Assembly: GCA_026416715.1 (NCBI GenBank)
Contig: JAOAEQ010000008.1
Location: 1-64,000, forward strand
Reading direction: 5' to 3'
DNA: 64,000 nt
Source of the DNA: a bacterium
GTDB lineage: Bacteria > UBP4 > UBA4092 > JAOAEQ01
Shown here: in pieces, positions 1 to 64,000 of the stretch
Layout: every line of letters starts with the position of its first letter
How positions within the stretch are numbered: the first letter of the stretch is position 1
Position numbers and translations under genes: made by a program
Notes under the pieces: generated by a model
Database searches by the model: none
Told to the model about the DNA's origin: nothing
Seen by the model: the letters and a program-made list of their open reading frames with translations, nothing else

Positions 1-76
1 TCTTCCCATGATCAATATGCCCTATCGTACCCACATTCACATGTAACTTCGTCCGCTCAAACTTCGGCTTCGCCAT
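1..76 (-). CDS. tuf: Elongation factor Tu, N-terminal fragment (runs off window)
   Basis: EF-Tu delivers aminoacyl-tRNA to the ribosome as a GTPase. The 25 visible codons read MAKPKFERTKLHVNVG then TIGHIDHGK, the universal EF-Tu N-terminus ending in the P-loop lysine. The ATG is at 74-76 on the minus strand. A strong Shine-Dalgarno (AGGAGG, complement of 84-90) lies about 8 nt upstream. tRNA-Thr lies immediately upstream on the same strand, matching the common bacterial tRNA-Thr/tuf arrangement. The rest of the gene is outside the window. Confidence 0.97.
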   Translation of the reverse strand, partial: MAKPKFERTKLHVNVGTIGHIDHGK

Positions 77-323
77 ACTTAAATCCTCCTAAATATTCAG
101 GTTGATATTAAAGATTAAGTAATTTAATGGTTTTACTAAGTTTATATAGTAAAATTTACCGTTTATATCTAATTTAAATAATTATTATAACACAATAGGA
201 TATAAAAAGGCAAATTCCATTTTAAACTCGTTGATTGTAAGCTAAACTTGGGCTAACAGTAGCAGAACTTTAATACGTGATAGTGATTAATACTATTTTA
301 AGATTACAACTTTGAATTTTCGA

Positions 324-399
324 TGGAGCCCAAGAGCGGAATCGAACCGCTGACCACACCCTTACCAAGGGTGTGCTCTACCGACTGAGCTACTTGGGC
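324..399 (-). tRNA. tRNA-Thr (anticodon GGT)
   Basis: Read on the minus strand this folds as a full cloverleaf. It has a 7-bp acceptor stem (GCCCAAG/CTTGGGC), a D arm GCTC/GAGC, and a 5-bp anticodon stem CACCC/GGGTG around the loop TTGGTAA, giving anticodon GGT (threonine, codon ACC). The T arm is AGCGG-TTCGATT-CCGCT, and the 3' end carries an encoded CCA (complement of 324-326). It lies about 250 nt upstream of tuf and is probably co-transcribed with it. Confidence 0.96.
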
Positions 400-421
400 A
401 TCTTTACTGGTAAACGGGTTT

Positions 422-459
422 AAGAATAAAAGGACTAAGAACATGATGTCCTTAGTCCT
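422..459 (-). terminator. Intrinsic terminator upstream of tRNA-Thr
   Basis: A perfect 9-bp inverted repeat (AGGACTAAG at 431-439, CTTAGTCCT at 451-459) has an 11-nt loop. On the minus strand it is followed by a T-rich tract (TTTTATTCTT). It is placed to end transcription of the small minus-strand gene at 534-821 before the tRNA-Thr/tuf unit. Confidence 0.65.
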
Positions 460-533
460 AAATTTTATCATCTCAACTCCATTAAATAAGATACCCTAGC
501 ATAGATGGGTTTGTCAAGCAAGGTATGATATAT

Positions 534-821
534 TCAATGATTATTTATCAACTGTCCTCCTTGGATATCCTGACTAATAATGGTATAGTTTGCATCAAGT
601 TCCAAATATATCCTAATTAACCGATAGCATTTATTATCCATCGCTTCTTTATGCAAAGTATAACAGGCGCCAGGCGTTTTCCCTGGTTCAGCAACCAAAT
701 CTGCTTTTGGATTTACCCGGATGATGAATTTTTCGCCACAATGGCTACATTGTATATGTAAGAAAATAACGTCTCGGTTGGTATTCGGTAACAATAACTT
801 TTTGAGTATTCTACGGAACAT
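534..821 (-). CDS. Small conserved CxxC protein of unknown function
   Basis: This 95-residue protein has a CSHCGEKF motif near the N-terminus, plausibly half of a metal site. It ends in a hydrophilic part with the pattern ...CYRLIRIYLELD... and ...DIQGGQLI. I recognise the overall pattern (CxxCGE, then VNPKADL, a KEAM block with a cysteine, then a terminal QGG) from small uncharacterised proteins of Firmicutes and Chloroflexi, but no function is known to me. The ATG at 819-821 is preferred over the in-frame TTG six bases upstream. Neither has a convincing ribosome binding site. It stands alone, with a terminator directly downstream. Confidence 0.7.
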   Translation of the reverse strand: MFRRILKKLLLPNTNRDVIFLHIQCSHCGEKFIIRVNPKADLVAEPGKTPGACYTLHKEAMDNKCYRLIRIYLELDANYTIISQDIQGGQLINNH

Positions 822-943
822 GTTCAAAAGTGATTGTTGAGGATTCAGTTAAATGGTATCAGATAGTATTTTAAATGTTCTATACGGAAAACATTATACC
901 ATAAATGTTCAGCGCACATACTATGGTTCATAATTAAAAAACA

Positions 944-2329
944 CTAGTGAATTTTTCCGCGTGTTAATGAAGCTAATATACCGAAACCACAAAGAATGGT
1001 GAAAATAATAAATGCTATACGAATGCTAGTTAAAAGTAGTGGATAATTTTCTGGCGATAATTTAGCCCGACCGATATATATTGAAAATATTAACGTGATT
1101 ATACCCATACTAATGGTCATACCAAGTAACCGCATCGTTGCCATTGTTGCCGAAGCTACTCCATAAAACCGTTTTTCGACTGAGCTCATAACCGCGTTAG
1201 TATTCGGTGAAGAAAATAGCGCAAAACCGAATCCAAGCAACATCAAGTTGAATATACTATACCATATGGGGGTAGTAGTGTTTATCAGGATAAGTAAAGC
1301 CAATCCAATAGCACTTAGTGCCATACCGAACGAAGCGACAATGCGCGGTTCTATACTATCCGAAATTCGACCAGCAACAGGGGAAAATATTGCTTGAACC
1401 ATTGGTTGAAAAATAAGCACAACCCCGCTATATTGCGGGGAGAGTCCTTTAATATATTGTAAATATAGGCTTAACAGGAAACTCACCGCTGCGGTTGCAC
1501 TATAATTAATTAACGCCGCTAGATTCGAAAAAACGAATACCCGGTTATTTTGTAATATTGAAAGTTCAACGAGCGGAGATGCTGTTTTCTTTTCCCAAAC
1601 GATAAAAGTTAATAGACCTACACCTGCGATGAGAATAAATCCGCCACCTGATAATGACGGCAGACGTGTTAATCCATACATAAACGCAATCAACATTATT
1701 CCATAAATGATTGAACCGATAATATCGAATTTCCTTTCATCAGTTTCTTTCCAATCGCCAGTAAGTTTCCATAGGGTGATTAATAGAATAAATATTCCTA
1801 GCAGGACGTTAATCAGAAAAATACTCCGCCAACCGAAATGTTGCGTAAGTATTCCACCGAGAAACGGACCGACCGATAACCCAAAATATACTACTGCAAC
1901 GTTAATCCCGAGCACTTTTCCGCGTTCTTGTACCGGATACACCGAAGTGAGAATTGCAACTGCGGTTGCGAAAACCATTGCCCCGCCGATTCCCTGCAAG
2001 ATACGGAAAATGATTAATGTAACGCCCGAATTCGCTAACGTGCATAAACATGAAGAAACCGTATACAGTGCAATTCCAACAAGATAAATTTTCTTGCGAC
2101 CATAGATGTCTGCTAGTTGACCGAATGGAACGAGAAACATTGCTGCCGCAAGCATATAGGCGGTGGCTATCCAGCTTATACCAATTGCAGTCATCTGGAA
2201 TTCAGTGCCAATAACCGGCAGTGCAATATTGAGCGCAGAACCCATAAAGGGAGTAAGAAACGACCCGAGAGTTGTTATCAATAGAACTACGGATTTATGC
2301 GGAATGATGTTATTCTTAATCAGAGCCAT
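944..2329 (-). CDS. MFS drug/solute exporter, DHA2 (EmrB/QacA-like) family
   Basis: This 461-residue polytopic membrane protein has about 14 hydrophobic segments, as expected for the 14-helix DHA2 branch of the major facilitator superfamily (proton-driven export). MFS motif A (GQLADIYGRKK) lies at residues 70-80, between helices 2 and 3. The antiporter motif C (GLSVGPFLGG) lies at about 150-159 in helix 5. Its start codon overlaps the 3' end of the upstream P-type ATPase gene by 14 nt, so the two are very likely co-transcribed and translationally coupled. The substrate cannot be told from sequence; the pairing with an Mg2+ pump may be coincidental. Confidence 0.9.
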   Translation of the reverse strand: MALIKNNIIPHKSVVLLITTLGSFLTPFMGSALNIALPVIGTEFQMTAIGISWIATAYMLAAAMFLVPFGQLADIYGRKKIYLVGIALYTVSSCLCTLANSGVTLIIFRILQGIGGAMVFATAVAILTSVYPVQERGKVLGINVAVVYFGLSVGPFLGGILTQHFGWRSIFLINVLLGIFILLITLWKLTGDWKETDERKFDIIGSIIYGIMLIAFMYGLTRLPSLSGGGFILIAGVGLLTFIVWEKKTASPLVELSILQNNRVFVFSNLAALINYSATAAVSFLLSLYLQYIKGLSPQYSGVVLIFQPMVQAIFSPVAGRISDSIEPRIVASFGMALSAIGLALLILINTTTPIWYSIFNLMLLGFGFALFSSPNTNAVMSSVEKRFYGVASATMATMRLLGMTISMGIITLIFSIYIGRAKLSPENYPLLLTSIRIAFIIFTILCGFGILASLTRGKIH

Positions 2330-4955
2330 ATTTATGAATAAACCAGGTTTTAACCAGATGCGTTAAAATAGAATAGGTGAGCAAAATCGCTATTAATAAG
2401 AACCAATAAAGTGGTGGTGGAGTTACAAACCCAAGACTTTTCGCGAGCGGTGAAATGGGTAACATAATTCCAATCCCCATAACCAGAAGAGTGGTTAAAC
2501 TCATCATTTTGCTTGCGCGACTTTGGAAAAATGGGATTTTATTCGTGCGGATAATATGAACAATCAAAGTCTGGGTTAAAAGCGATTCGATAAACCAGCC
2601 GGTATGGAATAGCTGTTCGTGATAACTGTCGGCAATCCAGCAGTTAAAGATATAGAGCATTATGAAAAAAGTGGTATAATCGAAAATCGAACTGACTGGT
2701 CCAATCCAAAACATAAATCGCCGGATATTATCAATATTCCATTTTCGCGGTTGACGAAGATACTCTTCATCTACCCGGTCGGTCGGAATCCCGGTTTGCG
2801 AAAAATCATATAGCAGATTATTAACCAACACTTGAATCGGTGCCATAGGAATAAACGGTAAAAACCAGCTTCCACCGACAACGCTAAACATATTTCCAAA
2901 ATTCGAGCTAGCACCCATTTTGATATATTTAATTATATTTCCGAATATTTTCCGTCCTTCCAGAACACCATCTTCTAAAACTAACAAGCTTTTTTTAAGG
3001 AGAATAATATCTGCCGATTCTTTAGCAATATCGACCGCAGTATCGACGGATATTCCGACATCAGCAGTTTTTAATGCTGGCGCATCGTTAATTCCATCAC
3101 CCAAGAATCCAACTACATGCCCTTTTTTCTGTAATGCACGAATAATCATTTCTTTATGTTCTGGAGTTAACCGAGCGAAAACCGTTGCGTGTTCGCAGAC
3201 ATCAATGAAATCTGATTCCGATAATTTTTCCAATTGGTCTCCGGTAACGAGAGGAATAAAATCGAGACCAACCTCGCGGCAAATTTTGCGCGTAACCAAT
3301 TCGTTATCTCCGGTTAAGATTTTGGTTACCACTCCGTTCTTTCGCAACAATTCGATTGCTTCTTTAGCGGTCTCTTTCGGCGGGTCAAGGAAAGCAATGA
3401 ATCCTAAAAGGATAAGCGAAGTTTCATCTTGAACGGAATAAGCCGATTTCGGTTCAGATATATTCTTATAAGCTACCGCAAGAACGCGAAACCCTTCAGC
3501 ACTTAACGACCGATATTCATCGCGTAAATCTTGTTTCAGCGATTCGTAGATTTCATTGATTTCATCTTCAACAATGAATCGGTCGCAAGCTTGGAAAATT
3601 TCTTCCAGTGCCCCTTTACAAATCAAAAGATGTTTTCCTGGTGCCTGTTGGTCTTCAACGATAACCGACATCCGCCGTCGAGAGAAGTCGAATGGAATCT
3701 CATCAACTTTCTTATAATGTTGTTCAACAGCAAATTCGGTATGATTGAGTACCGCGATGTCTAACAGATTTTTCAATCCGGTTTGGTAATAGCTATTGAT
3801 ATAAGCATAGCGCAATACTTCTTCATTTTCTTGGTTGGTAACATCCACATATCGTTCGAGAACGATTTTATCCTGGGTTAAAGTACCGGTTTTGTCGGTG
3901 CAAAGGATATCCATTGCACCGAAATTCTGAATAGAGTTCAACCGTTTAACAATAACCTTCTTCCGGGACATCGTTAATGCCCCTTTTGATAGATTCACAG
4001 TAACAATCATCGGGAGCATTTCCGGTGTTAAGCCGACGGCTACCGCTAACGCGAATAATACCGCTTCCTGCCATTTTCCCCAGCGGAAATAGTTTATCGC
4101 AAACACGACGATTACCATAACGACCATAATCCGAATCATCATTAGCGTAAACTGACGCAACCCTTTATCAAAACTCGTTTCAACTCGCTGGCCGATAAGT
4201 TTTTTCGAAATGCCACCAAAATAAGTTCTGGTGCCGGTCATAACCACAACTGCGGTCGCTGACCCGCTATAAACACTGCTTCCCATAAAACATGCGTTTT
4301 GGAATTCTAACGGATTGTTTCCAATGGTCGGTAATGGTTGAGCGAATTTTTCTACCGGCATAGATTCGCCGGTTAATGCAGATTGGTTAACAAAAAAGTC
4401 TTTTGATGAAATCAGACGGACATCAGCCGGAATCATATCTCCGGCAGAAAGATGCACAATATCACCAGGAACCAGATTCCGGAGCGGGATTTCTTGTTTT
4501 TTCCCATCACGGACAACGGTAGCAGTTGTTCGTATCATCGCGTAGAGTTTCTGCACCGCTTTCGACGAGCGATATTCCTGATAATGGGATAGGAAAACGC
4601 TCAAAAACAACATTCCCGAAACGATTATCGTTGACGGGATTTCACCCATAATATAGGATAAGATCCCAATTACAAGAAGTTGGATCACCAACGGATTTTT
4701 GAACCGAACGAGCAAATCAAGAACTGTGTTTCCTTTTCGGGTATGCGCCAGTTCATTCAACCCGAACTCTTTAACCCGAACCTCGGCTTCTTCACTGGTT
4801 AATCCGTTAGCAGAAGTGTGTAGGAAGCGGAATACCTCAAAGATTTCCAATGTTGCTACTTTGCTCATCTTTTTCGATAGTTCAGATGGTCCTTGGGTAT
4901 AGAACGATTTATCTTGATTGAGATTAAAGAACCACGAAATAAACTGTTTTATCAT
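2316..4955 (-). CDS. mgtA: Magnesium-translocating P-type ATPase (MgtA/MgtB type)
   Basis: An 879-residue P3B ATPase expected to import Mg2+ through the inner membrane. Visible landmarks are the actuator loop TGES (195-198), the helix-4 motif LTPEMLP (309-315) typical of MgtA/B, the phosphorylation site DKTGTLT (354-360; Asp354), and the hinge GDGINDAP (619-626). Length is close to the family norm of about 900. The cation-transporter N-terminal domain sits at about 35-105 and the C-terminal membrane domain begins near 680. The first gene of a two-gene unit with the MFS exporter. The 147-nt upstream spacer does not show an obvious Mg2+-sensing leader. Confidence 0.93.
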   Translation of the reverse strand: MIKQFISWFFNLNQDKSFYTQGPSELSKKMSKVATLEIFEVFRFLHTSANGLTSEEAEVRVKEFGLNELAHTRKGNTVLDLLVRFKNPLVIQLLVIGILSYIMGEIPSTIIVSGMLFLSVFLSHYQEYRSSKAVQKLYAMIRTTATVVRDGKKQEIPLRNLVPGDIVHLSAGDMIPADVRLISSKDFFVNQSALTGESMPVEKFAQPLPTIGNNPLEFQNACFMGSSVYSGSATAVVVMTGTRTYFGGISKKLIGQRVETSFDKGLRQFTLMMIRIMVVMVIVVFAINYFRWGKWQEAVLFALAVAVGLTPEMLPMIVTVNLSKGALTMSRKKVIVKRLNSIQNFGAMDILCTDKTGTLTQDKIVLERYVDVTNQENEEVLRYAYINSYYQTGLKNLLDIAVLNHTEFAVEQHYKKVDEIPFDFSRRRMSVIVEDQQAPGKHLLICKGALEEIFQACDRFIVEDEINEIYESLKQDLRDEYRSLSAEGFRVLAVAYKNISEPKSAYSVQDETSLILLGFIAFLDPPKETAKEAIELLRKNGVVTKILTGDNELVTRKICREVGLDFIPLVTGDQLEKLSESDFIDVCEHATVFARLTPEHKEMIIRALQKKGHVVGFLGDGINDAPALKTADVGISVDTAVDIAKESADIILLKKSLLVLEDGVLEGRKIFGNIIKYIKMGASSNFGNMFSVVGGSWFLPFIPMAPIQVLVNNLLYDFSQTGIPTDRVDEEYLRQPRKWNIDNIRRFMFWIGPVSSIFDYTTFFIMLYIFNCWIADSYHEQLFHTGWFIESLLTQTLIVHIIRTNKIPFFQSRASKMMSLTTLLVMGIGIMLPISPLAKSLGFVTPPPLYWFLLIAILLTYSILTHLVKTWFIHKYGSD

Positions 4956-5102
4956 ATAAACTAGGAGAATTAATTTTTTAAAAAAGATTTGTAGGTATAG
5001 CTGAATATTATACCCTGAATTTCATTTGCAAACTAATTGAATTATATGCTTCAATACTAACCTTCAAAATAAGATAAAATCAAACAAGGAAAGGATAGCT
5101 AT

Positions 5103-6671
5103 ATGGAAAAATTCTTGTATCGAGTTCGCTGTTTAGTTTTCATTTGTAGTTTACTTGTGGTGGGGATACTTTTTGCCAAATCAGAACAAGCGCAACTATT
5201 TGCTGTCGGTTTCGTGTATCATGATGCGAACCGTAACCAGATTTATGACCCTGGAGAAAAAGGGATTCCGAACATTCGGGTTTCAAATGGTCGCGATATT
5301 GTTCTCACAGATGTTCAGGGTAGGTATCGAATTCCTATCGAAGCGGATATGATTCTTTTTGTTATTAAACCTACCGGATGGACAACCGCATTCGATGCGG
5401 ATAATTTCCCGAAATTTTATTATATCTATAAACCATACGGGTCACCATCAACGAGATTTGCAGGCAGTACTCCAACTGGAGCATTACCCGAATCAATCGA
5501 TTTTCCGCTTTATCCGCAGGATGAACCGAGCAATTTCAAAGTGCTCTTTTTCGGCGATATTCAGGTTAGGAATCGTAAAACCATCGAATATTTTGCGCGT
5601 TCTGTGGTTGAAGAGCTGATTGATACAGATGCGAAATTTGGGGTAACGCTAGGAGATAACGTGAGTGATATTCTCGATTTATATCCTGAGTTGAAATCGG
5701 TAATTGGTTATATTGGTATACCGATATATTTTACGTTCGGCAACCACGATTCGAATTATGATGTTACAACAGAAAAATATACCCATGAAACCTATTCTCG
5801 TTATTTCGGTCCGGTGTATTATTCATTTGAGTATGGGAAAGTGCATTTTATAGTGCTGGAAAATATTGCATGGAGCTATGATTCTCAGAGACAAAAACTT
5901 GCACCATATACCAGCGGACTCGGTCGTGACCAACTCGAGTTTATCAAGAACGATTTAGCGCTTGTCCCGAAAGATTATTTAATTGTTCTCGCCATGCATA
6001 TCCCGATTATGGATATTAGAGAAAAAGGGAGTTTATTTCGTCTGTTGGAACAGTTTCCGTATACGTTTTCAATTTCCGGGCATGAGCATACTATGGAACA
6101 TCGGTTTCTTACCCGCGCGGATGGCTGGTTTGGAGTGGAACCGCATCATCATTATATTGCCGGTGCGGTTTGCGGAAATTGGTGGTACGGAATGCCAGAT
6201 GAATATGGTATTCCGCATTCAATGATGTCAGATGGGACACCTAGCGGATATGCGATTATAACATTTACCGGGAATAAATACTCTATCGAATATAAAGTCG
6301 CGCAGAAACCGAACTCGTTCCAGATGCATCTCTATGCGCCGGATGAAATTACCATTGACCAGATAACAACTACAGGAATTATCGTAAATATTTTTGCCGG
6401 TTCAGCGAAATCGAAAGTTGAAATTAAGTTCGGGAAAAAAGGATCTTGGTTTCCTATGGAAAAGGTATCGCTTCCTGACCCTTATTATACTAAACAGTTT
6501 GAACTAATTACCGAGAAACCTAACTGGATACCGAACGCAATCCTATGCCCACATATATGGCGCGCATCAATTCCTGCCAGTTTAGGTAAAGGGAGCCATC
6601 TTATTCAGGTGAGAACGACGGATATGTTTGGACATGTCTATACCGCTTATCGGGTTATTACAATTCAGTAA
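5103..6671 (+). CDS. Secreted calcineurin-like metallophosphoesterase
   Basis: This 522-residue protein has an N-terminal hydrophobic segment (about 10-25) suggesting export or a membrane anchor. An SdrD/carboxypeptidase-regulatory-like beta domain follows (about 32-135; VYHDANRNQIYDPGEKG is a Ca-binding-like loop). Next comes the metallophosphatase core with all expected metal ligands: GDIQ (151-154), GDN (184-186), GNHD (213-216), H299 in AMHIP and GHEH (326-329). The last 150 residues resemble the C-terminal beta domain common in this architecture (MetallophosN-Metallophos-MetallophosC). Substrate unknown; phosphodiester or phosphomonoester hydrolysis at the cell surface is likely. An AGGA ribosome site lies just upstream. 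Monocistronic, convergent with the next gene. Confidence 0.88.
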   Translation: MEKFLYRVRCLVFICSLLVVGILFAKSEQAQLFAVGFVYHDANRNQIYDPGEKGIPNIRVSNGRDIVLTDVQGRYRIPIEADMILFVIKPTGWTTAFDADNFPKFYYIYKPYGSPSTRFAGSTPTGALPESIDFPLYPQDEPSNFKVLFFGDIQVRNRKTIEYFARSVVEELIDTDAKFGVTLGDNVSDILDLYPELKSVIGYIGIPIYFTFGNHDSNYDVTTEKYTHETYSRYFGPVYYSFEYGKVHFIVLENIAWSYDSQRQKLAPYTSGLGRDQLEFIKNDLALVPKDYLIVLAMHIPIMDIREKGSLFRLLEQFPYTFSISGHEHTMEHRFLTRADGWFGVEPHHHYIAGAVCGNWWYGMPDEYGIPHSMMSDGTPSGYAIITFTGNKYSIEYKVAQKPNSFQMHLYAPDEITIDQITTTGIIVNIFAGSAKSKVEIKFGKKGSWFPMEKVSLPDPYYTKQFELITEKPNWIPNAILCPHIWRASIPASLGKGSHLIQVRTTDMFGHVYTAYRVITIQ

Positions 6672-6699
6672 TAGGTAATTAATTAAGCTAGATAAAAAC

Positions 6700-6748
6700 G
6701 TCTGGCAGTTATGATTAGGAGTCTGTCTAATAAAACTCTAATCCAGAC
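6700..6748. terminator. Large hairpin between convergent genes
   Basis: Nested inverted repeats: outer GTCTGG (6700-6705) with CCAGAC (6743-6748), and inner GATTAGGAGT (6713-6722) with ACTCTAATC (6735-6743) with one bulge. It is followed by ATTTAATTCCTTT on the plus strand and preceded by an A-rich stretch (AAAAAC), so it could stop transcription from both sides of this convergent junction. No long uninterrupted U-run, hence moderate confidence. Confidence 0.4.
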
Positions 6749-6782
6749 ATTTAATTCCTTTCGTTAGCATGAAACAACCTAT

Positions 6783-8408
6783 TTACCGGGTATATTTCGA
6801 GCGATTTTTATAGACGAGAACCAGTGGAACAGTGCTTTTATATCCAAATGATTTTATTGGAGTTGCAGTGTTATAAAGATACCATTCGAGCGCCCCAAAA
6901 AACCCTTGCCGGCAGTGAAGAATATAATATTCTGGTTCTTCAGAAGAAAAACATTGAATATCTTTCCGCAAATAGTCTTGTTCCTGATACCATTGAACCA
7001 CTTCATCGCTAAATGACAGAAACCGAACTTTCCCATTTTCAGGAACTAACCTATTTAAATATCGCAGAACATCACAATTGACTGCTTCACACCAATAGGT
7101 CGATTCAAGCCCTTTCCGAAGAGCGCCATTGATTCCGCCAACGAGTTGGTTATAATAACTCAACTGATATGGATGCGAGTCAATAACGTGATACACCGGA
7201 AAAACCAATAGGATAATTGATAATATTATCGAAATGTAAGGGAGTGATATATCAGCCCCAAATTGTTTCGAGATAATTATTTTTATGCCCTCTTGAAGAT
7301 ACTTGAACCCTATCCCGGCGAGGATAGCTAAATACGGAAACGCCGGCAGGAACAATCTAATGCCGTCATATTTCGGGGTTGCCGGAGTTGATTGGAGTAA
7401 AATCGGAAACATGGCGTTAAACAATATTAGCATTTTAAAATCAACCTGATTTTGTTTACTAACATTAGGTATTAGGAATTTTGCATTTGGCATTTTCTCC
7501 CATATCATTGTGAACATAGCAATACCAATCAGGATTAACATTGTTAATGGAATCGTTGTCAAGGTATACACCAGCGGGTAATGCCACGGTGCAGGGACGA
7601 GTAGATACATTTTTCCGAAATAGTACACGGTAGTAAACTTATGTTGCGCGTAGAAAAAAAGGTATTCCATAATCCGATGTTTGGTATCGAACCATAGCCA
7701 AGGCCAGGTTAGGAAGAAAACAATTGGTGATATAAATAACATACAAAATGCGTTGGTTCCATATTCTTTCCGCCGATAGAGTTGCGCCCATAGAAAAAGT
7801 GGTATCGGGAGAAACAATACGTTAATTTTCGTTGCCAAACCTATTCCCCAGATAAGACCGGTTATAACACTCCACTTCCACCGTTGTTGGTCGTTACCAG
7901 TAGAGGCAAGTCCTTTATAAAAACAAAATACGGTTGCAAACCAGAGTAACGTTAATGGGATATCAGTGGTAGCAAAATGTGCCTGTCCGAAAATGCGTGG
8001 CATTAAAAAAAAGGCAACGGATGAAAATAGCGCTATCGACCGGTCGAAGTGTTCTAGGGTAAATAGGTAAATCAAAACGATAAGCAAGCCGAATAGAATA
8101 AATTCTGCTAGCCGGAACGCATATAGATCACCGAAAATACCCGCAAACCAACCGTGCATTATCCCAGTGATTAGTTTTGAAAATGACGGATGTTCATGTA
8201 TCTTAAACCAATATTGTGTGATTGCGGTATCTGAAATGGCTTGAGTCGGATGCGTGAACAGAAGTTTCAACCAACGATATGCATCGATTGCTGGTTGAAA
8301 ATTATATGGTTCATCCCAAGCAAGACCATAATGACCGCTGGTCGCGCTCAATATAAAAAATGTTGTTAAGAACAACATGAGTATAATTATCAAATCAAAT
8401 TTTTGCAT
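6783..8408 (-). CDS. GT-C family glycosyltransferase (ArnT/PMT-like), polytopic
   Basis: A 541-residue integral membrane protein with about 10-11 transmembrane segments. The first periplasmic loop contains AWDEPYNF (about residues 30-37), where the acidic pair corresponds to the catalytic acidic site of GT-39/GT-83 enzymes. Such proteins transfer sugar from a polyprenyl-phosphate donor to lipid or protein on the outer face of the inner membrane. A hydrophilic loop containing NAKFLIPNVSKQNQ is encoded by a low-complexity repeat-like DNA stretch (about 7455-7495) also seen in other genes of the window. No glycan gene cluster is adjacent, so the acceptor is unknown. Confidence 0.8.
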   Translation of the reverse strand: MQKFDLIIILMLFLTTFFILSATSGHYGLAWDEPYNFQPAIDAYRWLKLLFTHPTQAISDTAITQYWFKIHEHPSFSKLITGIMHGWFAGIFGDLYAFRLAEFILFGLLIVLIYLFTLEHFDRSIALFSSVAFFLMPRIFGQAHFATTDIPLTLLWFATVFCFYKGLASTGNDQQRWKWSVITGLIWGIGLATKINVLFLPIPLFLWAQLYRRKEYGTNAFCMLFISPIVFFLTWPWLWFDTKHRIMEYLFFYAQHKFTTVYYFGKMYLLVPAPWHYPLVYTLTTIPLTMLILIGIAMFTMIWEKMPNAKFLIPNVSKQNQVDFKMLILFNAMFPILLQSTPATPKYDGIRLFLPAFPYLAILAGIGFKYLQEGIKIIISKQFGADISLPYISIILSIILLVFPVYHVIDSHPYQLSYYNQLVGGINGALRKGLESTYWCEAVNCDVLRYLNRLVPENGKVRFLSFSDEVVQWYQEQDYLRKDIQCFSSEEPEYYILHCRQGFFGALEWYLYNTATPIKSFGYKSTVPLVLVYKNRSKYTR

Positions 8409-8582
8409 ACCGCTTTTTATTTTATCGTATTTTAAGGTAAACTAGTAAGTAAAAGAATATAGGCCGTTTAAACAGCATACATTTTAAATCTAAAATATAA
8501 CTAAAAATGTTTGTTTTTAATTGAAAATTTCATTAGGATTTATTCTAGATTTCGATATACGGAGTCAACTAAACCATATTTT

Positions 8583-9194
8583 ATGGCAACGAAATTGATT
8601 TTAATCCGCCATGGTGAAACCGATTGGAATATCCAGCAGCGATACCAAGGACATAGTGATACCGAGCTGAACGAGAACGGTCGCCATCAGGTACGGATGC
8701 TAGCGAAACAGTTGGAAAACGAACCGATTGACGTTATTTATACTAGCGATTTAATCCGTGCAGTTCAGACTGCAACCATTATTTCTAACGGCAGAAATAT
8801 TCCGATTCATAAACATGCGGGATTACGCGAATGCAGTTTCGGTATTTGGGAAGGGAAAACTTTTGAAGAGATGCAAAACCAGTTCCCGGAAGAAGTTGCT
8901 CGAATCAAAGCCGACCCAGTTCATGCAATACGCACCGGCGGAGAAAGTAGACATCAATTATTGACTCGCGTGGTAAAAACAATTCAAGAGATTATCCATC
9001 GTCATCCGAATCAGACTATTGCTATTGTCGCTCACGGCGGTTCCCTTGCAGTTGCAATGGAATATATTACTGGCGAAGGGTTAATCGCTCGATCGAAATA
9101 TTGGCTAGATAACGCTCGGTATCATATCGTTGAATATGATAATGGCAAAAGTAAAATTCTTTATTTAGGGTCGTCCGCATCTTCTTCCACTTAA
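8583..9194 (+). CDS. Histidine phosphatase family protein (phosphoglycerate mutase-like)
   Basis: A 203-residue branch-1 histidine phosphatase. The signature LIRHGET lies at residues 6-12 with the nucleophilic His, and the second-half catalytic block is IAIVAHGGSLAVAM. The general fold transfers or removes phosphate through a phosphohistidine intermediate. Family members include cofactor-dependent GpmA, PhoE/GpmB-like phosphatases and CobC; sequence alone does not separate them. The ATG at 8583 directly precedes the ATKLILIRHG beta strand and is preferred to an in-frame TTG at 8511, which would add an unconserved leader. Confidence 0.85.
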   Translation: MATKLILIRHGETDWNIQQRYQGHSDTELNENGRHQVRMLAKQLENEPIDVIYTSDLIRAVQTATIISNGRNIPIHKHAGLRECSFGIWEGKTFEEMQNQFPEEVARIKADPVHAIRTGGESRHQLLTRVVKTIQEIIHRHPNQTIAIVAHGGSLAVAMEYITGEGLIARSKYWLDNARYHIVEYDNGKSKILYLGSSASSST

Positions 9195-9447
9195 CCATAA
9201 CGTCTTTTAGTACCAACTCTCCAAGGCGCAACGTTTGTTGTTTATCATAAAAGGATAGTATATTAAACTATGAGAAATATTTCCAAGGTCTTTCATCTAT
9301 GATTATTGGTAAAACCCCGGTGAACTTGGTGCATATTTTTTTGTGATGTAGGTTTTTCGTTTGTAGTGTTTATAGTACAGAGAGATTTACCTTGCTCAAA
9401 ATAAGCAAGCTTTGATAAAATTCAACCGATAAATATTAAGTATTATT

Positions 9448-10158
9448 ATGTATTTTTGGTTAGATATATTTAATGCAGCTATGCTCGGTGGATTGATTTT
9501 CCTTGATTCCGCAGCAGTAGCGCAGATAATGGTTTCGCAACCGATCGTTTGTGCGCCATTGCTAGGATGGTTTCTCGGCGATTGGCAGAGCGGATTACTT
9601 ATTGGAGCACTACTAGAACTCCTCTGGATTGGGAAGCTGCCTATCGGGTCGCATGTTCCGCCTGAAGCGCCTATTTCGGCGATAACCGCAACAATCATCT
9701 ATATTAGCTTCATCCAGAATGCGGTTGGTCCAATCGGTTCATTAGCATTAGCTGCTGCGCTGGTCTGCGGAATAATTAACGGATGGATTGGTGGTGCGCT
9801 AACCATAGCGATTCGGAAATTCAATAATCGGTTTAATCGCATGGCGGACCGTGCTGCAGAACGCGGAATGTTCCATGAGATAGATACAATAAATTTTATT
9901 TCGATTTTATTGATTTGGAGTACTGCGACCATATTGATTTTTATCGGAACGATTATTCCCGTATCTATTTTCGTTGTTGGAATCCCTTCGGTTATCCGAT
10001 TAAATTTGCTGCAATATACGGTATTGCTGTTAGTCGCGATAGGTATTGCGGTTATTTTAGATTTATTCCAACTGCCGAATCGGAAACGATATTTCTTGAT
10101 AGGGCTCAGCGCAGGTTTAATATTGACCGTTGTATATACTTATCTATTCAAAATCTGA
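9448..10158 (+). CDS. PTS mannose/fructose/sorbose-family EIIC
   Basis: A 236-residue hydrophobic protein with the EIIC fold of the mannose PTS family: a conserved N-terminus (AAMLGGLIFLDSAAVAQIMVSQP) and the block GLLIGALLELLWIGKLPIGS, where E and the GxxxP-type loop line the sugar path. With EIID it would form the membrane channel that phosphorylates and imports a hexose or hexosamine. It is followed by EIID (68-nt gap), HPr and enzyme I in the same orientation. No EIIA or EIIB gene is seen in the window. The 253-nt upstream spacer holds no clear promoter. Confidence 0.88.
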   Translation: MYFWLDIFNAAMLGGLIFLDSAAVAQIMVSQPIVCAPLLGWFLGDWQSGLLIGALLELLWIGKLPIGSHVPPEAPISAITATIIYISFIQNAVGPIGSLALAAALVCGIINGWIGGALTIAIRKFNNRFNRMADRAAERGMFHEIDTINFISILLIWSTATILIFIGTIIPVSIFVVGIPSVIRLNLLQYTVLLLVAIGIAVILDLFQLPNRKRYFLIGLSAGLILTVVYTYLFKI

Positions 10159-10226
10159 AAAATAACCATAATTGGAGAGAATAGCAAATCATACCGGCTG
10201 ATAAATGGGAAATAGGGGAGAATATA

Positions 10227-11156
10227 ATGGCGGAGAGTAAACCGATAACTAAATTAACGTTATTTTGGGTTGGGCTTCGCGCAAGTTGTATCATGGCAGT
10301 ATGGAATTTCGAACGGATGCTTAATATCGGATTCACGTATAGTCTCCTGCCGGTCTTGCGCCGGTTATATTCGACTGCGGAGCAACGGAAACAAGCGTTA
10401 TCCCGGCATCTGAAATTTTTCAATACCCATCCCTATTTTGCTTCATACATTTTAGGATTAGTTATTGCTAAAGAAGAAAAACTAGCTAACGAAAACGCAC
10501 AACCATCTGATGCAGCATTTTTGCGAGCTGAACAGGATATTCAAAATATCAAAACTACATTAATGGGTCCATTCGGTGCTCTCGGAGACACATTCTTCTG
10601 GTCAACATTCCGTCCATTTTTAGCATTATTAGCCGTAATGATGGTAATTTTAAATATCCCTAATTGGACCGTAGCAGCGCTAGCCCCAATCGGGTTCGTC
10701 GTATGGTATAATGTAGCACATATTTATATTCGCATCGGTGGGGTCTATCGTGGGTATAAACTTGGCGATGATATAGTGTTATGGTTGCGGCAGTTTAATC
10801 TCGCGAATACGATTGAGAAACTACAAAAAGTCGGTCTCGCAATAGCTGGGATATTTCTCGGGTTGACAGGATTATATTTTTGCTCCACCACATCGGATTG
10901 GCATAGCCTGACCTATGAGCGATTGTGGTTCGCTATTAAAATACTGATATTGACGCTAATTGTGTATATTGGATTGCATAAAAAGATGCATACGACCCGA
11001 ATATTTCTCCTGGGATTATTAGCAATAAGCGGTTATGAGTTGACTATACAATATCGACTCGGGCAGATTTACGGGTTTGCGCTAGTCGGTATCGTTATGA
11101 TGCTCTATTTTACCGTGGTATTTTGGGGAGATATTAAAGAACAAGCGAAAGGCTAA
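10227..11156 (+). CDS. PTS mannose/fructose/sorbose-family EIID
   Basis: A 309-residue EIID subunit. The N-terminus (LFWVGLRASCIMAVWNFERM) matches the family pattern, and the cytoplasmic block includes FFNTHPYFASYILG and the GPFGALGDTFFW motif characteristic of EIID. The C-terminal third contains the membrane segments. It pairs with EIIC just upstream. A good ribosome site (AGGGGAG at 10214-10220) sits 6 nt before the ATG. Sugar specificity cannot be predicted. Confidence 0.9.
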   Translation: MAESKPITKLTLFWVGLRASCIMAVWNFERMLNIGFTYSLLPVLRRLYSTAEQRKQALSRHLKFFNTHPYFASYILGLVIAKEEKLANENAQPSDAAFLRAEQDIQNIKTTLMGPFGALGDTFFWSTFRPFLALLAVMMVILNIPNWTVAALAPIGFVVWYNVAHIYIRIGGVYRGYKLGDDIVLWLRQFNLANTIEKLQKVGLAIAGIFLGLTGLYFCSTTSDWHSLTYERLWFAIKILILTLIVYIGLHKKMHTTRIFLLGLLAISGYELTIQYRLGQIYGFALVGIVMMLYFTVVFWGDIKEQAKG

Positions 11157-11274
11157 AGCGCACATCAAAAAAGATACCATTAACACGTTCAACGATATAT
11201 TTTGGTCGTAATTACTTCATTATTTAGATAAATAGACTTTTTTATTTTTATTTGGGCTAATCCACAGGGGATCC

Positions 11275-11571
11275 ATGGCGAAAGTATCACGTCCAGTAAA
11301 AGTTTTAAATGAACTTGGGCTCCATCTCCGCCCAGCTGGAATTTTAGTTAAAGTAGCGAACCGATATAAATCCGAGATAACGCTTGAAAAAGATGGAGAG
11401 AAAGTGAATGCGAAAAGTATTATGGGCGTAATGATGCTCGGAGCGGAACCAAATTCAACGGTGGTGATTAGCGCTGAGGGTGATGATGCAGAGGCCGCGG
11501 TTGCTGCGCTAGAAGAATTATTTACGACGCAATTTGCGGAGTTATCCAATGATAAAACAGTAGGAATATAA
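11275..11571 (+). CDS. ptsH: PTS phosphocarrier protein HPr
   Basis: A 98-residue HPr that carries phosphate from enzyme I to EIIA. The active-site histidine is His17 in LGLHLRPAG (usual form GLHARPA). Ser48 in NAKSIMGV is the equivalent of regulatory Ser46, the HPr-kinase site, so Ser phosphorylation is possible although no hprK is in the window. About 10 residues longer than typical HPr at the C-terminus. An AGGGG ribosome site precedes the ATG. Located between EIID and enzyme I. Confidence 0.95.
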   Translation: MAKVSRPVKVLNELGLHLRPAGILVKVANRYKSEITLEKDGEKVNAKSIMGVMMLGAEPNSTVVISAEGDDAEAAVAALEELFTTQFAELSNDKTVGI

Positions 11572-11662
11572 AATAGTTAGGGAAGCACGAAAGAACGGAA
11601 AAACGGGAAAACCATAAGGACGGAAGTTCAACAGTTTTTTCGTTTTATCGTTATGATTAATT

Positions 11663-13396
11663 ATGCTAACAGGTATAGGGGTTTCGCCGGGAGTAGCGAT
11701 CGGCAAAGTTTTTTTATTAGATAGTGACCGCTATTTTGTTCCGGAACGGAAACTTAGTGAATCGGAGATTGCTGATGAAATATCACGATTCCGCCAAGCG
11801 GTTGAGCAGACCAAACAACAACTGATGGACCTGAAAACGAAAGTAGAAAAGGAGATAGGAGCAACCGCGGCAGAAATTTTTGCGACTCATTTGATGTTAT
11901 TAGAAGACCCGAGTTTAATCCAGCAGACCATCGAGCGGATTCGTCAGGATAAAACAAATGCTGAATATCTCTTCACGCAGGTTCTACAGAAAATGATAGC
12001 GGTTTTTGCGAAAATGGAAGACGAATATTTGCGGGAACGAGCTACCGATTTACGTGATGTTGGACGGCGAGTGATTAGCAATCTGCTTGGGAAAGAACGG
12101 GAAACATTAGCGAAATTGGAAGAAGAAGTGATTGTGGTTGCGTATGACCTTGCTCCATCAGATACCGCTTCAATGGTCAAAGAGAAAGTGATTGGTTTTG
12201 CCACTGATACTGGGAGTAGAACATCGCATACTGCGATTATGGCGCGTGCACTTGAAATTCCCGCAGTGGTTGGATTGGGCAACATCACTGCCTCAGTGAA
12301 ATCCGGAGATACACTTATCGTTGATGGTTCACACGGGGTAGTTATCGTCAATCCTGATCCAGCAACCTTAGCGGAATATCAGGAAAAGCAACGGCGCTAC
12401 ATTTTGTTCGAGCGGGAATTAGAAAAAATTAAAGGGTTACCGGCAGAAACGACTGATGGATATCGAGTAACCATAGCTGCAAACATTGAGTTGCCAGAAG
12501 AAATTGAGCACGTTAAAAAGCATGGCGCTGATGGTGTCGGATTATACCGCACTGAATTCTTATACATGAACCGACCGGATTTCCCATCAGAAGAAGAACA
12601 GTTTGAAGCATATCGGGTTGTAGCGGAAAGTCTCGCTCCGCAACCGGTGATTATCCGGACGATTGACCTTGGTGGTGATAAGTTTATTTCACAGCTCGAT
12701 ATGCCTGCGGAAATGAATCCGTTTTTAGGATGTCGCGCGATTCGGTTCTGTTTAGAGCGTCCGGATGTATTTAAAACTCAGTTACGTGCTATTGTTCGGG
12801 CAAGTATGTTTGGTTCAGTTAAGATAATGTTCCCGATGATATCCGGCGTTAAAGAGCTTCGTGCGGCGTTATCGATTCTTGATGAGACCAAACGGGAATT
12901 AGCTGCTGAAGGAGTTGAATACGACCAGAATTTGCAGGTCGGGGTTATGATTGAAATTCCATCAGCAGCGATGACCGCAGATATTTTAGCGAAAGAAGTT
13001 GATTTTTTTAGTATTGGAACGAATGATTTGATTCAATATACGCTAGCGGTTGACCGAGTAAATGAACGGATAGCGCATCTATACGACCCACTTCATCCTG
13101 CAATATTGCGGTTTATTAAATGGGTGATTGATGCTGGGCATAATGCGGGGATTTGGGTCGGAATGTGTGGTGAAATGGCATCAGACCCAATGTTTACGAT
13201 GATTCTTCTCGGATTAGGATTAGATGAATTTAGTATGGGACCGGTAGCGATTCCCGGAATTAAAAAAATTATTCGATCAGTTAGCATGCAGGAATCGAAA
13301 GAGTTAGCGAGAACGGTATTCAATTTATCAACTGCAGATGAAATTCGTGAATATTTGCAACGGCGCGTTTCACAAATTCTACCAGAACTGGTGTAA
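11663..13396 (+). CDS. ptsI: PTS enzyme I (phosphoenolpyruvate-protein phosphotransferase)
   Basis: A 577-residue enzyme I that takes phosphate from PEP onto His189 (in GSRTSHTAIMARA; exactly the E. coli position) and passes it to HPr. The order is N-terminal HPr-binding helical region, swivelling phosphohistidine domain (ends about 235), then a PEP-utilising TIM barrel with GLYRTEFLYMNR, DLGGDK, and the catalytic cysteine in WVGMCGEMASDP. Length is standard (about 570-580). It completes the general PTS pair with ptsH 91 nt upstream. The spacer carries the GAACGGAAAAACGGGAAAAC-type dispersed repeat. Confidence 0.97.
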   Translation: MLTGIGVSPGVAIGKVFLLDSDRYFVPERKLSESEIADEISRFRQAVEQTKQQLMDLKTKVEKEIGATAAEIFATHLMLLEDPSLIQQTIERIRQDKTNAEYLFTQVLQKMIAVFAKMEDEYLRERATDLRDVGRRVISNLLGKERETLAKLEEEVIVVAYDLAPSDTASMVKEKVIGFATDTGSRTSHTAIMARALEIPAVVGLGNITASVKSGDTLIVDGSHGVVIVNPDPATLAEYQEKQRRYILFERELEKIKGLPAETTDGYRVTIAANIELPEEIEHVKKHGADGVGLYRTEFLYMNRPDFPSEEEQFEAYRVVAESLAPQPVIIRTIDLGGDKFISQLDMPAEMNPFLGCRAIRFCLERPDVFKTQLRAIVRASMFGSVKIMFPMISGVKELRAALSILDETKRELAAEGVEYDQNLQVGVMIEIPSAAMTADILAKEVDFFSIGTNDLIQYTLAVDRVNERIAHLYDPLHPAILRFIKWVIDAGHNAGIWVGMCGEMASDPMFTMILLGLGLDEFSMGPVAIPGIKKIIRSVSMQESKELARTVFNLSTADEIREYLQRRVSQILPELV

Positions 13397-13477
13397 AGAA
13401 TTGTCCGAAATGAATTGTCCTAAGTCCTGAGCTTGAGATTTACGACGTCGATTTCGGATTTACACCTGAACGGTTAT

Positions 13478-14545
13478 ATGTCAACTTTTATTTTTGATAA
13501 TATTCAAAAGATCGAGAAAATTGACCAGCATAATATGGGTGCATTGCTGTATGATTTAGCAGAACAATGTCAAGCAGCGGTTACTATCGGAGAACAATTT
13601 AAGCGAAACTCGAATAACACAAATATTACGAACATCCTGTTCGCTGGGCTTGGCGGGTCAGCAATCAGTGGTGATTTATTACGCAATTATCTAGCAGAAC
13701 AATTGGCGGTACCGCTAGTAGTAAGTCGAAATTATACCTTACCGAATTTCGTTGGTTCTACGACCTTATTCATTGCGAGTAGTTATTCAGGAAACACAGA
13801 AGAAACCCTGTCTGCCTATGATATCGCCAAGAAAAAGAAAGCGCAAATTCTTTGTATTACCAGCGGTGGAAAATTAGCCGAACGCGCGGTAAACGATGGA
13901 TTTCCGGTTATCATTATTCCTTCAGGATTACCACCAAGAACCGCTATCGGCTATTCGTTTTTCCCGGCGTTAATAGCATTAGCTAACTTAGCGTTGATTC
14001 CGGAACAAACATCTGCGGCAACCGAGGTTATCGCTCTCTTAAAACGGTTACGTGAACAATATGCGCCAGAAGTTGCTATGGAACAGAACCTGACAAAACA
14101 AATCGCAAGTCGGCTCTACGGTAAACTCCCGGTCATTTATGCTTCTGGTGATAGATTTGAAAGTATCGTTATGCGATGGCGCTGTCAGATAAACGAAAAT
14201 AGCAAATGTTTAGCGAATTCTCAGGTATTCCCGGAATTAAATCATAACGAAATTGTTGGTTGGGAAGTGCAAAAAGAGTTAATGCAGAAGATGCATGTTA
14301 TTTACATCCGCGATAAAGAAGACCATCCGCAAGTGCAAAAACGGTTTCAGATAACCCGGGAATTGATTGAAGAATATGCGGATGGGATAACTGAGCTATG
14401 GACAATCGGGAATTCGCTATTAGCCCGGATGTGGTCGGTGTTATATTGTGGCGATTATGTGAGTTATTATCTAGCGATATTAAACGAAGTCGACCCAACC
14501 CCGGTTACCAAAATTAACTATTTAAAAGAAAAATTGACAAAATAA
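13478..14545 (+). CDS. Bifunctional phosphoglucose/phosphomannose isomerase
   Basis: A 355-residue member of the SIS-domain PGI/PMI family, first characterised in Archaea. It interconverts glucose-6-P or mannose-6-P with fructose-6-P. Visible features are FAGLGGSAISGDLLRN (first SIS phosphate loop), SSYSGNTEETLSA (second), the family loop SGLPPRTAIGYSFFP and the active-site block FPELNHNEIVGWE, with the His and Glu used for ring opening and isomerisation. The ATG at 13478 is chosen over an upstream TTG because it matches the usual start. Its position after a mannose-type PTS suggests it channels the imported hexose phosphate to glycolysis (inference). Confidence 0.9.
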   Translation: MSTFIFDNIQKIEKIDQHNMGALLYDLAEQCQAAVTIGEQFKRNSNNTNITNILFAGLGGSAISGDLLRNYLAEQLAVPLVVSRNYTLPNFVGSTTLFIASSYSGNTEETLSAYDIAKKKKAQILCITSGGKLAERAVNDGFPVIIIPSGLPPRTAIGYSFFPALIALANLALIPEQTSAATEVIALLKRLREQYAPEVAMEQNLTKQIASRLYGKLPVIYASGDRFESIVMRWRCQINENSKCLANSQVFPELNHNEIVGWEVQKELMQKMHVIYIRDKEDHPQVQKRFQITRELIEEYADGITELWTIGNSLLARMWSVLYCGDYVSYYLAILNEVDPTPVTKINYLKEKLTK

Positions 14546-14659
14546 CGATTGAAAAACCGAAAAATTTGAAAACAGAAAGTTATCGGTTACCATCTATAGA
14601 ATTGCCGGCATTGAATTAGAATTATTCTTCCGTTTTTATGTTTTTCGGTTACGTATAGT

Positions 14660-16069
14660 ATGTCCCATTCGAATAAGTTGTGGTCAGGTAGATTCAAAAC
14701 AGCTACCGATACTGACGTAGAACAGTATACCGTTTCGTTGCATTTCGATAAACGATTATATAAATATGATATTCTCGGCAGTATCGCCCATGTGCGGATG
14801 CTTGGGAAATGCCGGATTATTTCCCATGCTGAAATGCACAAAATTATTCGCGGGTTACAGGAAATATTGCATGAATTCGAATCTGGAAAATTCAAATATA
14901 ATCCCGCGGATGAAGATATCCATATGAGTATTGAAAAGCGATTACACGAGAAAATCGGCACCACAGCAGGAAAACTGCATACCGCTCGCAGTCGGAATGA
15001 CCAGATTGTGTTAGATATGCGGTTATACTTACGCGAAGTGATAGCTGACCTTGACGGGTATCTAAAACACTTACAACAGACCCTGATACAATTAGCGGAA
15101 AAAAATCTTACCATAATTATGCCGGGGTTTACCCATTTACAGCATGCACAGCCGGTGCTACTTTCACATCATTTACTAGCGTATTTTGAGATGTTCGACC
15201 GCGACCGCGACCGGCTGCGTGAAACTTATCGTCGGGTTAATGTTATGCCGCTTGGTGCCGGAGCACTTGCTGGAACCTCGTTTCCGATTGACCGGAATTA
15301 TGTTGCTAAACAGCTTGGGTTTCCGATAATATCGAAGAATAGTATTGATACCGTTTCTGACCGGGATTTTATCATCGAAGTTCTAAACGATACAGCAATC
15401 CTGATGATGCATTTATCGCGACTTGCTGAAGAGTTAGTGTTATGGTCAACGCCGGAATTCGGGTTCATCGAAATAGGCGATGCGTTTTGTACCGGAAGTA
15501 GTATTATGCCGCAGAAAAAAAATCCGGATGTTGCCGAGTTAATCCGCGGGAAAACCGGGCGCGTTTATGGAAACCTTATATCCGTGTTAACAGTTTTGAA
15601 AGGATTACCGTTATCCTACAACCGCGATTTACAGGAAGATAAAGAGCCATTATTCGATTCGATTGATACCATTATCGGAACCTTATCGGTTTTGATAAAA
15701 ATGCTACCGAGCATAAAGTTCAATGTGCAACGAATGCGGTTAATGGCAGAGTTGGGTTACGCTAACGCTACAGATGTAGCCGATTATCTGACGAAAAAAG
15801 GGGTTCCATTCAGAGAAGCGCATACCATTGTCGGAAAGCTGGTTCAATATTGCATCCGCCATAAGAAAATTTTGGAAGAACTCCCGCTGGAAATATACCA
15901 ACAGTTCCACCCAAAGTTTCAGCGAGATATTTATCAAATTTTAGATATTCGACATAGTGTAGATTCGCGAAATCTCCCGGGTGGAACCGCTACGGTTCAG
16001 GTAACAAAAGCTATTGCCGAAGCGAAAAAGAGATTAAAAAAAGAACTGCTAACAAACCGTTACGCTTAG
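14660..16069 (+). CDS. argH: Argininosuccinate lyase
   Basis: A 469-residue enzyme of the aspartase/fumarase superfamily that cleaves argininosuccinate to arginine and fumarate, the last step of arginine synthesis. It starts SNKLWSGRFK, contains TARSRNDQ and TGFTHLQHAQP-like blocks, and has the catalytic flexible loop GSSIMPQKKNPD at 279-290. Length is standard. Followed after about 40 nt by an unknown gene, then lysA and dapF: an amino-acid biosynthesis run. No other arg gene is in the window. Confidence 0.97.
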   Translation: MSHSNKLWSGRFKTATDTDVEQYTVSLHFDKRLYKYDILGSIAHVRMLGKCRIISHAEMHKIIRGLQEILHEFESGKFKYNPADEDIHMSIEKRLHEKIGTTAGKLHTARSRNDQIVLDMRLYLREVIADLDGYLKHLQQTLIQLAEKNLTIIMPGFTHLQHAQPVLLSHHLLAYFEMFDRDRDRLRETYRRVNVMPLGAGALAGTSFPIDRNYVAKQLGFPIISKNSIDTVSDRDFIIEVLNDTAILMMHLSRLAEELVLWSTPEFGFIEIGDAFCTGSSIMPQKKNPDVAELIRGKTGRVYGNLISVLTVLKGLPLSYNRDLQEDKEPLFDSIDTIIGTLSVLIKMLPSIKFNVQRMRLMAELGYANATDVADYLTKKGVPFREAHTIVGKLVQYCIRHKKILEELPLEIYQQFHPKFQRDIYQILDIRHSVDSRNLPGGTATVQVTKAIAEAKKRLKKELLTNRYA

Positions 16070-16109
16070 CTTAATATTATCATTTCCAGAAATTTAGTTT
16101 TTGATTAGT

Positions 16110-17426
16110 ATGACCGTTACTGAAGTATTACATGCTATCAAACTCCCGGCGTATGAATATTTCGCCGACCCAGTCGAATTGACAGACGCTATGGTTGTTC
16201 AGAATCGCGACCGATTGATTCGCGAAATAACCCGGTTTGCTGGATTACATTCAATTTATCTTGCTAATTATCAGATTTATCCTGGAATAACCAAACTAGA
16301 TTTGATTTATGTGCTCCATGACCATCACGATGTTAAAGTGGTCGAATCCGGATTAATTGCTGCTACCCGGAAACTGATTTCTGATACCCCCATATTTTAT
16401 TTTCCTCGATTGTATCCCGAACGAATCTTTCGCGAAATATATCAGCTTTCACCGCCGTTATCACTCCAGCGAGTACACGGTCCGGAAATCAGGTTCAATT
16501 TTTTACCGGAAGAAGAACGGTCGTTTACCTGGTGCTCATTTCTCAACGACCGATTGGTAATATCGCCCTTAAACTTTTTTATCCCAGCGTTAGTTGATGG
16601 GAAATTTGCCGTTGCGGATACGTTACGACAGCTTGAAACCACGCGCGATTTATTATTGTATTTCACTCGCGCGACCCGGATGAACATTAACCGATGGCAA
16701 CCGTTTATGTTCGATTTAACGAAGTTACTGCAGAATTGGTTCCGATTAGGATTAGAACGATATCAACTGGTTAAAGAGTTGGTTCGAACCGCGGTGGTTA
16801 TACTTTTTGAATTAATCGAAACGTTTTGCAAATATCTGTTAAAGGAAAAACTGATTTTCTCGCAGGAGAAACAGAAGGTAGTTGTTCCGGAAACTGCGAG
16901 TATGCAATTAACCGGACAACATGCTGATAATGCATTTCGAATTCAATCTACAAAACCCGCATTTGCAGCGAGTTTTTTCGCTGAAAATGTTAAAGCGATT
17001 TTTCTTGACCAATGGCAACCGGGAACTGCATTCCAGAAAATGATTGCTACGTATCAGAGAAACCGAGAATTTTATGTTTATCTTCCGAAAGAATTAGCAA
17101 TCCAGTTAGAGCAATATTCGCACGGAACAGATTACCATACGAAACAGGTGCAAAAAGTGTTGTTAGTTAAAGAATGGCTTGGCGGATTAGCGTTTCCGAA
17201 CGTTATCGATGCCCGGAATCGGTTGCTCAGTAAACAGCAGGAATTCTTAGCGAAATTTAAATCGGTACCCGCATCGTCAGATTTATTCCAATACCCAGTT
17301 GAAAAAACGCAGCGATGGAATAAATTTGCGCCCTCGTTTCTTGGCGATAAACTCGCTGAGAAACGCGAACTGGAACGAAAACTATGGCAGGAAAAACGCT
17401 GTACGGAATTAGTTACCGCAAGTTAA
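16110..17426 (+). CDS. Uncharacterised protein between argH and lysA
   Basis: A 438-residue soluble protein that I do not recognise. The N-terminal 130 residues (IYLANYQIYPGITKLDLIYVL) vaguely resemble a degenerate nucleotidyltransferase strand-turn, with only one acidic residue of the usual pair. The middle (about 180-240) is rich in aromatic and basic helices (LFELIETFCKYLLKEKL). The last 100 residues are charged and helical (LAEKRELERKLWQEKRC). There is no signal peptide or transmembrane segment. It is tightly packed with argH upstream and lysA 155 nt downstream, so it is probably co-transcribed. The ATG at 16110 is chosen over a TTG nine bases earlier. Codon use looks like its neighbours. 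Confidence 0.6.
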   Translation: MTVTEVLHAIKLPAYEYFADPVELTDAMVVQNRDRLIREITRFAGLHSIYLANYQIYPGITKLDLIYVLHDHHDVKVVESGLIAATRKLISDTPIFYFPRLYPERIFREIYQLSPPLSLQRVHGPEIRFNFLPEEERSFTWCSFLNDRLVISPLNFFIPALVDGKFAVADTLRQLETTRDLLLYFTRATRMNINRWQPFMFDLTKLLQNWFRLGLERYQLVKELVRTAVVILFELIETFCKYLLKEKLIFSQEKQKVVVPETASMQLTGQHADNAFRIQSTKPAFAASFFAENVKAIFLDQWQPGTAFQKMIATYQRNREFYVYLPKELAIQLEQYSHGTDYHTKQVQKVLLVKEWLGGLAFPNVIDARNRLLSKQQEFLAKFKSVPASSDLFQYPVEKTQRWNKFAPSFLGDKLAEKRELERKLWQEKRCTELVTAS

Positions 17427-17581
17427 CCAAAATTAGATTCTCTATTCTAAAAAGGATTAATCGGAATATCGGAAATTGAAATCAGCTGAAAACGATTCAA
17501 ACGCAGAGGGTAGGTTTTAACCGTATCGTTTTATTTCCAATTTCGATATACGAGATTCGAACGAGATAATGAGATAAAATT

Positions 17582-18823
17582 ATGCATCAATTTCAATATC
17601 GAAACAACGAATTATATTGCGAGCAGGTGCGTATCAAAGATATTGCTGAACAGGTCGGAACACCGTTTTACCTTTATAGTCGGCAGACGTTAATTGAACA
17701 TTATCGGAGACTCGATACCGCATTTGCTGCGATTGACCATCTCATTTGCTATTCGATAAAGGCGAATTTCAATTTAGCGTTATGCAAACTTCTGTGCGAG
17801 CAAGGATGCGGAGCGGATATTGTGTCCGGTGGCGAATTATATCGCGCGTTACAAGCCGGATTCGACCCGCAGAAAATTGTTTACGCTGGCGTCGGGAAAA
17901 CGGCAGAAGAAATCGAGTACGCTTTAAACTCGAATATTTTAATGTTCAACGTTGAATCGATGCCGGAAGCGGAACTCATCAGTCAGATTGCTACCCGATT
18001 AAAGAAAACCGCTAAACTAGCGATTCGGGTTAATCCGGATGTTGATGCGCATACCCACGACTATATTACCACCGGAAAAAAAGAAAATAAGTTCGGAATA
18101 GATTACCACGATGCGCCGGAATTCTATCATCGGGTTAAACAATTACCGAATCTAGCTGTGGTCGGAATGCATATTCATATCGGTTCACAAATCGAGACCC
18201 CGCAACCGTATATCGCTTCGATTAAACGGGTTATCACGCTCTTGCATAAACTGCGCGATTCCGGAATACATCTTGATGTATTCAATATGGGTGGTGGGAT
18301 GGGTATCGTGTACCATAACGAACGACCGATGCCCGCAACTGAATTTGCTGCCGCAATTGTCCCGTTAGTAGCAAATCTCGGATGTCGGCTCATTTTAGAA
18401 CCTGGCAGGTATCTGGTCGGAAACGCCGGAATATTATTAACCAAAGTGCTCTATGTTAAAAAAACGCACGAAAAAACGTTTGTTATCGTTGATGCGGCAA
18501 TGACCGATTTAATTCGCCCAGCACTTTATAATGCATATCACGAAATTCTTCCGGTAGTAAAAAACGATTCTGCAAAAATGCTCGAAGCGGATATTGTCGG
18601 ACCGGTTTGTGAATCCGGCGATTTTTTTGCACATAATCGGAAAATTCAAGAAGTTCAATCCGGCGATTTAGTAGCGATAATGAGTGCGGGTGCGTATGGA
18701 TTTTCGATGGCATCGAATTATAATTGCCGGCCGCGTCCAGCAGAAGTTTTAGTTGAGCATGCGACGTATCGCATTGTGCGGAAACGGGAAACCTACGAAG
18801 ATTTATTAAAAAATGAGAAATAA
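17582..18823 (+). CDS. lysA: Diaminopimelate decarboxylase
   Basis: A 413-residue PLP enzyme of fold type III that decarboxylates meso-diaminopimelate to lysine. The PLP-binding lysine is Lys60 in CYSIKANFN. Further motifs are GMHIHIGSQI, the phosphate-binding GGGMGI, EPGRYLVGNAG and, at the dimer interface, CESGDFFA followed by SAGAYGFSMASNYN. Followed by dapF after 120 nt. With dapF and dapA this supplies lysine and peptidoglycan diaminopimelate. Confidence 0.97.
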   Translation: MHQFQYRNNELYCEQVRIKDIAEQVGTPFYLYSRQTLIEHYRRLDTAFAAIDHLICYSIKANFNLALCKLLCEQGCGADIVSGGELYRALQAGFDPQKIVYAGVGKTAEEIEYALNSNILMFNVESMPEAELISQIATRLKKTAKLAIRVNPDVDAHTHDYITTGKKENKFGIDYHDAPEFYHRVKQLPNLAVVGMHIHIGSQIETPQPYIASIKRVITLLHKLRDSGIHLDVFNMGGGMGIVYHNERPMPATEFAAAIVPLVANLGCRLILEPGRYLVGNAGILLTKVLYVKKTHEKTFVIVDAAMTDLIRPALYNAYHEILPVVKNDSAKMLEADIVGPVCESGDFFAHNRKIQEVQSGDLVAIMSAGAYGFSMASNYNCRPRPAEVLVEHATYRIVRKRETYEDLLKNEK

Positions 18824-18943
18824 CTGAGAGATTTGAGAAACGAACGCACGGAGGAACTAGAAACTAAAGAATAAGAACCGATAAGATTATGTTCCTACGT
18901 TCTTTCGTTCTTCCATGAGTTTGATAGGGAGGTATAAAACCGG

Positions 18944-19840
18944 ATGAATATTCCATTCAGTAAATTTAGTGGAGCTGGGAACGATTTTATTCTGATTGAT
19001 AATCGTGAGCAGAACATATCGTCAGACGGTATCTCGTTTACCGATGAGAATGGTTCCACACACCAGCTTGCGCTACCGACGCTTATCAATAGACTCTGCC
19101 GTCGGGGGTTATCCGTCGGTGCGGATGGCGTTATTCTGATTGAAAATTCGAAAACAGCGGATTTTAAAATGCGATATTTTAACGCTGACGGTTCTGAAGC
19201 GGATACCTGCGGGAACGGCGCTCGGTGCGCTGCTCGATTCGCGTTTCTGAAACAAATCGCGCCACGCCGGATGCGGGTTGAAACCCGCGCCGGACTCTAT
19301 GAAGCGGAAATAACTGACCAGAATCTGGTTAAAGTTAAAATGAGCGATCCCGGTCAGCCGAAATTGAATATTATGCTTACGGTTAAATCCGGGCAATTAC
19401 GAACCCATTTTATTCATACCGGAGTTCCGCACGTTGTCGTTTTCATTTCTGATATTCTCGAAATGTTGAAACGACCGACTACACTTGATGACCTTGATGT
19501 GGTTAATCTCGGTAGGGAACTTCGGTATCATCCAGAATTTCAGCCAGCAGGAACGAATGTTAATTTCGTTAAATGCGAGAATAAACAGACGTTACGGATT
19601 CGAACCTATGAACGTGGGGTTGAAAATGAAACGCTCGCTTGCGGAACTGGCTCAATTGCGAGTACAATTATTGCGTATCGGTTAGGTCGAGTTAGTTCGC
19701 CAGTAACCGTGCATACACGTAGCGGAAGTTTACTAAAAGTATATTTCGAAGCGACCCCGGATACCATTACCAACGTCTATCTTGAAGGCGATGCCCGGTT
19801 CGTGTATGATGGAATAATCTATGCAGATGCGGTAAAATAA
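18944..19840 (+). CDS. dapF: Diaminopimelate epimerase
   Basis: A 298-residue cofactor-independent epimerase converting LL- to meso-diaminopimelate. The two catalytic cysteines are visible: Cys89 in ADTCGNGARC and Cys233 in LACGTGS. The substrate loop GAGNDFILID is at 10-19. A strong ribosome site (AGGGAGGT) sits about 10 nt upstream. The preceding spacer contains the dispersed GTTCTTTCGTTCTTCC repeat. The DGR-bearing island begins right after this gene; the next pathway gene, dapA, is 3.4 kb further on. Confidence 0.97.
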   Translation: MNIPFSKFSGAGNDFILIDNREQNISSDGISFTDENGSTHQLALPTLINRLCRRGLSVGADGVILIENSKTADFKMRYFNADGSEADTCGNGARCAARFAFLKQIAPRRMRVETRAGLYEAEITDQNLVKVKMSDPGQPKLNIMLTVKSGQLRTHFIHTGVPHVVVFISDILEMLKRPTTLDDLDVVNLGRELRYHPEFQPAGTNVNFVKCENKQTLRIRTYERGVENETLACGTGSIASTIIAYRLGRVSSPVTVHTRSGSLLKVYFEATPDTITNVYLEGDARFVYDGIIYADAVK

Positions 19841-20144
19841 TATCCATAATAAATATTTAAATACCGCGAACGCGCTAGGTCGGAAATTTCATACAGGCTA
19901 ACAGCCTGTGGTACTGTAGCGGAGTCCTTGAGAGTAACGCCGCCTGTTAGGCGGTAGAGAATATAATTTGTATTTAAATTTACTTTACAGGCTGACAGCC
20001 TGCGGTACTATAGCTGAGTCCTTGAGAATAGCGCCGCCTGTTAGGCGGTGAAAGAGGATAAGGTGTATTTCAATGTCCTTTTACAGGTACCAGTGTGCGA
20101 AACCGTAGTTGAACAACCCTTGACTAACGCTGGTCCGAAAAAAT
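19841..20144. repeat. Tandem palindromic repeat array, left part (period about 94 bp)
   Basis: A 304-nt spacer carrying two copies of a two-part unit. Part A is CAGGCTRACAGCCTG in a 28-nt block at 19892-19919 and 19986-20013. Part B is the palindrome CCGCCTGTTAGGCGG within 19938-19954 and 20032-20048. A-to-A and B-to-B spacing is 94 nt. The joining sequence (ATAATTTGTATTTAAATTTACTT) is also shared with the right-hand array at 21946-22109. A partial A (TACAGGT) appears near 20090. No gene is seen. Function unknown. Confidence 0.8.
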
Positions 20145-21125
20145 ATGAACAGGGAAAATAAATATTTCCTATTCAATATTCTTCTATTCACGCTGATGTT
20201 ATCTAGGATAGCGATAAGTCAACAGACCGATAAACCGAGTTCAGATACGGCGCTATCGCGAGTTGCAGTAGTTGATTTTGAAGCTATCGGGAGCGGGGTT
20301 GACCGCGAGTTTGGCAAAGGAGTCGCAGAGATTTTATCTTCTGCGTTAATCAAATCGAAAAAATATCGTGTGATTGAACGGAGTGCGCTCTTGAAGGTGC
20401 TGAAAGAGCAGAAATTACAGATGACCGATTTAGTTGACACAAAAAGTGCGGTTGAAGTCGGGAAATTTCTCGGTGCAGAAACGATTGTTACCGGCAGTAT
20501 CATTAAAATGGGGAAAAGTTATACGTTAACCCCACGGTTTATTGACGTACAAACCGCAACCGCGAAAGAAAGCGAGAATTTAACCTGCACGAACGAAGAA
20601 GAAATACCACGGATGTGCAACCAAATCGTCGAGATTTTAATTGGCGAACGGCTGAAACCGAAATCAGTTACCTATCAGAAGGCTGGAGATTTGGAATTTG
20701 TTGACCAGAGTGCTGATGGTCGGTTTAAGGTTACCCGCGAGGGGATTATTCTGGATACGAGAACGGATTTAATGTGGGCACCAGACCCTGGCGGAGATAG
20801 AACGTGGTATCAAGCGAAAGAGTATGCCGAAAATCTGACGTTAGGCGGATATACTGACTGGCGACTCCCTACCAGAGCGGAATTAAAAGGATTGTATGAG
20901 CCATCGAAAGAGCATAAACCGTACGGGCACGAAGATTGGGGTTCTACAATAAAGATTGATCCGGTATTTAAGTTTAGCGGATATTGGGCGTGGAGTTCGG
21001 AATTATACGAAAGCGAAGGTTCTTCCGGTGCCTGGCTCTTGGACTTCGACGATGGCTACGAGGACTGGATCGACCGCGACGACTCCGACGGCGACAGAGT
21101 CTTGCCGGTCCGTTCCCGAAGGTAA
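20145..21125 (+). CDS. DGR variable protein: secreted CsgG-like domain fused to DUF1566 C-type-lectin fold
   Basis: A 326-residue protein with a signal peptide (about 1-26, no lipobox cysteine). A CsgG/LpoB-like domain follows (about 38-170: VAVVDFEAIG, YRVIERSALLKVLKEQ, AVEVGKFLGAETIVTGSI). The C-terminal DUF1566-type domain (about 185-326) has ILDTRTDLMWAPD, GGYTDWRLPTRAELKGL, GYWAWSSE and the terminal RVLPVRSRR; it belongs to the C-type-lectin fold used by diversity-generating retroelements. Residues 292-326 are encoded by the variable repeat: residues 298-317 (WLLDFDDGYEDWIDRDDSDGD region) are those matching Asn-rich template codons. Expected role: an exported ligand-binding protein with a diversifiable binding face. 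CsgG-like domains are not the commonest partner for such a module. No obvious ribosome site. Confidence 0.88.
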   Translation: MNRENKYFLFNILLFTLMLSRIAISQQTDKPSSDTALSRVAVVDFEAIGSGVDREFGKGVAEILSSALIKSKKYRVIERSALLKVLKEQKLQMTDLVDTKSAVEVGKFLGAETIVTGSIIKMGKSYTLTPRFIDVQTATAKESENLTCTNEEEIPRMCNQIVEILIGERLKPKSVTYQKAGDLEFVDQSADGRFKVTREGIILDTRTDLMWAPDPGGDRTWYQAKEYAENLTLGGYTDWRLPTRAELKGLYEPSKEHKPYGHEDWGSTIKIDPVFKFSGYWAWSSELYESEGSSGAWLLDFDDGYEDWIDRDDSDGDRVLPVRSRR

Positions 21126-21206
21126 TATTGGTTATTTGGTTATTTGAATCTTTGATTATTTGAGGTTTTGGGGAGTCCAGAGGGGTTTACCCCTCTGGAC
21201 GCGAAA
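21016..21206 (+). repeat. DGR variable repeat (VR) with IMH-like end and 3' hairpin
   Basis: This 191-bp stretch is homologous to 21751-21941 at a constant offset of 735 nt. It covers the last 36 codons of the target gene, including stop, and 81 nt of 3' sequence. Through codon 25 from the GGT at 21018, every difference from the template is at a template adenine. In codons 7-26 there are 15 changes at 27 adenines: 11 A-to-G, 3 A-to-T, 1 A-to-C. Codons 26-33 carry seven non-adenine differences, like the IMH/IMH* polymorphism of known DGRs. The 3' flank has three differences. Homology starts abruptly at 21016. Confidence 0.93.
21175..21200 (+). other. Perfect hairpin downstream of VR
   Basis: An 11-bp perfect inverted repeat, GTCCAGAGGGG / CCCCTCTGGAC, with loop TTTA, 49 nt past the target stop codon and just before the Avd start. 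In the Bordetella phage DGR a hairpin or cruciform shortly downstream of the VR is needed for efficient target recognition; position and form here match that role (inference). The template copy (21910-21935) has one A-C mismatch in the stem. It could also attenuate transcription, but no U-run is adjacent apart from ATTTTTTT 4 nt later. Confidence 0.7.
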
Positions 21207-21227
21207 TTTTTTTATAGGGAAAAGAAC

Positions 21228-21611
21228 ATGGCACAATATGAACATCTCCAGATATATAAATCCACATTTGATTTACTGGTTTACTTTGAGAAAATAGTCA
21301 GGAATTTCAGCCGATATAATAAATATACTCACGGTTCAGCGCTAAGGAATATTACCCGAGATATCCTGCTATTGATTATTCGCGCAAATAACAGTTATGA
21401 TAAAAAACCGGTTCTAGAAGAAATCCGGCTAAAACTCGAAGAGTTAAAACAGGTGATTCACGTTTGTAAAGAGCTACAGGTATTTCCCAATTTCAATTCA
21501 TTTCAAACTAGTATTAATCAAGTAATCGAGATTGCGAAACAGAACGAGGGATGGCTCAAACATTCTTCGACTCGAGGGAATCGGTCTGAATCACAACCCA
21601 ATCCTCATTAA
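21228..21611 (+). CDS. avd: DGR accessory protein, bAvd family (four-helix bundle)
   Basis: A 127-residue basic, all-helical protein with the bAvd pattern: EHLQIYKSTFDLLVYFEKIV, FSRYNKYTHGSALRN, ILLLIIRANNSYDKKP, LEEIRLKLEELKQVIHVCKE and the C-terminal FPNFNSFQTSINQ...KQNEGWLK block. Avd forms a pentameric barrel that binds the DGR reverse transcriptase and template RNA and is needed for mutagenic homing. Length equals typical Avd. The ATG at 21228 has an AGGGA site 7 nt upstream. Upstream in-frame codons overlap the VR hairpin and are not credible. It lies between VR and TR, a common DGR gene order. No reverse transcriptase gene follows. Confidence 0.9.
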   Translation: MAQYEHLQIYKSTFDLLVYFEKIVRNFSRYNKYTHGSALRNITRDILLLIIRANNSYDKKPVLEEIRLKLEELKQVIHVCKELQVFPNFNSFQTSINQVIEIAKQNEGWLKHSSTRGNRSESQPNPH

Positions 21612-21714
21612 AGGTAGGAATGTGAGCGAGCCAAGTAACATTACCTTGTCCTTCCCGCCCAGGTGGCATAGATATTCAGGAAATGGTATCCGAAACGGAC
21701 TCGATTTCCGATGG

Positions 21715-21735
21715 CTAGCCGGGTATTCCGGCTAG
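21715..21735 (+). other. Hairpin between avd and template repeat
   Basis: An 8-bp perfect stem CTAGCCGG / CCGGCTAG with loop GTATT lies 16 nt before the template repeat, inside the non-coding avd-TR spacer (21612-21750). It would be part of the 5' end of a template RNA if transcription reads through from avd. It may equally be a palindromic repeat copy; the variant GGCTATTAGCC recurs at 22045-22055. No gene is visible in the spacer. Confidence 0.5.
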
Positions 21736-21750
21736 GAAGTGGAAGGAAAA

Positions 21751-21941
21751 AAGGTTCTTCCGGTGCCTGGAACTTAAACTTCAACAATGGCAACGAGAAC
21801 TGGAACAACCGCGACAACTCCAACAACAATCGGGTGTTGGCTGTCCGTTTCCGAAGGTAATATTGGTTATTTGGTTATTTGAATCTTTGATTGTTTGAGG
21901 TTTTGGGAAGTCCAGAAGGGTTTACCCCTCTGGACGCGAAA
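21751..21941 (+). repeat. DGR template repeat (TR)
   Basis: A non-coding 191-bp copy of the VR. Read in the VR frame its core would encode Asn-rich peptide with 12 AAY codons (for example NLNFNNGNENW then NNRDNSNNN), the hallmark of DGR templates. AAY randomised at both adenines gives 15 amino acids and no stop codon. Only this block and its 3' flank are homologous to the target gene; sequence 5' of 21751 is unrelated to the gene body, which argues against a truncated gene duplication. The copy contains its own imperfect hairpin (21910-21935) and abuts the palindromic array at 21946. Confidence 0.93.
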
Positions 21942-21945
21942 GTAA

Positions 21946-22109
21946 CGCCGCCTGTTAGGCGGTGACAGAGTATAATTTGTATTTAAATTTACTTTACAGG
22001 CTGACAGCCTGTGGTACTGTAGTTGAATACTTGAGAGTAGCGCCGGCTATTAGCCGATATCATAGTTCAATTTTATTTACTTTTTTTACAGGCTGACAGC
22101 CTGCGGTAC
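21946..22109. repeat. Tandem palindromic repeat array, right part
   Basis: Continuation of the array left of the DGR cassette: part B (21946-21962), part A (21995-22022), a degenerate B (GGCTATTAGCC at 22045-22055) and part A again (22087-22109). The A-to-A distance is 92 nt. The block 21946-22022 matches 19938-20013 almost exactly (41 identical nt in the middle, about 3 substitutions and one indel overall), so the cassette is bounded by direct repeats about 2.0 kb apart. Confidence 0.8.
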
Positions 22110-22138
22110 GATCCTGAAATTTTTCGGGTTAACCTTAT

Positions 22139-22768
22139 TTGAACCCACCAGCTAAACTCCGTAAACCTGATTGGAATGCGTATCTGGAAGAAATATCTTC
22201 CCGTAAACTCGAATCGTTCTATCATTATACTCCGATAAAAAACCTCCCGCAAATATTATCTGCTGGCGGAATCTATAGTCGGCATCAGGCACGGTTACGA
22301 AATATTCAGCCGATAGAAATCCACGGATGGGGTGATAAATGGAAAGAACTCGAAGATTATATCTGTTTAAGTTTAGTTCCGCCGAGATGGATGCTGGATA
22401 AGAGCACCGAGCAATATTTAGCGCTGGCGATACAACCGTATGTCGCCGGATATCAAGGCACACTGTTTTCGTTGCGCAGTAGCGCAAGTATCGAAGTTAA
22501 TGTAGTCGTATTAAAATCGCAGGATACAATTGACGATTTCGTTCGGTTATTTCGTAATCCGGATGAACCGAACCCGAAAAATCGATTATCAGAAATTCTG
22601 GTTGAAGATTTTATCCCGATATCGGATATACAGGCGATATATCTACCGACGTGGAAAGGTAACATACGCTACTTCTGGGTCTGGTTATTCAAAAAATGGA
22701 GTAATTTCCCTCGGTATGGTTTCTCCTACCCACCATTATTCGTTGACCCAAACAAGAAGTTATTCTAA
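22139..22768 (+). CDS. DarT-like ADP-ribosyltransferase-fold protein
   Basis: A 209-residue soluble protein resembling DarT/DUF4433 enzymes, which ADP-ribosylate thymidine in single-stranded DNA. It has the N-terminal block FYHYTPIKNLPQILSAGGIYSR (28-49 region), the strand DYICLSLVPPRWM, and LSEILVEDFIP, where Glu152 fits the catalytic Glu of the AEVLV-type DarT motif. An in-frame TAA lies three codons before the TTG at 22139 and no ATG precedes the conserved block, so a TTG start is likely. No macrodomain (DarG) antitoxin gene is adjacent. The NAD-binding residues cannot be confirmed by eye, so activity is uncertain. It lies in the DGR island. Confidence 0.5.
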   Translation: MNPPAKLRKPDWNAYLEEISSRKLESFYHYTPIKNLPQILSAGGIYSRHQARLRNIQPIEIHGWGDKWKELEDYICLSLVPPRWMLDKSTEQYLALAIQPYVAGYQGTLFSLRSSASIEVNVVVLKSQDTIDDFVRLFRNPDEPNPKNRLSEILVEDFIPISDIQAIYLPTWKGNIRYFWVWLFKKWSNFPRYGFSYPPLFVDPNKKLF

Positions 22769-23232
22769 CCGTTATTGAATATTTAACTACGGACTTACAT
22801 CCTGGCGGTTCCCCCTGTTGGCAAAAGCCAGGGCATTGAACCCAAATTAGGGGATAGATAAATTTAGTGCCTACAAAAAAAATCCGCTCGTTATCTCCCT
22901 TGCAGTCAATCTGACAGGAGAAAAATTTCAGTCGTCCCGAACGGGACTGAACTAACCGGGACGACTTATCAATCCCAGCCATAAATGGCTGGGCTAAATT
23001 CACTCATCCCTGAACGGGATAGATGGTTATAGCCCAGAACGGCAGTTCTGGGTTCAAAATTCACGGTTCCAAATTAGTCCCGATAGGGACGGATGAACCG
23101 AGATACTTCTCGCCACCTGAACATTATTACCAATCGGTGCATTCCGTTTGTAAACGCGGATAAATAATCTAGCAACATTTGTCAATTCTTTATATAATTA
23201 AAAAGGAAAAGAGAAAGGAGATACGATACAAA
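22769..23232. repeat. Gene-free spacer with a cluster of palindromes
   Basis: This 464-nt spacer before dapA holds at least five perfect small palindromes in about 160 nt: GTCGTCCCG/CGGGACGAC (22931-22939 with 22957-22965), CCCAGCCAT/ATGGCTGGG (22974-22993), ATCCC/GGGAT (23006-23020), CCCAGAAC/GTTCTGGG (23033-23052) and GTCCC/GGGAC (23077-23090). An outer CGGTTC/GAACCG pair brackets the last. They resemble REP-like intergenic elements. No coding potential is convincing. The dapA ribosome site AAAGGAG is at 23214-23220. Confidence 0.6.
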
Positions 23233-24114
23233 ATGAAAAAGAAGTTTTATGGTTCACTAGTTGCAATCGTTACCCCGTTTAAAAACGGGCTGATTGACGA
23301 ACAAGCGTTAACCGATTTGATTGAATGGCATATCGCCAACGGAACTGATGGGATAGTTCCCTGCGGGACTACCGGCGAATCCGCTACATTATCCCACGAA
23401 GAACATGAACGGGTTATTGAAATTACCGTTCAAACCGTTCGTGGTCGAATTCCGGTCATCGCCGGTTCCGGGTCGAATAGCACGAAGGAAGCGATTCGGT
23501 TAACCAAATTTGCGGAAAAAGCTGGTGCGGATGCTGCGCTGCTGATTAGTCCGTATTATAATAAACCGACACAAGAAGGACTCTATCAGCATTTTAAAGC
23601 GGTTTCAGAAGCGGTAGATATCCCGTTATTTTTGTATAATATTCCCGGTAGAACCGCAGTCAATATTTTACCGGATACCATGGCGCGACTCGCTGAATTA
23701 AAAAATATTATCGGCGTGAAAGAAGCGACCGGCGATATGAAACAGGTTGCTGAAACTATTGCGGTTTGTCCGAAAGATTTTATGATACTATCCGGCGATG
23801 ATTTTACGACATTACCGCTATTAGCGCTCGGCGGGCACGGTGTCATTTCCGTTGTAGCAAATGTTGTTCCGAAAGAAACGGCAGCGATGTGTACCGCGTG
23901 GTTCGACGGAAATATCAACGAAGCAAGACGGTTACATTATTATCTACTCCCGTTAACGCAAGCAATGTTCCTAGAAACCAATCCGATACCGGTTAAAACT
24001 GCGTTAGCAGTAATGGGTAAAATTGACTCGGAATTGCGATTGCCACTATATCAGATGAGTAACAAAAATCTAGATAAACTGAAAGAAATACTTAGCCAGT
24101 ATCAATTGATTTAG
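23233..24114 (+). CDS. dapA: 4-hydroxy-tetrahydrodipicolinate synthase
   Basis: A 293-residue TIM-barrel aldolase condensing pyruvate with aspartate semialdehyde, the entry to lysine/DAP synthesis. Schiff-base lysine Lys163 is in GVKEATGD. The substrate motif GTTGES is at 45-50 and the catalytic tyrosine is in YNIPGR (about 135). The ATG at 23233 gives standard length; an AAAGGAG site lies 12 nt upstream (rather far). Separated from lysA-dapF by the accessory island. Confidence 0.96.
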   Translation: MKKKFYGSLVAIVTPFKNGLIDEQALTDLIEWHIANGTDGIVPCGTTGESATLSHEEHERVIEITVQTVRGRIPVIAGSGSNSTKEAIRLTKFAEKAGADAALLISPYYNKPTQEGLYQHFKAVSEAVDIPLFLYNIPGRTAVNILPDTMARLAELKNIIGVKEATGDMKQVAETIAVCPKDFMILSGDDFTTLPLLALGGHGVISVVANVVPKETAAMCTAWFDGNINEARRLHYYLLPLTQAMFLETNPIPVKTALAVMGKIDSELRLPLYQMSNKNLDKLKEILSQYQLI

Positions 24115-24163
24115 CTCCGAATATCAAAATCCGAATTTCGGAGTTTGAAAAAAGGGAGGTACT

Positions 24164-24337
24164 ATGGCATTAAATAAAGAGTTATTAGAGATACTCGCTT
24201 GTCCAGTATGTAAAACGGATGTGATATATAACGAAGAAAAACAACAAATTATCTGCACCAAATGCGGCCGGAAATATCCGGTTAGAGATGATATTCCGAT
24301 AATGCTGGTTGATGAAGCGATAACCGATGAGAAGTAA
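24164..24337 (+). CDS. Trm112-family zinc-ribbon protein
   Basis: A 57-residue protein: ELLEILACPVCKTDV, then ICTKCGRKYPVRDDIPIML. The CPxC...CxxCGxxYPVxDGIPxML layout is that of Trm112/YcaR (DUF343) proteins. In Eukarya and Archaea these activate methyltransferases; in Bacteria the role is poorly defined. A strong ribosome site (AGGGAGG) precedes the ATG. It follows dapA by 49 nt, with a TCCGAATTTCGGA palindrome in between. Confidence 0.85.
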   Translation: MALNKELLEILACPVCKTDVIYNEEKQQIICTKCGRKYPVRDDIPIMLVDEAITDEK

Positions 24338-24437
24338 GAGGTAGTACCGCCTGTCTCGACGGTATCAGTTTTCGATAGCGCCCCGTTGTTTTGCAACAGG
24401 AATAAACTTTCGCGCACGGGTAATAATCATTAATAAA

Positions 24438-25397
24438 ATGAAAATAACATATCGAAATATTGTTTGTTTGCTTATCAGCATTGTATTTCTATTCAGCTGG
24501 GCTAACAGCGCGCGCGATTCCGTTCAGGAATTATCCAACCGGATTCAGGAGCAATCAGCGAATACGCAAAATAGTCTGCTGAATTATCAGCTCTGCTACG
24601 ATATTTCACGAGCATGGTGGTCGGTATACGAACCGGAATTAGCGCTCGATTTTTTATACGCTGCAGCTAAAGAAGCGGAATTGATGAACCCGGCGACCCT
24701 TTCCGCAATGAAACTGCTCGAATTAGCGAAACTTGCTACTCGGGAATACCGCGACCGGTCAACCGCAGAAGAAATGATACAACGCGCTCGCGACCGGATG
24801 CGACTTATTCTCGATTATTATGAATGGCGGATTCCCTATCGTGAAGCGAATCGGATTGAAAAAGAAGCGCAACGGTTGCAGTATCTCCCTCGCGGGAAAT
24901 ATATCCCGCGACCGGTAACGCTACCGGTGCCAGTCCAGCGAGATGTAATGCCAGGGTTCCCACCGGGAGATATTGTTCCGCAACAAGCACAAGTTGACCG
25001 AATTTATCCCACAACTCCACGACCGGAAACACCGCTGAATCCGATATTGCCGCCAAATAAACCGGATAAACCGCAAAAACCGCCACAGTTGGCAGAGAGA
25101 CCGGATAAACCGGATAAACCGTCGTTACCGCCGAAACCACCTCAACCGCCGGATAAGCCCGAGAAACCCGATAAACCGCCGCTGCCGCCAAAACCGCCGG
25201 ATAAACCAGAGGTGCCAAAACCGCCGAAACCACCAGATAAACCTGATAATCCACCCCAACCGCCGGATAGACCGAAACCGCCGCAGCCACCAAAACCACC
25301 GGATGTACCTGATAAACCGAAACCGCCGCAGCTACCGGATAGACCGCCGTTACCACCAAGACTGCCAAGCTCGGATACGACACGAGTTGGTAACTAG
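24438..25397 (+). CDS. Secreted protein with Pro-Asp-Lys repeat tail
   Basis: This 319-residue protein is not recognised as a family. A signal peptide (about 1-24, SIVFLFSWANSA) is followed by a helical, charged domain (about 25-145). Then comes a long low-complexity tail (about 150-315) of irregular PDKP, PPKPP and PEKP units. The tail is expected to be an extended, unstructured stretch like those that span the cell wall or periplasm. The tail is the source of a long spurious reverse-strand open frame. Confidence 0.65.
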   Translation: MKITYRNIVCLLISIVFLFSWANSARDSVQELSNRIQEQSANTQNSLLNYQLCYDISRAWWSVYEPELALDFLYAAAKEAELMNPATLSAMKLLELAKLATREYRDRSTAEEMIQRARDRMRLILDYYEWRIPYREANRIEKEAQRLQYLPRGKYIPRPVTLPVPVQRDVMPGFPPGDIVPQQAQVDRIYPTTPRPETPLNPILPPNKPDKPQKPPQLAERPDKPDKPSLPPKPPQPPDKPEKPDKPPLPPKPPDKPEVPKPPKPPDKPDNPPQPPDRPKPPQPPKPPDVPDKPKPPQLPDRPPLPPRLPSSDTTRVGN

Positions 25398-25715
25398 ATT
25401 AATCATGAAAGGGTTATGCAATAGCGGATAAGCATATATATTAACGGAAGAACAACAAATTGCGGTTAATTCCAAATTGTGCATTTGGAACGGTTTGGGA
25501 GTGAATAGCCCCGAGCTTAAGCTCGGGGGCACTGGTGCAAACAAAATCCTTGGGGTTTTAACCCCGAACCTGGATGACCTGATTTCGCGCTGGGTTGGAG
25601 ATACGAAACGAAAATTTCCTATTACATAATTTGGGTTAATCATTGCGGTTCTTCCGTTTTATGGTTCATCCGTTCTTTTGTTCTTTGTTATTTTTTATAC
25701 AAGGAGTTATACGCA
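25398..25715. repeat. Gene-free spacer with GAGCTTAAGCTC palindrome element
   Basis: This 318-nt spacer contains the palindrome CCCCGAGCTTAAGCTCGGGG (25509-25528) followed by GGGGTTTTAACCCC (25552-25565). A degenerate version of this pair recurs at 28762-28820. Near its end is a copy of the GGTTCTTCCG...GTTCTTTTGTTCTT repeat family (25645-25690). No gene is seen; the tdk ribosome site AAGGAG is at 25701-25706. Confidence 0.6.
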
Positions 25716-26300
25716 ATGGATATTTCAATTAAAAATATCGGATGGATAGAAGTTATTTGTGGCAGTATGTTTTCTGGAAAGAGTGAAGAGTTAATTAAAC
25801 GGCTCCGTCGCTGCCAAATAGCGAAACAGAAAATTGCGGTATTCAAACCGCAACGTGATACTCGATATAGTGAAACTGAAATCGTGAGTCATAATCAAGC
25901 ACGGATTCCATCTATTTCGGTTCGTGATAGTGCTGAGTTATATCAGAACGTTGATGCAGAAGTTCAGGTGGTTGGAATTGATGAAGCACAATTTTTCGAT
26001 TCCGGATTAGTTGCGGTTTGTGAGAAGCTCGCAAATGAAGGGAAACGGGTTATCGTTGCCGGACTCGACCAGGATTATCTCGGCAGACCATTTGAACCGA
26101 TACCGCAACTGATGGCAGTAGCGGAATATGTTACTAAAGCGTTAGCGATATGCGTAGTTTGTGGGAATCCAGCGAACCGGTCGTATCGGAAAGTGCAAAG
26201 TGAAGAACGAATCTTGCTCGGGAGCCAGGATACGTACGAACCGCGCTGCCGTCGCTGTTTCCAGCCGTTCGGGGAAGAAAAACAACTTGAAATAAAGTAA
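25716..26300 (+). CDS. tdk: Thymidine kinase, type II
   Basis: A 194-residue enzyme phosphorylating thymidine (salvage). P-loop GSMFSGKSEE at about 16-25, DEAQFF block (about 90-95), lasso domain with structural zinc cysteines (CVVCG and CRRC). Length is typical of the TK1-like family. Well-placed AAGGAG ribosome site 9 nt upstream. Monocistronic. Confidence 0.97.
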   Translation: MDISIKNIGWIEVICGSMFSGKSEELIKRLRRCQIAKQKIAVFKPQRDTRYSETEIVSHNQARIPSISVRDSAELYQNVDAEVQVVGIDEAQFFDSGLVAVCEKLANEGKRVIVAGLDQDYLGRPFEPIPQLMAVAEYVTKALAICVVCGNPANRSYRKVQSEERILLGSQDTYEPRCRRCFQPFGEEKQLEIK

Positions 26301-26433
26301 AGTATCTTAGTTGCAACGACGGTAAAAAGACAAACCGATTGACCATGCAAAATAGGTTTTCATAGTATCCGGTGCATCGACGTTAACATACTCTGCGGTT
26401 AGTGTATTTCCATAAACCAACCTGAATTTGGCA

Positions 26434-27942
26434 ATGAACCTACCCGAGAAATTATTACGGTATATTAGCATCTCCATTGTTCCGATAATCTGGTTGATTC
26501 TAATCGGGCTCCTGTATTATCGGAATAGCCAGCATTCAATCCTGGAATCCGAACCAAAAATATCATTTGATACCGGCGATGTTATTCTCCGCGAAGAATG
26601 GAAACGAATCTATTTAAATAATGAACCAGTGGGATATTCGAAAGTATCGTTGCAAGAAGGTTCTTTCGCTAATAAGAAGGTATATGTGTTGAATAACGAG
26701 ACGAATTTATATCTGCTCGTTGCGGGGATGAATCAGGATATTCAATTCGCTGGAACGGTAACGCTTGACCGTGATTTAACATTGCTCCAGTTTAATCAGG
26801 AATTGAAAGCTGGCAGACAACGGTTTCGGGTACGTGGGATTTTCGGAAATAACCAGTTGCGGGTATGGATTGGCAGCGGTACGAATGAAACTGAACGGCG
26901 GATTCCGCTTACCCAACGATGTTATGCTCCCGACGTAGTCCATTTGCTGATGTTACAAGATAAATTTCCGCTTGGAAAAAAATATCGGATACCGATATTT
27001 GACCCGACAACATTATCCGCGCAAGTAATTGAAGCTGAAACAGTTGGCAAGACTACGGTTGAGCTAAACGGTCAGAAGTATCCTGCGTATGAAATTAAAG
27101 AAACGGTTAAAGGAGTAACGCAAACCGTTTGGGTGAATAGTAAGGGCGAAGTGCTCAAAGAAGAAGCACGGTTAGCTGGATTAACCTTGCTCGCGATGAA
27201 AGAATTCGAACCGGATAAAACGAAATTGCACGTGGTTCGACGGTCAACGCAAGATTTATTATTCACCAGCAGTATTCCAGCGAATCGGGAAATTGCGAAC
27301 CCGCGACAAGTAACCGAACTAACCGTTCGACTTTCGGATATTTCTGAAGAACAAATTGCCCAACTCGACTTAATACCTTCGAAAGAAATCTCCAGAAACG
27401 GGGTTATTCTCTGGATTCAAACCGTAGATTTATCGAAATTGCCACCGTATATGCAAGAAGTAAATACAAAAGAGTTTATACAATATCTTGCGCCGTCAAT
27501 GTTAGTCCAGAGCACCGACCCTGAAATATATAAAACTGCACTGAACATTATCGGGAACAACCGAGATGCAGTACGAAATTCGATTAAATTAACCCAATGG
27601 GTATATCGGAATATCCGAAAAAAAATCTTGGTTAGCGTTCCTTCGGCCGTTGAAGTGTTAAAAAATCGGGAAGGGGATTGCAACGAGCATGCGGTATTAT
27701 TAGCGGCGTTATCGCGGTCGGTTGGGATTCCAACGAAAATTGTTGCTGGGTTGGTATATAAAGATGGATATTTCTTTTACCATGCATGGAACGAAGTCTG
27801 GGTCGGGCAATGGGTTCCGATCGATGCGACGTTCGGCCAGACCGCCGTTGATGCAACCCATATTAAACTGATTGAAGGTGACCTCGACCAGCAGATAAAA
27901 TTACTATCCTTAGTCGGGAAAATCAATATTGAAATTTTATAA
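26434..27942 (+). CDS. Membrane-anchored transglutaminase-like protein
   Basis: A 502-residue protein with one N-terminal transmembrane segment (about 9-26), a long beta-rich region, and a C-terminal transglutaminase-like (papain-fold) domain. The catalytic triad is visible: Cys416 in EGDCNEH, His450 in YHAWNEVWV and Asp464 in VPIDATFGQ. Bacterial members act as proteases or peptide cross-linkers in the periplasm; the substrate is unknown. The ATG at 26434 is preferred over a TTG six bases upstream. It precedes an ABC exporter pair. Confidence 0.85.
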   Translation: MNLPEKLLRYISISIVPIIWLILIGLLYYRNSQHSILESEPKISFDTGDVILREEWKRIYLNNEPVGYSKVSLQEGSFANKKVYVLNNETNLYLLVAGMNQDIQFAGTVTLDRDLTLLQFNQELKAGRQRFRVRGIFGNNQLRVWIGSGTNETERRIPLTQRCYAPDVVHLLMLQDKFPLGKKYRIPIFDPTTLSAQVIEAETVGKTTVELNGQKYPAYEIKETVKGVTQTVWVNSKGEVLKEEARLAGLTLLAMKEFEPDKTKLHVVRRSTQDLLFTSSIPANREIANPRQVTELTVRLSDISEEQIAQLDLIPSKEISRNGVILWIQTVDLSKLPPYMQEVNTKEFIQYLAPSMLVQSTDPEIYKTALNIIGNNRDAVRNSIKLTQWVYRNIRKKILVSVPSAVEVLKNREGDCNEHAVLLAALSRSVGIPTKIVAGLVYKDGYFFYHAWNEVWVGQWVPIDATFGQTAVDATHIKLIEGDLDQQIKLLSLVGKINIEIL

Positions 27943-28029
27943 ACCAGATTACACCGATTTATTGAAAACGATTACAGCGATTTAAATCAATGTAATCGGA
28001 TGTCCTTATCGTTGTACTCATGAATTCCT

Positions 28030-28755
28030 ATGATAGAAATTAAGAATCTGACCAAAAAATTCGACCGCGTGACGGCGGTATCGAATCTGAATTTATCTAT
28101 CGCTAAAGGAGAATTGTTCGGATTCCTCGGTCCGAACGGCGCTGGGAAAACCACCACGATTAAAATTATGACCGGATTACTCCGACCGACGTTCGGAACG
28201 GTTACAATCGGCGGGTTCGATATCCAGCGGGATGCGATTGCCGCTAAGAAACTTATCGGCTATGTTCCGGATGACCCGTTTATCTACGATAAACTTACCG
28301 GACGCGAATTCTTGCGGTTTATCGGCGGGTTATTTTCGCTGGATACCCGAACCGTTACCTCAAAAATTCAATACTGGCTAGATTTCTTCGAGTTGAACCA
28401 AACCGCGGACCAGCTAACGGAAAGTTATTCGCATGGGATGAAACAGAAACTGGTTACGTCCGCAGCGCTACTGCACGACCCGCAGGTCTTGATTATTGAT
28501 GAACCGATAGTCGGTCTCGACCCGCGCAGCACCAAAAAACTTAAAGATTTATTGAAAGAACTCGCAAAAAATGGAACGACGGTTTTCCTTTCAACCCATA
28601 TTTTGACCGTTGCGGAAGAATTATGCGACCGGGTAGGGATTATTCATCAGGGGACTCTGATTGCTACCGGAAGTATTCCAGAGTTAAAACAAATTGCAAA
28701 AGAAACAAGCGATACTTCGTTAGAAGCGATTTTTCTGAAACTAACGGGAGAATAG
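28030..28755 (+). CDS. ABC transporter ATP-binding protein (ABC-2 exporter type)
   Basis: A 241-residue nucleotide-binding subunit. Walker A GPNGAGKTT (34-42), Q-loop region, signature YSHGMKQKL (a variant of LSGGQ), Walker B VLIIDEPIVGLDP, and the switch His in STHIL. Partner of the membrane protein at 28911-30620, separated by a MITE-like element. Such pairs export lipids, drugs or peptides; substrate unknown. The variant signature (SHGMK) is usual in the CcmA/NatA-like group. Confidence 0.93.
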   Translation: MIEIKNLTKKFDRVTAVSNLNLSIAKGELFGFLGPNGAGKTTTIKIMTGLLRPTFGTVTIGGFDIQRDAIAAKKLIGYVPDDPFIYDKLTGREFLRFIGGLFSLDTRTVTSKIQYWLDFFELNQTADQLTESYSHGMKQKLVTSAALLHDPQVLIIDEPIVGLDPRSTKKLKDLLKELAKNGTTVFLSTHILTVAEELCDRVGIIHQGTLIATGSIPELKQIAKETSDTSLEAIFLKLTGE

Positions 28756-28758
28756 CTT

Positions 28759-28889
28759 ATTGAATAGTCTTGAGCTTTAGCTCGGATTCGGTATAAAAAG
28801 ATATTTCGGGTTTTAACCTATAGATAGGACGAAAGTCCAAATAGGTTCGCTTATTTTTTTCCCCTATCTAAAGATAGGGGCTATTCAAT
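28759..28889. mobile_element. MITE-like element with inverted ends between ABC genes
   Basis: A 131-nt stretch bounded by ATTGAATAG (28759-28767) and its reverse complement CTATTCAAT (28881-28889). Inside are palindromes GAGCTTTAGCTC, GGGTTTTAACC(T), GGACGAAAGTCC (a hairpin with a GAAA tetraloop) and CCCCTATCTAAAGATAGGGG (28861-28880). No open frame. It shares internal words with the element at 25501-25570. No target-site duplication was recognised, so a mobile origin is inference. Confidence 0.45.
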
Positions 28890-28910
28890 TCTAGATAATT
28901 TTAAATTGAT

Positions 28911-30620
28911 ATGAACCATACATTCTGGCTCCTGAGCATCCGCCCGCGTATCTGGCGGAACTGGATTAAACGGTTCAATATCGAGCATATCGTTTCGATA
29001 GCAATTGTGCTCGGATTATTGTTCTTATTCTGGCTAGCTGGTTTCTTTTTCTTTCGGGTTATTCTATCATATTTGAACAACATCCCGCCGATAGGAACGA
29101 TTCTGATTAACCGATTGCTATCATTAATATTTCTCGCATTATTTCTGATGACCGGGTTCAGTGATATTATCACCGCGTTATCCATTATGTATCTTTCTCG
29201 GGATTTACCGCTGTTACATCAGCATCCGATTAACCCGAATAGCATTTTTCTGGATAAATTTATCCAGACGATTTTTTATGGTTCCTGGGCGGTGATTTGT
29301 TTCGGTGTGCCGTTATATCTCGCGTATGGTTGGGTGTTCAATGTCGATTGGTATTTCTATCCGGTTGTGATATTCAGCAATATCCCGTTTCTGGTTATTT
29401 CCGCTGGTTTAGCGGTTATGGTAACTTTGCTAATCGCCTATTTCGTTCCAGCGAACCGCGCACGAACCATTACGATTGTTCTCATCGGATTAGTTTTCTT
29501 CTCGGTCGCTTTATATCTTCGGTTTCTGCAGACTGGACGGATACTCGGTATCGAAGGTACCGCAACCGATTTAAGTAGTTATCTATTCAACTTGCGATTA
29601 AGCACGACGCCATATCTGCCGAACCAATGGCTAACCCAGATATTCCAATCCGCTGCGGAACGCAATTATCCCGACCTACTGTTTTATACCGCGCTACTAT
29701 TTACCACCGCCGCTTTGATTATCCAGCTCTGCATCCAGTTAGCGGGTAAACTATATCATTTCGGCTGGATTAAAGCCGGCGAAGCGGTTTCTCGGAAACA
29801 CCAAGTACCAAGTTCCAAATATCAAACCCAAACTTTCACCGGTCACCCTTGGTCATTCTTGCCACTTCCTTCTTCTATCAAAGCGTTGTTGATTAAGGAT
29901 ATCAAGATTTTCTGGCGGGATTTAACCCAATGGGGTCAGTTGACGTTACTAGTTGCGTTGGTGCTGGTATATCTATTTAACACGCGCAGTTTTCTCGCTC
30001 GTGGTGGGTTCGGTGACCTCGATTATTTCTGGCGGCAGCTGATTGGGTTAGTCAACCTCGGGTTAACGGGGTTCGTTCTCGGGAATTTAGCTATTCGGTT
30101 CGTCTATCCGCTTATCAGTCTTGAAGGGAGAAATATCTGGATTATCCGCAGTTCACCGCTGAAAGTATCAACCTTTTTCTGGGTGAAATACTGGCTAGCA
30201 TTAACCAGTATGCTGGTTATCGGACTTGGATTAACCGGTCTTTCCATCTATTTATTGCGGCTGGATATATTCGTTGCAATCTTATCATTAACGACGATAG
30301 CAGTAGTTAGTATTGGAATAACGTCATTAGCGATGGGACTCGGTGCGTTCTTTCCAACGTTTAATGTTGAGAATCCAATGCAACTAACGACTGGCATCGG
30401 TGCCGTGTTAACCGTTATTTTGAGTATGCTCTATCTCGGGGCAACGTTAAGTATCGTTGCCTATCCGATGCATATCTATTTCGCTTCCGGCGCAAACCCC
30501 GCTAATATCCATCCGTTAGCGCTGATTTATCCTGCAGGAATGTTAATTTTGATTACTATCATTGCAACTATCCTTCCGATAAAATTCGGCCTGAGAAAAC
30601 TTCAGCAACGAACAAAATAA
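28911..30620 (+). CDS. ABC-2 type transporter permease, large
   Basis: A 569-residue membrane protein with about 12 or more hydrophobic segments in two halves. The first half covers about 1-280. A cytoplasmic loop follows with KHQVPSSKYQTQT (about 297-309), encoded by an AAGTACCAAGTTCC-type dispersed repeat word, and then the second half. It presumably forms the membrane part of the exporter with the ATPase encoded upstream. Large two-half permeases of this kind are poorly characterised. Confidence 0.8.
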   Translation: MNHTFWLLSIRPRIWRNWIKRFNIEHIVSIAIVLGLLFLFWLAGFFFFRVILSYLNNIPPIGTILINRLLSLIFLALFLMTGFSDIITALSIMYLSRDLPLLHQHPINPNSIFLDKFIQTIFYGSWAVICFGVPLYLAYGWVFNVDWYFYPVVIFSNIPFLVISAGLAVMVTLLIAYFVPANRARTITIVLIGLVFFSVALYLRFLQTGRILGIEGTATDLSSYLFNLRLSTTPYLPNQWLTQIFQSAAERNYPDLLFYTALLFTTAALIIQLCIQLAGKLYHFGWIKAGEAVSRKHQVPSSKYQTQTFTGHPWSFLPLPSSIKALLIKDIKIFWRDLTQWGQLTLLVALVLVYLFNTRSFLARGGFGDLDYFWRQLIGLVNLGLTGFVLGNLAIRFVYPLISLEGRNIWIIRSSPLKVSTFFWVKYWLALTSMLVIGLGLTGLSIYLLRLDIFVAILSLTTIAVVSIGITSLAMGLGAFFPTFNVENPMQLTTGIGAVLTVILSMLYLGATLSIVAYPMHIYFASGANPANIHPLALIYPAGMLILITIIATILPIKFGLRKLQQRTK

Positions 30621-30673
30621 CCCTTTCACCATGCCATATTGGCACGGCGATTCCTCGCAATGTAGTGGAGTTA

Positions 30674-30702
30674 CTACGAACGAGATATTATCTCGTTCGT
30701 AG
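30674..30702. repeat. 29-nt perfect palindrome
   Basis: CTACGAACGAGATA (30674-30687), one central T, and the exact reverse complement TATCTCGTTCGTAG (30689-30702); a further GGAG/CTCC pair lies outside. It sits in the 179-nt spacer between the ABC permease and the VanZ-like gene. The centre is too short for an ordinary terminator loop unless the middle pairs open, and no U-run follows. Probably a palindromic repeat; terminator role possible. Confidence 0.5.
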
Positions 30703-30799
30703 CTGCTCCTTTCCTTATTGCGTTGTGACCTGGTGGTATGATGTCGTGGTTTCGTGGTAATATTGTTACTCTGCGAATTAGCCGAAATATTAAACCATA

Positions 30800-31213
30800 A
30801 TGATTAAGAATAAATCTCAGCAGGTTATCGGATTTATCCGGGAGTATCCGTGGCTGAATTATTGGGGTCCGGTCTGCACGATAGCGCTGTTTATTTTTAT
30901 CACTTCTTCGATTCCGGAACCGCCAACGAGCAAAATAACCATTCCCTATTTCGATAAACTAATGCATGGGATTGTTTACGGTTTCCTCGGATATTTCACT
31001 CGCCGAGCGTTATCGCAAACGAATCAATCTTTATTTTCGCGGTATGCTGGGCTATTTGCCATCATATTCTGTTTCTTATATGGGGTATCGGATGAAATTC
31101 ATCAATCGTTTGTTCCCCCGCGAGAAACTGACGCTATTGATTTAATGGCAGATGCACTAGGCGCGAGTATAGGACAGTTTATACAAAAATGTATCCATAA
31201 TCGTAAATCTTAA
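30800..31213 (+). CDS. VanZ-like family membrane protein
   Basis: A 137-residue protein with about 4 transmembrane segments and the family pattern: DKLMHGIVYGFLGYF, then GVSDEIHQSFVPPRETDAIDLMADALGASIG. VanZ-like proteins are small integral membrane proteins; the name comes from teicoplanin resistance but most members are of unknown function and occur near envelope polysaccharide genes, as here (O-antigen-ligase-like gene next). Confidence 0.85.
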   Translation: MIKNKSQQVIGFIREYPWLNYWGPVCTIALFIFITSSIPEPPTSKITIPYFDKLMHGIVYGFLGYFTRRALSQTNQSLFSRYAGLFAIIFCFLYGVSDEIHQSFVPPRETDAIDLMADALGASIGQFIQKCIHNRKS

Positions 31214-31348
31214 TGTCAAATGAAAACGAAACGAAAAAACGGGAGAACGAGTAAACTAAAGAACAAAACCTATCATTTTGTGTTCCTCCGTTCTTTCGTT
31301 CTTACGTTGTTCAGGTAATTTTATTTTGAACGTGGAATTTAGGAATAT

Positions 31349-33385
31349 ATGCGTTTAGTGATTAGAATGTTGATTTATATATTACTGGTGGTAACTCCGC
31401 TGATATTAGTCCGGGCGATATATTATACAGCGGTGAATTCGAAACTGTTCTTTTCCGAATTTCTGCTCGTGATTATTATCGCGCTATGGCTCAACATGGT
31501 GCTATGGAATAAAAAAGTTAGATTTCGGATTTCGGATTTAGTTGGATATATCAACTCACCATTCAGTATACCGCTTTTGCTTTTTGCGGGCTGGATTATG
31601 TTCCGGAACATTTTCAGTCCGATTCCGCTATTATCTTGGAGAGAAAGCGAATTATTCTTGTTATGGATAGGTCTATATTTCGTCTGCCTAGACATTTTTC
31701 GGGAGAAAAAAACATTTTATCCTATTTTTTGGTGTCTGCTCGGAACCGGAACCGTGGTCGCACTCTATGGTATCCTCCAATATTTTGGCTATGACCCGAT
31801 GCCATGGTCTGGTCGAATTGCTCCGAAAGGAAAAGATATCGTCATCTCAACCTTCGGGAACTCGAATTATGTTGCAGAATATCTTCAGCCGATAGCAATT
31901 GTTGGATTAACCTGGTTGTTCATTACTGCAACGAAGTCATTGAGCAAAGCAGTCGCTGGTATTGCAGTGATAATTTTATTAACTTGCATTATGATAAGCG
32001 GAGCGCGCGAAGCATGGGTCGGTCTTCCGCTCGTAGCGCTGATCGGTTGGATGCTGTTGCGCAACAAGAGCAAGGGTACCCCGAAGTTACAATCGGAGAA
32101 CCAAACCCCAACAAGGAGCAAAGAAGAAATTCAAACTCCGAACACCAAACTCAAAAATAACATTACTGTTTCGCGAATATGGATAATTATTCTATTCATA
32201 TTTCTTGTCGTTGTTGTGAGTGGGGTAATCCTTAAAGCATCACGACATCCAGAGTGGCTGAAACTGCGGATATATTCCTTATCCGATGTTCATCAGTTCC
32301 AGGAACGGTTCCTCATTTGGCAAATTGGATTTAACATGATTCAAACGCATCCGGTCTGGGGATTGGGTGCCGGCGGATTTAGAATCAATTTTATGGAATA
32401 TTTAGCTCAATTCATGGAAAAGGATGAGAACCAGATTTATGTGCCGACGGTAAACAACTGGCAGGGAAGTAACGCAAATCAAGCGCATAATGATTATCTA
32501 CAATTTGCCGTTGATTTCGGATTGGTTGGAATTGCGCTATTCTTCTGGTTCATTGCTACCGTTATCTATTTCGGCGTTAAGTCGATTCGAGCAGAAGCTG
32601 ATTCGATTCGGAAACTGCGGATAACCGGATTATTTTTAGCGTTAATTGCAATATTCATTGATGCAGCGGTAAACTTTCCGTTTATGCTACCGGGAAATGG
32701 GCTATTTTTCTGGGTTCTACTCGCGTTGTTTAGTAACAGCATTTGTATTGAGATGCCGAATACCATGGATAAGGCACCAAGTAGCAAACAACATGTACCA
32801 AACAATATATCTGTTCTGCTCATTCGGATACTTGGGAGCGTAATAGTGGTCATTTTCAGTATCGTGTTACTGAGTGCAATTTATCGGTCGGTGCAAGCGA
32901 GTATTCTATTAAAAATAGCACGGAAAGAGGTTCTGCTCGGACAGATACAACCGGCATTAGAAAAACTGGAGAAATCCGCAAAATTAGACCCGTTTGAAAA
33001 TGAAACCCGGTTCGCGCTCGGTTTGGTTTATCAGAACCTCGGTCAGTTCGACCGTGCAGTGTATCATTATACGCAAGCGTTTGGATATGATTATCGGAAA
33101 TATGTTAATTTAGGAGAAACATATTTCGCGATCAAAAATTATCCCGCAGCAGCCATTGAACTGGAAAAAGCAGCGAGAATATATCCAGCTGACCCGGAAC
33201 CAGCGCGTTTACTCGGGATGCTCTATAGCCAATACCTACCTCAACCAGATAAAGCGATTCAGTACTATGAACATTATTTACGGTTAGTTTATCAACCGGA
33301 AGATGCGCTTGCAATAGTTGAAGAGATTAAAAGATTGAAGAATAGCCAAACAAGTGAACGACTTGAACGAGAAAGACTAAAGTAA
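31349..33385 (+). CDS. O-antigen ligase/polymerase-like protein with C-terminal TPRs
   Basis: A 678-residue protein with about 12 transmembrane segments and a WaaL/Wzy domain (SGAREAWVGLPL; GLGAGGFRINF; NQAHNDYLQFAVDFGLVG, the large periplasmic-loop region with conserved His). After a last membrane helix near 500 there are tetratricopeptide repeats (about 520-670: QPALEKLEKSAKLDPFENE, FDRAVYHYTQAFGYD, PAAAIELEKAARIYPADPE). It would join or ligate polysaccharide units at the periplasmic face. Two hydrophilic loops (about 240-272 and 468-482) are encoded by repeat-like DNA (CAAAC/CCAAG words). Confidence 0.85.
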   Translation: MRLVIRMLIYILLVVTPLILVRAIYYTAVNSKLFFSEFLLVIIIALWLNMVLWNKKVRFRISDLVGYINSPFSIPLLLFAGWIMFRNIFSPIPLLSWRESELFLLWIGLYFVCLDIFREKKTFYPIFWCLLGTGTVVALYGILQYFGYDPMPWSGRIAPKGKDIVISTFGNSNYVAEYLQPIAIVGLTWLFITATKSLSKAVAGIAVIILLTCIMISGAREAWVGLPLVALIGWMLLRNKSKGTPKLQSENQTPTRSKEEIQTPNTKLKNNITVSRIWIIILFIFLVVVVSGVILKASRHPEWLKLRIYSLSDVHQFQERFLIWQIGFNMIQTHPVWGLGAGGFRINFMEYLAQFMEKDENQIYVPTVNNWQGSNANQAHNDYLQFAVDFGLVGIALFFWFIATVIYFGVKSIRAEADSIRKLRITGLFLALIAIFIDAAVNFPFMLPGNGLFFWVLLALFSNSICIEMPNTMDKAPSSKQHVPNNISVLLIRILGSVIVVIFSIVLLSAIYRSVQASILLKIARKEVLLGQIQPALEKLEKSAKLDPFENETRFALGLVYQNLGQFDRAVYHYTQAFGYDYRKYVNLGETYFAIKNYPAAAIELEKAARIYPADPEPARLLGMLYSQYLPQPDKAIQYYEHYLRLVYQPEDALAIVEEIKRLKNSQTSERLERERLK

Positions 33386-33395
33386 GCTAAACTTG

Positions 33396-34778
33396 CTATT
33401 TATTCTTTGCCCAGCGCGGATGGGTGATGTTGTATTGTTCAATCCGATAATTCATTGCACGGCGTGATAATCCGAGCAATTTCGCTGCATCTTTCTGTAC
33501 CCATTGCGTCATCTCAAGCGCTTGGAGAATCAGCTGTTTTTCGACGTCTTTTAACGAAATTCCTTCCGGCGGTAACCGGAACTGATAGATTGATTTTCCC
33601 GCTTCCGCAGAGGTTCCTTTCAGAAACGAAAGTGCATCTGCCGGAATTAGGTTGTTTTCAACGAGTAACACCGCGCGTTCGACGGTATTCTCGAGCTCAC
33701 GAACGTTACCAGGCCAATAATAGTTGCGGAGTAAACTTTCGGCTTCCGGCGTGAATCCGGAAATAGATTTGCCATACTGGCGTGCATATTTTTTTAGAAA
33801 ATAATGCGCTAGTAATAGTATATCTTCCTTTCGTTCACGTAACGGCGGAATGGTTACACTGAATACATTCAACCGATAGTATAAATCCTGCCGGAACTTA
33901 TTCGATTCAATTGCGGCCGCTAAATCCTGATTAGTCGCTGCAATTAACCGTACATCAACCTTAATCGTTTTCGTTCCGCCGACCCGTTCGAATTCCTGCT
34001 CCTGCAGAACCCGCAGAATTTTCGCTTGTGTAAATAAACTCATATCCCCGATTTCATCTAAAAATAACGTGCCGAGATGCGCTTGTTCGAACCGGCCAAT
34101 CCGCTGTTTATGAGCGCCGGTAAACGCACCTTTTTCATGACCGAACAGTTCACTTTCAAGCAGGGTTTCCGGCAACGCAGCGCAGTTAACTTTAATAAAC
34201 GGGCGAGTATTTCGATTGCTATTATAATGCACTGCACCCGCTAGCATTTCTTTTCCGGTTCCGGTTTCGCCAAGCAAGAGAATGGTAGCATCGGTTTTCG
34301 CTACTTTTTTGAGCGATTCAACTACCGCAATCATCTGTTTACTTTGCCCGATGATATCATTAAAACTATATACAACCCGCCGATCGTGACGGAGAAACGC
34401 TAATTCTCTCGCTTCGGTTCTCCGTTTCAGAACCGAATTAATTTTGCCAAGTAATTCGCGTGGACTAAACGGCTTTTTTAAATAATCAGCGGCACCATTG
34501 ACCATCATACGTGCAGTCTCTTCCCGACCGGACGAACCTGCTATTAAAATTATTGCTACACTCGGGTCAGTATCCTGCACGGATTTCATCACCTGCAATC
34601 CACCCGCCTGCGGGATATCAAGGTCAACCAGGATGATATCGAAATGTAACCGTTGTCCTTCAGCAATCGCTTGTTCTGCGGATGCCGCTTCTACTACAGA
34701 ATACCCTTCATTGATTAATACCCGAGCCATATTCCCGCGAAACTCGGAATCTGCGTCAGCAATGAGAATTTGGTTCAT
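33396..34778 (-). CDS. NtrC-family sigma-54-dependent response regulator
   Basis: A 460-residue activator: receiver domain (1-120, phospho-acceptor Asp52 in ILVDLDIP), AAA+ sigma-54 interaction domain (about 140-370; Walker A GETGTGKE, the sigma-54-contact loop GAFTGA, LFLDEIGDMS), and a C-terminal Fis-type helix-turn-helix (AAKLLGLSRRAMNYRIEQYNI). It would switch on sigma-54 promoters after phosphorylation by a histidine kinase. No kinase gene is adjacent, so the partner is elsewhere. Convergent with the preceding gene (10-nt gap). Confidence 0.94.
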   Translation of the reverse strand: MNQILIADADSEFRGNMARVLINEGYSVVEAASAEQAIAEGQRLHFDIILVDLDIPQAGGLQVMKSVQDTDPSVAIILIAGSSGREETARMMVNGAADYLKKPFSPRELLGKINSVLKRRTEARELAFLRHDRRVVYSFNDIIGQSKQMIAVVESLKKVAKTDATILLLGETGTGKEMLAGAVHYNSNRNTRPFIKVNCAALPETLLESELFGHEKGAFTGAHKQRIGRFEQAHLGTLFLDEIGDMSLFTQAKILRVLQEQEFERVGGTKTIKVDVRLIAATNQDLAAAIESNKFRQDLYYRLNVFSVTIPPLRERKEDILLLAHYFLKKYARQYGKSISGFTPEAESLLRNYYWPGNVRELENTVERAVLLVENNLIPADALSFLKGTSAEAGKSIYQFRLPPEGISLKDVEKQLILQALEMTQWVQKDAAKLLGLSRRAMNYRIEQYNITHPRWAKNK

Positions 34779-34881
34779 AGTTCAAACAATCCTATAACGG
34801 TAGAACCTAAATACCTATATATCATATTATATCATTACCTATGAAATTAATGTTCAAAGTTTACCTGCGGTATGCAAGAGT

Positions 34882-36105
34882 TTACCTTTCATTCATCAAC
34901 ATCGGCGAAGCAATATCTTGTTTGACCACTTGACCAGGTAACGTCATCTGATACGGCCAGATTTTCCGACCCGGATAAATCGCAGTATGAATTCCGGTAT
35001 TAACCCTATCGCCGATAATCGCACCGAGTTTTTTTCTGCCAGTATCAATTAGTTTACTTTTTACTACCGACTTAACGGTTAAATCATCATGCCGATGATT
35101 AGCGGTAACCGTTCCGGCAGCAATGTTTACATATTCACCTAACACCGAATCGCCAATATAACTTAAATGACTGATAAACGTGTTTCGCATAATAATCGAA
35201 TTCTTGATTTCAACGGATTGTCCTACCCGACAATTATCGCCTATTGCGGTTAATCCGCGAATAAACGAGTTCGGACCAATCGTGCAATTTTTCCCAATCA
35301 TAATTGGTCCTTCTAGATAGGTGCCGTTCTTAATTATCGTTCCTTCACCGACGACAAGTTCACCTTTTATCGTAACTCGTTCTTCAATAGTACCTTTGAT
35401 GTCAGTCTTAATATTAGCTAAGAGATATTCGTTCGCATTCAATAGTTCCCAAGGGTATCCTATAGGTAGCCAATAATCCTGAACTAACTCGCAAACTACA
35501 GTTTCTGACTCAGCGAGAAGATTCAGCGCATCGGTAACCTCGTATTCGCCCCGGTCGGTTAACTTAATTTTTTTTAATAACTCAAATATTTTCCGGTCGA
35601 GAACGTAAAATCCGATATTAGCGATTTTCGACGGCGGATTATTTGATTTTTCAACAACTTTAATTAATTTACCGTTATCAACCTCGAAAATCCCATATTT
35701 CTCAGGATTTGCTACTTCTTTTCCTAATGTTGCATAGGGATATTGTAAACAGCGTTCGATATCTTTTCGAGAAAATAAATCGTCACCGTTGGTTAAAATA
35801 AACCGATCGTGGATAAACGGAGCTCCCTGCATCGCCGCATGACCCGTCCCGAGTTGTTCTTTCTGTTCAACATATCGCAGTTTCATCCCTTGATAGGAAC
35901 TACCGAAATAATTTTGAATCATTTCTTTCCGATATCCGACAATAATAATCACTTCTTCAACTAAACCAACAAACTGATTCAAGGTATGTTCAAGGATTGG
36001 TTTATTTGCAATAGGTAATAGCGGTTTTGGTTTGGTCAGTGTTAATGGATAGGTGCGGGTAGATTTACCTGCTGCCATAATAATCGCTTGGTTAACGTTG
36101 TTCAT
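34882..36105 (-). CDS. GlmU-like bifunctional sugar-1-phosphate nucleotidylyltransferase/acetyltransferase
   Basis: A 407-residue protein. The N-terminal nucleotidyltransferase domain has IIMAAGKSTRTYPLT and KPKPLLPIANKPILEH, and the C-terminal left-handed beta-helix has hexapeptide repeats (GEGTIIKNGTYLEGPIMIG; GDNCRVGQSVEIKNSI). The short signature loop (AAGKSTRTYPLT rather than LAAGxGTRM) and overall length resemble archaeal Sta/GlmU-type enzymes (UDP-GlcNAc or dTDP/UDP-glucose formation). The exact sugar is uncertain. Divergent from the molybdenum hydroxylase gene. Confidence 0.8.
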   Translation of the reverse strand: MNNVNQAIIMAAGKSTRTYPLTLTKPKPLLPIANKPILEHTLNQFVGLVEEVIIIVGYRKEMIQNYFGSSYQGMKLRYVEQKEQLGTGHAAMQGAPFIHDRFILTNGDDLFSRKDIERCLQYPYATLGKEVANPEKYGIFEVDNGKLIKVVEKSNNPPSKIANIGFYVLDRKIFELLKKIKLTDRGEYEVTDALNLLAESETVVCELVQDYWLPIGYPWELLNANEYLLANIKTDIKGTIEERVTIKGELVVGEGTIIKNGTYLEGPIMIGKNCTIGPNSFIRGLTAIGDNCRVGQSVEIKNSIIMRNTFISHLSYIGDSVLGEYVNIAAGTVTANHRHDDLTVKSVVKSKLIDTGRKKLGAIIGDRVNTGIHTAIYPGRKIWPYQMTLPGQVVKQDIASPMLMNER

Positions 36106-36258
36106 AAAACCGAGTTCTCTCCTCTATCTTCCAGTAGATATGCCTGAAAACAACCTAGATTGACTTGTTAAATGAATGATTTGAATGATATTATGTTCTG
36201 ATATTATGCTCAGAAAAGCATCGTTCTGTCAACTATAAATTTTAATTTTTGAATTTTT

Positions 36259-39057
36259 ATGCAGGACCAAGATACCAAAATACCGATTACATTGGTAGTG
36301 AATAATACCGAGGTGAAATTAGACATTCTACCCAACACCTCGTTGTTAGATATCTTGCGGAATGAACTGGGGTTAACCGGTGCCAAAAAGGGTTGCGGGA
36401 TTGGACTCTGTGGCACCTGCACCGTGATTATGGATGGGAAAGCAGTTCGTGCCTGTGTTGTTTCCGCAGAACAAGCGAATGGAAAAGAAGTTGTTACTAT
36501 TGAAGGATTAGGAACCGAAGAGAAATTAGACCCGATTCAGGAAGCGTTGATACGTCATCATGCAGTACAATGTGGATACTGCACGCCGGGAATGATTATG
36601 ACCATTAAATCGTTTCTAGCAGAAAATCCATCTCCTACCTCGGAACAAATCAAACAGGCATTATCCGGAAATCTTTGCCGGTGCACTGGCTATAAACAAA
36701 TTATTGATGCAGTTATTGACGTGGTATCAAATACCAAGTACCGAGTAAATATTGACCGTTCGAGTTATATACTCGGGGAATCAGTACCACGCGTGGATAT
36801 TGTAGATAAAGTTACCGGAAAGACGAAATATACTGCGGATATTACCCTAGACAAAATGCTATATGCGAAGGTATATCGCAGTCCGCATAGTTCTGCCCGG
36901 ATAGTTAAAATCGATAGCGCTGCAGCGAAAAAAATCAATGGCGTCATTGCGGTTATAACCGCAGCGGATATTCCAGGCAGTAAATTCTATGGGAAAGCGG
37001 TGCAAGACCAACCGGTGTTAGCGGTTGATAGGGTTCGATATTTCGGTGAACCGATAGCGTTGGTTATTGCTGAATCAGAACCAATCGCCGAGTCAGCTTT
37101 GCAAAAAATATCGGTTGAATACGACCCGTTACCTGCAGTATATCATCCGCTTGATGCTATGAAACCGGATGCTCCCAAGATCCATACTGAACAAATCTAT
37201 CAATCACTTGCTCCACATTCCGATGCAGTAAATACCCGGAATATCCTATATCATTTCCCGATTCGAAAAGGGAATATAGAAGCTGGATTCGCACAAGCGG
37301 ATACGATTATCGAACGAACCTATACTACCCCGTGGTTCGAACATGCTTGTTTAGAAACGGAATCCGCAATTGCATGTTACGACGAACAAGGCAAACTGAC
37401 GGTGACTGCGCCGTCGCATAATGTTTATTTCGACCGGCGAGAAATCGCTCGGGTGCTTGGTATAGATAAAGAGCAGATTCGGATGATTAAATCGCCGATG
37501 GGAGCGAGTTTCGGTAAACGGGAAGATATCTACGGTCAAATTTTAGTCGCGTTAGCAACGTATTATACGAACCGTCCGGTTAAACTGGTGTTTACTCGGG
37601 AAGAAACGTTTACGGTGACTACCAAACGGCATCCGATGCAAATGCGATATAAAACCGGCGTAACGAACGATGGGAAAATTACCGCAGTAGAAGTTGAAAT
37701 TATCGCAGATACCGGCGCATACGCTTCTTGGGCACCAAATATTCTTCGAAAAGCGGCGGTACATGCTGCGGGTCCCTATTCGATACCGAATATTGTAGTT
37801 GACGCTTATGCGGTATATACGAACAATGTTCCGGCTGGCGCAATGCGCGGATTCGGCGCAACACAAGTTGCGTTCGCCTATGAATCACAAATGGATGAGG
37901 TCGCAAAAGTTATCGGGTTCGACCCAGTCGAATTCCGACGGCGAAACTTGCTCCGTAACGGAGATACTACTGCGACCGGGCAGGTGCTACGCTCTGCAAT
38001 TGACCCTGGTGCAACATTAGATGCGGTGGTACAACAATATGCTATCCATAATAGAAAAGATGCGAGACCGCACCATAGCAGTAAAAAATATGGAATCGGG
38101 TTGGCTACTATATTTTACGGTATTGGTTATGGTTATGGGATACCGGATATAGGCACTGCAATTATTGAATTAACCACCGACGGAAGCGCAGTAATCTCAA
38201 CCAGTGCGATAGATTACGGTCAGGGTTTAGCGACCATTTTCTGTCAGATAGCCGCAGCGGTGTTAGGATTAACACTTGATAAAGTTCGAATTATTACTGG
38301 CGATACCGAACTGACCCCGGATAGTGGTTCAACCGTAGCCACCCGACAGACATATGTCACCGGGAATGCAGTTAAATCTGCGGCTGAGAAATTACGAGGT
38401 GAAATTACATCGTTCGTTGCCGAAAAATACCGGATTTCTCAAGACGCAGTTACCTTGATTGAAAATAGTATTCAGTTAGAACCTCGGGGTAAGATTCCGC
38501 TGTCTGAGATTATTCAGCAGATGCGAGCTGCGGGTAGACCGACAAAAAAACAAGCGCGGTTTAAACCGGTGACACAACGGTTAGACCCTATTACCGGTCA
38601 AGGAGAGGCTTACTATCCCTATACCTTTGGAACACAGCTCGCTGAAGTTGAAGTTGATATCGAAACCGGGGAGGTGAAGGTATTAACGCTTCTTGCGGCG
38701 CATAATGTCGGAAAAGCGATTCACCCGGGCAACGTTCTCGGTCAGCTATACGGTGGAATAGCTATGGGACTCGGAATGGCACTAACCGAAGAGTTCGTCA
38801 TTTCCGAGGGGATTCCCAAGACGGTGAATTTTCAGCATTATCGCATACCGAAATCAACTGATATTCCGGAGATAATTCCGATTATTTTAGAAGCGCCGGA
38901 ACCAACCGGTCCGTTTGGCGCTATAGGCATTGGGGAACCCGCAATGATACCAACTGCGCCGGCGATACTTAATGCGATAGCTAATGCTCTTGGGAAAAGA
39001 ATCTATGAATTACCTGCGAGTAAAAATAAAATCATTTCGATACTGAAAGAAGAATAA
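36259..39057 (+). CDS. Molybdenum hydroxylase (aldehyde oxidoreductase/xanthine dehydrogenase family), fused Fe-S and Mo subunits
   Basis: A 932-residue single-chain enzyme. The plant-type [2Fe-2S] site is Cys46, 51, 54 and 66; the second [2Fe-2S] site is Cys105, 108, 140 and 142 (CGYCTPGM, CRCTGY). A long molybdopterin part follows with GAMRGFGATQ, YGQGLATIF, and the catalytic glutamate in GIGEPAM near the C-terminus. There is no FAD domain, so the layout is like Desulfovibrio aldehyde oxidoreductase (Mop, 907 residues) or the selenium-linked XdhD. The SsnA-type amidohydrolase next to it favours a purine or N-heterocycle substrate (inference). Electron acceptor not visible. Confidence 0.9.
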   Translation: MQDQDTKIPITLVVNNTEVKLDILPNTSLLDILRNELGLTGAKKGCGIGLCGTCTVIMDGKAVRACVVSAEQANGKEVVTIEGLGTEEKLDPIQEALIRHHAVQCGYCTPGMIMTIKSFLAENPSPTSEQIKQALSGNLCRCTGYKQIIDAVIDVVSNTKYRVNIDRSSYILGESVPRVDIVDKVTGKTKYTADITLDKMLYAKVYRSPHSSARIVKIDSAAAKKINGVIAVITAADIPGSKFYGKAVQDQPVLAVDRVRYFGEPIALVIAESEPIAESALQKISVEYDPLPAVYHPLDAMKPDAPKIHTEQIYQSLAPHSDAVNTRNILYHFPIRKGNIEAGFAQADTIIERTYTTPWFEHACLETESAIACYDEQGKLTVTAPSHNVYFDRREIARVLGIDKEQIRMIKSPMGASFGKREDIYGQILVALATYYTNRPVKLVFTREETFTVTTKRHPMQMRYKTGVTNDGKITAVEVEIIADTGAYASWAPNILRKAAVHAAGPYSIPNIVVDAYAVYTNNVPAGAMRGFGATQVAFAYESQMDEVAKVIGFDPVEFRRRNLLRNGDTTATGQVLRSAIDPGATLDAVVQQYAIHNRKDARPHHSSKKYGIGLATIFYGIGYGYGIPDIGTAIIELTTDGSAVISTSAIDYGQGLATIFCQIAAAVLGLTLDKVRIITGDTELTPDSGSTVATRQTYVTGNAVKSAAEKLRGEITSFVAEKYRISQDAVTLIENSIQLEPRGKIPLSEIIQQMRAAGRPTKKQARFKPVTQRLDPITGQGEAYYPYTFGTQLAEVEVDIETGEVKVLTLLAAHNVGKAIHPGNVLGQLYGGIAMGLGMALTEEFVISEGIPKTVNFQHYRIPKSTDIPEIIPIILEAPEPTGPFGAIGIGEPAMIPTAPAILNAIANALGKRIYELPASKNKIISILKEE

Positions 39058-39060
39058 TGA

Positions 39061-40398
39061 CTACTGCAACAGTCGGCTCCATACCCGTTTCGCTCGTTCC
39101 CGCGCTTGCTGATAAACTTTTTGTTCATCTATCCCGCAAATTTTGCCATGTTCAAGCACTTTTTTACCGGCGATATAAACTGTATCTATCGGAACAGGAC
39201 GCATACCATACACCACATAAGAACCAATATTTTTAGCCGAAAGATTTATTGCAGGATATTGTTTAATCACGATAATATCAGCAGCAGCATCCGGTGTTAG
39301 CATACCCACGGGAACTGCAAAAAACCGGGCGGTAATCTTTCGATTATTTTCGATAGCGAGTTTTAACGCCAGCTCAGGAGAAAAAACGCGTGGGTCATGC
39401 TGCGCTAATTTATGGAGTAAACCAGCGAGTCGCAGTTCTGTAATCATATCATTACCTAATCCGTCAGTACCAAGTCCAACCAGGATATTTCTTTTGAGCA
39501 TTTCAATAACCGGCGCTACTCCAACTGCATTATTCATATTTGACCCCGGATTATGGACTATAATGGTATCAGTTTGCTTTAAAATATCTATTTCAGAAGC
39601 GGAAAGATAGATTCCATGGGCGGCAATCGTTTTCTTACCTAAAATTCCTAAATCCGCTAGTCGATGAACTACCGATTTCCGATATTTCTTTTTAGTTATC
39701 ACTTGGTCAACCGTATCTTCAGCAAGATGGATATGAAATCCAGAATTAAGACTATTACCGAGCTCTGCAGCTTGCCGTAACGTCGATTCCGATAAGGTAA
39801 ACGACGCGTGAAGTCCAAACGATGCTGACAGTAAAGGATTGTGTTGAACGCTACAATTGTTGGTAATCCATCGTAAATTTTCTTGCAACCCTTGTTGCGC
39901 AATCCTGTTTCCGTCACGGTCGGATACTTCGTAACATAAATTAGCGCGTAACCCGAGCTGCAGGAGAGCACGCGCGATATGCTCCAAACTATTGGGAACC
40001 GCTCGAGGGCTTGAATGATGGTCGAAAATCGTAGTCGTACCAGATTTAATCGCTTCAATGCCAGTAACCAAAGCACTATAATAAATATCTTCTTCGGTTA
40101 ACGCGCAGTCTAATTTCCACCAAATTCGTTTCAGGATTTGTACGAAGTTTGTCGGTGACCCCGAGACTGGCATCCCGCAAGCAAAAGCGCTATACAAATG
40201 GGTATGGACGTTAATCATTCCCGGAAGAACGAGCGCACCGTTGACATCATAACCTTTTGCGGTTGGATATTTTCTTTTGATTGCGGCAGTAGCACCTATA
40301 TCTTTAATCAAAGAGCCATCAATTGCGATTGCGCCATTATCAATGACTCGGTTGCGGCTATCGAAGGTTAATAGTAAACCATTGGTTAAAAGAAACAT
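39061..40398 (-). CDS. ssnA: SsnA-type metal-dependent amidohydrolase
   Basis: A 445-residue amidohydrolase: metal ligands H65 and H67 in INVHTHLYSAF, then HIHLAEDT, AAHGIYL and GTDGLGNDM. The pattern CGMPVSGSPTNFVQILKRIWWKLD and IKSGTTTIFDHHSSP is that of SsnA/putative aminohydrolases, close to guanine deaminase and chlorohydrolases. In enterobacteria ssnA sits in a purine-catabolic/selenate locus with a molybdenum hydroxylase (xdhD). Here the two genes are convergent with 3 nt between them, echoing that association. Confidence 0.85.
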   Translation of the reverse strand: MFLLTNGLLLTFDSRNRVIDNGAIAIDGSLIKDIGATAAIKRKYPTAKGYDVNGALVLPGMINVHTHLYSAFACGMPVSGSPTNFVQILKRIWWKLDCALTEEDIYYSALVTGIEAIKSGTTTIFDHHSSPRAVPNSLEHIARALLQLGLRANLCYEVSDRDGNRIAQQGLQENLRWITNNCSVQHNPLLSASFGLHASFTLSESTLRQAAELGNSLNSGFHIHLAEDTVDQVITKKKYRKSVVHRLADLGILGKKTIAAHGIYLSASEIDILKQTDTIIVHNPGSNMNNAVGVAPVIEMLKRNILVGLGTDGLGNDMITELRLAGLLHKLAQHDPRVFSPELALKLAIENNRKITARFFAVPVGMLTPDAAADIIVIKQYPAINLSAKNIGSYVVYGMRPVPIDTVYIAGKKVLEHGKICGIDEQKVYQQARERAKRVWSRLLQ

Positions 40399-40441
40399 AA
40401 TTTGATAGGGTGAAGGGATTAAACTGTCAATAAATATTTTA

Positions 40442-41344
40442 TTAGAACTTTAGACTATGAGCATCGGGCTCAGAATATTTTTTTTGACATTGGTCAAGTT
40501 TGAGTTTCGCGAGTCGTTGCCAGGTCGGGTCAGATGTATATTCCAGTAACCGTTGATAATACGAACTAGCGTAGGTAGGCTGATAGTAGGTTTCCTGATA
40601 AATCTTCCCTAACTGAAATAACGCTACGGGCAAATATGGACTTGCAGGATGCAGTGATACCACTTTTTCGTACGCAGTAACCGCAGCGGTGGTGTCTTGT
40701 TGGATAAGCGATACCTCAGCAATCATCATATATGCATCATCAAGGAATTCACTATTTAATTTCAGCGTAACCTCGGTGCCTGAAGAATATTTATCAACTA
40801 TTGTTGTCCAATGTTGTTTCGCTTTATCGAAACGCGCTAACGTATATTCGGCGCAACCTGCCCAAAATAATGCATCATCAGCGAATTCACTTTTCGGGTA
40901 TAGTTGTATAATCCGAGCATAGGTTTGCGCTGCTTTATCCCAATTAAAAACCGATTCGTATGTTTCAGCAATCTTCATTAATACTGTTGGTGCTTGAGAA
41001 TATTCCGGATATCGAGCGAGTAACTCCTCCCAGGTTTTAATCGCTAATAGCGGATTATTCTTTGGATTTGAAGTATCTGCATGAATGGTTCCAATTAAAT
41101 ATAGCGTATCCGGAACTTTCGCCGTGTTGGGATATAATGCAAGTAACTTTACCGCTTCAGCGATTGCTTCCTGATATAACTGCTGAGCATATAACGCTGA
41201 AGCGAGCAGATACGCTTGTTTTGCTTTTTCTTCAGCATAATAGTCTATTGCCGGTGCAGGAGATTTAGCCGAGATACTTCCTGCAAGTAAAAAAAGCAGT
41301 AATCCAAATGAACCGAGATATACGATAATCGGGTTACGATGCAT
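40442..41344 (-). CDS. Exported TPR protein (BamD/YbgF-like)
   Basis: A 300-residue protein with a signal peptide (about 1-25, LLLFLLAGSISA). Tetratricopeptide-like repeats follow: YQEAIAEAVKLLALYPNTAK, AIKTWEELLARYPEYSQ, NWDKAAQTYARIIQLYPKSE, FDKAKQHWTTIVDKY, AVTAYEKVVSLHPASPY. Such chains of spaced YPxS/P repeats are typical of periplasmic cell-envelope scaffolds. The ATG at 41344 is preferred over an upstream TTG. It follows another TPR gene by 6 nt and is probably co-transcribed with it. Confidence 0.75.
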   Translation of the reverse strand: MHRNPIIVYLGSFGLLLFLLAGSISAKSPAPAIDYYAEEKAKQAYLLASALYAQQLYQEAIAEAVKLLALYPNTAKVPDTLYLIGTIHADTSNPKNNPLLAIKTWEELLARYPEYSQAPTVLMKIAETYESVFNWDKAAQTYARIIQLYPKSEFADDALFWAGCAEYTLARFDKAKQHWTTIVDKYSSGTEVTLKLNSEFLDDAYMMIAEVSLIQQDTTAAVTAYEKVVSLHPASPYLPVALFQLGKIYQETYYQPTYASSYYQRLLEYTSDPTWQRLAKLKLDQCQKKYSEPDAHSLKF

Positions 41345-41350
41345 ATACAA

Positions 41351-42253
41351 TCATTTCAATAATTTAAGTTTTGTTCGAGCGTGATATCCGAGCAAACTAT
41401 TAGGAAATTCATTGGTTAACTCAATAAGTGTTTCACATTCAGCGGTTGCTTTTATCTTGTCCCCAATTTCGAGATATAGTTCTATTAAATCAAGATGCGC
41501 TAACTGCCGCTGAAAACTATCTGGAAACTGTGCGGTTACTCGGGCATACGCTTGTTCGGTTTGCAATAATTGTTGGTACATCAATTCTTCTTGTAATGCG
41601 AACTCAGCAAACCGTTGAACGATTACCTGAGGATTAACTTTGCTATGTAACACTTGCTGATATTCAGTTTTTTTATTCCGATACGCTGTGGTAAGTTTTT
41701 TATAATTAGCTAGGTGAAGCCGAGCAATATGATATGCGGCATAACTAGCATACGGTGATTTTGGATAATTTTGGACGACTCGTTCGTAAAAACTAATTGC
41801 ATCCGCATCATTCTCTTCGTTCTGGAATTTTCTCGCTAAATTAAATGGAATTATAGCTGGATCAGAATCTATGGTAGGAACAAAATCAGCGATTTCGTAA
41901 ATAAATTGCCGAGATTCACGAGCAGATTTAACCAGCGGACTTTTAGGAAATGAGGTAATGAGCTGAGAGAACTGCATTACGGCTAGTTCATATTTTCCTA
42001 GATAATATGCACACCAGCCCAGTCGGTATCGAACGATATCAGCTTGCGTATATTGCGAATCAATGGATAATAACTGTAGGTATTCAGTTTCTGCAGCAGC
42101 ATACTGCTGATTGTGAAACAAACTTTCGGCATACCGAAAAATCCCATCGATACCTTGAACTTCATCGGTGGCGAACGAATAAGAACATAATAAAAAATAT
42201 AAGGCTAGAAAAAAATGTATAAATCTACGATAAATAAACTCGTCAGCATCCAT
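41351..42253 (-). CDS. Exported TPR protein
   Basis: A 300-residue protein with an N-terminal hydrophobic signal segment (about 11-29) and tetratricopeptide-like repeats: QYAAAETEYLQLLSIDSQYTQ, KYELAVMQFSQLITSFPKSPL, DADAISFYERVVQNYPKSPYA, TEQAYARVTAQFPDSFQ. Same length and design as the gene directly downstream (6-nt gap), so the two may be an old tandem duplication or two partners in one envelope complex. No lipobox cysteine in a typical position. Confidence 0.7.
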   Translation of the reverse strand: MDADEFIYRRFIHFFLALYFLLCSYSFATDEVQGIDGIFRYAESLFHNQQYAAAETEYLQLLSIDSQYTQADIVRYRLGWCAYYLGKYELAVMQFSQLITSFPKSPLVKSARESRQFIYEIADFVPTIDSDPAIIPFNLARKFQNEENDADAISFYERVVQNYPKSPYASYAAYHIARLHLANYKKLTTAYRNKKTEYQQVLHSKVNPQVIVQRFAEFALQEELMYQQLLQTEQAYARVTAQFPDSFQRQLAHLDLIELYLEIGDKIKATAECETLIELTNEFPNSLLGYHARTKLKLLK

Positions 42254-42324
42254 CTTAGTTAGTATTAGAGCATAAATCTGTTATTATACTACTATGCCCT
42301 TATTTTAAGGAAGAAAATCCATAT

Positions 42325-42378
42325 AAAAAAGGTGACCCTGATAAAAAATATTGATTACTTACTATCATCAGGATCACC
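42325..42378 (-). terminator. Intrinsic terminator of the prepilin gene
   Basis: Inverted repeat GGTGACCCTGAT (42331-42342) with ATCAGGATCACC (42367-42378), one mismatch in 12, loop 24 nt. On the minus strand it is followed directly by TTTTTT (complement of 42325-42330). It lies 46 nt past the prepilin stop codon and also separates it from the TPR genes downstream. Confidence 0.8.
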
Positions 42379-42423
42379 TTTCCAAGTTCTCAGCTAACTT
42401 ATACAACAACTACGCCTTCACGA

Positions 42424-43092
42424 CTACGGTCCACGACGCCAGACATCGCCTGCGCTAGTGGTTCCATTCGTCGGGTCATAGGTTAACCCGCTGGTTGCTA
42501 ATGGGTTAGATGTTGATACTTGCATACCAGCTTGATCATCAGACCAGCATGATTCTTCACGAAGAGCTGCACCACCAGAAACACCAGAATTACCATCAAC
42601 CACGTCTGGACCATAACTGGTTACAATCCAACCGGAAGGCGGCCAAATACCACTATGGTCTCTCGGTCCAGCTGCTGGACTTGTGTTGGTTGCAGTACCA
42701 GCACCACTGGTAAGTCCCGGACCTCCACCGTATTCATAGTATCCTTTACCGTTCTTCTTGAACGGATCTCTCGGAACTGAAGTAATATATGCAATCGGTG
42801 TGGTTAAGGTTACCGGAACAATACCACCGTCTTGAGTTGCACCGTATCCTGCGGTACCGTCACGTGATTCTGGTGCATAGCCGAGACCACTTGCCGGTGA
42901 AGGATATACGTTGGCATCGATAAAGTAGGCTTCTAATCCGGTTGCCAACATATTCTGTTCACCTTTAACGCGTGAAACTTTCGATCGAGTCTGTGCTGCT
43001 AAAAAGTTCGGAATAGCAATTGCTGCTAAGATAGCAATAATAGCAACGACAATTAATAACTCGATCAACGTAAATCCTTTATGTCCCCTCAT
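42424..43092 (-). CDS. Type IV/type II secretion prepilin (GspG-like pseudopilin)
   Basis: A 222-residue prepilin with a class III signal MRGHKG cleaved before FTLIELL (Glu+5 present). A long hydrophobic helix runs to about residue 30, then NFLAAQTRSKVSRVKGEQNM and the Gly/Ser/Pro-rich globular part with PRDPFKKNGKGYYEY and SYGPDVVDGNSG. Such proteins occur in large numbers in several candidate phyla; the last domain resembles GspG-like pseudopilins. No assembly ATPase or peptidase is nearby. A strong ribosome site (GGAGGG) and a good -35/-10 candidate lie upstream, with a terminator downstream, suggesting a well-expressed monocistronic gene. Confidence 0.9.
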   Translation of the reverse strand: MRGHKGFTLIELLIVVAIIAILAAIAIPNFLAAQTRSKVSRVKGEQNMLATGLEAYFIDANVYPSPASGLGYAPESRDGTAGYGATQDGGIVPVTLTTPIAYITSVPRDPFKKNGKGYYEYGGGPGLTSGAGTATNTSPAAGPRDHSGIWPPSGWIVTSYGPDVVDGNSGVSGGAALREESCWSDDQAGMQVSTSNPLATSGLTYDPTNGTTSAGDVWRRGP

Positions 43093-43230
43093 TCAATTAT
43101 CCCTCCTTTCTTTTCAAAATTCACCTATAGCCGAATTGTAATGTATTTACATCCCCTGCCTTCTAGTTTAACACAGAACACCTTGAACTGTCACAAAAAA
43201 ATGCAAAATATCCCTATTTATATTATATGA

Positions 43231-43260
43231 AATATATCAGAGAAACCTAGTTCTTGTCAA
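43231..43260 (-). promoter_or_regulatory. Candidate sigma-70-type promoter for the prepilin gene
   Basis: On the minus strand, TTGACA (complement of 43255-43260) is separated by 18 nt from TATATT (complement of 43231-43236). The -35 box overlaps the stop codon of the upstream antiporter gene. It would give a leader of about 130 nt before the prepilin ATG. Promoter match only; the organism's sigma-factor preference is unknown. Confidence 0.45.
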
Positions 43261-44609
43261 GTATTTTTTTCGTATTTTTTAGAATTTTCGCTAATTTCCT
43301 TCTCTATGGTATTATTTTCAATATGCGCTATCGATTCATACACAGGTTCTGCAGGGATTTCTGCCACTTTGGGGAATACCAAGCGAAGTAATAGTGGAGT
43401 AACCATCGTGGTAACTAAAACCATAATTATCATTACCGAGAAAACGTCTTGGGTGATAATCCCATGCGATAGTCCATACCCAGCAACAATCAATCCTACT
43501 TCACCACGAGAAATCATCCCGATTCCTACCCGAACCGACTCTCGATTATTAAATCCTGTTAACCTTGCTCCGAGTCCGCACCCGATAATTTTAGTTACAA
43601 TTGCAATCCCGATAATTAGAATTAAGAAGCTCAGTTCGTTTCCCAGCTCTCTACCGTTTGCTTTCAGGCCGATACTGATGAAAAATATCGGAACGAACAT
43701 CGAATAGGTTATCGGATGTATCCCTTGGTCAATGTGTTTTTTAAACTTCGTTTGCGCAAACAGAACCCCTGCGATATACGACCCGGTTATTGCAGCTACG
43801 TTTCCAAAATATTCTGCTGCCCAGGCATATAGAAAAGCGACTACAACCACAAACGCCATTAACGCCTGACTTGCTGGAATCTTCACTACTTTTTCAGTTA
43901 TTTTCCCTAAGAATTTATGTCCGAAATAGATGGAAACAACAAAAAATAATGCCATCCGTATACTAATCCATACAATACACCAGAAACTTTCCTGATTACT
44001 ACTTTGCGGAATCGAATCAGCGGTTTGGCAGCCAGCGAATGCTACGACCAGCGATAAGACAATGATACCTAAAACATCATCAATAACCGCTGCGCCGAGT
44101 ATCGTTGACCCCTCTTTCGATTTCAATGCTTTCAATTCCATTAAAGTTTGTGCTGATATGCTCACGCTGGTTGCGGTTAGTATTGCACCAACAAACCAAC
44201 TACTCGACCAGTTGTAGTTGTATAAATAATGACAAAGAAATAACGCGCTGAATAATGGTAGCACTACGCCACCGACTGCTGACCAGAACGCTACTTTTCC
44301 GACCCGTTTTAATCCCTCTAAATCCGTTTCCATGCCAGCAACGAACATGAGCAGTATAACCCCGATTTCCGCTAAATCCGAGATTATCCCCAGCAACGAT
44401 GGATGGCTACCCCCGATAAGCAAGGGAATATGCGCCTCTTTGAACATTTGCCAATCGAGAATATTTAATACGGTCGGACCAAGAATCAACCCGACCAATA
44501 TCTCGCCGAACACCGCTGGTTGACCGTATCGAGTTGACAAAGCGCCGCCTAATTTTGCTAAAAATATTATTGCTGATAATAGCAAGAGCAGTTGTAATAG
44601 ATGATTCAT
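43257..44609 (-). CDS. Cation:proton antiporter, CPA2 (KefB/NapA-like) family
   Basis: A 450-residue polytopic protein with about 12-13 membrane segments: GEILVGLILGPTVL at the N-terminus, LMFVAGMETDLEG, AAVIDDVLGIIVLSL (the DD-containing ion-binding helix), FFISIGLKAN and ISRGEVGLIVAGYGLS. It lacks the C-terminal TrkA-N/RCK domain of KefB/C, so it is closer to the NapA-like Na+(K+)/H+ exchangers. It is last in the run of minus-strand energy genes and may use the proton gradient built by complex I. Confidence 0.9.
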   Translation of the reverse strand: MNHLLQLLLLLSAIIFLAKLGGALSTRYGQPAVFGEILVGLILGPTVLNILDWQMFKEAHIPLLIGGSHPSLLGIISDLAEIGVILLMFVAGMETDLEGLKRVGKVAFWSAVGGVVLPLFSALFLCHYLYNYNWSSSWFVGAILTATSVSISAQTLMELKALKSKEGSTILGAAVIDDVLGIIVLSLVVAFAGCQTADSIPQSSNQESFWCIVWISIRMALFFVVSIYFGHKFLGKITEKVVKIPASQALMAFVVVVAFLYAWAAEYFGNVAAITGSYIAGVLFAQTKFKKHIDQGIHPITYSMFVPIFFISIGLKANGRELGNELSFLILIIGIAIVTKIIGCGLGARLTGFNNRESVRVGIGMISRGEVGLIVAGYGLSHGIITQDVFSVMIIMVLVTTMVTPLLLRLVFPKVAEIPAEPVYESIAHIENNTIEKEISENSKKYEKNT

Positions 44610-44649
44610 AGTTGCAAAACCAAATAGCAGAGTTTACCTGTCAAGGGTA

Positions 44650-45072
44650 TTATTTATTTTGATGATTGTGACCATTGTAAACTCGAATACGATTCAACGC
44701 TCGTTCTAGCGCTGCTTGAGCACGAGTGAATTCGACTTGGTCACGTTTTCTCGACTCGAGAATTTCACGCGCCCGTTCTTCCGCACGTTTCGCTCGCGCT
44801 ATATCAATCTCTTCAACCTTTTCGATAGCATCAGCTAAAATTGTCACTTTATTCCCGGCAACTTCGAGAAAACCGCCGCTAATTGCGTAAATAAATTCTT
44901 GATTCTGGTTATCTCTAATAGTTAATTTTCCCGGAATTAGACTGGTTATAAGCGGTGCATGATGCGCTAAAATCCCTAAATAACCTTCGCTTCCCGGCGC
45001 GATGATTGACCGGATTTGCTGTTCAAAGACCTTTTTTTCAGGGGTAACAATCGTTAATAAAAATGATTGCAT
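44650..45072 (-). CDS. atpC: ATP synthase epsilon subunit
   Basis: A 140-residue epsilon subunit of F1. The N-terminal beta-sandwich has SFLLTIVTPEKKVFEQQ, PGSEGYLGILAHHAPLITSL and GGFLEVAGNKVTILAD, and a C-terminal two-helix hairpin (EEIDIARAKRAEERAREILE) can inhibit hydrolysis. Last gene of the atp cluster, separated from atpD by 148 nt containing a 10-bp hairpin. Confidence 0.95.
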   Translation of the reverse strand: MQSFLLTIVTPEKKVFEQQIRSIIAPGSEGYLGILAHHAPLITSLIPGKLTIRDNQNQEFIYAISGGFLEVAGNKVTILADAIEKVEEIDIARAKRAEERAREILESRKRDQVEFTRAQAALERALNRIRVYNGHNHQNK

Positions 45073-45145
45073 ATATACTATTGATAAATATAAAGTTACT
45101 TTGTTCCGAATGGCGTTATTGCCCTCGAAATGAGAACGAAGTGGA

Positions 45146-45172
45146 ACAAGAGCGGCTTCGACCCGCTCTTGT
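45146..45172. repeat. Hairpin in the atpD-atpC spacer
   Basis: Perfect 10-bp inverted repeat ACAAGAGCGG / CCGCTCTTGT with a 7-nt loop. No U-run on either side, so not a clear terminator. It may tune atpC expression or be one of the many dispersed palindromes of this genome. Confidence 0.45.
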
Positions 45173-45220
45173 ATCTCTTCGCCATCTGACCTATATCAAC
45201 GTTTATTTCATCAACTCGGG

Positions 45221-46651
<1,431 letters not shown>

Positions 46652-46701
46652 TCATTTTGAATGTTAAATTTGCAATGCAATACATTTGCAATGTGAACTA
46701 A

Positions 46702-47604
46702 CTATCCTTTTAGCGCTTCAGCGCCGGAAACTATCTCCGTTATTTCTTTCGTAATACTCGCTTGACGCAGTTTGTTGCGTAATAAAGTTAATTGCTCAAT
46801 CATTTCATCCGCGTTATCCGTTGCATTCCGCATCGCCAGCATTCGCGAGCTATGTTCGGAAGTAAACGATTCCGCTAATGCGATATAGACTCGAGTGGTG
46901 ATATATCGGGGTAGTAAAATGTTGAATAACTGTTCTGCGTTCGGTTCGAAGATATAATCATAGCTTCGGGAGAAGGATGGCGATGCATCAGTCTTTATTT
47001 CGGGCGAAGTAAATTGTCCCTTTACCTCAGCAGGGTCAATATTCAATAATTTGGTTATGTGCGGACGATAGGTCATTCCGGAAATAAATTGCGAATACAG
47101 AAGGTATACCGCATCAACTCGTTTAGATAGATAAAACGAAATTAAACTATCCGCAATTTCTTTCGCTTGGCTAACATTGAGTTTTCCACCGAAATCCTGC
47201 CAAGTAGCCAAAATTTCCCAAGACCGTTTCCGAAAATAGAATATCCCACGTTTCCCGATGAGAATCAATTTAACCTGGGCAACGCTATATTGCTCAAGAT
47301 ACTGTTCGGCAAAGCGGATAATATTCGCATTATACGCACCGCACATCCCTTTATCCGCAGTAATAAGAACGACAGCGATATTATGTGCTTCCCGCTGTTC
47401 GCAAAATGGATGGATACCGTCAGCGCAGCGTGCGGATAATCGGGATAACAAATCGTTCATTTTCTCGGCATACGGCCGAGCGGCGTATAACTGCGCTTGT
47501 GCACGTTTTAATTTCGCAGCGGCAACCATTTCCATCGCTCGAGTTATCTGCTGGGTATTCTGCACACTGCGAATCCGCCGACGAATTTGTCGTAACGATG
47601 CCAT
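46702..47604 (-). CDS. atpG: ATP synthase gamma subunit
   Basis: A 300-residue rotor shaft subunit. The N-terminal helix SLRQIRRRIRSVQNTQQITRAMEMVAAAKLKRA and the C-terminal helix SRMLAMRNATDNADEMIEQLTLLRNKLRQASITKEITEIVSGAEAL are the conserved coiled pair. A Rossmann-like part with ITADKGMCGAYNANI lies between. In most bacteria it directly follows atpA; here an oppositely oriented MFS gene and two spacers separate them. Confidence 0.97.
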   Translation of the reverse strand: MASLRQIRRRIRSVQNTQQITRAMEMVAAAKLKRAQAQLYAARPYAEKMNDLLSRLSARCADGIHPFCEQREAHNIAVVLITADKGMCGAYNANIIRFAEQYLEQYSVAQVKLILIGKRGIFYFRKRSWEILATWQDFGGKLNVSQAKEIADSLISFYLSKRVDAVYLLYSQFISGMTYRPHITKLLNIDPAEVKGQFTSPEIKTDASPSFSRSYDYIFEPNAEQLFNILLPRYITTRVYIALAESFTSEHSSRMLAMRNATDNADEMIEQLTLLRNKLRQASITKEITEIVSGAEALKG

Positions 47605-47980
47605 ACCTTAGATGCAAATTCGTAATACAATCAAAATCTTTAACCGCAAAAACGTAGATACCACGAAAAGCTCGCAAAGTATTTCGCTGCGTTTTTAACG
47701 TAACTTGACGTTTTCTGCGGTTAAGTTAGTTTCAATATAATAAATAATTATCAGGGAAAATAGGAAATCGCGCAACCTGAATTTTGTATCCAAGATATTG
47801 GAAAAAAATTTTTATTAACCCAGCAATTTTTGGATTCGATAAATTGATTTTTTTCGGTTGTCGTAGTATTTCGTCACTGGAATACGCATTGCTACATTGT
47901 ATTTACAAAAAATAACAAATTATCTAACTCGATAATTTATTATATATAAAAAATCTTTTTATATAAAAAATATTCTCTTT
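47605..47980. other. Spacer upstream of both atpG and the inverted MFS gene
   Basis: A 376-nt non-coding stretch between two divergent starts. It contains an imperfect inverted repeat with ends TAACCGCA (47641-47648) and TGCGGTTA (47716-47723), of the same type as words near 52405-52425. The last 80 nt are extremely AT-rich (TTATATATAAAAAATC...), plausible promoter DNA for the plus-strand gene. It must also hold the promoter for atpG-D-C if these genes are no longer expressed from the upstream atp unit. I cannot point to a specific box with confidence. Confidence 0.4.
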
Positions 47981-49402
47981 ATGATAAAATATTTAACCTT
48001 TTTACTTTTTTTCTCATTTATGACTGAAACTAATTCTCAATCTAGCGCAGTTCAAAATAAAACGGTTGACCAGAAACTAGAGTGGGCGTTGAACCGGTCA
48101 ATCGTCGAAGGATCGTTCTATACGGTTATGGATTATCTGATTGGCGGCGTGTTCATAACCGGATTTGCGTTAGAGTTTGGCGCTAACAATTTCTATTTAG
48201 GCCTTATTGCGGCGATTCCGCCATTCATCAGTTTACTGCAACTATTTACTCCCCCGATACTACGTCAGTTCGGTGGAAAACGGAAAGAGTTGACGGTTTT
48301 CTCATTTGGTATCAGCCGAATAGTTTGGTTGATTATGATTCTGCTGCCGTTCATGTTCGTGCCATCAACCTCACCAACCTATACGATATGGATCATTATC
48401 AGCGTATTATGCGTGTTTAATGGACTCAATGCCATCGGGGTTGTTAGTTGGTTATCTTGGATGAGCGACCTTGTGCCTCGAGAACGGCTCGGGAGATATT
48501 TTGCTAAACGAAATTTTTATATCGGCATTGTCGGGCGGGTAACAGCGTTAGCTGGCGGTCTTCTGTATGACGCTTGGAAACTTAAAAATGCAGGGAAACC
48601 GCCGATATTTGGATTTTCATTTATCTTTTTGATTGGATTAATCTGTGGTCTGATTTCAGTCTATCTCTTAAAAGGTATACCAGAACCGCAAATGGTATCT
48701 TCGCCGCAGCAAGATACACCATGGAAAAAAATGTTTATTCCATTGAAAGATAAGAATTTCCGTCGGTATATTTTAACCCGGATGTTCTGGATTTTCGCCT
48801 TGATGTTCGCTTCACCGTATTTCAATGTGTTCATGATTAAGAAGCTGAATTTGCAATATACCATTATCCAGACATTCGGGCTTATCGGAGCAGGGTTAGC
48901 GTTAGCGTGTTCGCCATATTTCGGTAAATTATGTGACCGATACGGGAATAAACCGGTGCTTATCTTAACCTATATTGTGAAAGGATTCTATTGTTTCGCC
49001 TGGTTATTCGTTACGCCGAACAACTACTGGATTACCTTAACCATCACCCGACTCTTTTTCTGTCTTGATATCGCGATGGTATTCAGCGCATCAAATCTGC
49101 TGTATAAAATTTCACCGAAAAGTGATAATACCGCATATATGGCGACCTATACTACCTGTATGAACCTCAGTTCGTTTCTTGCCCCGATTATTGCTGGGTG
49201 GATGACCCTGTTCGCGAAACAGAACGATATGTTTACATTCGGAGGGTACGAAATCGATTCGTTAAAACTGATATTTTTAATTGCGGGGGTATTGCGGATT
49301 ATCGCGGCGCCGATGTTATTCTGGGTGCATGAACCGGAGTCGGTCTCGTTGCGGGATATGATGCGCGGAATCCGAAAAAGCAATGAACATTCTCGCTGCT
49401 AG
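47981..49402 (+). CDS. MFS transporter inserted between atpA and atpG
   Basis: A 473-residue, about 12-helix major facilitator protein: LEWALNRSIVEGSFYTVMDYLIGG, LVPRERLGRYFAKRNFYIGIVGRV (motif-A-like cytoplasmic loop) and GKLCDRYGNKPVLI (motif A of the second half). It belongs to a poorly described MFS group without known substrates. The start is ambiguous: the first ATG (47981) adds a hydrophobic 14-residue leader; the ATG at 48023 begins MTETNSQ and would suit the family; neither has a ribosome site. It is the only plus-strand gene in the 33.4-64 kb stretch besides the Mo hydroxylase, and it splits the ATP synthase cluster. Confidence 0.85.
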   Translation: MIKYLTFLLFFSFMTETNSQSSAVQNKTVDQKLEWALNRSIVEGSFYTVMDYLIGGVFITGFALEFGANNFYLGLIAAIPPFISLLQLFTPPILRQFGGKRKELTVFSFGISRIVWLIMILLPFMFVPSTSPTYTIWIIISVLCVFNGLNAIGVVSWLSWMSDLVPRERLGRYFAKRNFYIGIVGRVTALAGGLLYDAWKLKNAGKPPIFGFSFIFLIGLICGLISVYLLKGIPEPQMVSSPQQDTPWKKMFIPLKDKNFRRYILTRMFWIFALMFASPYFNVFMIKKLNLQYTIIQTFGLIGAGLALACSPYFGKLCDRYGNKPVLILTYIVKGFYCFAWLFVTPNNYWITLTITRLFFCLDIAMVFSASNLLYKISPKSDNTAYMATYTTCMNLSSFLAPIIAGWMTLFAKQNDMFTFGGYEIDSLKLIFLIAGVLRIIAAPMLFWVHEPESVSLRDMMRGIRKSNEHSRC

Positions 49403-49426
49403 AAAAACTACCTACCAGTTCTGCGA

Positions 49427-50941
49427 TTAAGTTTTGTTTTTATACTCGGATTTGAATCGTTGAATTGCTTCATCTAGCTTTTTCGTTATCGAATCAGATA
49501 ATTCCTTTGTTTTTTCAATTTGATGCTCGATATCTGGATATTCTTTTTCAATAAACGTAAACAATTCTTTTTCGAATCGTTTTAATGATTCCAGCGGTAA
49601 ATCATCGAGGTATCCTTTCGTAGCGGTATAAATTATAATCACCTGTTTGGATACCGGCATCGGTTCATATTGGTCTTGCTTAAGAATTTCTACCATTCGT
49701 TCTCCACGGATTAACTGGGCTATAGTCGCTTTATCGAGATCTGAGCCGAACTGCGCGAACGCAGCAAGTTCCCGATATTGCGCGAGTTCTATGCGCAAAC
49801 GACCAGCAACCTGTTTCATCGCTTTAACCTGCGCGGCACCACCAACTCGGGAAACGGATAGCCCAACATTAATCGCTGGTCGAACTCCAGCATAAAATAA
49901 ATCGGTTTCTAAATATATCTGACCATCGGTGATCGAGATAACATTGGTTGGGATATAAGCGGAGATATCGCCTGCTTGCGTTTCGATTATCGGGAGTGCG
50001 GTTAACGACCCGCCGTTCAAGTTATCATTCAGTTTCGCTGCACGTTCTAATAACCGCGAATGGAGATAGAAAACATCACCGGGGAACGCTTCCCGTCCTG
50101 GCGGACGACGAAGTAATAAAGATAGCTGGCGATACGCTTGCGCGTGTTTCGATAAATCGTCATAAATCACCAACGCATGTTTACCGTTATATAAGAATTC
50201 TTCACCCATAGCACAGCCGGCATATGGTGCAATATATTGTAACGATGCTGGTTCATCCGCATCTGCGGAAACGATAATCGTATGTTCCATTGCCCCGTAT
50301 TTAGTTAAGGTTTCAACCACTGCCGCAACACTCGATGCTTTCTGGCCGATAGCCACATAGATACAATAGATATCACTGTTCTTCTGATTGATAATCGTAT
50401 CGATTGCAATGGCAGTTTTTCCAGTTTGTCGGTCGCCGATAATCAGTTCTCTCTGCCCGCGGCCGATAGGAATCATCGAATCGATAGCTTTCAGCCCCGT
50501 TTGTACCGGTTCTTTCACCGGCTGACGCTGGACAACGTTCGGTGCAGTACTTTCTACCGGCCGATATTTTGTTGCAGCAATTGCTCCTTTCCCATCAATC
50601 GGCTGACCTAACGCATTCACTACGCGACCGAGTAACGCTTCTCCGACCGGAACCGAAGCGATCCGACCGGTACGTTTAACTAAATCGCCTTCTTTAATCT
50701 CACGGTCAGAACCGAATAGAACTACCCCGACATTATCTTCTTCTAGATTCAAAACCATACCCATAATTTCGCCAGGAAATTCAACTAATTCGCCTGCCAT
50801 AACCTTTTCCAGTCCATAAACCCGTGCGATACTATCCCCAACCTGTAACACGGTTCCAACATCTTCCATTTTTAATTCGGATTCGTATTGCTCTAGTTCT
50901 TTTTGTAGAATGGCGGTTATTTCTTCCGGTCGTAATGGCAT
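49427..50941 (-). CDS. atpA: ATP synthase alpha subunit
   Basis: A 504-residue non-catalytic F1 subunit: [15 protein letters not shown] at the start, P-loop [52 protein letters not shown] and the alpha signature [17 protein letters not shown]. The ATG at 50941 is chosen; an upstream TTG would add an unconserved leader encoded by repeat-like DNA. A 224-nt spacer separates it from atpH. Ends convergently with the inverted MFS gene (24 nt). Confidence 0.98.
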
Positions 50942-51165
50942 AGTTTTTTTAGTCCTAAGTACCAAGACAAAGGCCAAAGGGAAAAATGTTATTCGGTCAA
51001 CACGGAAGTTGCAACAACGAGTCGTCTTTTAGATGGCGGTTACGGAATTCGTTTTCTTTCGTTATCGAAACCGAGCTCAATAATCACTATTTATCCGCGA
51101 CCGATTGACGACTGTGCTTGGTTCTTTTTCCCTTGATACTTGATATGTTATTTAGTCCTTTCTAA

Positions 51166-51726
51166 TCAATGAACAGGTGTAGCGAGTAAAGTATCCCGTA
51201 GCTTATTCAATTTGTTTCGGATACTTCCATCAATCAACGTATCTTCGAAGGAAACGATGGCACCGGCGATGATTCGCGAATCAACCACCCGCTCTAGTCT
51301 GACTTTCTTTTCCGTAATCCGTTCAATCTGGCTGGTAATTGAACGGATAAGGTCTTTATGTTTCTCATTGTCAAGCGGTTTCGCAGTAATAATCTTTGCG
51401 GTGATAACTCCTTGCTCTGCATCTACGAGCCGTAAATATTCCTTAAGAATATCTACCCCGTATTCTATCCGTTTCTTTTTTAAGAGAAGCCATAGTAATG
51501 AAAGTAATAGTTCGGAAACCTTTCCTTTAAGCACCTGTTCAACTACCGCATATTTTTTCTCCAGACTGATTCGCGGCGATTGAAGGAATCTACCTAGTCC
51601 GATTTTTGCGGTTATAACCGGGAACAGCGACTCGATTTCATCCGCTAACGAATCCATTTCTTTCCGATGTTTTGCCGCGGCGAGGAGCGCTTTTGCATAA
51701 ATTTCAGCGATAATCTTTTCTCGCAT
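51166..51726 (-). CDS. atpH: ATP synthase delta subunit
   Basis: A 186-residue stator subunit linking F1 to subunit b. N-terminal helical domain (IIAEIYAKALLAAAKHRKEMDSLADEIESL; FLQSPRISLEKKYAVVEQVL) and C-terminal part (GVITAKIITAKPLDNEKH; VDSRIIAGAIVSFEDTLIDGSIRNKLNKL). The ATG at 51726 is preferred over TTG at 51738. In the standard position between atpF and atpA. Confidence 0.93.
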   Translation of the reverse strand: MREKIIAEIYAKALLAAAKHRKEMDSLADEIESLFPVITAKIGLGRFLQSPRISLEKKYAVVEQVLKGKVSELLLSLLWLLLKKKRIEYGVDILKEYLRLVDAEQGVITAKIITAKPLDNEKHKDLIRSITSQIERITEKKVRLERVVDSRIIAGAIVSFEDTLIDGSIRNKLNKLRDTLLATPVH

Positions 51727-51801
51727 AAAGACGGACAATGATTAGGAAACCAAAAACCCGGGTGTTTTAACAATCATCATAGATTTATGGTTTCTTTATA
51801 G

Positions 51802-52308
51802 TTAGTTTTGTGTTTTAGTCGTTCCTTTTATGTTTTCAAGAGAACCAATGTATTGCGTAATCAGTTCCCGATGTTTCTGGTCATCGAGTTTTTCAAGAAT
51901 CATTTTTTCCGTCGCTTGTAATGTCATATTAACAATCTCATTCCGCAATTCTACTTTCGCTTTTGCAATTTCGAGGTCAATATTCTGTTTCGCTTTTTCA
52001 ATGAGTTGCCGAGCGTCATCGCGGGCTTGCTCTTGGATTTCGAGTGCGATTTTCTGTCCTTCTTGCACCGCTTCAAGAATCTTCTGTCGCGCCTGAACAT
52101 CAATAGTTTTCAACTGCTGTTCATATTCCTGTTTCAGTCGCTCGACTTCCTGTTTCGTCCGGTCAATTCTTTCGAATTCAGCAATAATTTTATTCCGCCG
52201 AGTTTCAAGTAATTGAAGTATCGGTTTCCAAGCGAACTTTTTTAATAGCCATACCAGCAGTAAAAATCCAATGATTTGGGTTACAATTTGCGACCAATCA
52301 AGCTGCAT
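51802..52308 (-). CDS. atpF: ATP synthase b subunit
   Basis: A 168-residue stator subunit. One N-terminal membrane helix (about 7-25, IVTQIIGFLLLVWLLKKFAW) is followed by a long charged coiled coil (RRNKIIAEFERIDRTKQEVERLK... to the end). Start ATG at 52308 chosen over a TTG two codons earlier. Single b gene, so probably a homodimeric stalk. Confidence 0.95.
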   Translation of the reverse strand: MQLDWSQIVTQIIGFLLLVWLLKKFAWKPILQLLETRRNKIIAEFERIDRTKQEVERLKQEYEQQLKTIDVQARQKILEAVQEGQKIALEIQEQARDDARQLIEKAKQNIDLEIAKAKVELRNEIVNMTLQATEKMILEKLDDQKHRELITQYIGSLENIKGTTKTQN

Positions 52309-52433
52309 AAACAATAATGGTTAACCCGTGAAGTTCATAAGGGTTAGCAAAGCTCGCTAAACAATAACAATGTATCATCGCGTTCCTAGCGATTTTTCTT
52401 TGCGTCTTTGCGGTTAAGAATTTTCAATTGCAA

Positions 52434-52664
52434 TTAGATTTTTCCATTGAGAACAAACATGGTAACAAGCGCGTAAATAGTTAACGCTTCAATAAATGCG
52501 CAGCCGATAACCATATTTATCATAATTTTCGTTGCTGCTTCCGGCTGACGACCGGTCGCTTCCATAGCTGCGCTAACCGCTTTCCCTAAACCGATACCAG
52601 AGCCGAGCGCAGCAATAGCTACTCCTAACGGTAATGCTAATGCTAATGCGGCATGGTAGTCCAT
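52434..52664 (-). CDS. atpE: ATP synthase c subunit
   Basis: A 76-residue hairpin of two membrane helices with the polar loop GRQPEA (38-43). The ion-binding carboxylate is Glu59 ([10 protein letters not shown]). Compared with the Na+-binding c subunit of Ilyobacter, the helix-1 Gln is Leu26 here and the Ser after the Glu is Ala60, so the sodium ligands are absent and proton coupling is more likely (inference). A strong ribosome site (GGAGGTGA) precedes the ATG, fitting the high copy need for c. Confidence 0.96.
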
Positions 52665-52741
52665 AAAATCACCTCCGAGTACTTAGTATCAAATACCAAG
52701 TACCAAAATAAGGTTTTGGTTGTTTGTCTAACAACGAACAC

Positions 52742-53560
52742 CTATTCATGGTGCGGAAGCATCATGAGGATATAGACTGTGCTTAATAAACTAAAAACCA
52801 CTGCTTGCACCAGACTGGTTAACATAGCTAATAAGAGAAACGGGAAATGGAGCGGAATCCCAACCGGAATTTTGAGAAATCCGAGTATGAAGATTCCTAA
52901 TCCTAAAAAAACCGCAATTAATACATCTTCCCCCATAATATTACCGAATAGACGTAACGATAAACTAACCGGTTTAATTAACTCCGTGATAATATGCAGC
53001 GGTAACATCAACGGAACCAATAAGATCGTAACGATATTTCTCGGTTCTCCAGCCAAATGGTCTAGATATCGAATGAGTCCGCGTTCTTTGATTCCGATAT
53101 ATTGGACATAGAAGAAAACCACTATCGCTAACGCGGCTGTGGTGTTAATGCTGGACGTAGACGATTTCATCAGCGGGATCAATCCAGCAAGGTTCATACA
53201 CACGATGTATAGGAATAGCGTACCTAAAAATGGTACATATTGTTTCCCGCGTTCTCCTAAAATACCGAGGATAAAATCATTTAATCCGCTCACAATCAAT
53301 TCAACAAAATTCTGCAGTTTGTTCGGAATAAGCTCTTGTTTTCGGGTAGCTAGATACGCAACGATAATTAAACAGAAAGCTATAAGAATCGAAAAAACGA
53401 TATTTTCCCAATGATGGAGAATCCCGATAAACGGTATATCCTTCCACTGCTGGTAGAGAAGGGTAATAATATTCTGGAGTTCCGGCGCACTACTTTCAGT
53501 AGGAGCGTGCGCAGATTCAGTAGTAATTGCAAAATACGGTATGGTATCAACGGCAAGCAT
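52742..53560 (-). CDS. atpB: ATP synthase a subunit
   Basis: A 272-residue stator channel subunit with about 6 membrane segments: KLQNFVELIVSGLNDFILGI, LNMAGLIPLMKSST-type block (MNLAGLIPLMK), and ELIKPVSLSLRLFGNIMGEDV with the essential arginine in SLSLRLFGN. Followed by atpE. A Pro/Ser/Ala-rich N-terminal loop (about 12-30) is short and unremarkable. Confidence 0.95.
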   Translation of the reverse strand: MLAVDTIPYFAITTESAHAPTESSAPELQNIITLLYQQWKDIPFIGILHHWENIVFSILIAFCLIIVAYLATRKQELIPNKLQNFVELIVSGLNDFILGILGERGKQYVPFLGTLFLYIVCMNLAGLIPLMKSSTSSINTTAALAIVVFFYVQYIGIKERGLIRYLDHLAGEPRNIVTILLVPLMLPLHIITELIKPVSLSLRLFGNIMGEDVLIAVFLGLGIFILGFLKIPVGIPLHFPFLLLAMLTSLVQAVVFSLLSTVYILMMLPHHE

Positions 53561-53565
53561 GGTTG

Positions 53566-53955
53566 TCAGTTGTTAAGTTCTTCCGTTTTTCCATTCGACT
53601 TGGTTATTTGTAGCCCGAGAGCTTTTAATAAAGTAACAATGAATAATATTGAAAATCCGACTAATAGCCCATATATTGGTAGTTGCGCGTACCGTAATAT
53701 TAAATAACCGATGCCATACCACGCCGGAAACTTCAGCGCTAATAAGTAACCGATTCGTTTGCGGTCGTTACTTTCCTTAATTAATAGGGCAGACCCCAAT
53801 CGCATGATTAACCAGAAATTCCCAATATTCCAAGCGGAGCCGATCATTAATCCCAGCCCAAATAGAAAATTATAATAGTATGCGGTGAAAAGCGCAACTA
53901 TTATCGTTACCCAAGCGGTGGTTAACAAGCATCGTTTAAGAAAATTAATTTCCAT
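53566..53955 (-). CDS. atpI: ATP synthase subunit I-like protein
   Basis: A 129-residue protein with about 4 membrane segments (LTTAWVTIIVALFTAYYY; FLFGLGLMIGSAWNIGNFWLI; GIGYLILRYA; IYGLLVGFSILFIVTLLKALGL). Position between AtpZ-like and atpB and the GLxxGSAWNxxNFWLI block fit the ATP synthase subunit I family, thought to help c-ring assembly. Overlaps the upstream gene by 11 nt, 5 nt before atpB. Confidence 0.75.
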   Translation of the reverse strand: MEINFLKRCLLTTAWVTIIVALFTAYYYNFLFGLGLMIGSAWNIGNFWLIMRLGSALLIKESNDRKRIGYLLALKFPAWYGIGYLILRYAQLPIYGLLVGFSILFIVTLLKALGLQITKSNGKTEELNN

Positions 53956-54190
53956 TTTTCGGCTCTTTCATTGCCATTTTTATCAGGGTAATCGTTTCTT
54001 TTATTCCGGCAATAAACCCGAGCAGTAAACAACTGAGCATTAGCCAGGGCGCAGTATTAAATCTTTTGTCCAACCAATCCCCGATATAGAACCCAACAAT
54101 TGGTCCGGTTCCGAGCAAAAGGGGAATTGCGGTAAGCAATCCCACCCGACGTAATAGCAGATATTTATTATCCTGATTCGGTGCCGACAC
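53945..54190 (-). CDS. atpZ: AtpZ/AtpI-like small membrane protein
   Basis: An 81-residue protein with two membrane helices and the pattern GPIVGFYIGDWLDKRFNTAPWLML, then GFIAGIKETITLIK, typical of AtpZ (F1Fo-associated, proposed Mg2+/Ca2+ handling together with AtpI). GTG start at 54190. First gene of the atp cluster, 75 nt after nuoN. Confidence 0.8.
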   Translation of the reverse strand: MSAPNQDNKYLLLRRVGLLTAIPLLLGTGPIVGFYIGDWLDKRFNTAPWLMLSCLLLGFIAGIKETITLIKMAMKEPKNGN

Positions 54191-54265
54191 AATCGAACCC
54201 TCATAATTTATTGTACCACGTACTTATCGAATCTGCACCTTGTTCCCAAACAGGTTCTCACGAGA

Positions 54266-55696
54266 CTAGAATTTCACAAGCATACAGTTTTGAATAAAAT
54301 GAATTAACGGTAGGGGATAAAAACCAATACAAATTGTTCCCAGCAACGTTATGACTAATGCCGTCTGCAGAAAAACTGGGCGCGGGATTAGAGTTCGTTC
54401 TTCAGGTTCTTCAAGATACATTAGTCGAATTATTCGGAAATAATAAAATGCAGCTACGACACTGTTGATTGCGACCGCGACGGCTAGCCAGAAGAGGTTT
54501 GCTTGTATTGCTGCAGAAAAAACATAAAATTTCCCGATGAATCCTGCTAACGGCGGAATCCCGGTCAGTGAAAGTAAAAAAAGCGCTAACGCTGCAGCGA
54601 GAAACGGGGCTCGTTGTCCTAACCCTTGATATGCGGCTAATAAATCGCTATCTAACGCATTAGAAATGAAAATAACGATGGTGAATGCCCCGAGGTTCAT
54701 TAGGAAATAAACGAATAGATAGATTAAAACACTCTGCTGCCCTAACGTAGTTGCTACTGCTAGTCCAACGAGGATATATCCTGCCTGCGCGATACTTGAA
54801 TATGCGAGAAGCCGTTTGATGTTCTCTTGCGTTATCGCAACAATATTCCCAAGAGTCATCGTTAATACTGCTAACAAACCGATTAACCAACTCCAATCTG
54901 ACTTGATCGAACCGAATGCGGTTATGAACACCCGAAGGAGCACCGCAAATCCGAGTCCTTTAGAACCAACGGAAAGCAATGCGGTTATCGGGGTCGGTGC
55001 ACCTTCGTAAACATCCGGTACCCACATCTGAAACGGAACCATAGCAATTTTAAATCCGAATCCAGCGAGAATGAGAAATAACGATAAGAAAATCGCTGGT
55101 CTATAATCACTACCGGTGCCAAGAGATACGGCAATTTGGTTAATATCCAGCGTTCCAGTTAATCCATATAAAAGTGACATTCCATAAAGCATAATCCCGG
55201 AACATAATGCACCAAATAGAAAATATTTTAATGCTGCTTCGCTCGATTTAATATCTTTCTTTAGGAATCCAACGAGAACATATGAAGTTAGACTAACGAA
55301 TTCGATTGCCATATAAATCATAATCAGGTTTAATGACGATGCCATGAGAATCATTCCAACGGCGATAAATAATAGTAATGCATAATATTCGCCGATATAC
55401 TTTTGCGGCTGCTGTTTATACTCGATAGACATTAGAATAACCACGGCGATAATCAGTAAGGAGATCAGTTTGAAGAAAATCGCAAACCCATCACCAGCGA
55501 GCATTCCGGAGAATAAGGTATCCCCAGTCGTAGGGATAAATACCAATACCCACAAACTGATAATTATCCCGGCTAAACTGCAAAGCGGGATAAACCGTTT
55601 ATTATGTAATCCTAAATCGAGGAGAATAATGAGAAATCCGAATCCGAGCAGGATAAGTTCCGGAATAAAATAAGGTATACTCTGGGTTACACTCAC
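54266..55696 (-). CDS. nuoN: NADH-quinone oxidoreductase subunit N
   Basis: A 476-residue antiporter-like membrane subunit of complex I with about 14 helices: FVSLTSYVLVGFLKKDIKSSEAALKYFLFG (the Glu and Lys of the proton path), PFQMWVPDVYEGAPTPITALLSVGSK and LLAYSSIAQAGYILVG. GTG start at 55696, overlapping the nuoM stop by 4 nt (GTGA), so it is translationally coupled. Last nuo gene. Confidence 0.95.
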   Translation of the reverse strand: MSVTQSIPYFIPELILLGFGFLIILLDLGLHNKRFIPLCSLAGIIISLWVLVFIPTTGDTLFSGMLAGDGFAIFFKLISLLIIAVVILMSIEYKQQPQKYIGEYYALLLFIAVGMILMASSLNLIMIYMAIEFVSLTSYVLVGFLKKDIKSSEAALKYFLFGALCSGIMLYGMSLLYGLTGTLDINQIAVSLGTGSDYRPAIFLSLFLILAGFGFKIAMVPFQMWVPDVYEGAPTPITALLSVGSKGLGFAVLLRVFITAFGSIKSDWSWLIGLLAVLTMTLGNIVAITQENIKRLLAYSSIAQAGYILVGLAVATTLGQQSVLIYLFVYFLMNLGAFTIVIFISNALDSDLLAAYQGLGQRAPFLAAALALFLLSLTGIPPLAGFIGKFYVFSAAIQANLFWLAVAVAINSVVAAFYYFRIIRLMYLEEPEERTLIPRPVFLQTALVITLLGTICIGFYPLPLIHFIQNCMLVKF

Positions 55697-57198
55697 GGTA
55701 ATACGCCTCCAACTTTCGCAATCAATGTAGTTATGGTCGGATTAATCAGATTCAGTAATAGAGCAGGATACACCCCAATAAGAATCGTTAAAATAATCAG
55801 CGGAATTAATGTTGATAATTCCCGTTTGTTAATCTCCGTTAGCGCATTCCATTTTTCATTAAACGGACCGAGTAGAATGCGTTGGAGCATATAGAGTATA
55901 TATCCTGCGGTTAGAACGATTCCGATAACCGCAATAATGGTATATATCGGGAAAACTTTATAGGTTCCGAGTAAAACCATAAATTCACTGACGAATCCTG
56001 ACATACCTGGCAACCCTAACGACCCGAGTGAAATAACGGTTAACACACCTGCGTAAACTGGAATTTTAGCACCCAGCCCACCGAATGCATTCAAATCGCG
56101 GGTATGCGCCCGGTCGTAGAGAACGCCAACGAGCAAGAACATTCCGCCGGTTAACAGACCGTGGCTGAACATCTGGAAATATCCGCCGTTCCAACCGGCA
56201 ATAGTGAATGCTGAGAGTCCCAGCAGAATAAATCCCATATGACTAACGCTACTATACGCAACCAGTTTCTTGAAATCCTGCTGAGCCATCGCGACGAATG
56301 CGCCATAAATAATTCCGATAACTCCAAGTACTGCGAACATAACCGCGAACTCATGTGCTGCTTGCGGTAATATCGGATGGCTGATTCGATAGAATCCATA
56401 GGTACCCATTTTTAAGAGAATTCCGGCTAGGATGACTGAAATTGGGGTTGGCGCTTCAACGTGGGCGTCAGGTAACCAGGTATGGAACGGAAACACCGGC
56501 ACTTTAATTGCGAATCCGAGGAATAACGCTAAGAATACTAACTGTGCCCCTCCGAATCGGAAGAAGGAAATTCCGGCGTTTAATCCGGTGGTAAGTGATT
56601 GCGATTGCGCTGCTAGTTCAGGGATACTGAACGTATGTGGGGTAGAAGCAAAATATAGCGCTAAAAAACCTACTAGCATAAACACGCTTCCGGCAAGGGT
56701 ATATAAAAAGAATTTAATTGCCGCATACTCTTTACGTGGACCACCCCAGACACCTATCAAGAAATACATCGGCACTAACATAACTTCCCAAAAGATATAG
56801 AACAAAAATAAATCCAGAGAAACAAAAGTTCCGAGCATACCGGTTTCGAGCAGAAGATATAGCACCCAATATTCTTTAATTCGAGGGCTGATATTCCAAG
56901 ATGCAATCGCTGCTAAAAATGAAAGCAAAGCGGTTAAAAATACCATCGGAACACTAATTCCATCAACGCCCATATAATAATCAATATTTAACGCTGGGAT
57001 CCAAGAGAATCGTTCCTGCATCTGGAATCCCGGATTCTGCGCATCGAATTGATAGATGATAACCAAGCTTAGCAAGAGGCAGATGAACGTTGTTACAATA
57101 CCAATTAGTTTGATGCGCGTTTCCTTTTGTTTATCCGTAAATAGAATTATTACTGCACCGAGTATCGGTACAAATGTTATTAAGGTTAGTATCGGCAT
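55693..57198 (-). CDS. nuoM: NADH-quinone oxidoreductase subunit M
   Basis: A 501-residue antiporter-like proton-pumping subunit: LFYIFWEVMLVPMYFLIGVWGG (conserved Glu), AIKFFLYTLAGSVFML (Lys), PFHTWLPDAHVEAPTPISVILAGILLKMGTYG and LVAYSSVSHMGFILLGLSAF. ATG at 57198 preferred over a TTG two codons earlier. Between nuoL and nuoN in the canonical order. Confidence 0.96.
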   Translation of the reverse strand: MPILTLITFVPILGAVIILFTDKQKETRIKLIGIVTTFICLLLSLVIIYQFDAQNPGFQMQERFSWIPALNIDYYMGVDGISVPMVFLTALLSFLAAIASWNISPRIKEYWVLYLLLETGMLGTFVSLDLFLFYIFWEVMLVPMYFLIGVWGGPRKEYAAIKFFLYTLAGSVFMLVGFLALYFASTPHTFSIPELAAQSQSLTTGLNAGISFFRFGGAQLVFLALFLGFAIKVPVFPFHTWLPDAHVEAPTPISVILAGILLKMGTYGFYRISHPILPQAAHEFAVMFAVLGVIGIIYGAFVAMAQQDFKKLVAYSSVSHMGFILLGLSAFTIAGWNGGYFQMFSHGLLTGGMFLLVGVLYDRAHTRDLNAFGGLGAKIPVYAGVLTVISLGSLGLPGMSGFVSEFMVLLGTYKVFPIYTIIAVIGIVLTAGYILYMLQRILLGPFNEKWNALTEINKRELSTLIPLIILTILIGVYPALLLNLINPTITTLIAKVGGVLP

Positions 57199-57241
57199 AT
57201 TCAATCCTTTATTAGTTCGTTACATTCGCGAAGTTCGCGGT

Positions 57242-59167
57242 TTAAAATATAAGAATTAATTTAATCAAAATCATTATAGCTAACCCTAAAATTAGGAATA
57301 GCGTATAGTTCTGAATGATACCGGTTTGCGCTTTTCGGAAAATGCTGCTGCTGGTTTGGGTAATCCACCCGGTGAAATTAACCAAGCCATCAACGATATA
57401 AATATCAATTAAATTTTTCAGTTTGCTTAATAACACTGTTGCCCACGCTACCCCATTAACCGTTCCGTCAATAATCAGCTGGTCGAACGCAAATGCGAGT
57501 TTTGTTAGTTTAAAGAACGGTCGAATGATCATGTATTCATAGAGTTCGTCGAAGTAATACTTATTAATCAAAACGCGATAAATAAATGGTAATCGACCGG
57601 CAATTGCTGACATAGATAACGTAGCCGGTTTTTTCCCATACGCTAAATACGCTACGACAATTCCAGCAGCTCCAACCAGAACAGAAATAACCATAATAAC
57701 TAAACTCGGTTCACTATGTTCATTCCCGAAATAGATATAATGCTGGAACCAGTTACCAAATAAAGGTGAGCCGGGAAGACCAACCACGGCTGCAGCGAAT
57801 GCTAATAGAATAAGCGGGATAGTCATAACTTTTGGAGATTCATGCGCATGGATTTCTTTATTTCTCAACGTTCCGGTAAAGGTCATAAAGAAGAGACGGA
57901 ACATATAGAACGCGGTGATAAATGCGGTTAAGGTAGCAATAAGGTAAATTGCAATATGTCCCGAACGATACGCTGCCAGCAAAATCTCATCTTTACTCCA
58001 GAACCCGCTGAACGGTGGGATACCGGCGATTGCGACACAAGCGACCAAAAATGTTATTGCCGTTATTTTCATTTTCGAATATAAACCGCCCATTTCGCGA
58101 ATATCCTGGGTTCCGGTTCCGTGAATAACACTCCCTGCACCGAGAAATAATAACGCTTTAAAAAACGCATGCGTGAACAAGTGGAACGTTCCGGCAGTAT
58201 ATCCGCCGACGCCAAGACCGACGAGCATAAATCCGAGCTGGCTGATTGTCGAATAGGCGAGAATACGTTTTATATCGTTTTGAACCAGCGCTATTGTAGC
58301 TGCCATAAATGCGGTGATGGTTCCGATATAAGCGACGATGAGTATTGCTTCGTGGTGGTAATGAAATACAATATAACTGCGTGCAACGAGATACACTCCC
58401 GCAGCAACCATGGTTGCTGCATGGATTAACGCGCTGACCGGCGTTGGTCCTTCCATAGCATCTGGAAGCCAGACATGAAGCGGAAACTGCGCTGATTTCC
58501 CGATTGCACCACAGAAAATTAGAATTGCAGCGATCGTTAATAAATATCCACCTTGGTTGACAACTGATTCGGTTAAATCTACAAAATGTAGTGTTCCGGT
58601 AGTATAAAATAGGATGAAAATACCAATGAGCAGACCCGTATCACCGATGCGAGTGGTAATAAACGCTTTTTTGCCAGCGTTCGCTGCTGAAATCCGTTCA
58701 AACCAGAAGCTGATTAAAAGATACGAACATAACCCGACTAATTCCCAGAAAATAAATAGTTCTGCAAAATTATTCGCGAGCACTAACCCAAGCATAGAAA
58801 ATGTGAATAATGACATATAAGCGAAAAACCGAGAATATCGCTTATCACCATGCATATATCCGATAGAATAGATTTGGATTAGCATACCGATAGTCGTAAC
58901 TACCATTAGCATCATTGCAGTTAACGGGTCGACCATAAACCCAAACTTGAGCTGATAACTGCCAAAGGTTAACCATGGGAGGAGATTAGTATTGATACTT
59001 CTACCGTGAAATGTATCTAAGAATGCACCGAGTGAAGTTATCAACGAGCAGAAGATAGCAAAAATCGAGATGTATGCGCTTAATTTCGGGATTCGTTTCC
59101 CGAAAAGAATAATGATAATAAACGCGACTAACGGGAATATTGGAATTAAATAAGAATAATTTATCAT
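57242..59167 (-). CDS. nuoL: NADH-quinone oxidoreductase subunit L
   Basis: A 641-residue antiporter-like subunit: ELFIFWELVGLCSYLLISFWFER, AFITTRIGDTGLLIGIFIL, FPLHVWLPDAMEGPTPVSALIHAATMVAAGVYLVAR, ILAYSTISQLGFMLVG. The C-terminal part (about 530-641) includes the region for the long lateral helix seen in NuoL. Standard length. Precedes nuoM with 43 nt between. Confidence 0.96.
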   Translation of the reverse strand: MINYSYLIPIFPLVAFIIIILFGKRIPKLSAYISIFAIFCSLITSLGAFLDTFHGRSINTNLLPWLTFGSYQLKFGFMVDPLTAMMLMVVTTIGMLIQIYSIGYMHGDKRYSRFFAYMSLFTFSMLGLVLANNFAELFIFWELVGLCSYLLISFWFERISAANAGKKAFITTRIGDTGLLIGIFILFYTTGTLHFVDLTESVVNQGGYLLTIAAILIFCGAIGKSAQFPLHVWLPDAMEGPTPVSALIHAATMVAAGVYLVARSYIVFHYHHEAILIVAYIGTITAFMAATIALVQNDIKRILAYSTISQLGFMLVGLGVGGYTAGTFHLFTHAFFKALLFLGAGSVIHGTGTQDIREMGGLYSKMKITAITFLVACVAIAGIPPFSGFWSKDEILLAAYRSGHIAIYLIATLTAFITAFYMFRLFFMTFTGTLRNKEIHAHESPKVMTIPLILLAFAAAVVGLPGSPLFGNWFQHYIYFGNEHSEPSLVIMVISVLVGAAGIVVAYLAYGKKPATLSMSAIAGRLPFIYRVLINKYYFDELYEYMIIRPFFKLTKLAFAFDQLIIDGTVNGVAWATVLLSKLKNLIDIYIVDGLVNFTGWITQTSSSIFRKAQTGIIQNYTLFLILGLAIMILIKLILIF

Positions 59168-59244
59168 ATAATAACAAATGAAAGAACGGGAGAACCGATA
59201 GGGTTCTTTAGTTCCTTAGTTTTTCGGTTCTTTAGTTAGTATCA

Positions 59245-59553
59245 TCACCATTTCATCAGGTTCGTTTTATCAACATAAACCGTTTTCGCATTTCGATAAA
59301 TTGAAATAACAATCGCTAATCCGACAGCTGCCGCCGCTGCCGCTAGTCCAATCGTAAAAATAGCAAAAATCTGACCAGTTCCTTCCGCCGGATTCATAAA
59401 TCGTGAGAAAGCTACCAGGTTGATGTTGGCCGCGTTAATAATCAATTCAATTGACATCAGAATCCCGACCGCATTCCGTCGAGTTAATGCGCCATAAATC
59501 CCGATACAGAATAAAATTGCTCCGAGAATAAGATAATGCGATAATGGAACCAT
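59245..59553 (-). CDS. nuoK: NADH-quinone oxidoreductase subunit K
   Basis: A 102-residue three-helix subunit: [43 protein letters not shown] (conserved Glu in MSIELI) and [29 protein letters not shown] at 59553 gives the usual length; upstream in-frame codons ([12 protein letters not shown]) derive from a repeat-like spacer and are unlikely to be translated. Downstream of nuoJ. Confidence 0.95.
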
Positions 59554-59603
59554 ATATCGTTTAATTCCAAATTTCAAAATCCAAATCATTTAATCCGTTT
59601 CGA

Positions 59604-60200
59604 TTATGTTCGGTGATTAACCGATTTGTTTGCCATTTGGATTTTGTCATTGGACTTTACTCCCAAAGAGTCTATCTCTTTTCTTGCGAGAATAATCGCA
59701 CCGATTAATGCGATTAATAAAATAATTGAAATTATTTCAAATGGGAAAACATAAAGGGTTAACAATGCTTCACCGAGTTTGGTTATATTCGCGAGATTGG
59801 TTTCACCATAAAGCGATTTCCACGGGGTTAAAACCAGAATGATGATTAGAACTACCGCTAACGCTAAACAAACAATGAATGAAACTAATTTCTGTTCATT
59901 TGTCTGCCGGATTAACGGGCTGCCGACCCGCGCGGTTAACATCACCACAAAAATTATTAGCGTTACAATCGCTCCGACATAAATCAGGATTTGGGTTAAC
60001 GCTAGAAACTCAGCGTTTAAGAGGAGATAAACCCCTGCAATGAAGAATAACACTGCCGCTAACGTGATAATCGAATGGAATAGATTCCGCAAGGTGACGA
60101 CGAGAATCGCTCCGATAATAATCAATATTGCGAGCGAATAAAAAATCATTGCCGGGATTATTTCCGACGGGGTTAAATTAAGTTGCGTTAGAAAATCCAT
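59604..60200 (-). CDS. nuoJ: NADH-quinone oxidoreductase subunit J
   Basis: A 198-residue membrane subunit with 5 helices: FHSIITLAAVLFFIAGVYLLLNAEFLALTQILIYVGAIVTLIIFVVMLTA (helix 3 with the pi-bulge region). The last 20 residues (VKSNDKIQMANKSVNHRT) are encoded by DNA rich in CCAAATGGCAAAC-type words shared with spacers, so the C-terminus may have been extended by a repeat. Confidence 0.92.
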   Translation of the reverse strand: MDFLTQLNLTPSEIIPAMIFYSLAILIIIGAILVVTLRNLFHSIITLAAVLFFIAGVYLLLNAEFLALTQILIYVGAIVTLIIFVVMLTARVGSPLIRQTNEQKLVSFIVCLALAVVLIIILVLTPWKSLYGETNLANITKLGEALLTLYVFPFEIISIILLIALIGAIILARKEIDSLGVKSNDKIQMANKSVNHRT

Positions 60201-60259
60201 AATATAAATCCAGTGCTAAGACCGAAGTCCGAAATAAAAAATCAGCATACTACTACGAC

Positions 60260-60682
60260 TTAATCCTGTTTGTTTTCTTTTCCTTTTTTTAACAAATCAA
60301 CATATAGTTCTTGTCGAGTATATGTTGCCCATTCATAATCTTGAGAGAAAACGATCGCATTAGTTGGGCACGGATCAACGCATAATCCGCAATACGCGCA
60401 ACGGTCAGCATACCAGATAAACTTATCCAGCACATTTTTTTTCTCTTCTCGATGGGTTACAATTTCCAAATCATTATCCGGACAAGCGCGAGCACAGGCT
60501 AAACATCCGATACATTTATCTACATGGAGTTTCAATTGTCCCCGGAATCGTTCTGGCATATTCCATTTTTCATCCGGGTACTGCAAGGTTATCGCCGGTT
60601 TGAATAAATATTTTATCGTGACTTTCATTCCGACCAGCAGCGACCAGAGACCGGATACTATCTTTATAAAATAATTCAGCAT
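60260..60682 (-). CDS. nuoI: NADH-quinone oxidoreductase subunit I (2x[4Fe-4S])
   Basis: A 140-residue ferredoxin-like subunit carrying clusters N6a and N6b: CIGCLACARACP (Cys57, 60, 63, 67) and CAYCGLCVDPCP (Cys95, 98, 101, 105). N-terminal amphipathic helices attach it to the membrane arm. Upstream spacer to nuoH holds a perfect 27-nt palindrome. Confidence 0.96.
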   Translation of the reverse strand: MLNYFIKIVSGLWSLLVGMKVTIKYLFKPAITLQYPDEKWNMPERFRGQLKLHVDKCIGCLACARACPDNDLEIVTHREEKKNVLDKFIWYADRCAYCGLCVDPCPTNAIVFSQDYEWATYTRQELYVDLLKKGKENKQD

Positions 60683-60693
60683 AGCGACTATAG

Positions 60694-60720
60694 AGCAAAG
60701 TCCGAATTTCGGACTTTGCT
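60694..60720. repeat. Perfect 27-nt palindrome in nuoH-nuoI spacer
   Basis: AGCAAAGTCCGAA (60694-60706), one central T, TTCGGACTTTGCT (60708-60720). The core TCCGAATTTCGGA also occurs at about 24130-24142 after dapA. Member of a dispersed family; the position within a core operon argues against a strong terminator. Confidence 0.6.
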
Positions 60721-60790
60721 TACAATTGAAAACTCATGTGTTAACATCAGATTCACCGTCGGTAAACCGGTAAATCTGATTTATTTTTTA

Positions 60791-61849
60791 TTATTTATTA
60801 AATATTAACATTAATAATCCGGTGATGGCGATATTCATAAACGCTAACGGGGTTAGGACTTTCCAACCGAATGTCATCATTTGGTCAACTCGGACACGTG
60901 GAAATGTCCATCTGAACCACATCAACACAAATACCAGAAAATATGTTTTCAGCAAGAACCAGATGATTGATGGGAAAAATGGTCCTTGCCATCCTCCGAA
61001 AAATAACGTGGTAGCTATGGCGGAAACGGTGAAAATATTGGTATATTCGGCAACGAAAAAGATAGCGAACTTCATTCCGCTATATTCGGTATGAAATCCA
61101 GCAACGAGTTCTGATTCCGCTTCCGGAATATCGAACGGGGTTCGGTTGGTTTCAGCGGTGGCTGCAATGAAATAAATAATAAACGCAAGTGGCTGGATGA
61201 AAATAAACCATGCGGATTTCTGCGCTTCAACAATTGATACCATGCTCAACGACCCAACCATCATTACGACACTTATAACGGATAACAGCAACGGGACCTC
61301 ATAACTCACAATCTGGGCAACAGTTCGCATCCCGCCGATGAGAGAATATTTATTATACGAGCTCCACCCAGCCATAAAAATTCCGATAACCGCGATACTT
61401 CCGATAGCTAAAATATATAACAAACCTAAATTCAAATCTTTCGGAATCAATCCTTTATCAAATGGGATAACCAGAAAAGCCATAAATGCTGGGAACATAA
61501 CCACGACCGGCGCCGCTAGATACGGCAGTTTATCAACTTTTTCCGGCATAATATTTTCTTTTAGCAGCAATTTAATCGTATCTGCAATGCTCTGGAGTAT
61601 TCCATGGTATCCTACGCGCATCGGACCGAGTCGCGATTGAATATGCGCACTAACCTTTCGTTCCATCCAGATAACGAAAAATCCATGGATAGCAATAAAT
61701 GCCGCAATAACTCCAGCAACTAAGAACATAAACGCTACATCCGTTCCGAATACTATCCATTCCGTCAAAACTGGCGGAAGCCCGTTCTCTGTGCATATAT
61801 CACGTACGAGGTTTAATATTGTTATTGCTAATCGCTGTAAATCTACCAT
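60791..61849 (-). CDS. nuoH: NADH-quinone oxidoreductase subunit H
   Basis: A 352-residue quinone-site membrane subunit with 8 helices: ERKVSAHIQSRLGPMRVGYHGILQSIADTIKLLLKE and AATAETNRTPFDIPEAESELVAGFHTEYSGMKF, both hallmark blocks. The ATG at 61849 is preferred over a TTG five codons earlier. It follows nuoD directly (69 nt): no nuoE, F or G between them, unlike 14-subunit operons. Confidence 0.97.
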   Translation of the reverse strand: MVDLQRLAITILNLVRDICTENGLPPVLTEWIVFGTDVAFMFLVAGVIAAFIAIHGFFVIWMERKVSAHIQSRLGPMRVGYHGILQSIADTIKLLLKENIMPEKVDKLPYLAAPVVVMFPAFMAFLVIPFDKGLIPKDLNLGLLYILAIGSIAVIGIFMAGWSSYNKYSLIGGMRTVAQIVSYEVPLLLSVISVVMMVGSLSMVSIVEAQKSAWFIFIQPLAFIIYFIAATAETNRTPFDIPEAESELVAGFHTEYSGMKFAIFFVAEYTNIFTVSAIATTLFFGGWQGPFFPSIIWFLLKTYFLVFVLMWFRWTFPRVRVDQMMTFGWKVLTPLAFMNIAITGLLMLIFNK

Positions 61850-61918
61850 AATTGCAAATACCAAATACCAAGTATCAGGTGCTAAAAAAGAAATTTTTAC
61901 CCTTTTCCATCGACTTAC

Positions 61919-63079
61919 TTATCTGTCCAATTCGCCCATGACCATATCTAAACTACCGCCAATAGCAACAATATCCGCTACTTTCCATCCTTTCGCAATT
62001 TCCGGTAGAACACTCAGATTGCTAAAACACGCTGACCGGATTTTAAGCCGATACGGTTTTGGTGTTCCATCGCTGATAATATAGAAGCCAATTTCACCGC
62101 GCGGCGCTTCGGTTCGGAAATACAATTCGCCTACTGGCGGGCGGATAACTCGCGGTACCTTCGCCATAATTTCACCATCCGGAATGTTTTCTAGCGCTTG
62201 TTCGACGATTTTCAAACTTTCCCGCATCTCGTCAATCCGTACTTTATATCGGTCGTAACAATCGCCGGTTTCTCCGGTGGGAATATTAAAGTTAAACCTG
62301 GGATAAATTGAATACGGTTCGTTTTTCCGCAAATCCCATTTAACACCGGAGGCGCGAAGATTCGGACCGGTAACTCCATAATTTATTGCCATATCTTTTG
62401 GTAAAATGCCAATTCCTTTTGTTCGATTAACGAAAATAACATTATCGCTTAATAAATCCTCATATTCTTTAATTCGCGAACGACAATAAGCGATACACTT
62501 TTGCGCGTGTTCAATAAATCCTTGCGGTAAATCAAAGCGGACGCCGCCGATGCGAAAATAGTTATACGTTAATCGAGCGCCGCAAGTCATCTCAAACAAA
62601 TCGATAATTTTTTCCCGCTCCCGGAAGCAATAGAGTAACGGGGTCCAAGCGCCAAGATCGAGTGCATAGGTTCCAAGCCAAACTAAATGACTCGCAATAC
62701 GGTTTAATTCGCACATAATCACGCGGATATATTCCGCACGTTCCGGAACCTGAATTCCCGCCAATTTTTCTACTGCCATACAATATCCCATATTCATATT
62801 CATTGACGCCAGATAATCTAGCCGGTCAGAATATGGAACATACATCGTATAGGTTCGGTTTTCTGCAATTTTTTCATGATTTCGATGCAGATAACCGATA
62901 TAAGGAGTAACCTGTTTAATCACTTCGCCATCGAGTTTAAGGAGTAACCGCAGAACCCCATGTGTACTCGGATGCTGCGGTCCCATATTCACTTCAAACT
63001 CTTCGGTTTCGATATCTGACACCAAAACGTCTGGACACGGTTCAGTTATACGGTTTTTTTCTGATTTAGTCATTCTCAT
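61919..63079 (-). CDS. nuoD: NADH-quinone oxidoreductase subunit D (49 kDa type)
   Basis: A 386-residue quinone-binding hydrogenase-like subunit: VNMGPQHPSTHGVLRLLLKLDGE (conserved His), IGYLHRNHEKIAE, YLASMNMNMGYCMAVEKL, GVKWDLRKNEPY and the C-terminal SLDMVMGELDR. Separate from nuoC (not fused). Two ATGs (63079, 63073) are possible starts; the first is used. A 127-nt spacer rich in TTAAATTTCAAATG-like words lies upstream. Confidence 0.96.
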   Translation of the reverse strand: MRMTKSEKNRITEPCPDVLVSDIETEEFEVNMGPQHPSTHGVLRLLLKLDGEVIKQVTPYIGYLHRNHEKIAENRTYTMYVPYSDRLDYLASMNMNMGYCMAVEKLAGIQVPERAEYIRVIMCELNRIASHLVWLGTYALDLGAWTPLLYCFREREKIIDLFEMTCGARLTYNYFRIGGVRFDLPQGFIEHAQKCIAYCRSRIKEYEDLLSDNVIFVNRTKGIGILPKDMAINYGVTGPNLRASGVKWDLRKNEPYSIYPRFNFNIPTGETGDCYDRYKVRIDEMRESLKIVEQALENIPDGEIMAKVPRVIRPPVGELYFRTEAPRGEIGFYIISDGTPKPYRLKIRSACFSNLSVLPEIAKGWKVADIVAIGGSLDMVMGELDR

Positions 63080-63206
63080 CAAATAAGGTACTTTTAAATG
63101 TTAAATTTCAAATGTATGCCAAATGATTTAATGCTAAAAAGATTGATATTAGAACTTTAACCTTAGGTACTGATTTTACATTTAATATCAGGCATTTGAC
63201 ATTATA

Positions 63207-63662
63207 TTATTTAGTTAATTTTACCATTCCTTCTCGATTATAATCCTTCCGGAGCGGATATCCTACCCAATCATCCGGCATAAGAATCCGCCGCAAATCC
63301 GGATGCCCGAGAAAAACGATACCAAATAAATCATATACTTCTCGTTCATGCCAGTCTGCGGTTCGCCATAATGTTGATACGGTCGGAATTTTCGGGTCAG
63401 TTCGCGGAGTTTGCACTTTCAAAGTTACTTTATGCAAATGAATCATGGAAAACAGATGGTATACAACCTCGAGGTTTTCCCCGCGGTCAACACCACTTAA
63501 ACACATCAGACTATCAAACGCTAAATCTGAAGTTTCTTTCAGATAGAGACAGATGGGATAAATACTATTCGCAGGAACAATCATCGCCTGAGTTGCATCT
63601 ATACGCAATGGCGTCTGCGGGAAAGCGGTTTGTAATCGAGTTAAAATATCTTGTGGTTCCAT
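63207..63662 (-). CDS. nuoC: NADH-quinone oxidoreductase subunit C (30 kDa type)
   Basis: A 151-residue peripheral-arm subunit: VYHLFSMIHLHKVTLKVQ, STLWRTADWHEREVYDLFGIVFLGHPDLRRILMPDDWVGYPLRKDY, the NuoC signature. Between nuoB and nuoD. The spacer to nuoB has an inverted pair of CACCACAAAG/CTTTGTG-type words. Confidence 0.95.
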   Translation of the reverse strand: MEPQDILTRLQTAFPQTPLRIDATQAMIVPANSIYPICLYLKETSDLAFDSLMCLSGVDRGENLEVVYHLFSMIHLHKVTLKVQTPRTDPKIPTVSTLWRTADWHEREVYDLFGIVFLGHPDLRRILMPDDWVGYPLRKDYNREGMVKLTK

Positions 63663-63775
63663 TTGACTACTTCACCACAAAGGCACCAAGCCGTCCGAAG
63701 CGGAGTTATACTAAATTTTTATTTTTATTGCTAATGTTTGTTGGTGTACTTTGTGTCTTGGTGGTAGAAAATTTT

Positions 63776-64000
63776 TTATTTTTTAGATCTAATCGTTTCT
63801 TTTTTTATTTTTTCCTGTAACTGCATTAAGCCATAGAGCAATGTTTCTGGTCGAGGCGGACAGCCGGGAATATATACATCTACCGGAACCACCAAATCTA
63901 CTCCTTTAACCACACAATATGAATCATGGTAAAACGGTCCACCGGAAATTGCACAGCTTCCCATTGCCATAACGTATTTCGGTTCCGGCATTTGTTCATA
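63776..64000 (-). CDS. nuoB: NADH-quinone oxidoreductase subunit B, C-terminal part (runs off window)
   Basis: The last 74 residues of NuoB, the subunit with cluster N2: [21 protein letters not shown], then [15 protein letters not shown]. The reading frame is open to the window end, so the true start and probably nuoA lie beyond position 64000. First visible gene of the nuo run. Confidence 0.95.

What the first reader, a model, noticed from the sequence alone, without database searches (positions are those of the whole stretch)
20145..21941. Diversity-generating retroelement: target gene, avd and template repeat
A non-coding block (21751-21941) copies the end of the 20145-21125 gene at a fixed 735-nt offset. 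Hand alignment over codons 1-25 of the repeat shows differences only at template adenines. Across codons 7-26, 15 of 27 adenines are changed (11 to G, 3 to T, 1 to C). The template has 12 AAY codons; a bAvd-family gene lies between the two repeats; and the target ends in a DUF1566-type lectin fold. Adenine-specific change plus Avd plus CLec target is the DGR signature. Twelve AAY codons alone allow roughly 10^14 protein variants.
Basis: partly seen in the sequence, partly recalled or inferred. Interest (0 to 1): 0.95.

Follow-up and report, generated by a model that had tools for sequence, protein, structure and literature searches.

The report
DGR cassette with distant reverse transcriptase
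This is a genuine bacterial protein-diversifying cassette (target gene, Avd helper gene and mutation template), but its reverse transcriptase is not beside it: the genome's only reverse-transcriptase gene, fused to a mismatch-binding domain, lies about 100,000 bases away and probably acts on it from there.

Summary
VR (21016-21122) and TR (21751-21857) differ at 15 sites in their first 79 nt, all at TR adenines (hypergeometric p = 1.4e-8). Avd (21228-21611) matches bAvd; the target is CsgG-like plus Lcl_C/DUF1566. A DarT-like gene and dapA follow the TR; dapF-dapA are adjacent in the nearest relative, so the cassette is an insertion. The only RT gene in the 2.96-Mb genome lies 100 kb away, at a contig end. 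It is DGR-type (GLPIGNLTSQ, YVDD) with a C-terminal MutS domain I. Its 55-57% identical homologues in two MAGs lie beside a TR (one also beside Avd). Between Avd and TR sits an RNA leader whose fold is kept by compensatory changes, placed like Rfam RT-15 in phage DGRs but unlisted. Best reading: an RT-less DGR cassette served in trans by the distant RT-MutS. Rivals: RT loss with decay, or a second template unit lost at the contig break. DGRs, remote targets, RT-less loci and MutS-like accessories are all known; the combination is a new variant. Activity was not shown (no reads).

The parts
20145..21125 (+). Target gene: CsgG-like N-terminal half, C-terminal Lcl_C (DUF1566) domain that carries the VR
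   Evidence: PF03783 4.1e-13, PF07603 1.5e-17; only copy in the genome
21016..21094 (+). Variable repeat (VR), part with adenine-specific changes
   Evidence: 15 of 15 differences at TR adenines, p = 1.4e-8
21095..21115 (+). 3' zone of VR with 7 non-A differences, read as the IMH zone that the cDNA does not overwrite
   Evidence: the reading as IMH is inference
21175..21200 (+). Hairpin downstream of VR: 11-bp stem, 4-nt loop (TTTA)
   Evidence: similar hairpins are needed for target recognition in BPP-1 (PMC3240598); loop does not fit the GRNA consensus
21228..21611 (+). avd gene, 127 aa
   Evidence: PF22296, NF033474, phrog_3206; 53% and 48% identical to Avd of L060 and L061
21649..21747 (+). 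Structured RNA leader: outer stem around three hairpins, between avd and TR
   Evidence: Same fold in window, L060 and L061; 6 of 7 outer-stem pairs with compensatory change
21751..21857 (+). Template repeat (TR), 12 AAY codons in the target frame
   Evidence: only TR in the genome
21910..21935 (+). Copy of the VR hairpin after the TR, with one broken pair
   Evidence: repeat pair extends to 21941
19864..20047 (+). Two palindromic repeat units (about 94-nt period) before the target gene
21967..22110 (+). Two palindromic repeat units (about 92-nt period) after the TR, where the RT gene lies in relatives
22139..22768 (+). DarT-like gene, 209 aa, inserted together with the cassette relative to G001
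   Evidence: PF14487 1.3e-9; absent between dapF and dapA in G001

Best explanation
The locus is a DGR cassette that carries its own target (VR), target-site hairpin, Avd and template RNA (structured leader plus TR) but not its reverse transcriptase. It sits as an insertion between dapF and dapA. Shown: adenine-specific VR/TR divergence, an intact avd, a leader fold kept by compensatory changes, one DGR-type RT gene in the genome 100 kb away with intact catalytic motifs and a MutS domain I, and homologues of that RT beside TR (and, in one case, Avd) in other genomes. Inferred: the distant RT-MutS protein is supplied in trans, binds Avd and the leader-TR RNA, copies TR with errors at adenines, and the cDNA replaces the VR up to the zone of non-A differences, with the hairpin marking the target. 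Inferred and weaker: the MutS domain binds the mismatched cDNA:VR duplex, favouring integration or keeping host repair off.
For: Adenine-only changes over 79 nt. No second TR, VR, Avd or RT in the genome. RT homologues at 55-57% identity next to the same kind of leader, TR and Avd in L060, and next to TR in L077. Leader fold kept by compensatory change and placed like RT-15 in phage DGRs. Dispersed targets away from the RT in G098 and G100, which have the same RT type. Action in trans on RT-less loci was inferred for Thiohalocapsa PB-PSB1 (PMC10907252).
Against: No read data, so no proof that VR is being diversified now. The RT start is cut by the contig end, so its own neighbours are unknown. 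Seven non-A differences in 21 nt at the 3' end of VR could also mean that homing has not happened for some time. Pairing of this RT with this cassette rests on homology and on its being the only RT in the assembly.
Confidence: 0.55

Rival explanations
1. A DGR that lost its RT at this locus, with palindromic (MITE-like) repeats now standing there, and that is now silent; the adenine-specific pattern is a fossil of past diversification.
For: Repeat units stand right after the TR, where relatives have the RT. Arrays of MITE-like repeats replaced the RT at Thiohalocapsa DGR 4 and 5 (PMC10907252). Seven non-A differences in the 3' zone.
Against: avd has no disruption, the leader keeps its fold, and no non-A difference has built up among the other 50 positions of the first 79 nt. 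In PB-PSB1, DGR 4 and 5 were still diversified.
Confidence: 0.22
2. The RT has its own Avd-TR unit just beyond the contig break, missing from the bin, and the window cassette is a second, older or satellite unit. The RT then serves mainly its local unit.
For: TR abuts the RT start in L077 and the contig breaks within a few bases of the RT start. Other contigs in this lineage also break in VR, TR or avd.
Against: No second TR, VR or Avd is in a bin rated 100% complete; no contig shares the RT end.
Confidence: 0.16
3. Mis-assembly or a recent inversion: the real order is cassette-RT, and the 22-123 kb segment is turned round.
For: The RT lies on the minus strand with its start at the far contig end, just where an inversion with one breakpoint between TR and RT would put it; palindromic repeats lie at the near breakpoint.
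Against: The assembled order lysA-dapF-(cassette)-dapA-tdk matches the relative G001; a mis-join would not recreate that order.
Confidence: 0.07

Closest known systems
Bordetella phage BPP-1 DGR (mtd-avd-TR-brt)
   Same: Order target-hairpin-avd-TR, adenine-specific VR, bAvd-family helper, related RT (best PDB sequence match of the distant RT is 8ub7; that this is the BPP-1 RT is my own knowledge)
   Different: RT not at the locus; structured RNA lies 5' of the TR, whereas in BPP-1 the bRT-Avd binding RNA is the spacer 3' of the TR (PMC12875486); RT carries a MutS domain I; target is Lcl_C type
RT-less DGR loci of Thiohalocapsa sp. PB-PSB1 (DGR 4 and 5; PMC10907252)
   Same: RT missing and repeat arrays in its place; action in trans proposed
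   Different: Those VRs match the TR of another locus (DGR 2); here the cassette has its own TR and Avd, the only ones found in the genome
RT-MutS DGR of Candidatus Brocadiia MAG_51 (L060, JABWCH010000441.1) and of G100 (L077)
   Same: Same RT type with MutS domain I, same kind of leader and TR; Avd in L060
   Different: TR and RT adjacent there; hosts belong to another lineage
Rfam RT-15 RNA (RF03018) in phage DGRs
   Same: Lies between avd and TR; outer stem around three inner hairpins
   Different: Window leader has no match to it or to any Rfam family
MSL accessory of DGRs (PF01624, MutS domain I; PMC10053308)
   Same: MutS domain I linked to DGRs
   Different: Here it is the C-terminal domain of the RT itself; whether earlier work already described fused forms could not be read

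Membership tests
Diversity-generating retroelement | Two near-identical repeats, one at the 3' end of a gene, differing at template adenines | tested here: met
   15 of 15 in the first 79 nt, p = 1.4e-8
Diversity-generating retroelement | Accessory protein of the Avd family | tested here: met
   PF22296 above cut-off, phrog_3206 9.5e-24
Diversity-generating retroelement | C-type-lectin-like target domain | tested here: met
   Lcl_C (DUF1566) 1.5e-17; that this domain has the CLec fold is established knowledge, not tested
Diversity-generating retroelement | DGR-type reverse transcriptase at the same locus | tested here: not met
   No RT in the window; only RT of the genome 100 kb away
Diversity-generating retroelement | DGR-type reverse transcriptase in the genome | tested here: met
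   GLPIGNLTSQ and YVDD, apart from QG..SP-type RTs; homologues beside TR/Avd/VR
Diversity-generating retroelement | Hairpin or cruciform downstream of VR | tested here: met
   11-bp stem, 4-nt loop at 21175-21200; loop TTTA is not GRNA
Diversity-generating retroelement | Ongoing adenine-specific diversification of VR | not testable with these tools
   No reads on hand
Rfam RT-15 RNA | Match to RF03018 at or near its gathering score | tested here: not met
   No match; only position and layout are alike
MutS domain I (RT C-terminus) | Pfam PF01624 above cut-off and MutS fold | tested here: met
   32.6 bits against a cut-off of 20.6; Foldseek MutS, TMq up to 0.61, on a model of moderate confidence

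The most novel reading that the evidence does not exclude
A self-contained satellite DGR cassette (target, hairpin, Avd, structured guide RNA and template, but no RT) that moves as a unit and borrows one RT-MutS enzyme encoded far away. Such cassettes would be missed by searches that require the RT near a repeat.
Probability: 0.35. Interest if true: 0.65.

Novelty: new variant of a known kind. Interest (0 to 1): 0.5.

Why it matters
The largest DGR survey started from RT genes within 1 kb of a repeat and states that it cannot see DGRs acting on remote targets (PMC8144416). A cassette with everything but the RT suggests that such surveys undercount DGR loci, and it gives a natural test of whether a DGR RT works in trans on a complete template unit. 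The RT fused to a mismatch-binding domain raises a testable question: how do mismatched cDNA:target duplexes escape repair? The conserved leader RNA gives a second handle, besides RT, for finding RT-less cassettes.

Tried and rejected
Second TR, VR, Avd or Lcl_C target elsewhere in the genome: none. Another contig overlapping the RT end of C8: none. Rfam match for the leader: none. More leader copies in viral contigs by pattern: only L061 again. Avd and one RT query in viral contigs: no relatives. Inversion or mis-join as the cause of the split: set aside because the dapF-dapA order matches G001. The hairpin as an intrinsic terminator: not found by the scan. The RT tree has long branches and weak deep support; it is used only for the split from QG..SP-type RTs and for the L001-L060-L077 group (94/97). 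The MAFFT alignment of the leaders misplaces the 3' part, so stems were compared by hand.

Full report
Observation. The repeat pair is real: 21016-21206 and 21751-21941, offset 735 nt, 87% identical. In the first 79 nt there are 15 differences, all at TR adenines (11 A>G, 3 A>T, 1 A>C; hypergeometric p = 1.4e-8); none falls at a VR adenine. All 12 AAY codons of the TR carry at least one change in VR. The next 21 nt hold 7 non-A differences, after which the copies are nearly identical for 91 nt, including a hairpin. The VR keeps the PVRS ending seen in related Lcl_C targets (L061), while the TR reads AVRF. I read this zone as the part of VR that the cDNA does not overwrite (inference).

Genes. 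Avd at 21228-21611 is supported by three profile libraries and by 53% and 48% identity to Avd proteins of L060 and L061. The target has a CsgG-like N-terminal half and a C-terminal Lcl_C (formerly DUF1566) domain. No other gene in the genome matches its Lcl_C region.

No RT at the locus. A search of the whole 2.96-Mb genome finds one RT gene, at G000:C8:121860-123337 on the minus strand, 100 kb from the TR. The contig ends within a few bases of its start. The window locus instead continues with two palindromic repeat units, a DarT-like gene and dapA. In the nearest relative, G001, dapF and dapA are about 100 bp apart within lysA-dapF-dapA-tdk. The cassette with the DarT-like gene is therefore an insertion relative to G001, and a mis-join is unlikely to have recreated the ancestral order on both sides.

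The RT. It has GLPIGNLTSQ in motif 4 and YVDD, and in a small tree it falls apart from four QG..SP-type RTs. Its best sequence match in the PDB is 8ub7, 'Reverse transcriptase'; that this is the BPP-1 RT is my own knowledge. Its closest relatives are L060 (Candidatus Brocadiia MAG_51, 55% identical) and L077 (57%). In L060 the order is VR end, hairpin, Avd, leader, TR, RT. In L077 the TR abuts the RT start codon. So this RT type belongs with this Avd and TR type, which is the ground for pairing the distant RT with the window cassette. All three RTs carry a C-terminal MutS domain I: Pfam matches in all three when the C-termini are scanned alone, Taq MutS leads a PDB profile search, and MutS proteins fill the top 50 Foldseek rows for a model of moderate confidence (mean pLDDT 64). 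The window's RT has F-Y-E (WFYEMY) where relatives have Y-L-E; in MutS this place holds the FxE mismatch-reading motif (general knowledge). MutS_I (MSL) is a recognised DGR accessory (PMC10053308), so the link is not new; whether its fusion to the RT has been described I could not establish.

The leader RNA. Between Avd and TR the window, L060 and L061 align and fold alike: an outer stem around three hairpins. Six of the seven outer-stem pairs show a compensatory change in at least one relative, and all 21 cells pair. The stems were chosen by eye from the individual folds and only three sequences were available, so this is good but not exhaustive evidence; folding energy alone is unremarkable in L060 (z 0.07) and moderate in the window (z -2.6). 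Two phage DGRs have Rfam RT-15 RNA in the same place. The window leader matches no Rfam family.

Dispersed targets in relatives. G098 and G100, which carry the RT-MutS type, have Lcl_C genes on other contigs that align with their TRs with an excess of adenine differences (L092: 16 non-A and 21 A; L093: 17 and 19; L097: 18 and 19). Downstream of L092 and L093 lie avd sequences: in L092 cut by the contig end, in L093 truncated. G036 has two similar partial avd copies at contig ends and no RT match. This fits a lineage that spreads targets with downstream pieces and acts on them from elsewhere (inference).

Mechanism and rivals. That this is a real DGR cassette is near certain. The most likely working is that it is served in trans by the distant RT-MutS (0.55). 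RT loss with decay (0.22) is favoured by the palindromic repeats standing where the RT should be, a situation described for Thiohalocapsa DGR 4 and 5 (PMC10907252). A second complete unit beyond the contig break (0.16) cannot be excluded. An inversion or mis-join (0.07) is disfavoured by synteny.

Novelty. DGRs, remote targets, RT-less loci and MutS-like accessories are all known. The combination of a complete Avd-leader-TR-VR unit without RT, a single distant RT fused to MutS domain I, and an unlisted leader RNA is a new variant. Activity is not shown.

Noticed in passing
window 22139-22768: DarT-like gene (ssDNA ADP-ribosyltransferase family) right after the cassette, with no recognised DarG antitoxin gene beside it; absent between dapF and dapA in G001.
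   Followed up: partly
window 19864-20047 and 21967-22110: Palindromic repeat units of about 92-94 nt in tandem pairs on both sides of the cassette; 4 of the 8 genome matches to their core are here.
   Followed up: partly
L022 15201-18360: The distant RT gene is followed by a cluster of LPP20-type and FlgT-like genes; the window target has a CsgG-like half, so the two loci may share a cell-envelope theme.
   Followed up: no
L047 1-300 and L050 1501-1757 (G036): Two partial avd copies at contig ends with a VR-side hairpin like the window's (GTCCAGAGGGG...CCCCTCTGG), in a genome without an RT match at 1e-10.
   Followed up: partly
L060 808-830: After the TR, ATGGCTTCTTAC resembles the RT start of L077 (ATGGCTTCACTTTTTACC), as if a piece of an older RT start were left there.
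   Followed up: no
window 24438-25397: Protein with a long proline-rich repeat tail (PPKPPDKPD units).
   Followed up: no
L092, L096, L099 (G100) and L100 (G098): Several Lcl_C genes lie close to contig ends, as if assembly broke at their variable repeats.
   Followed up: no
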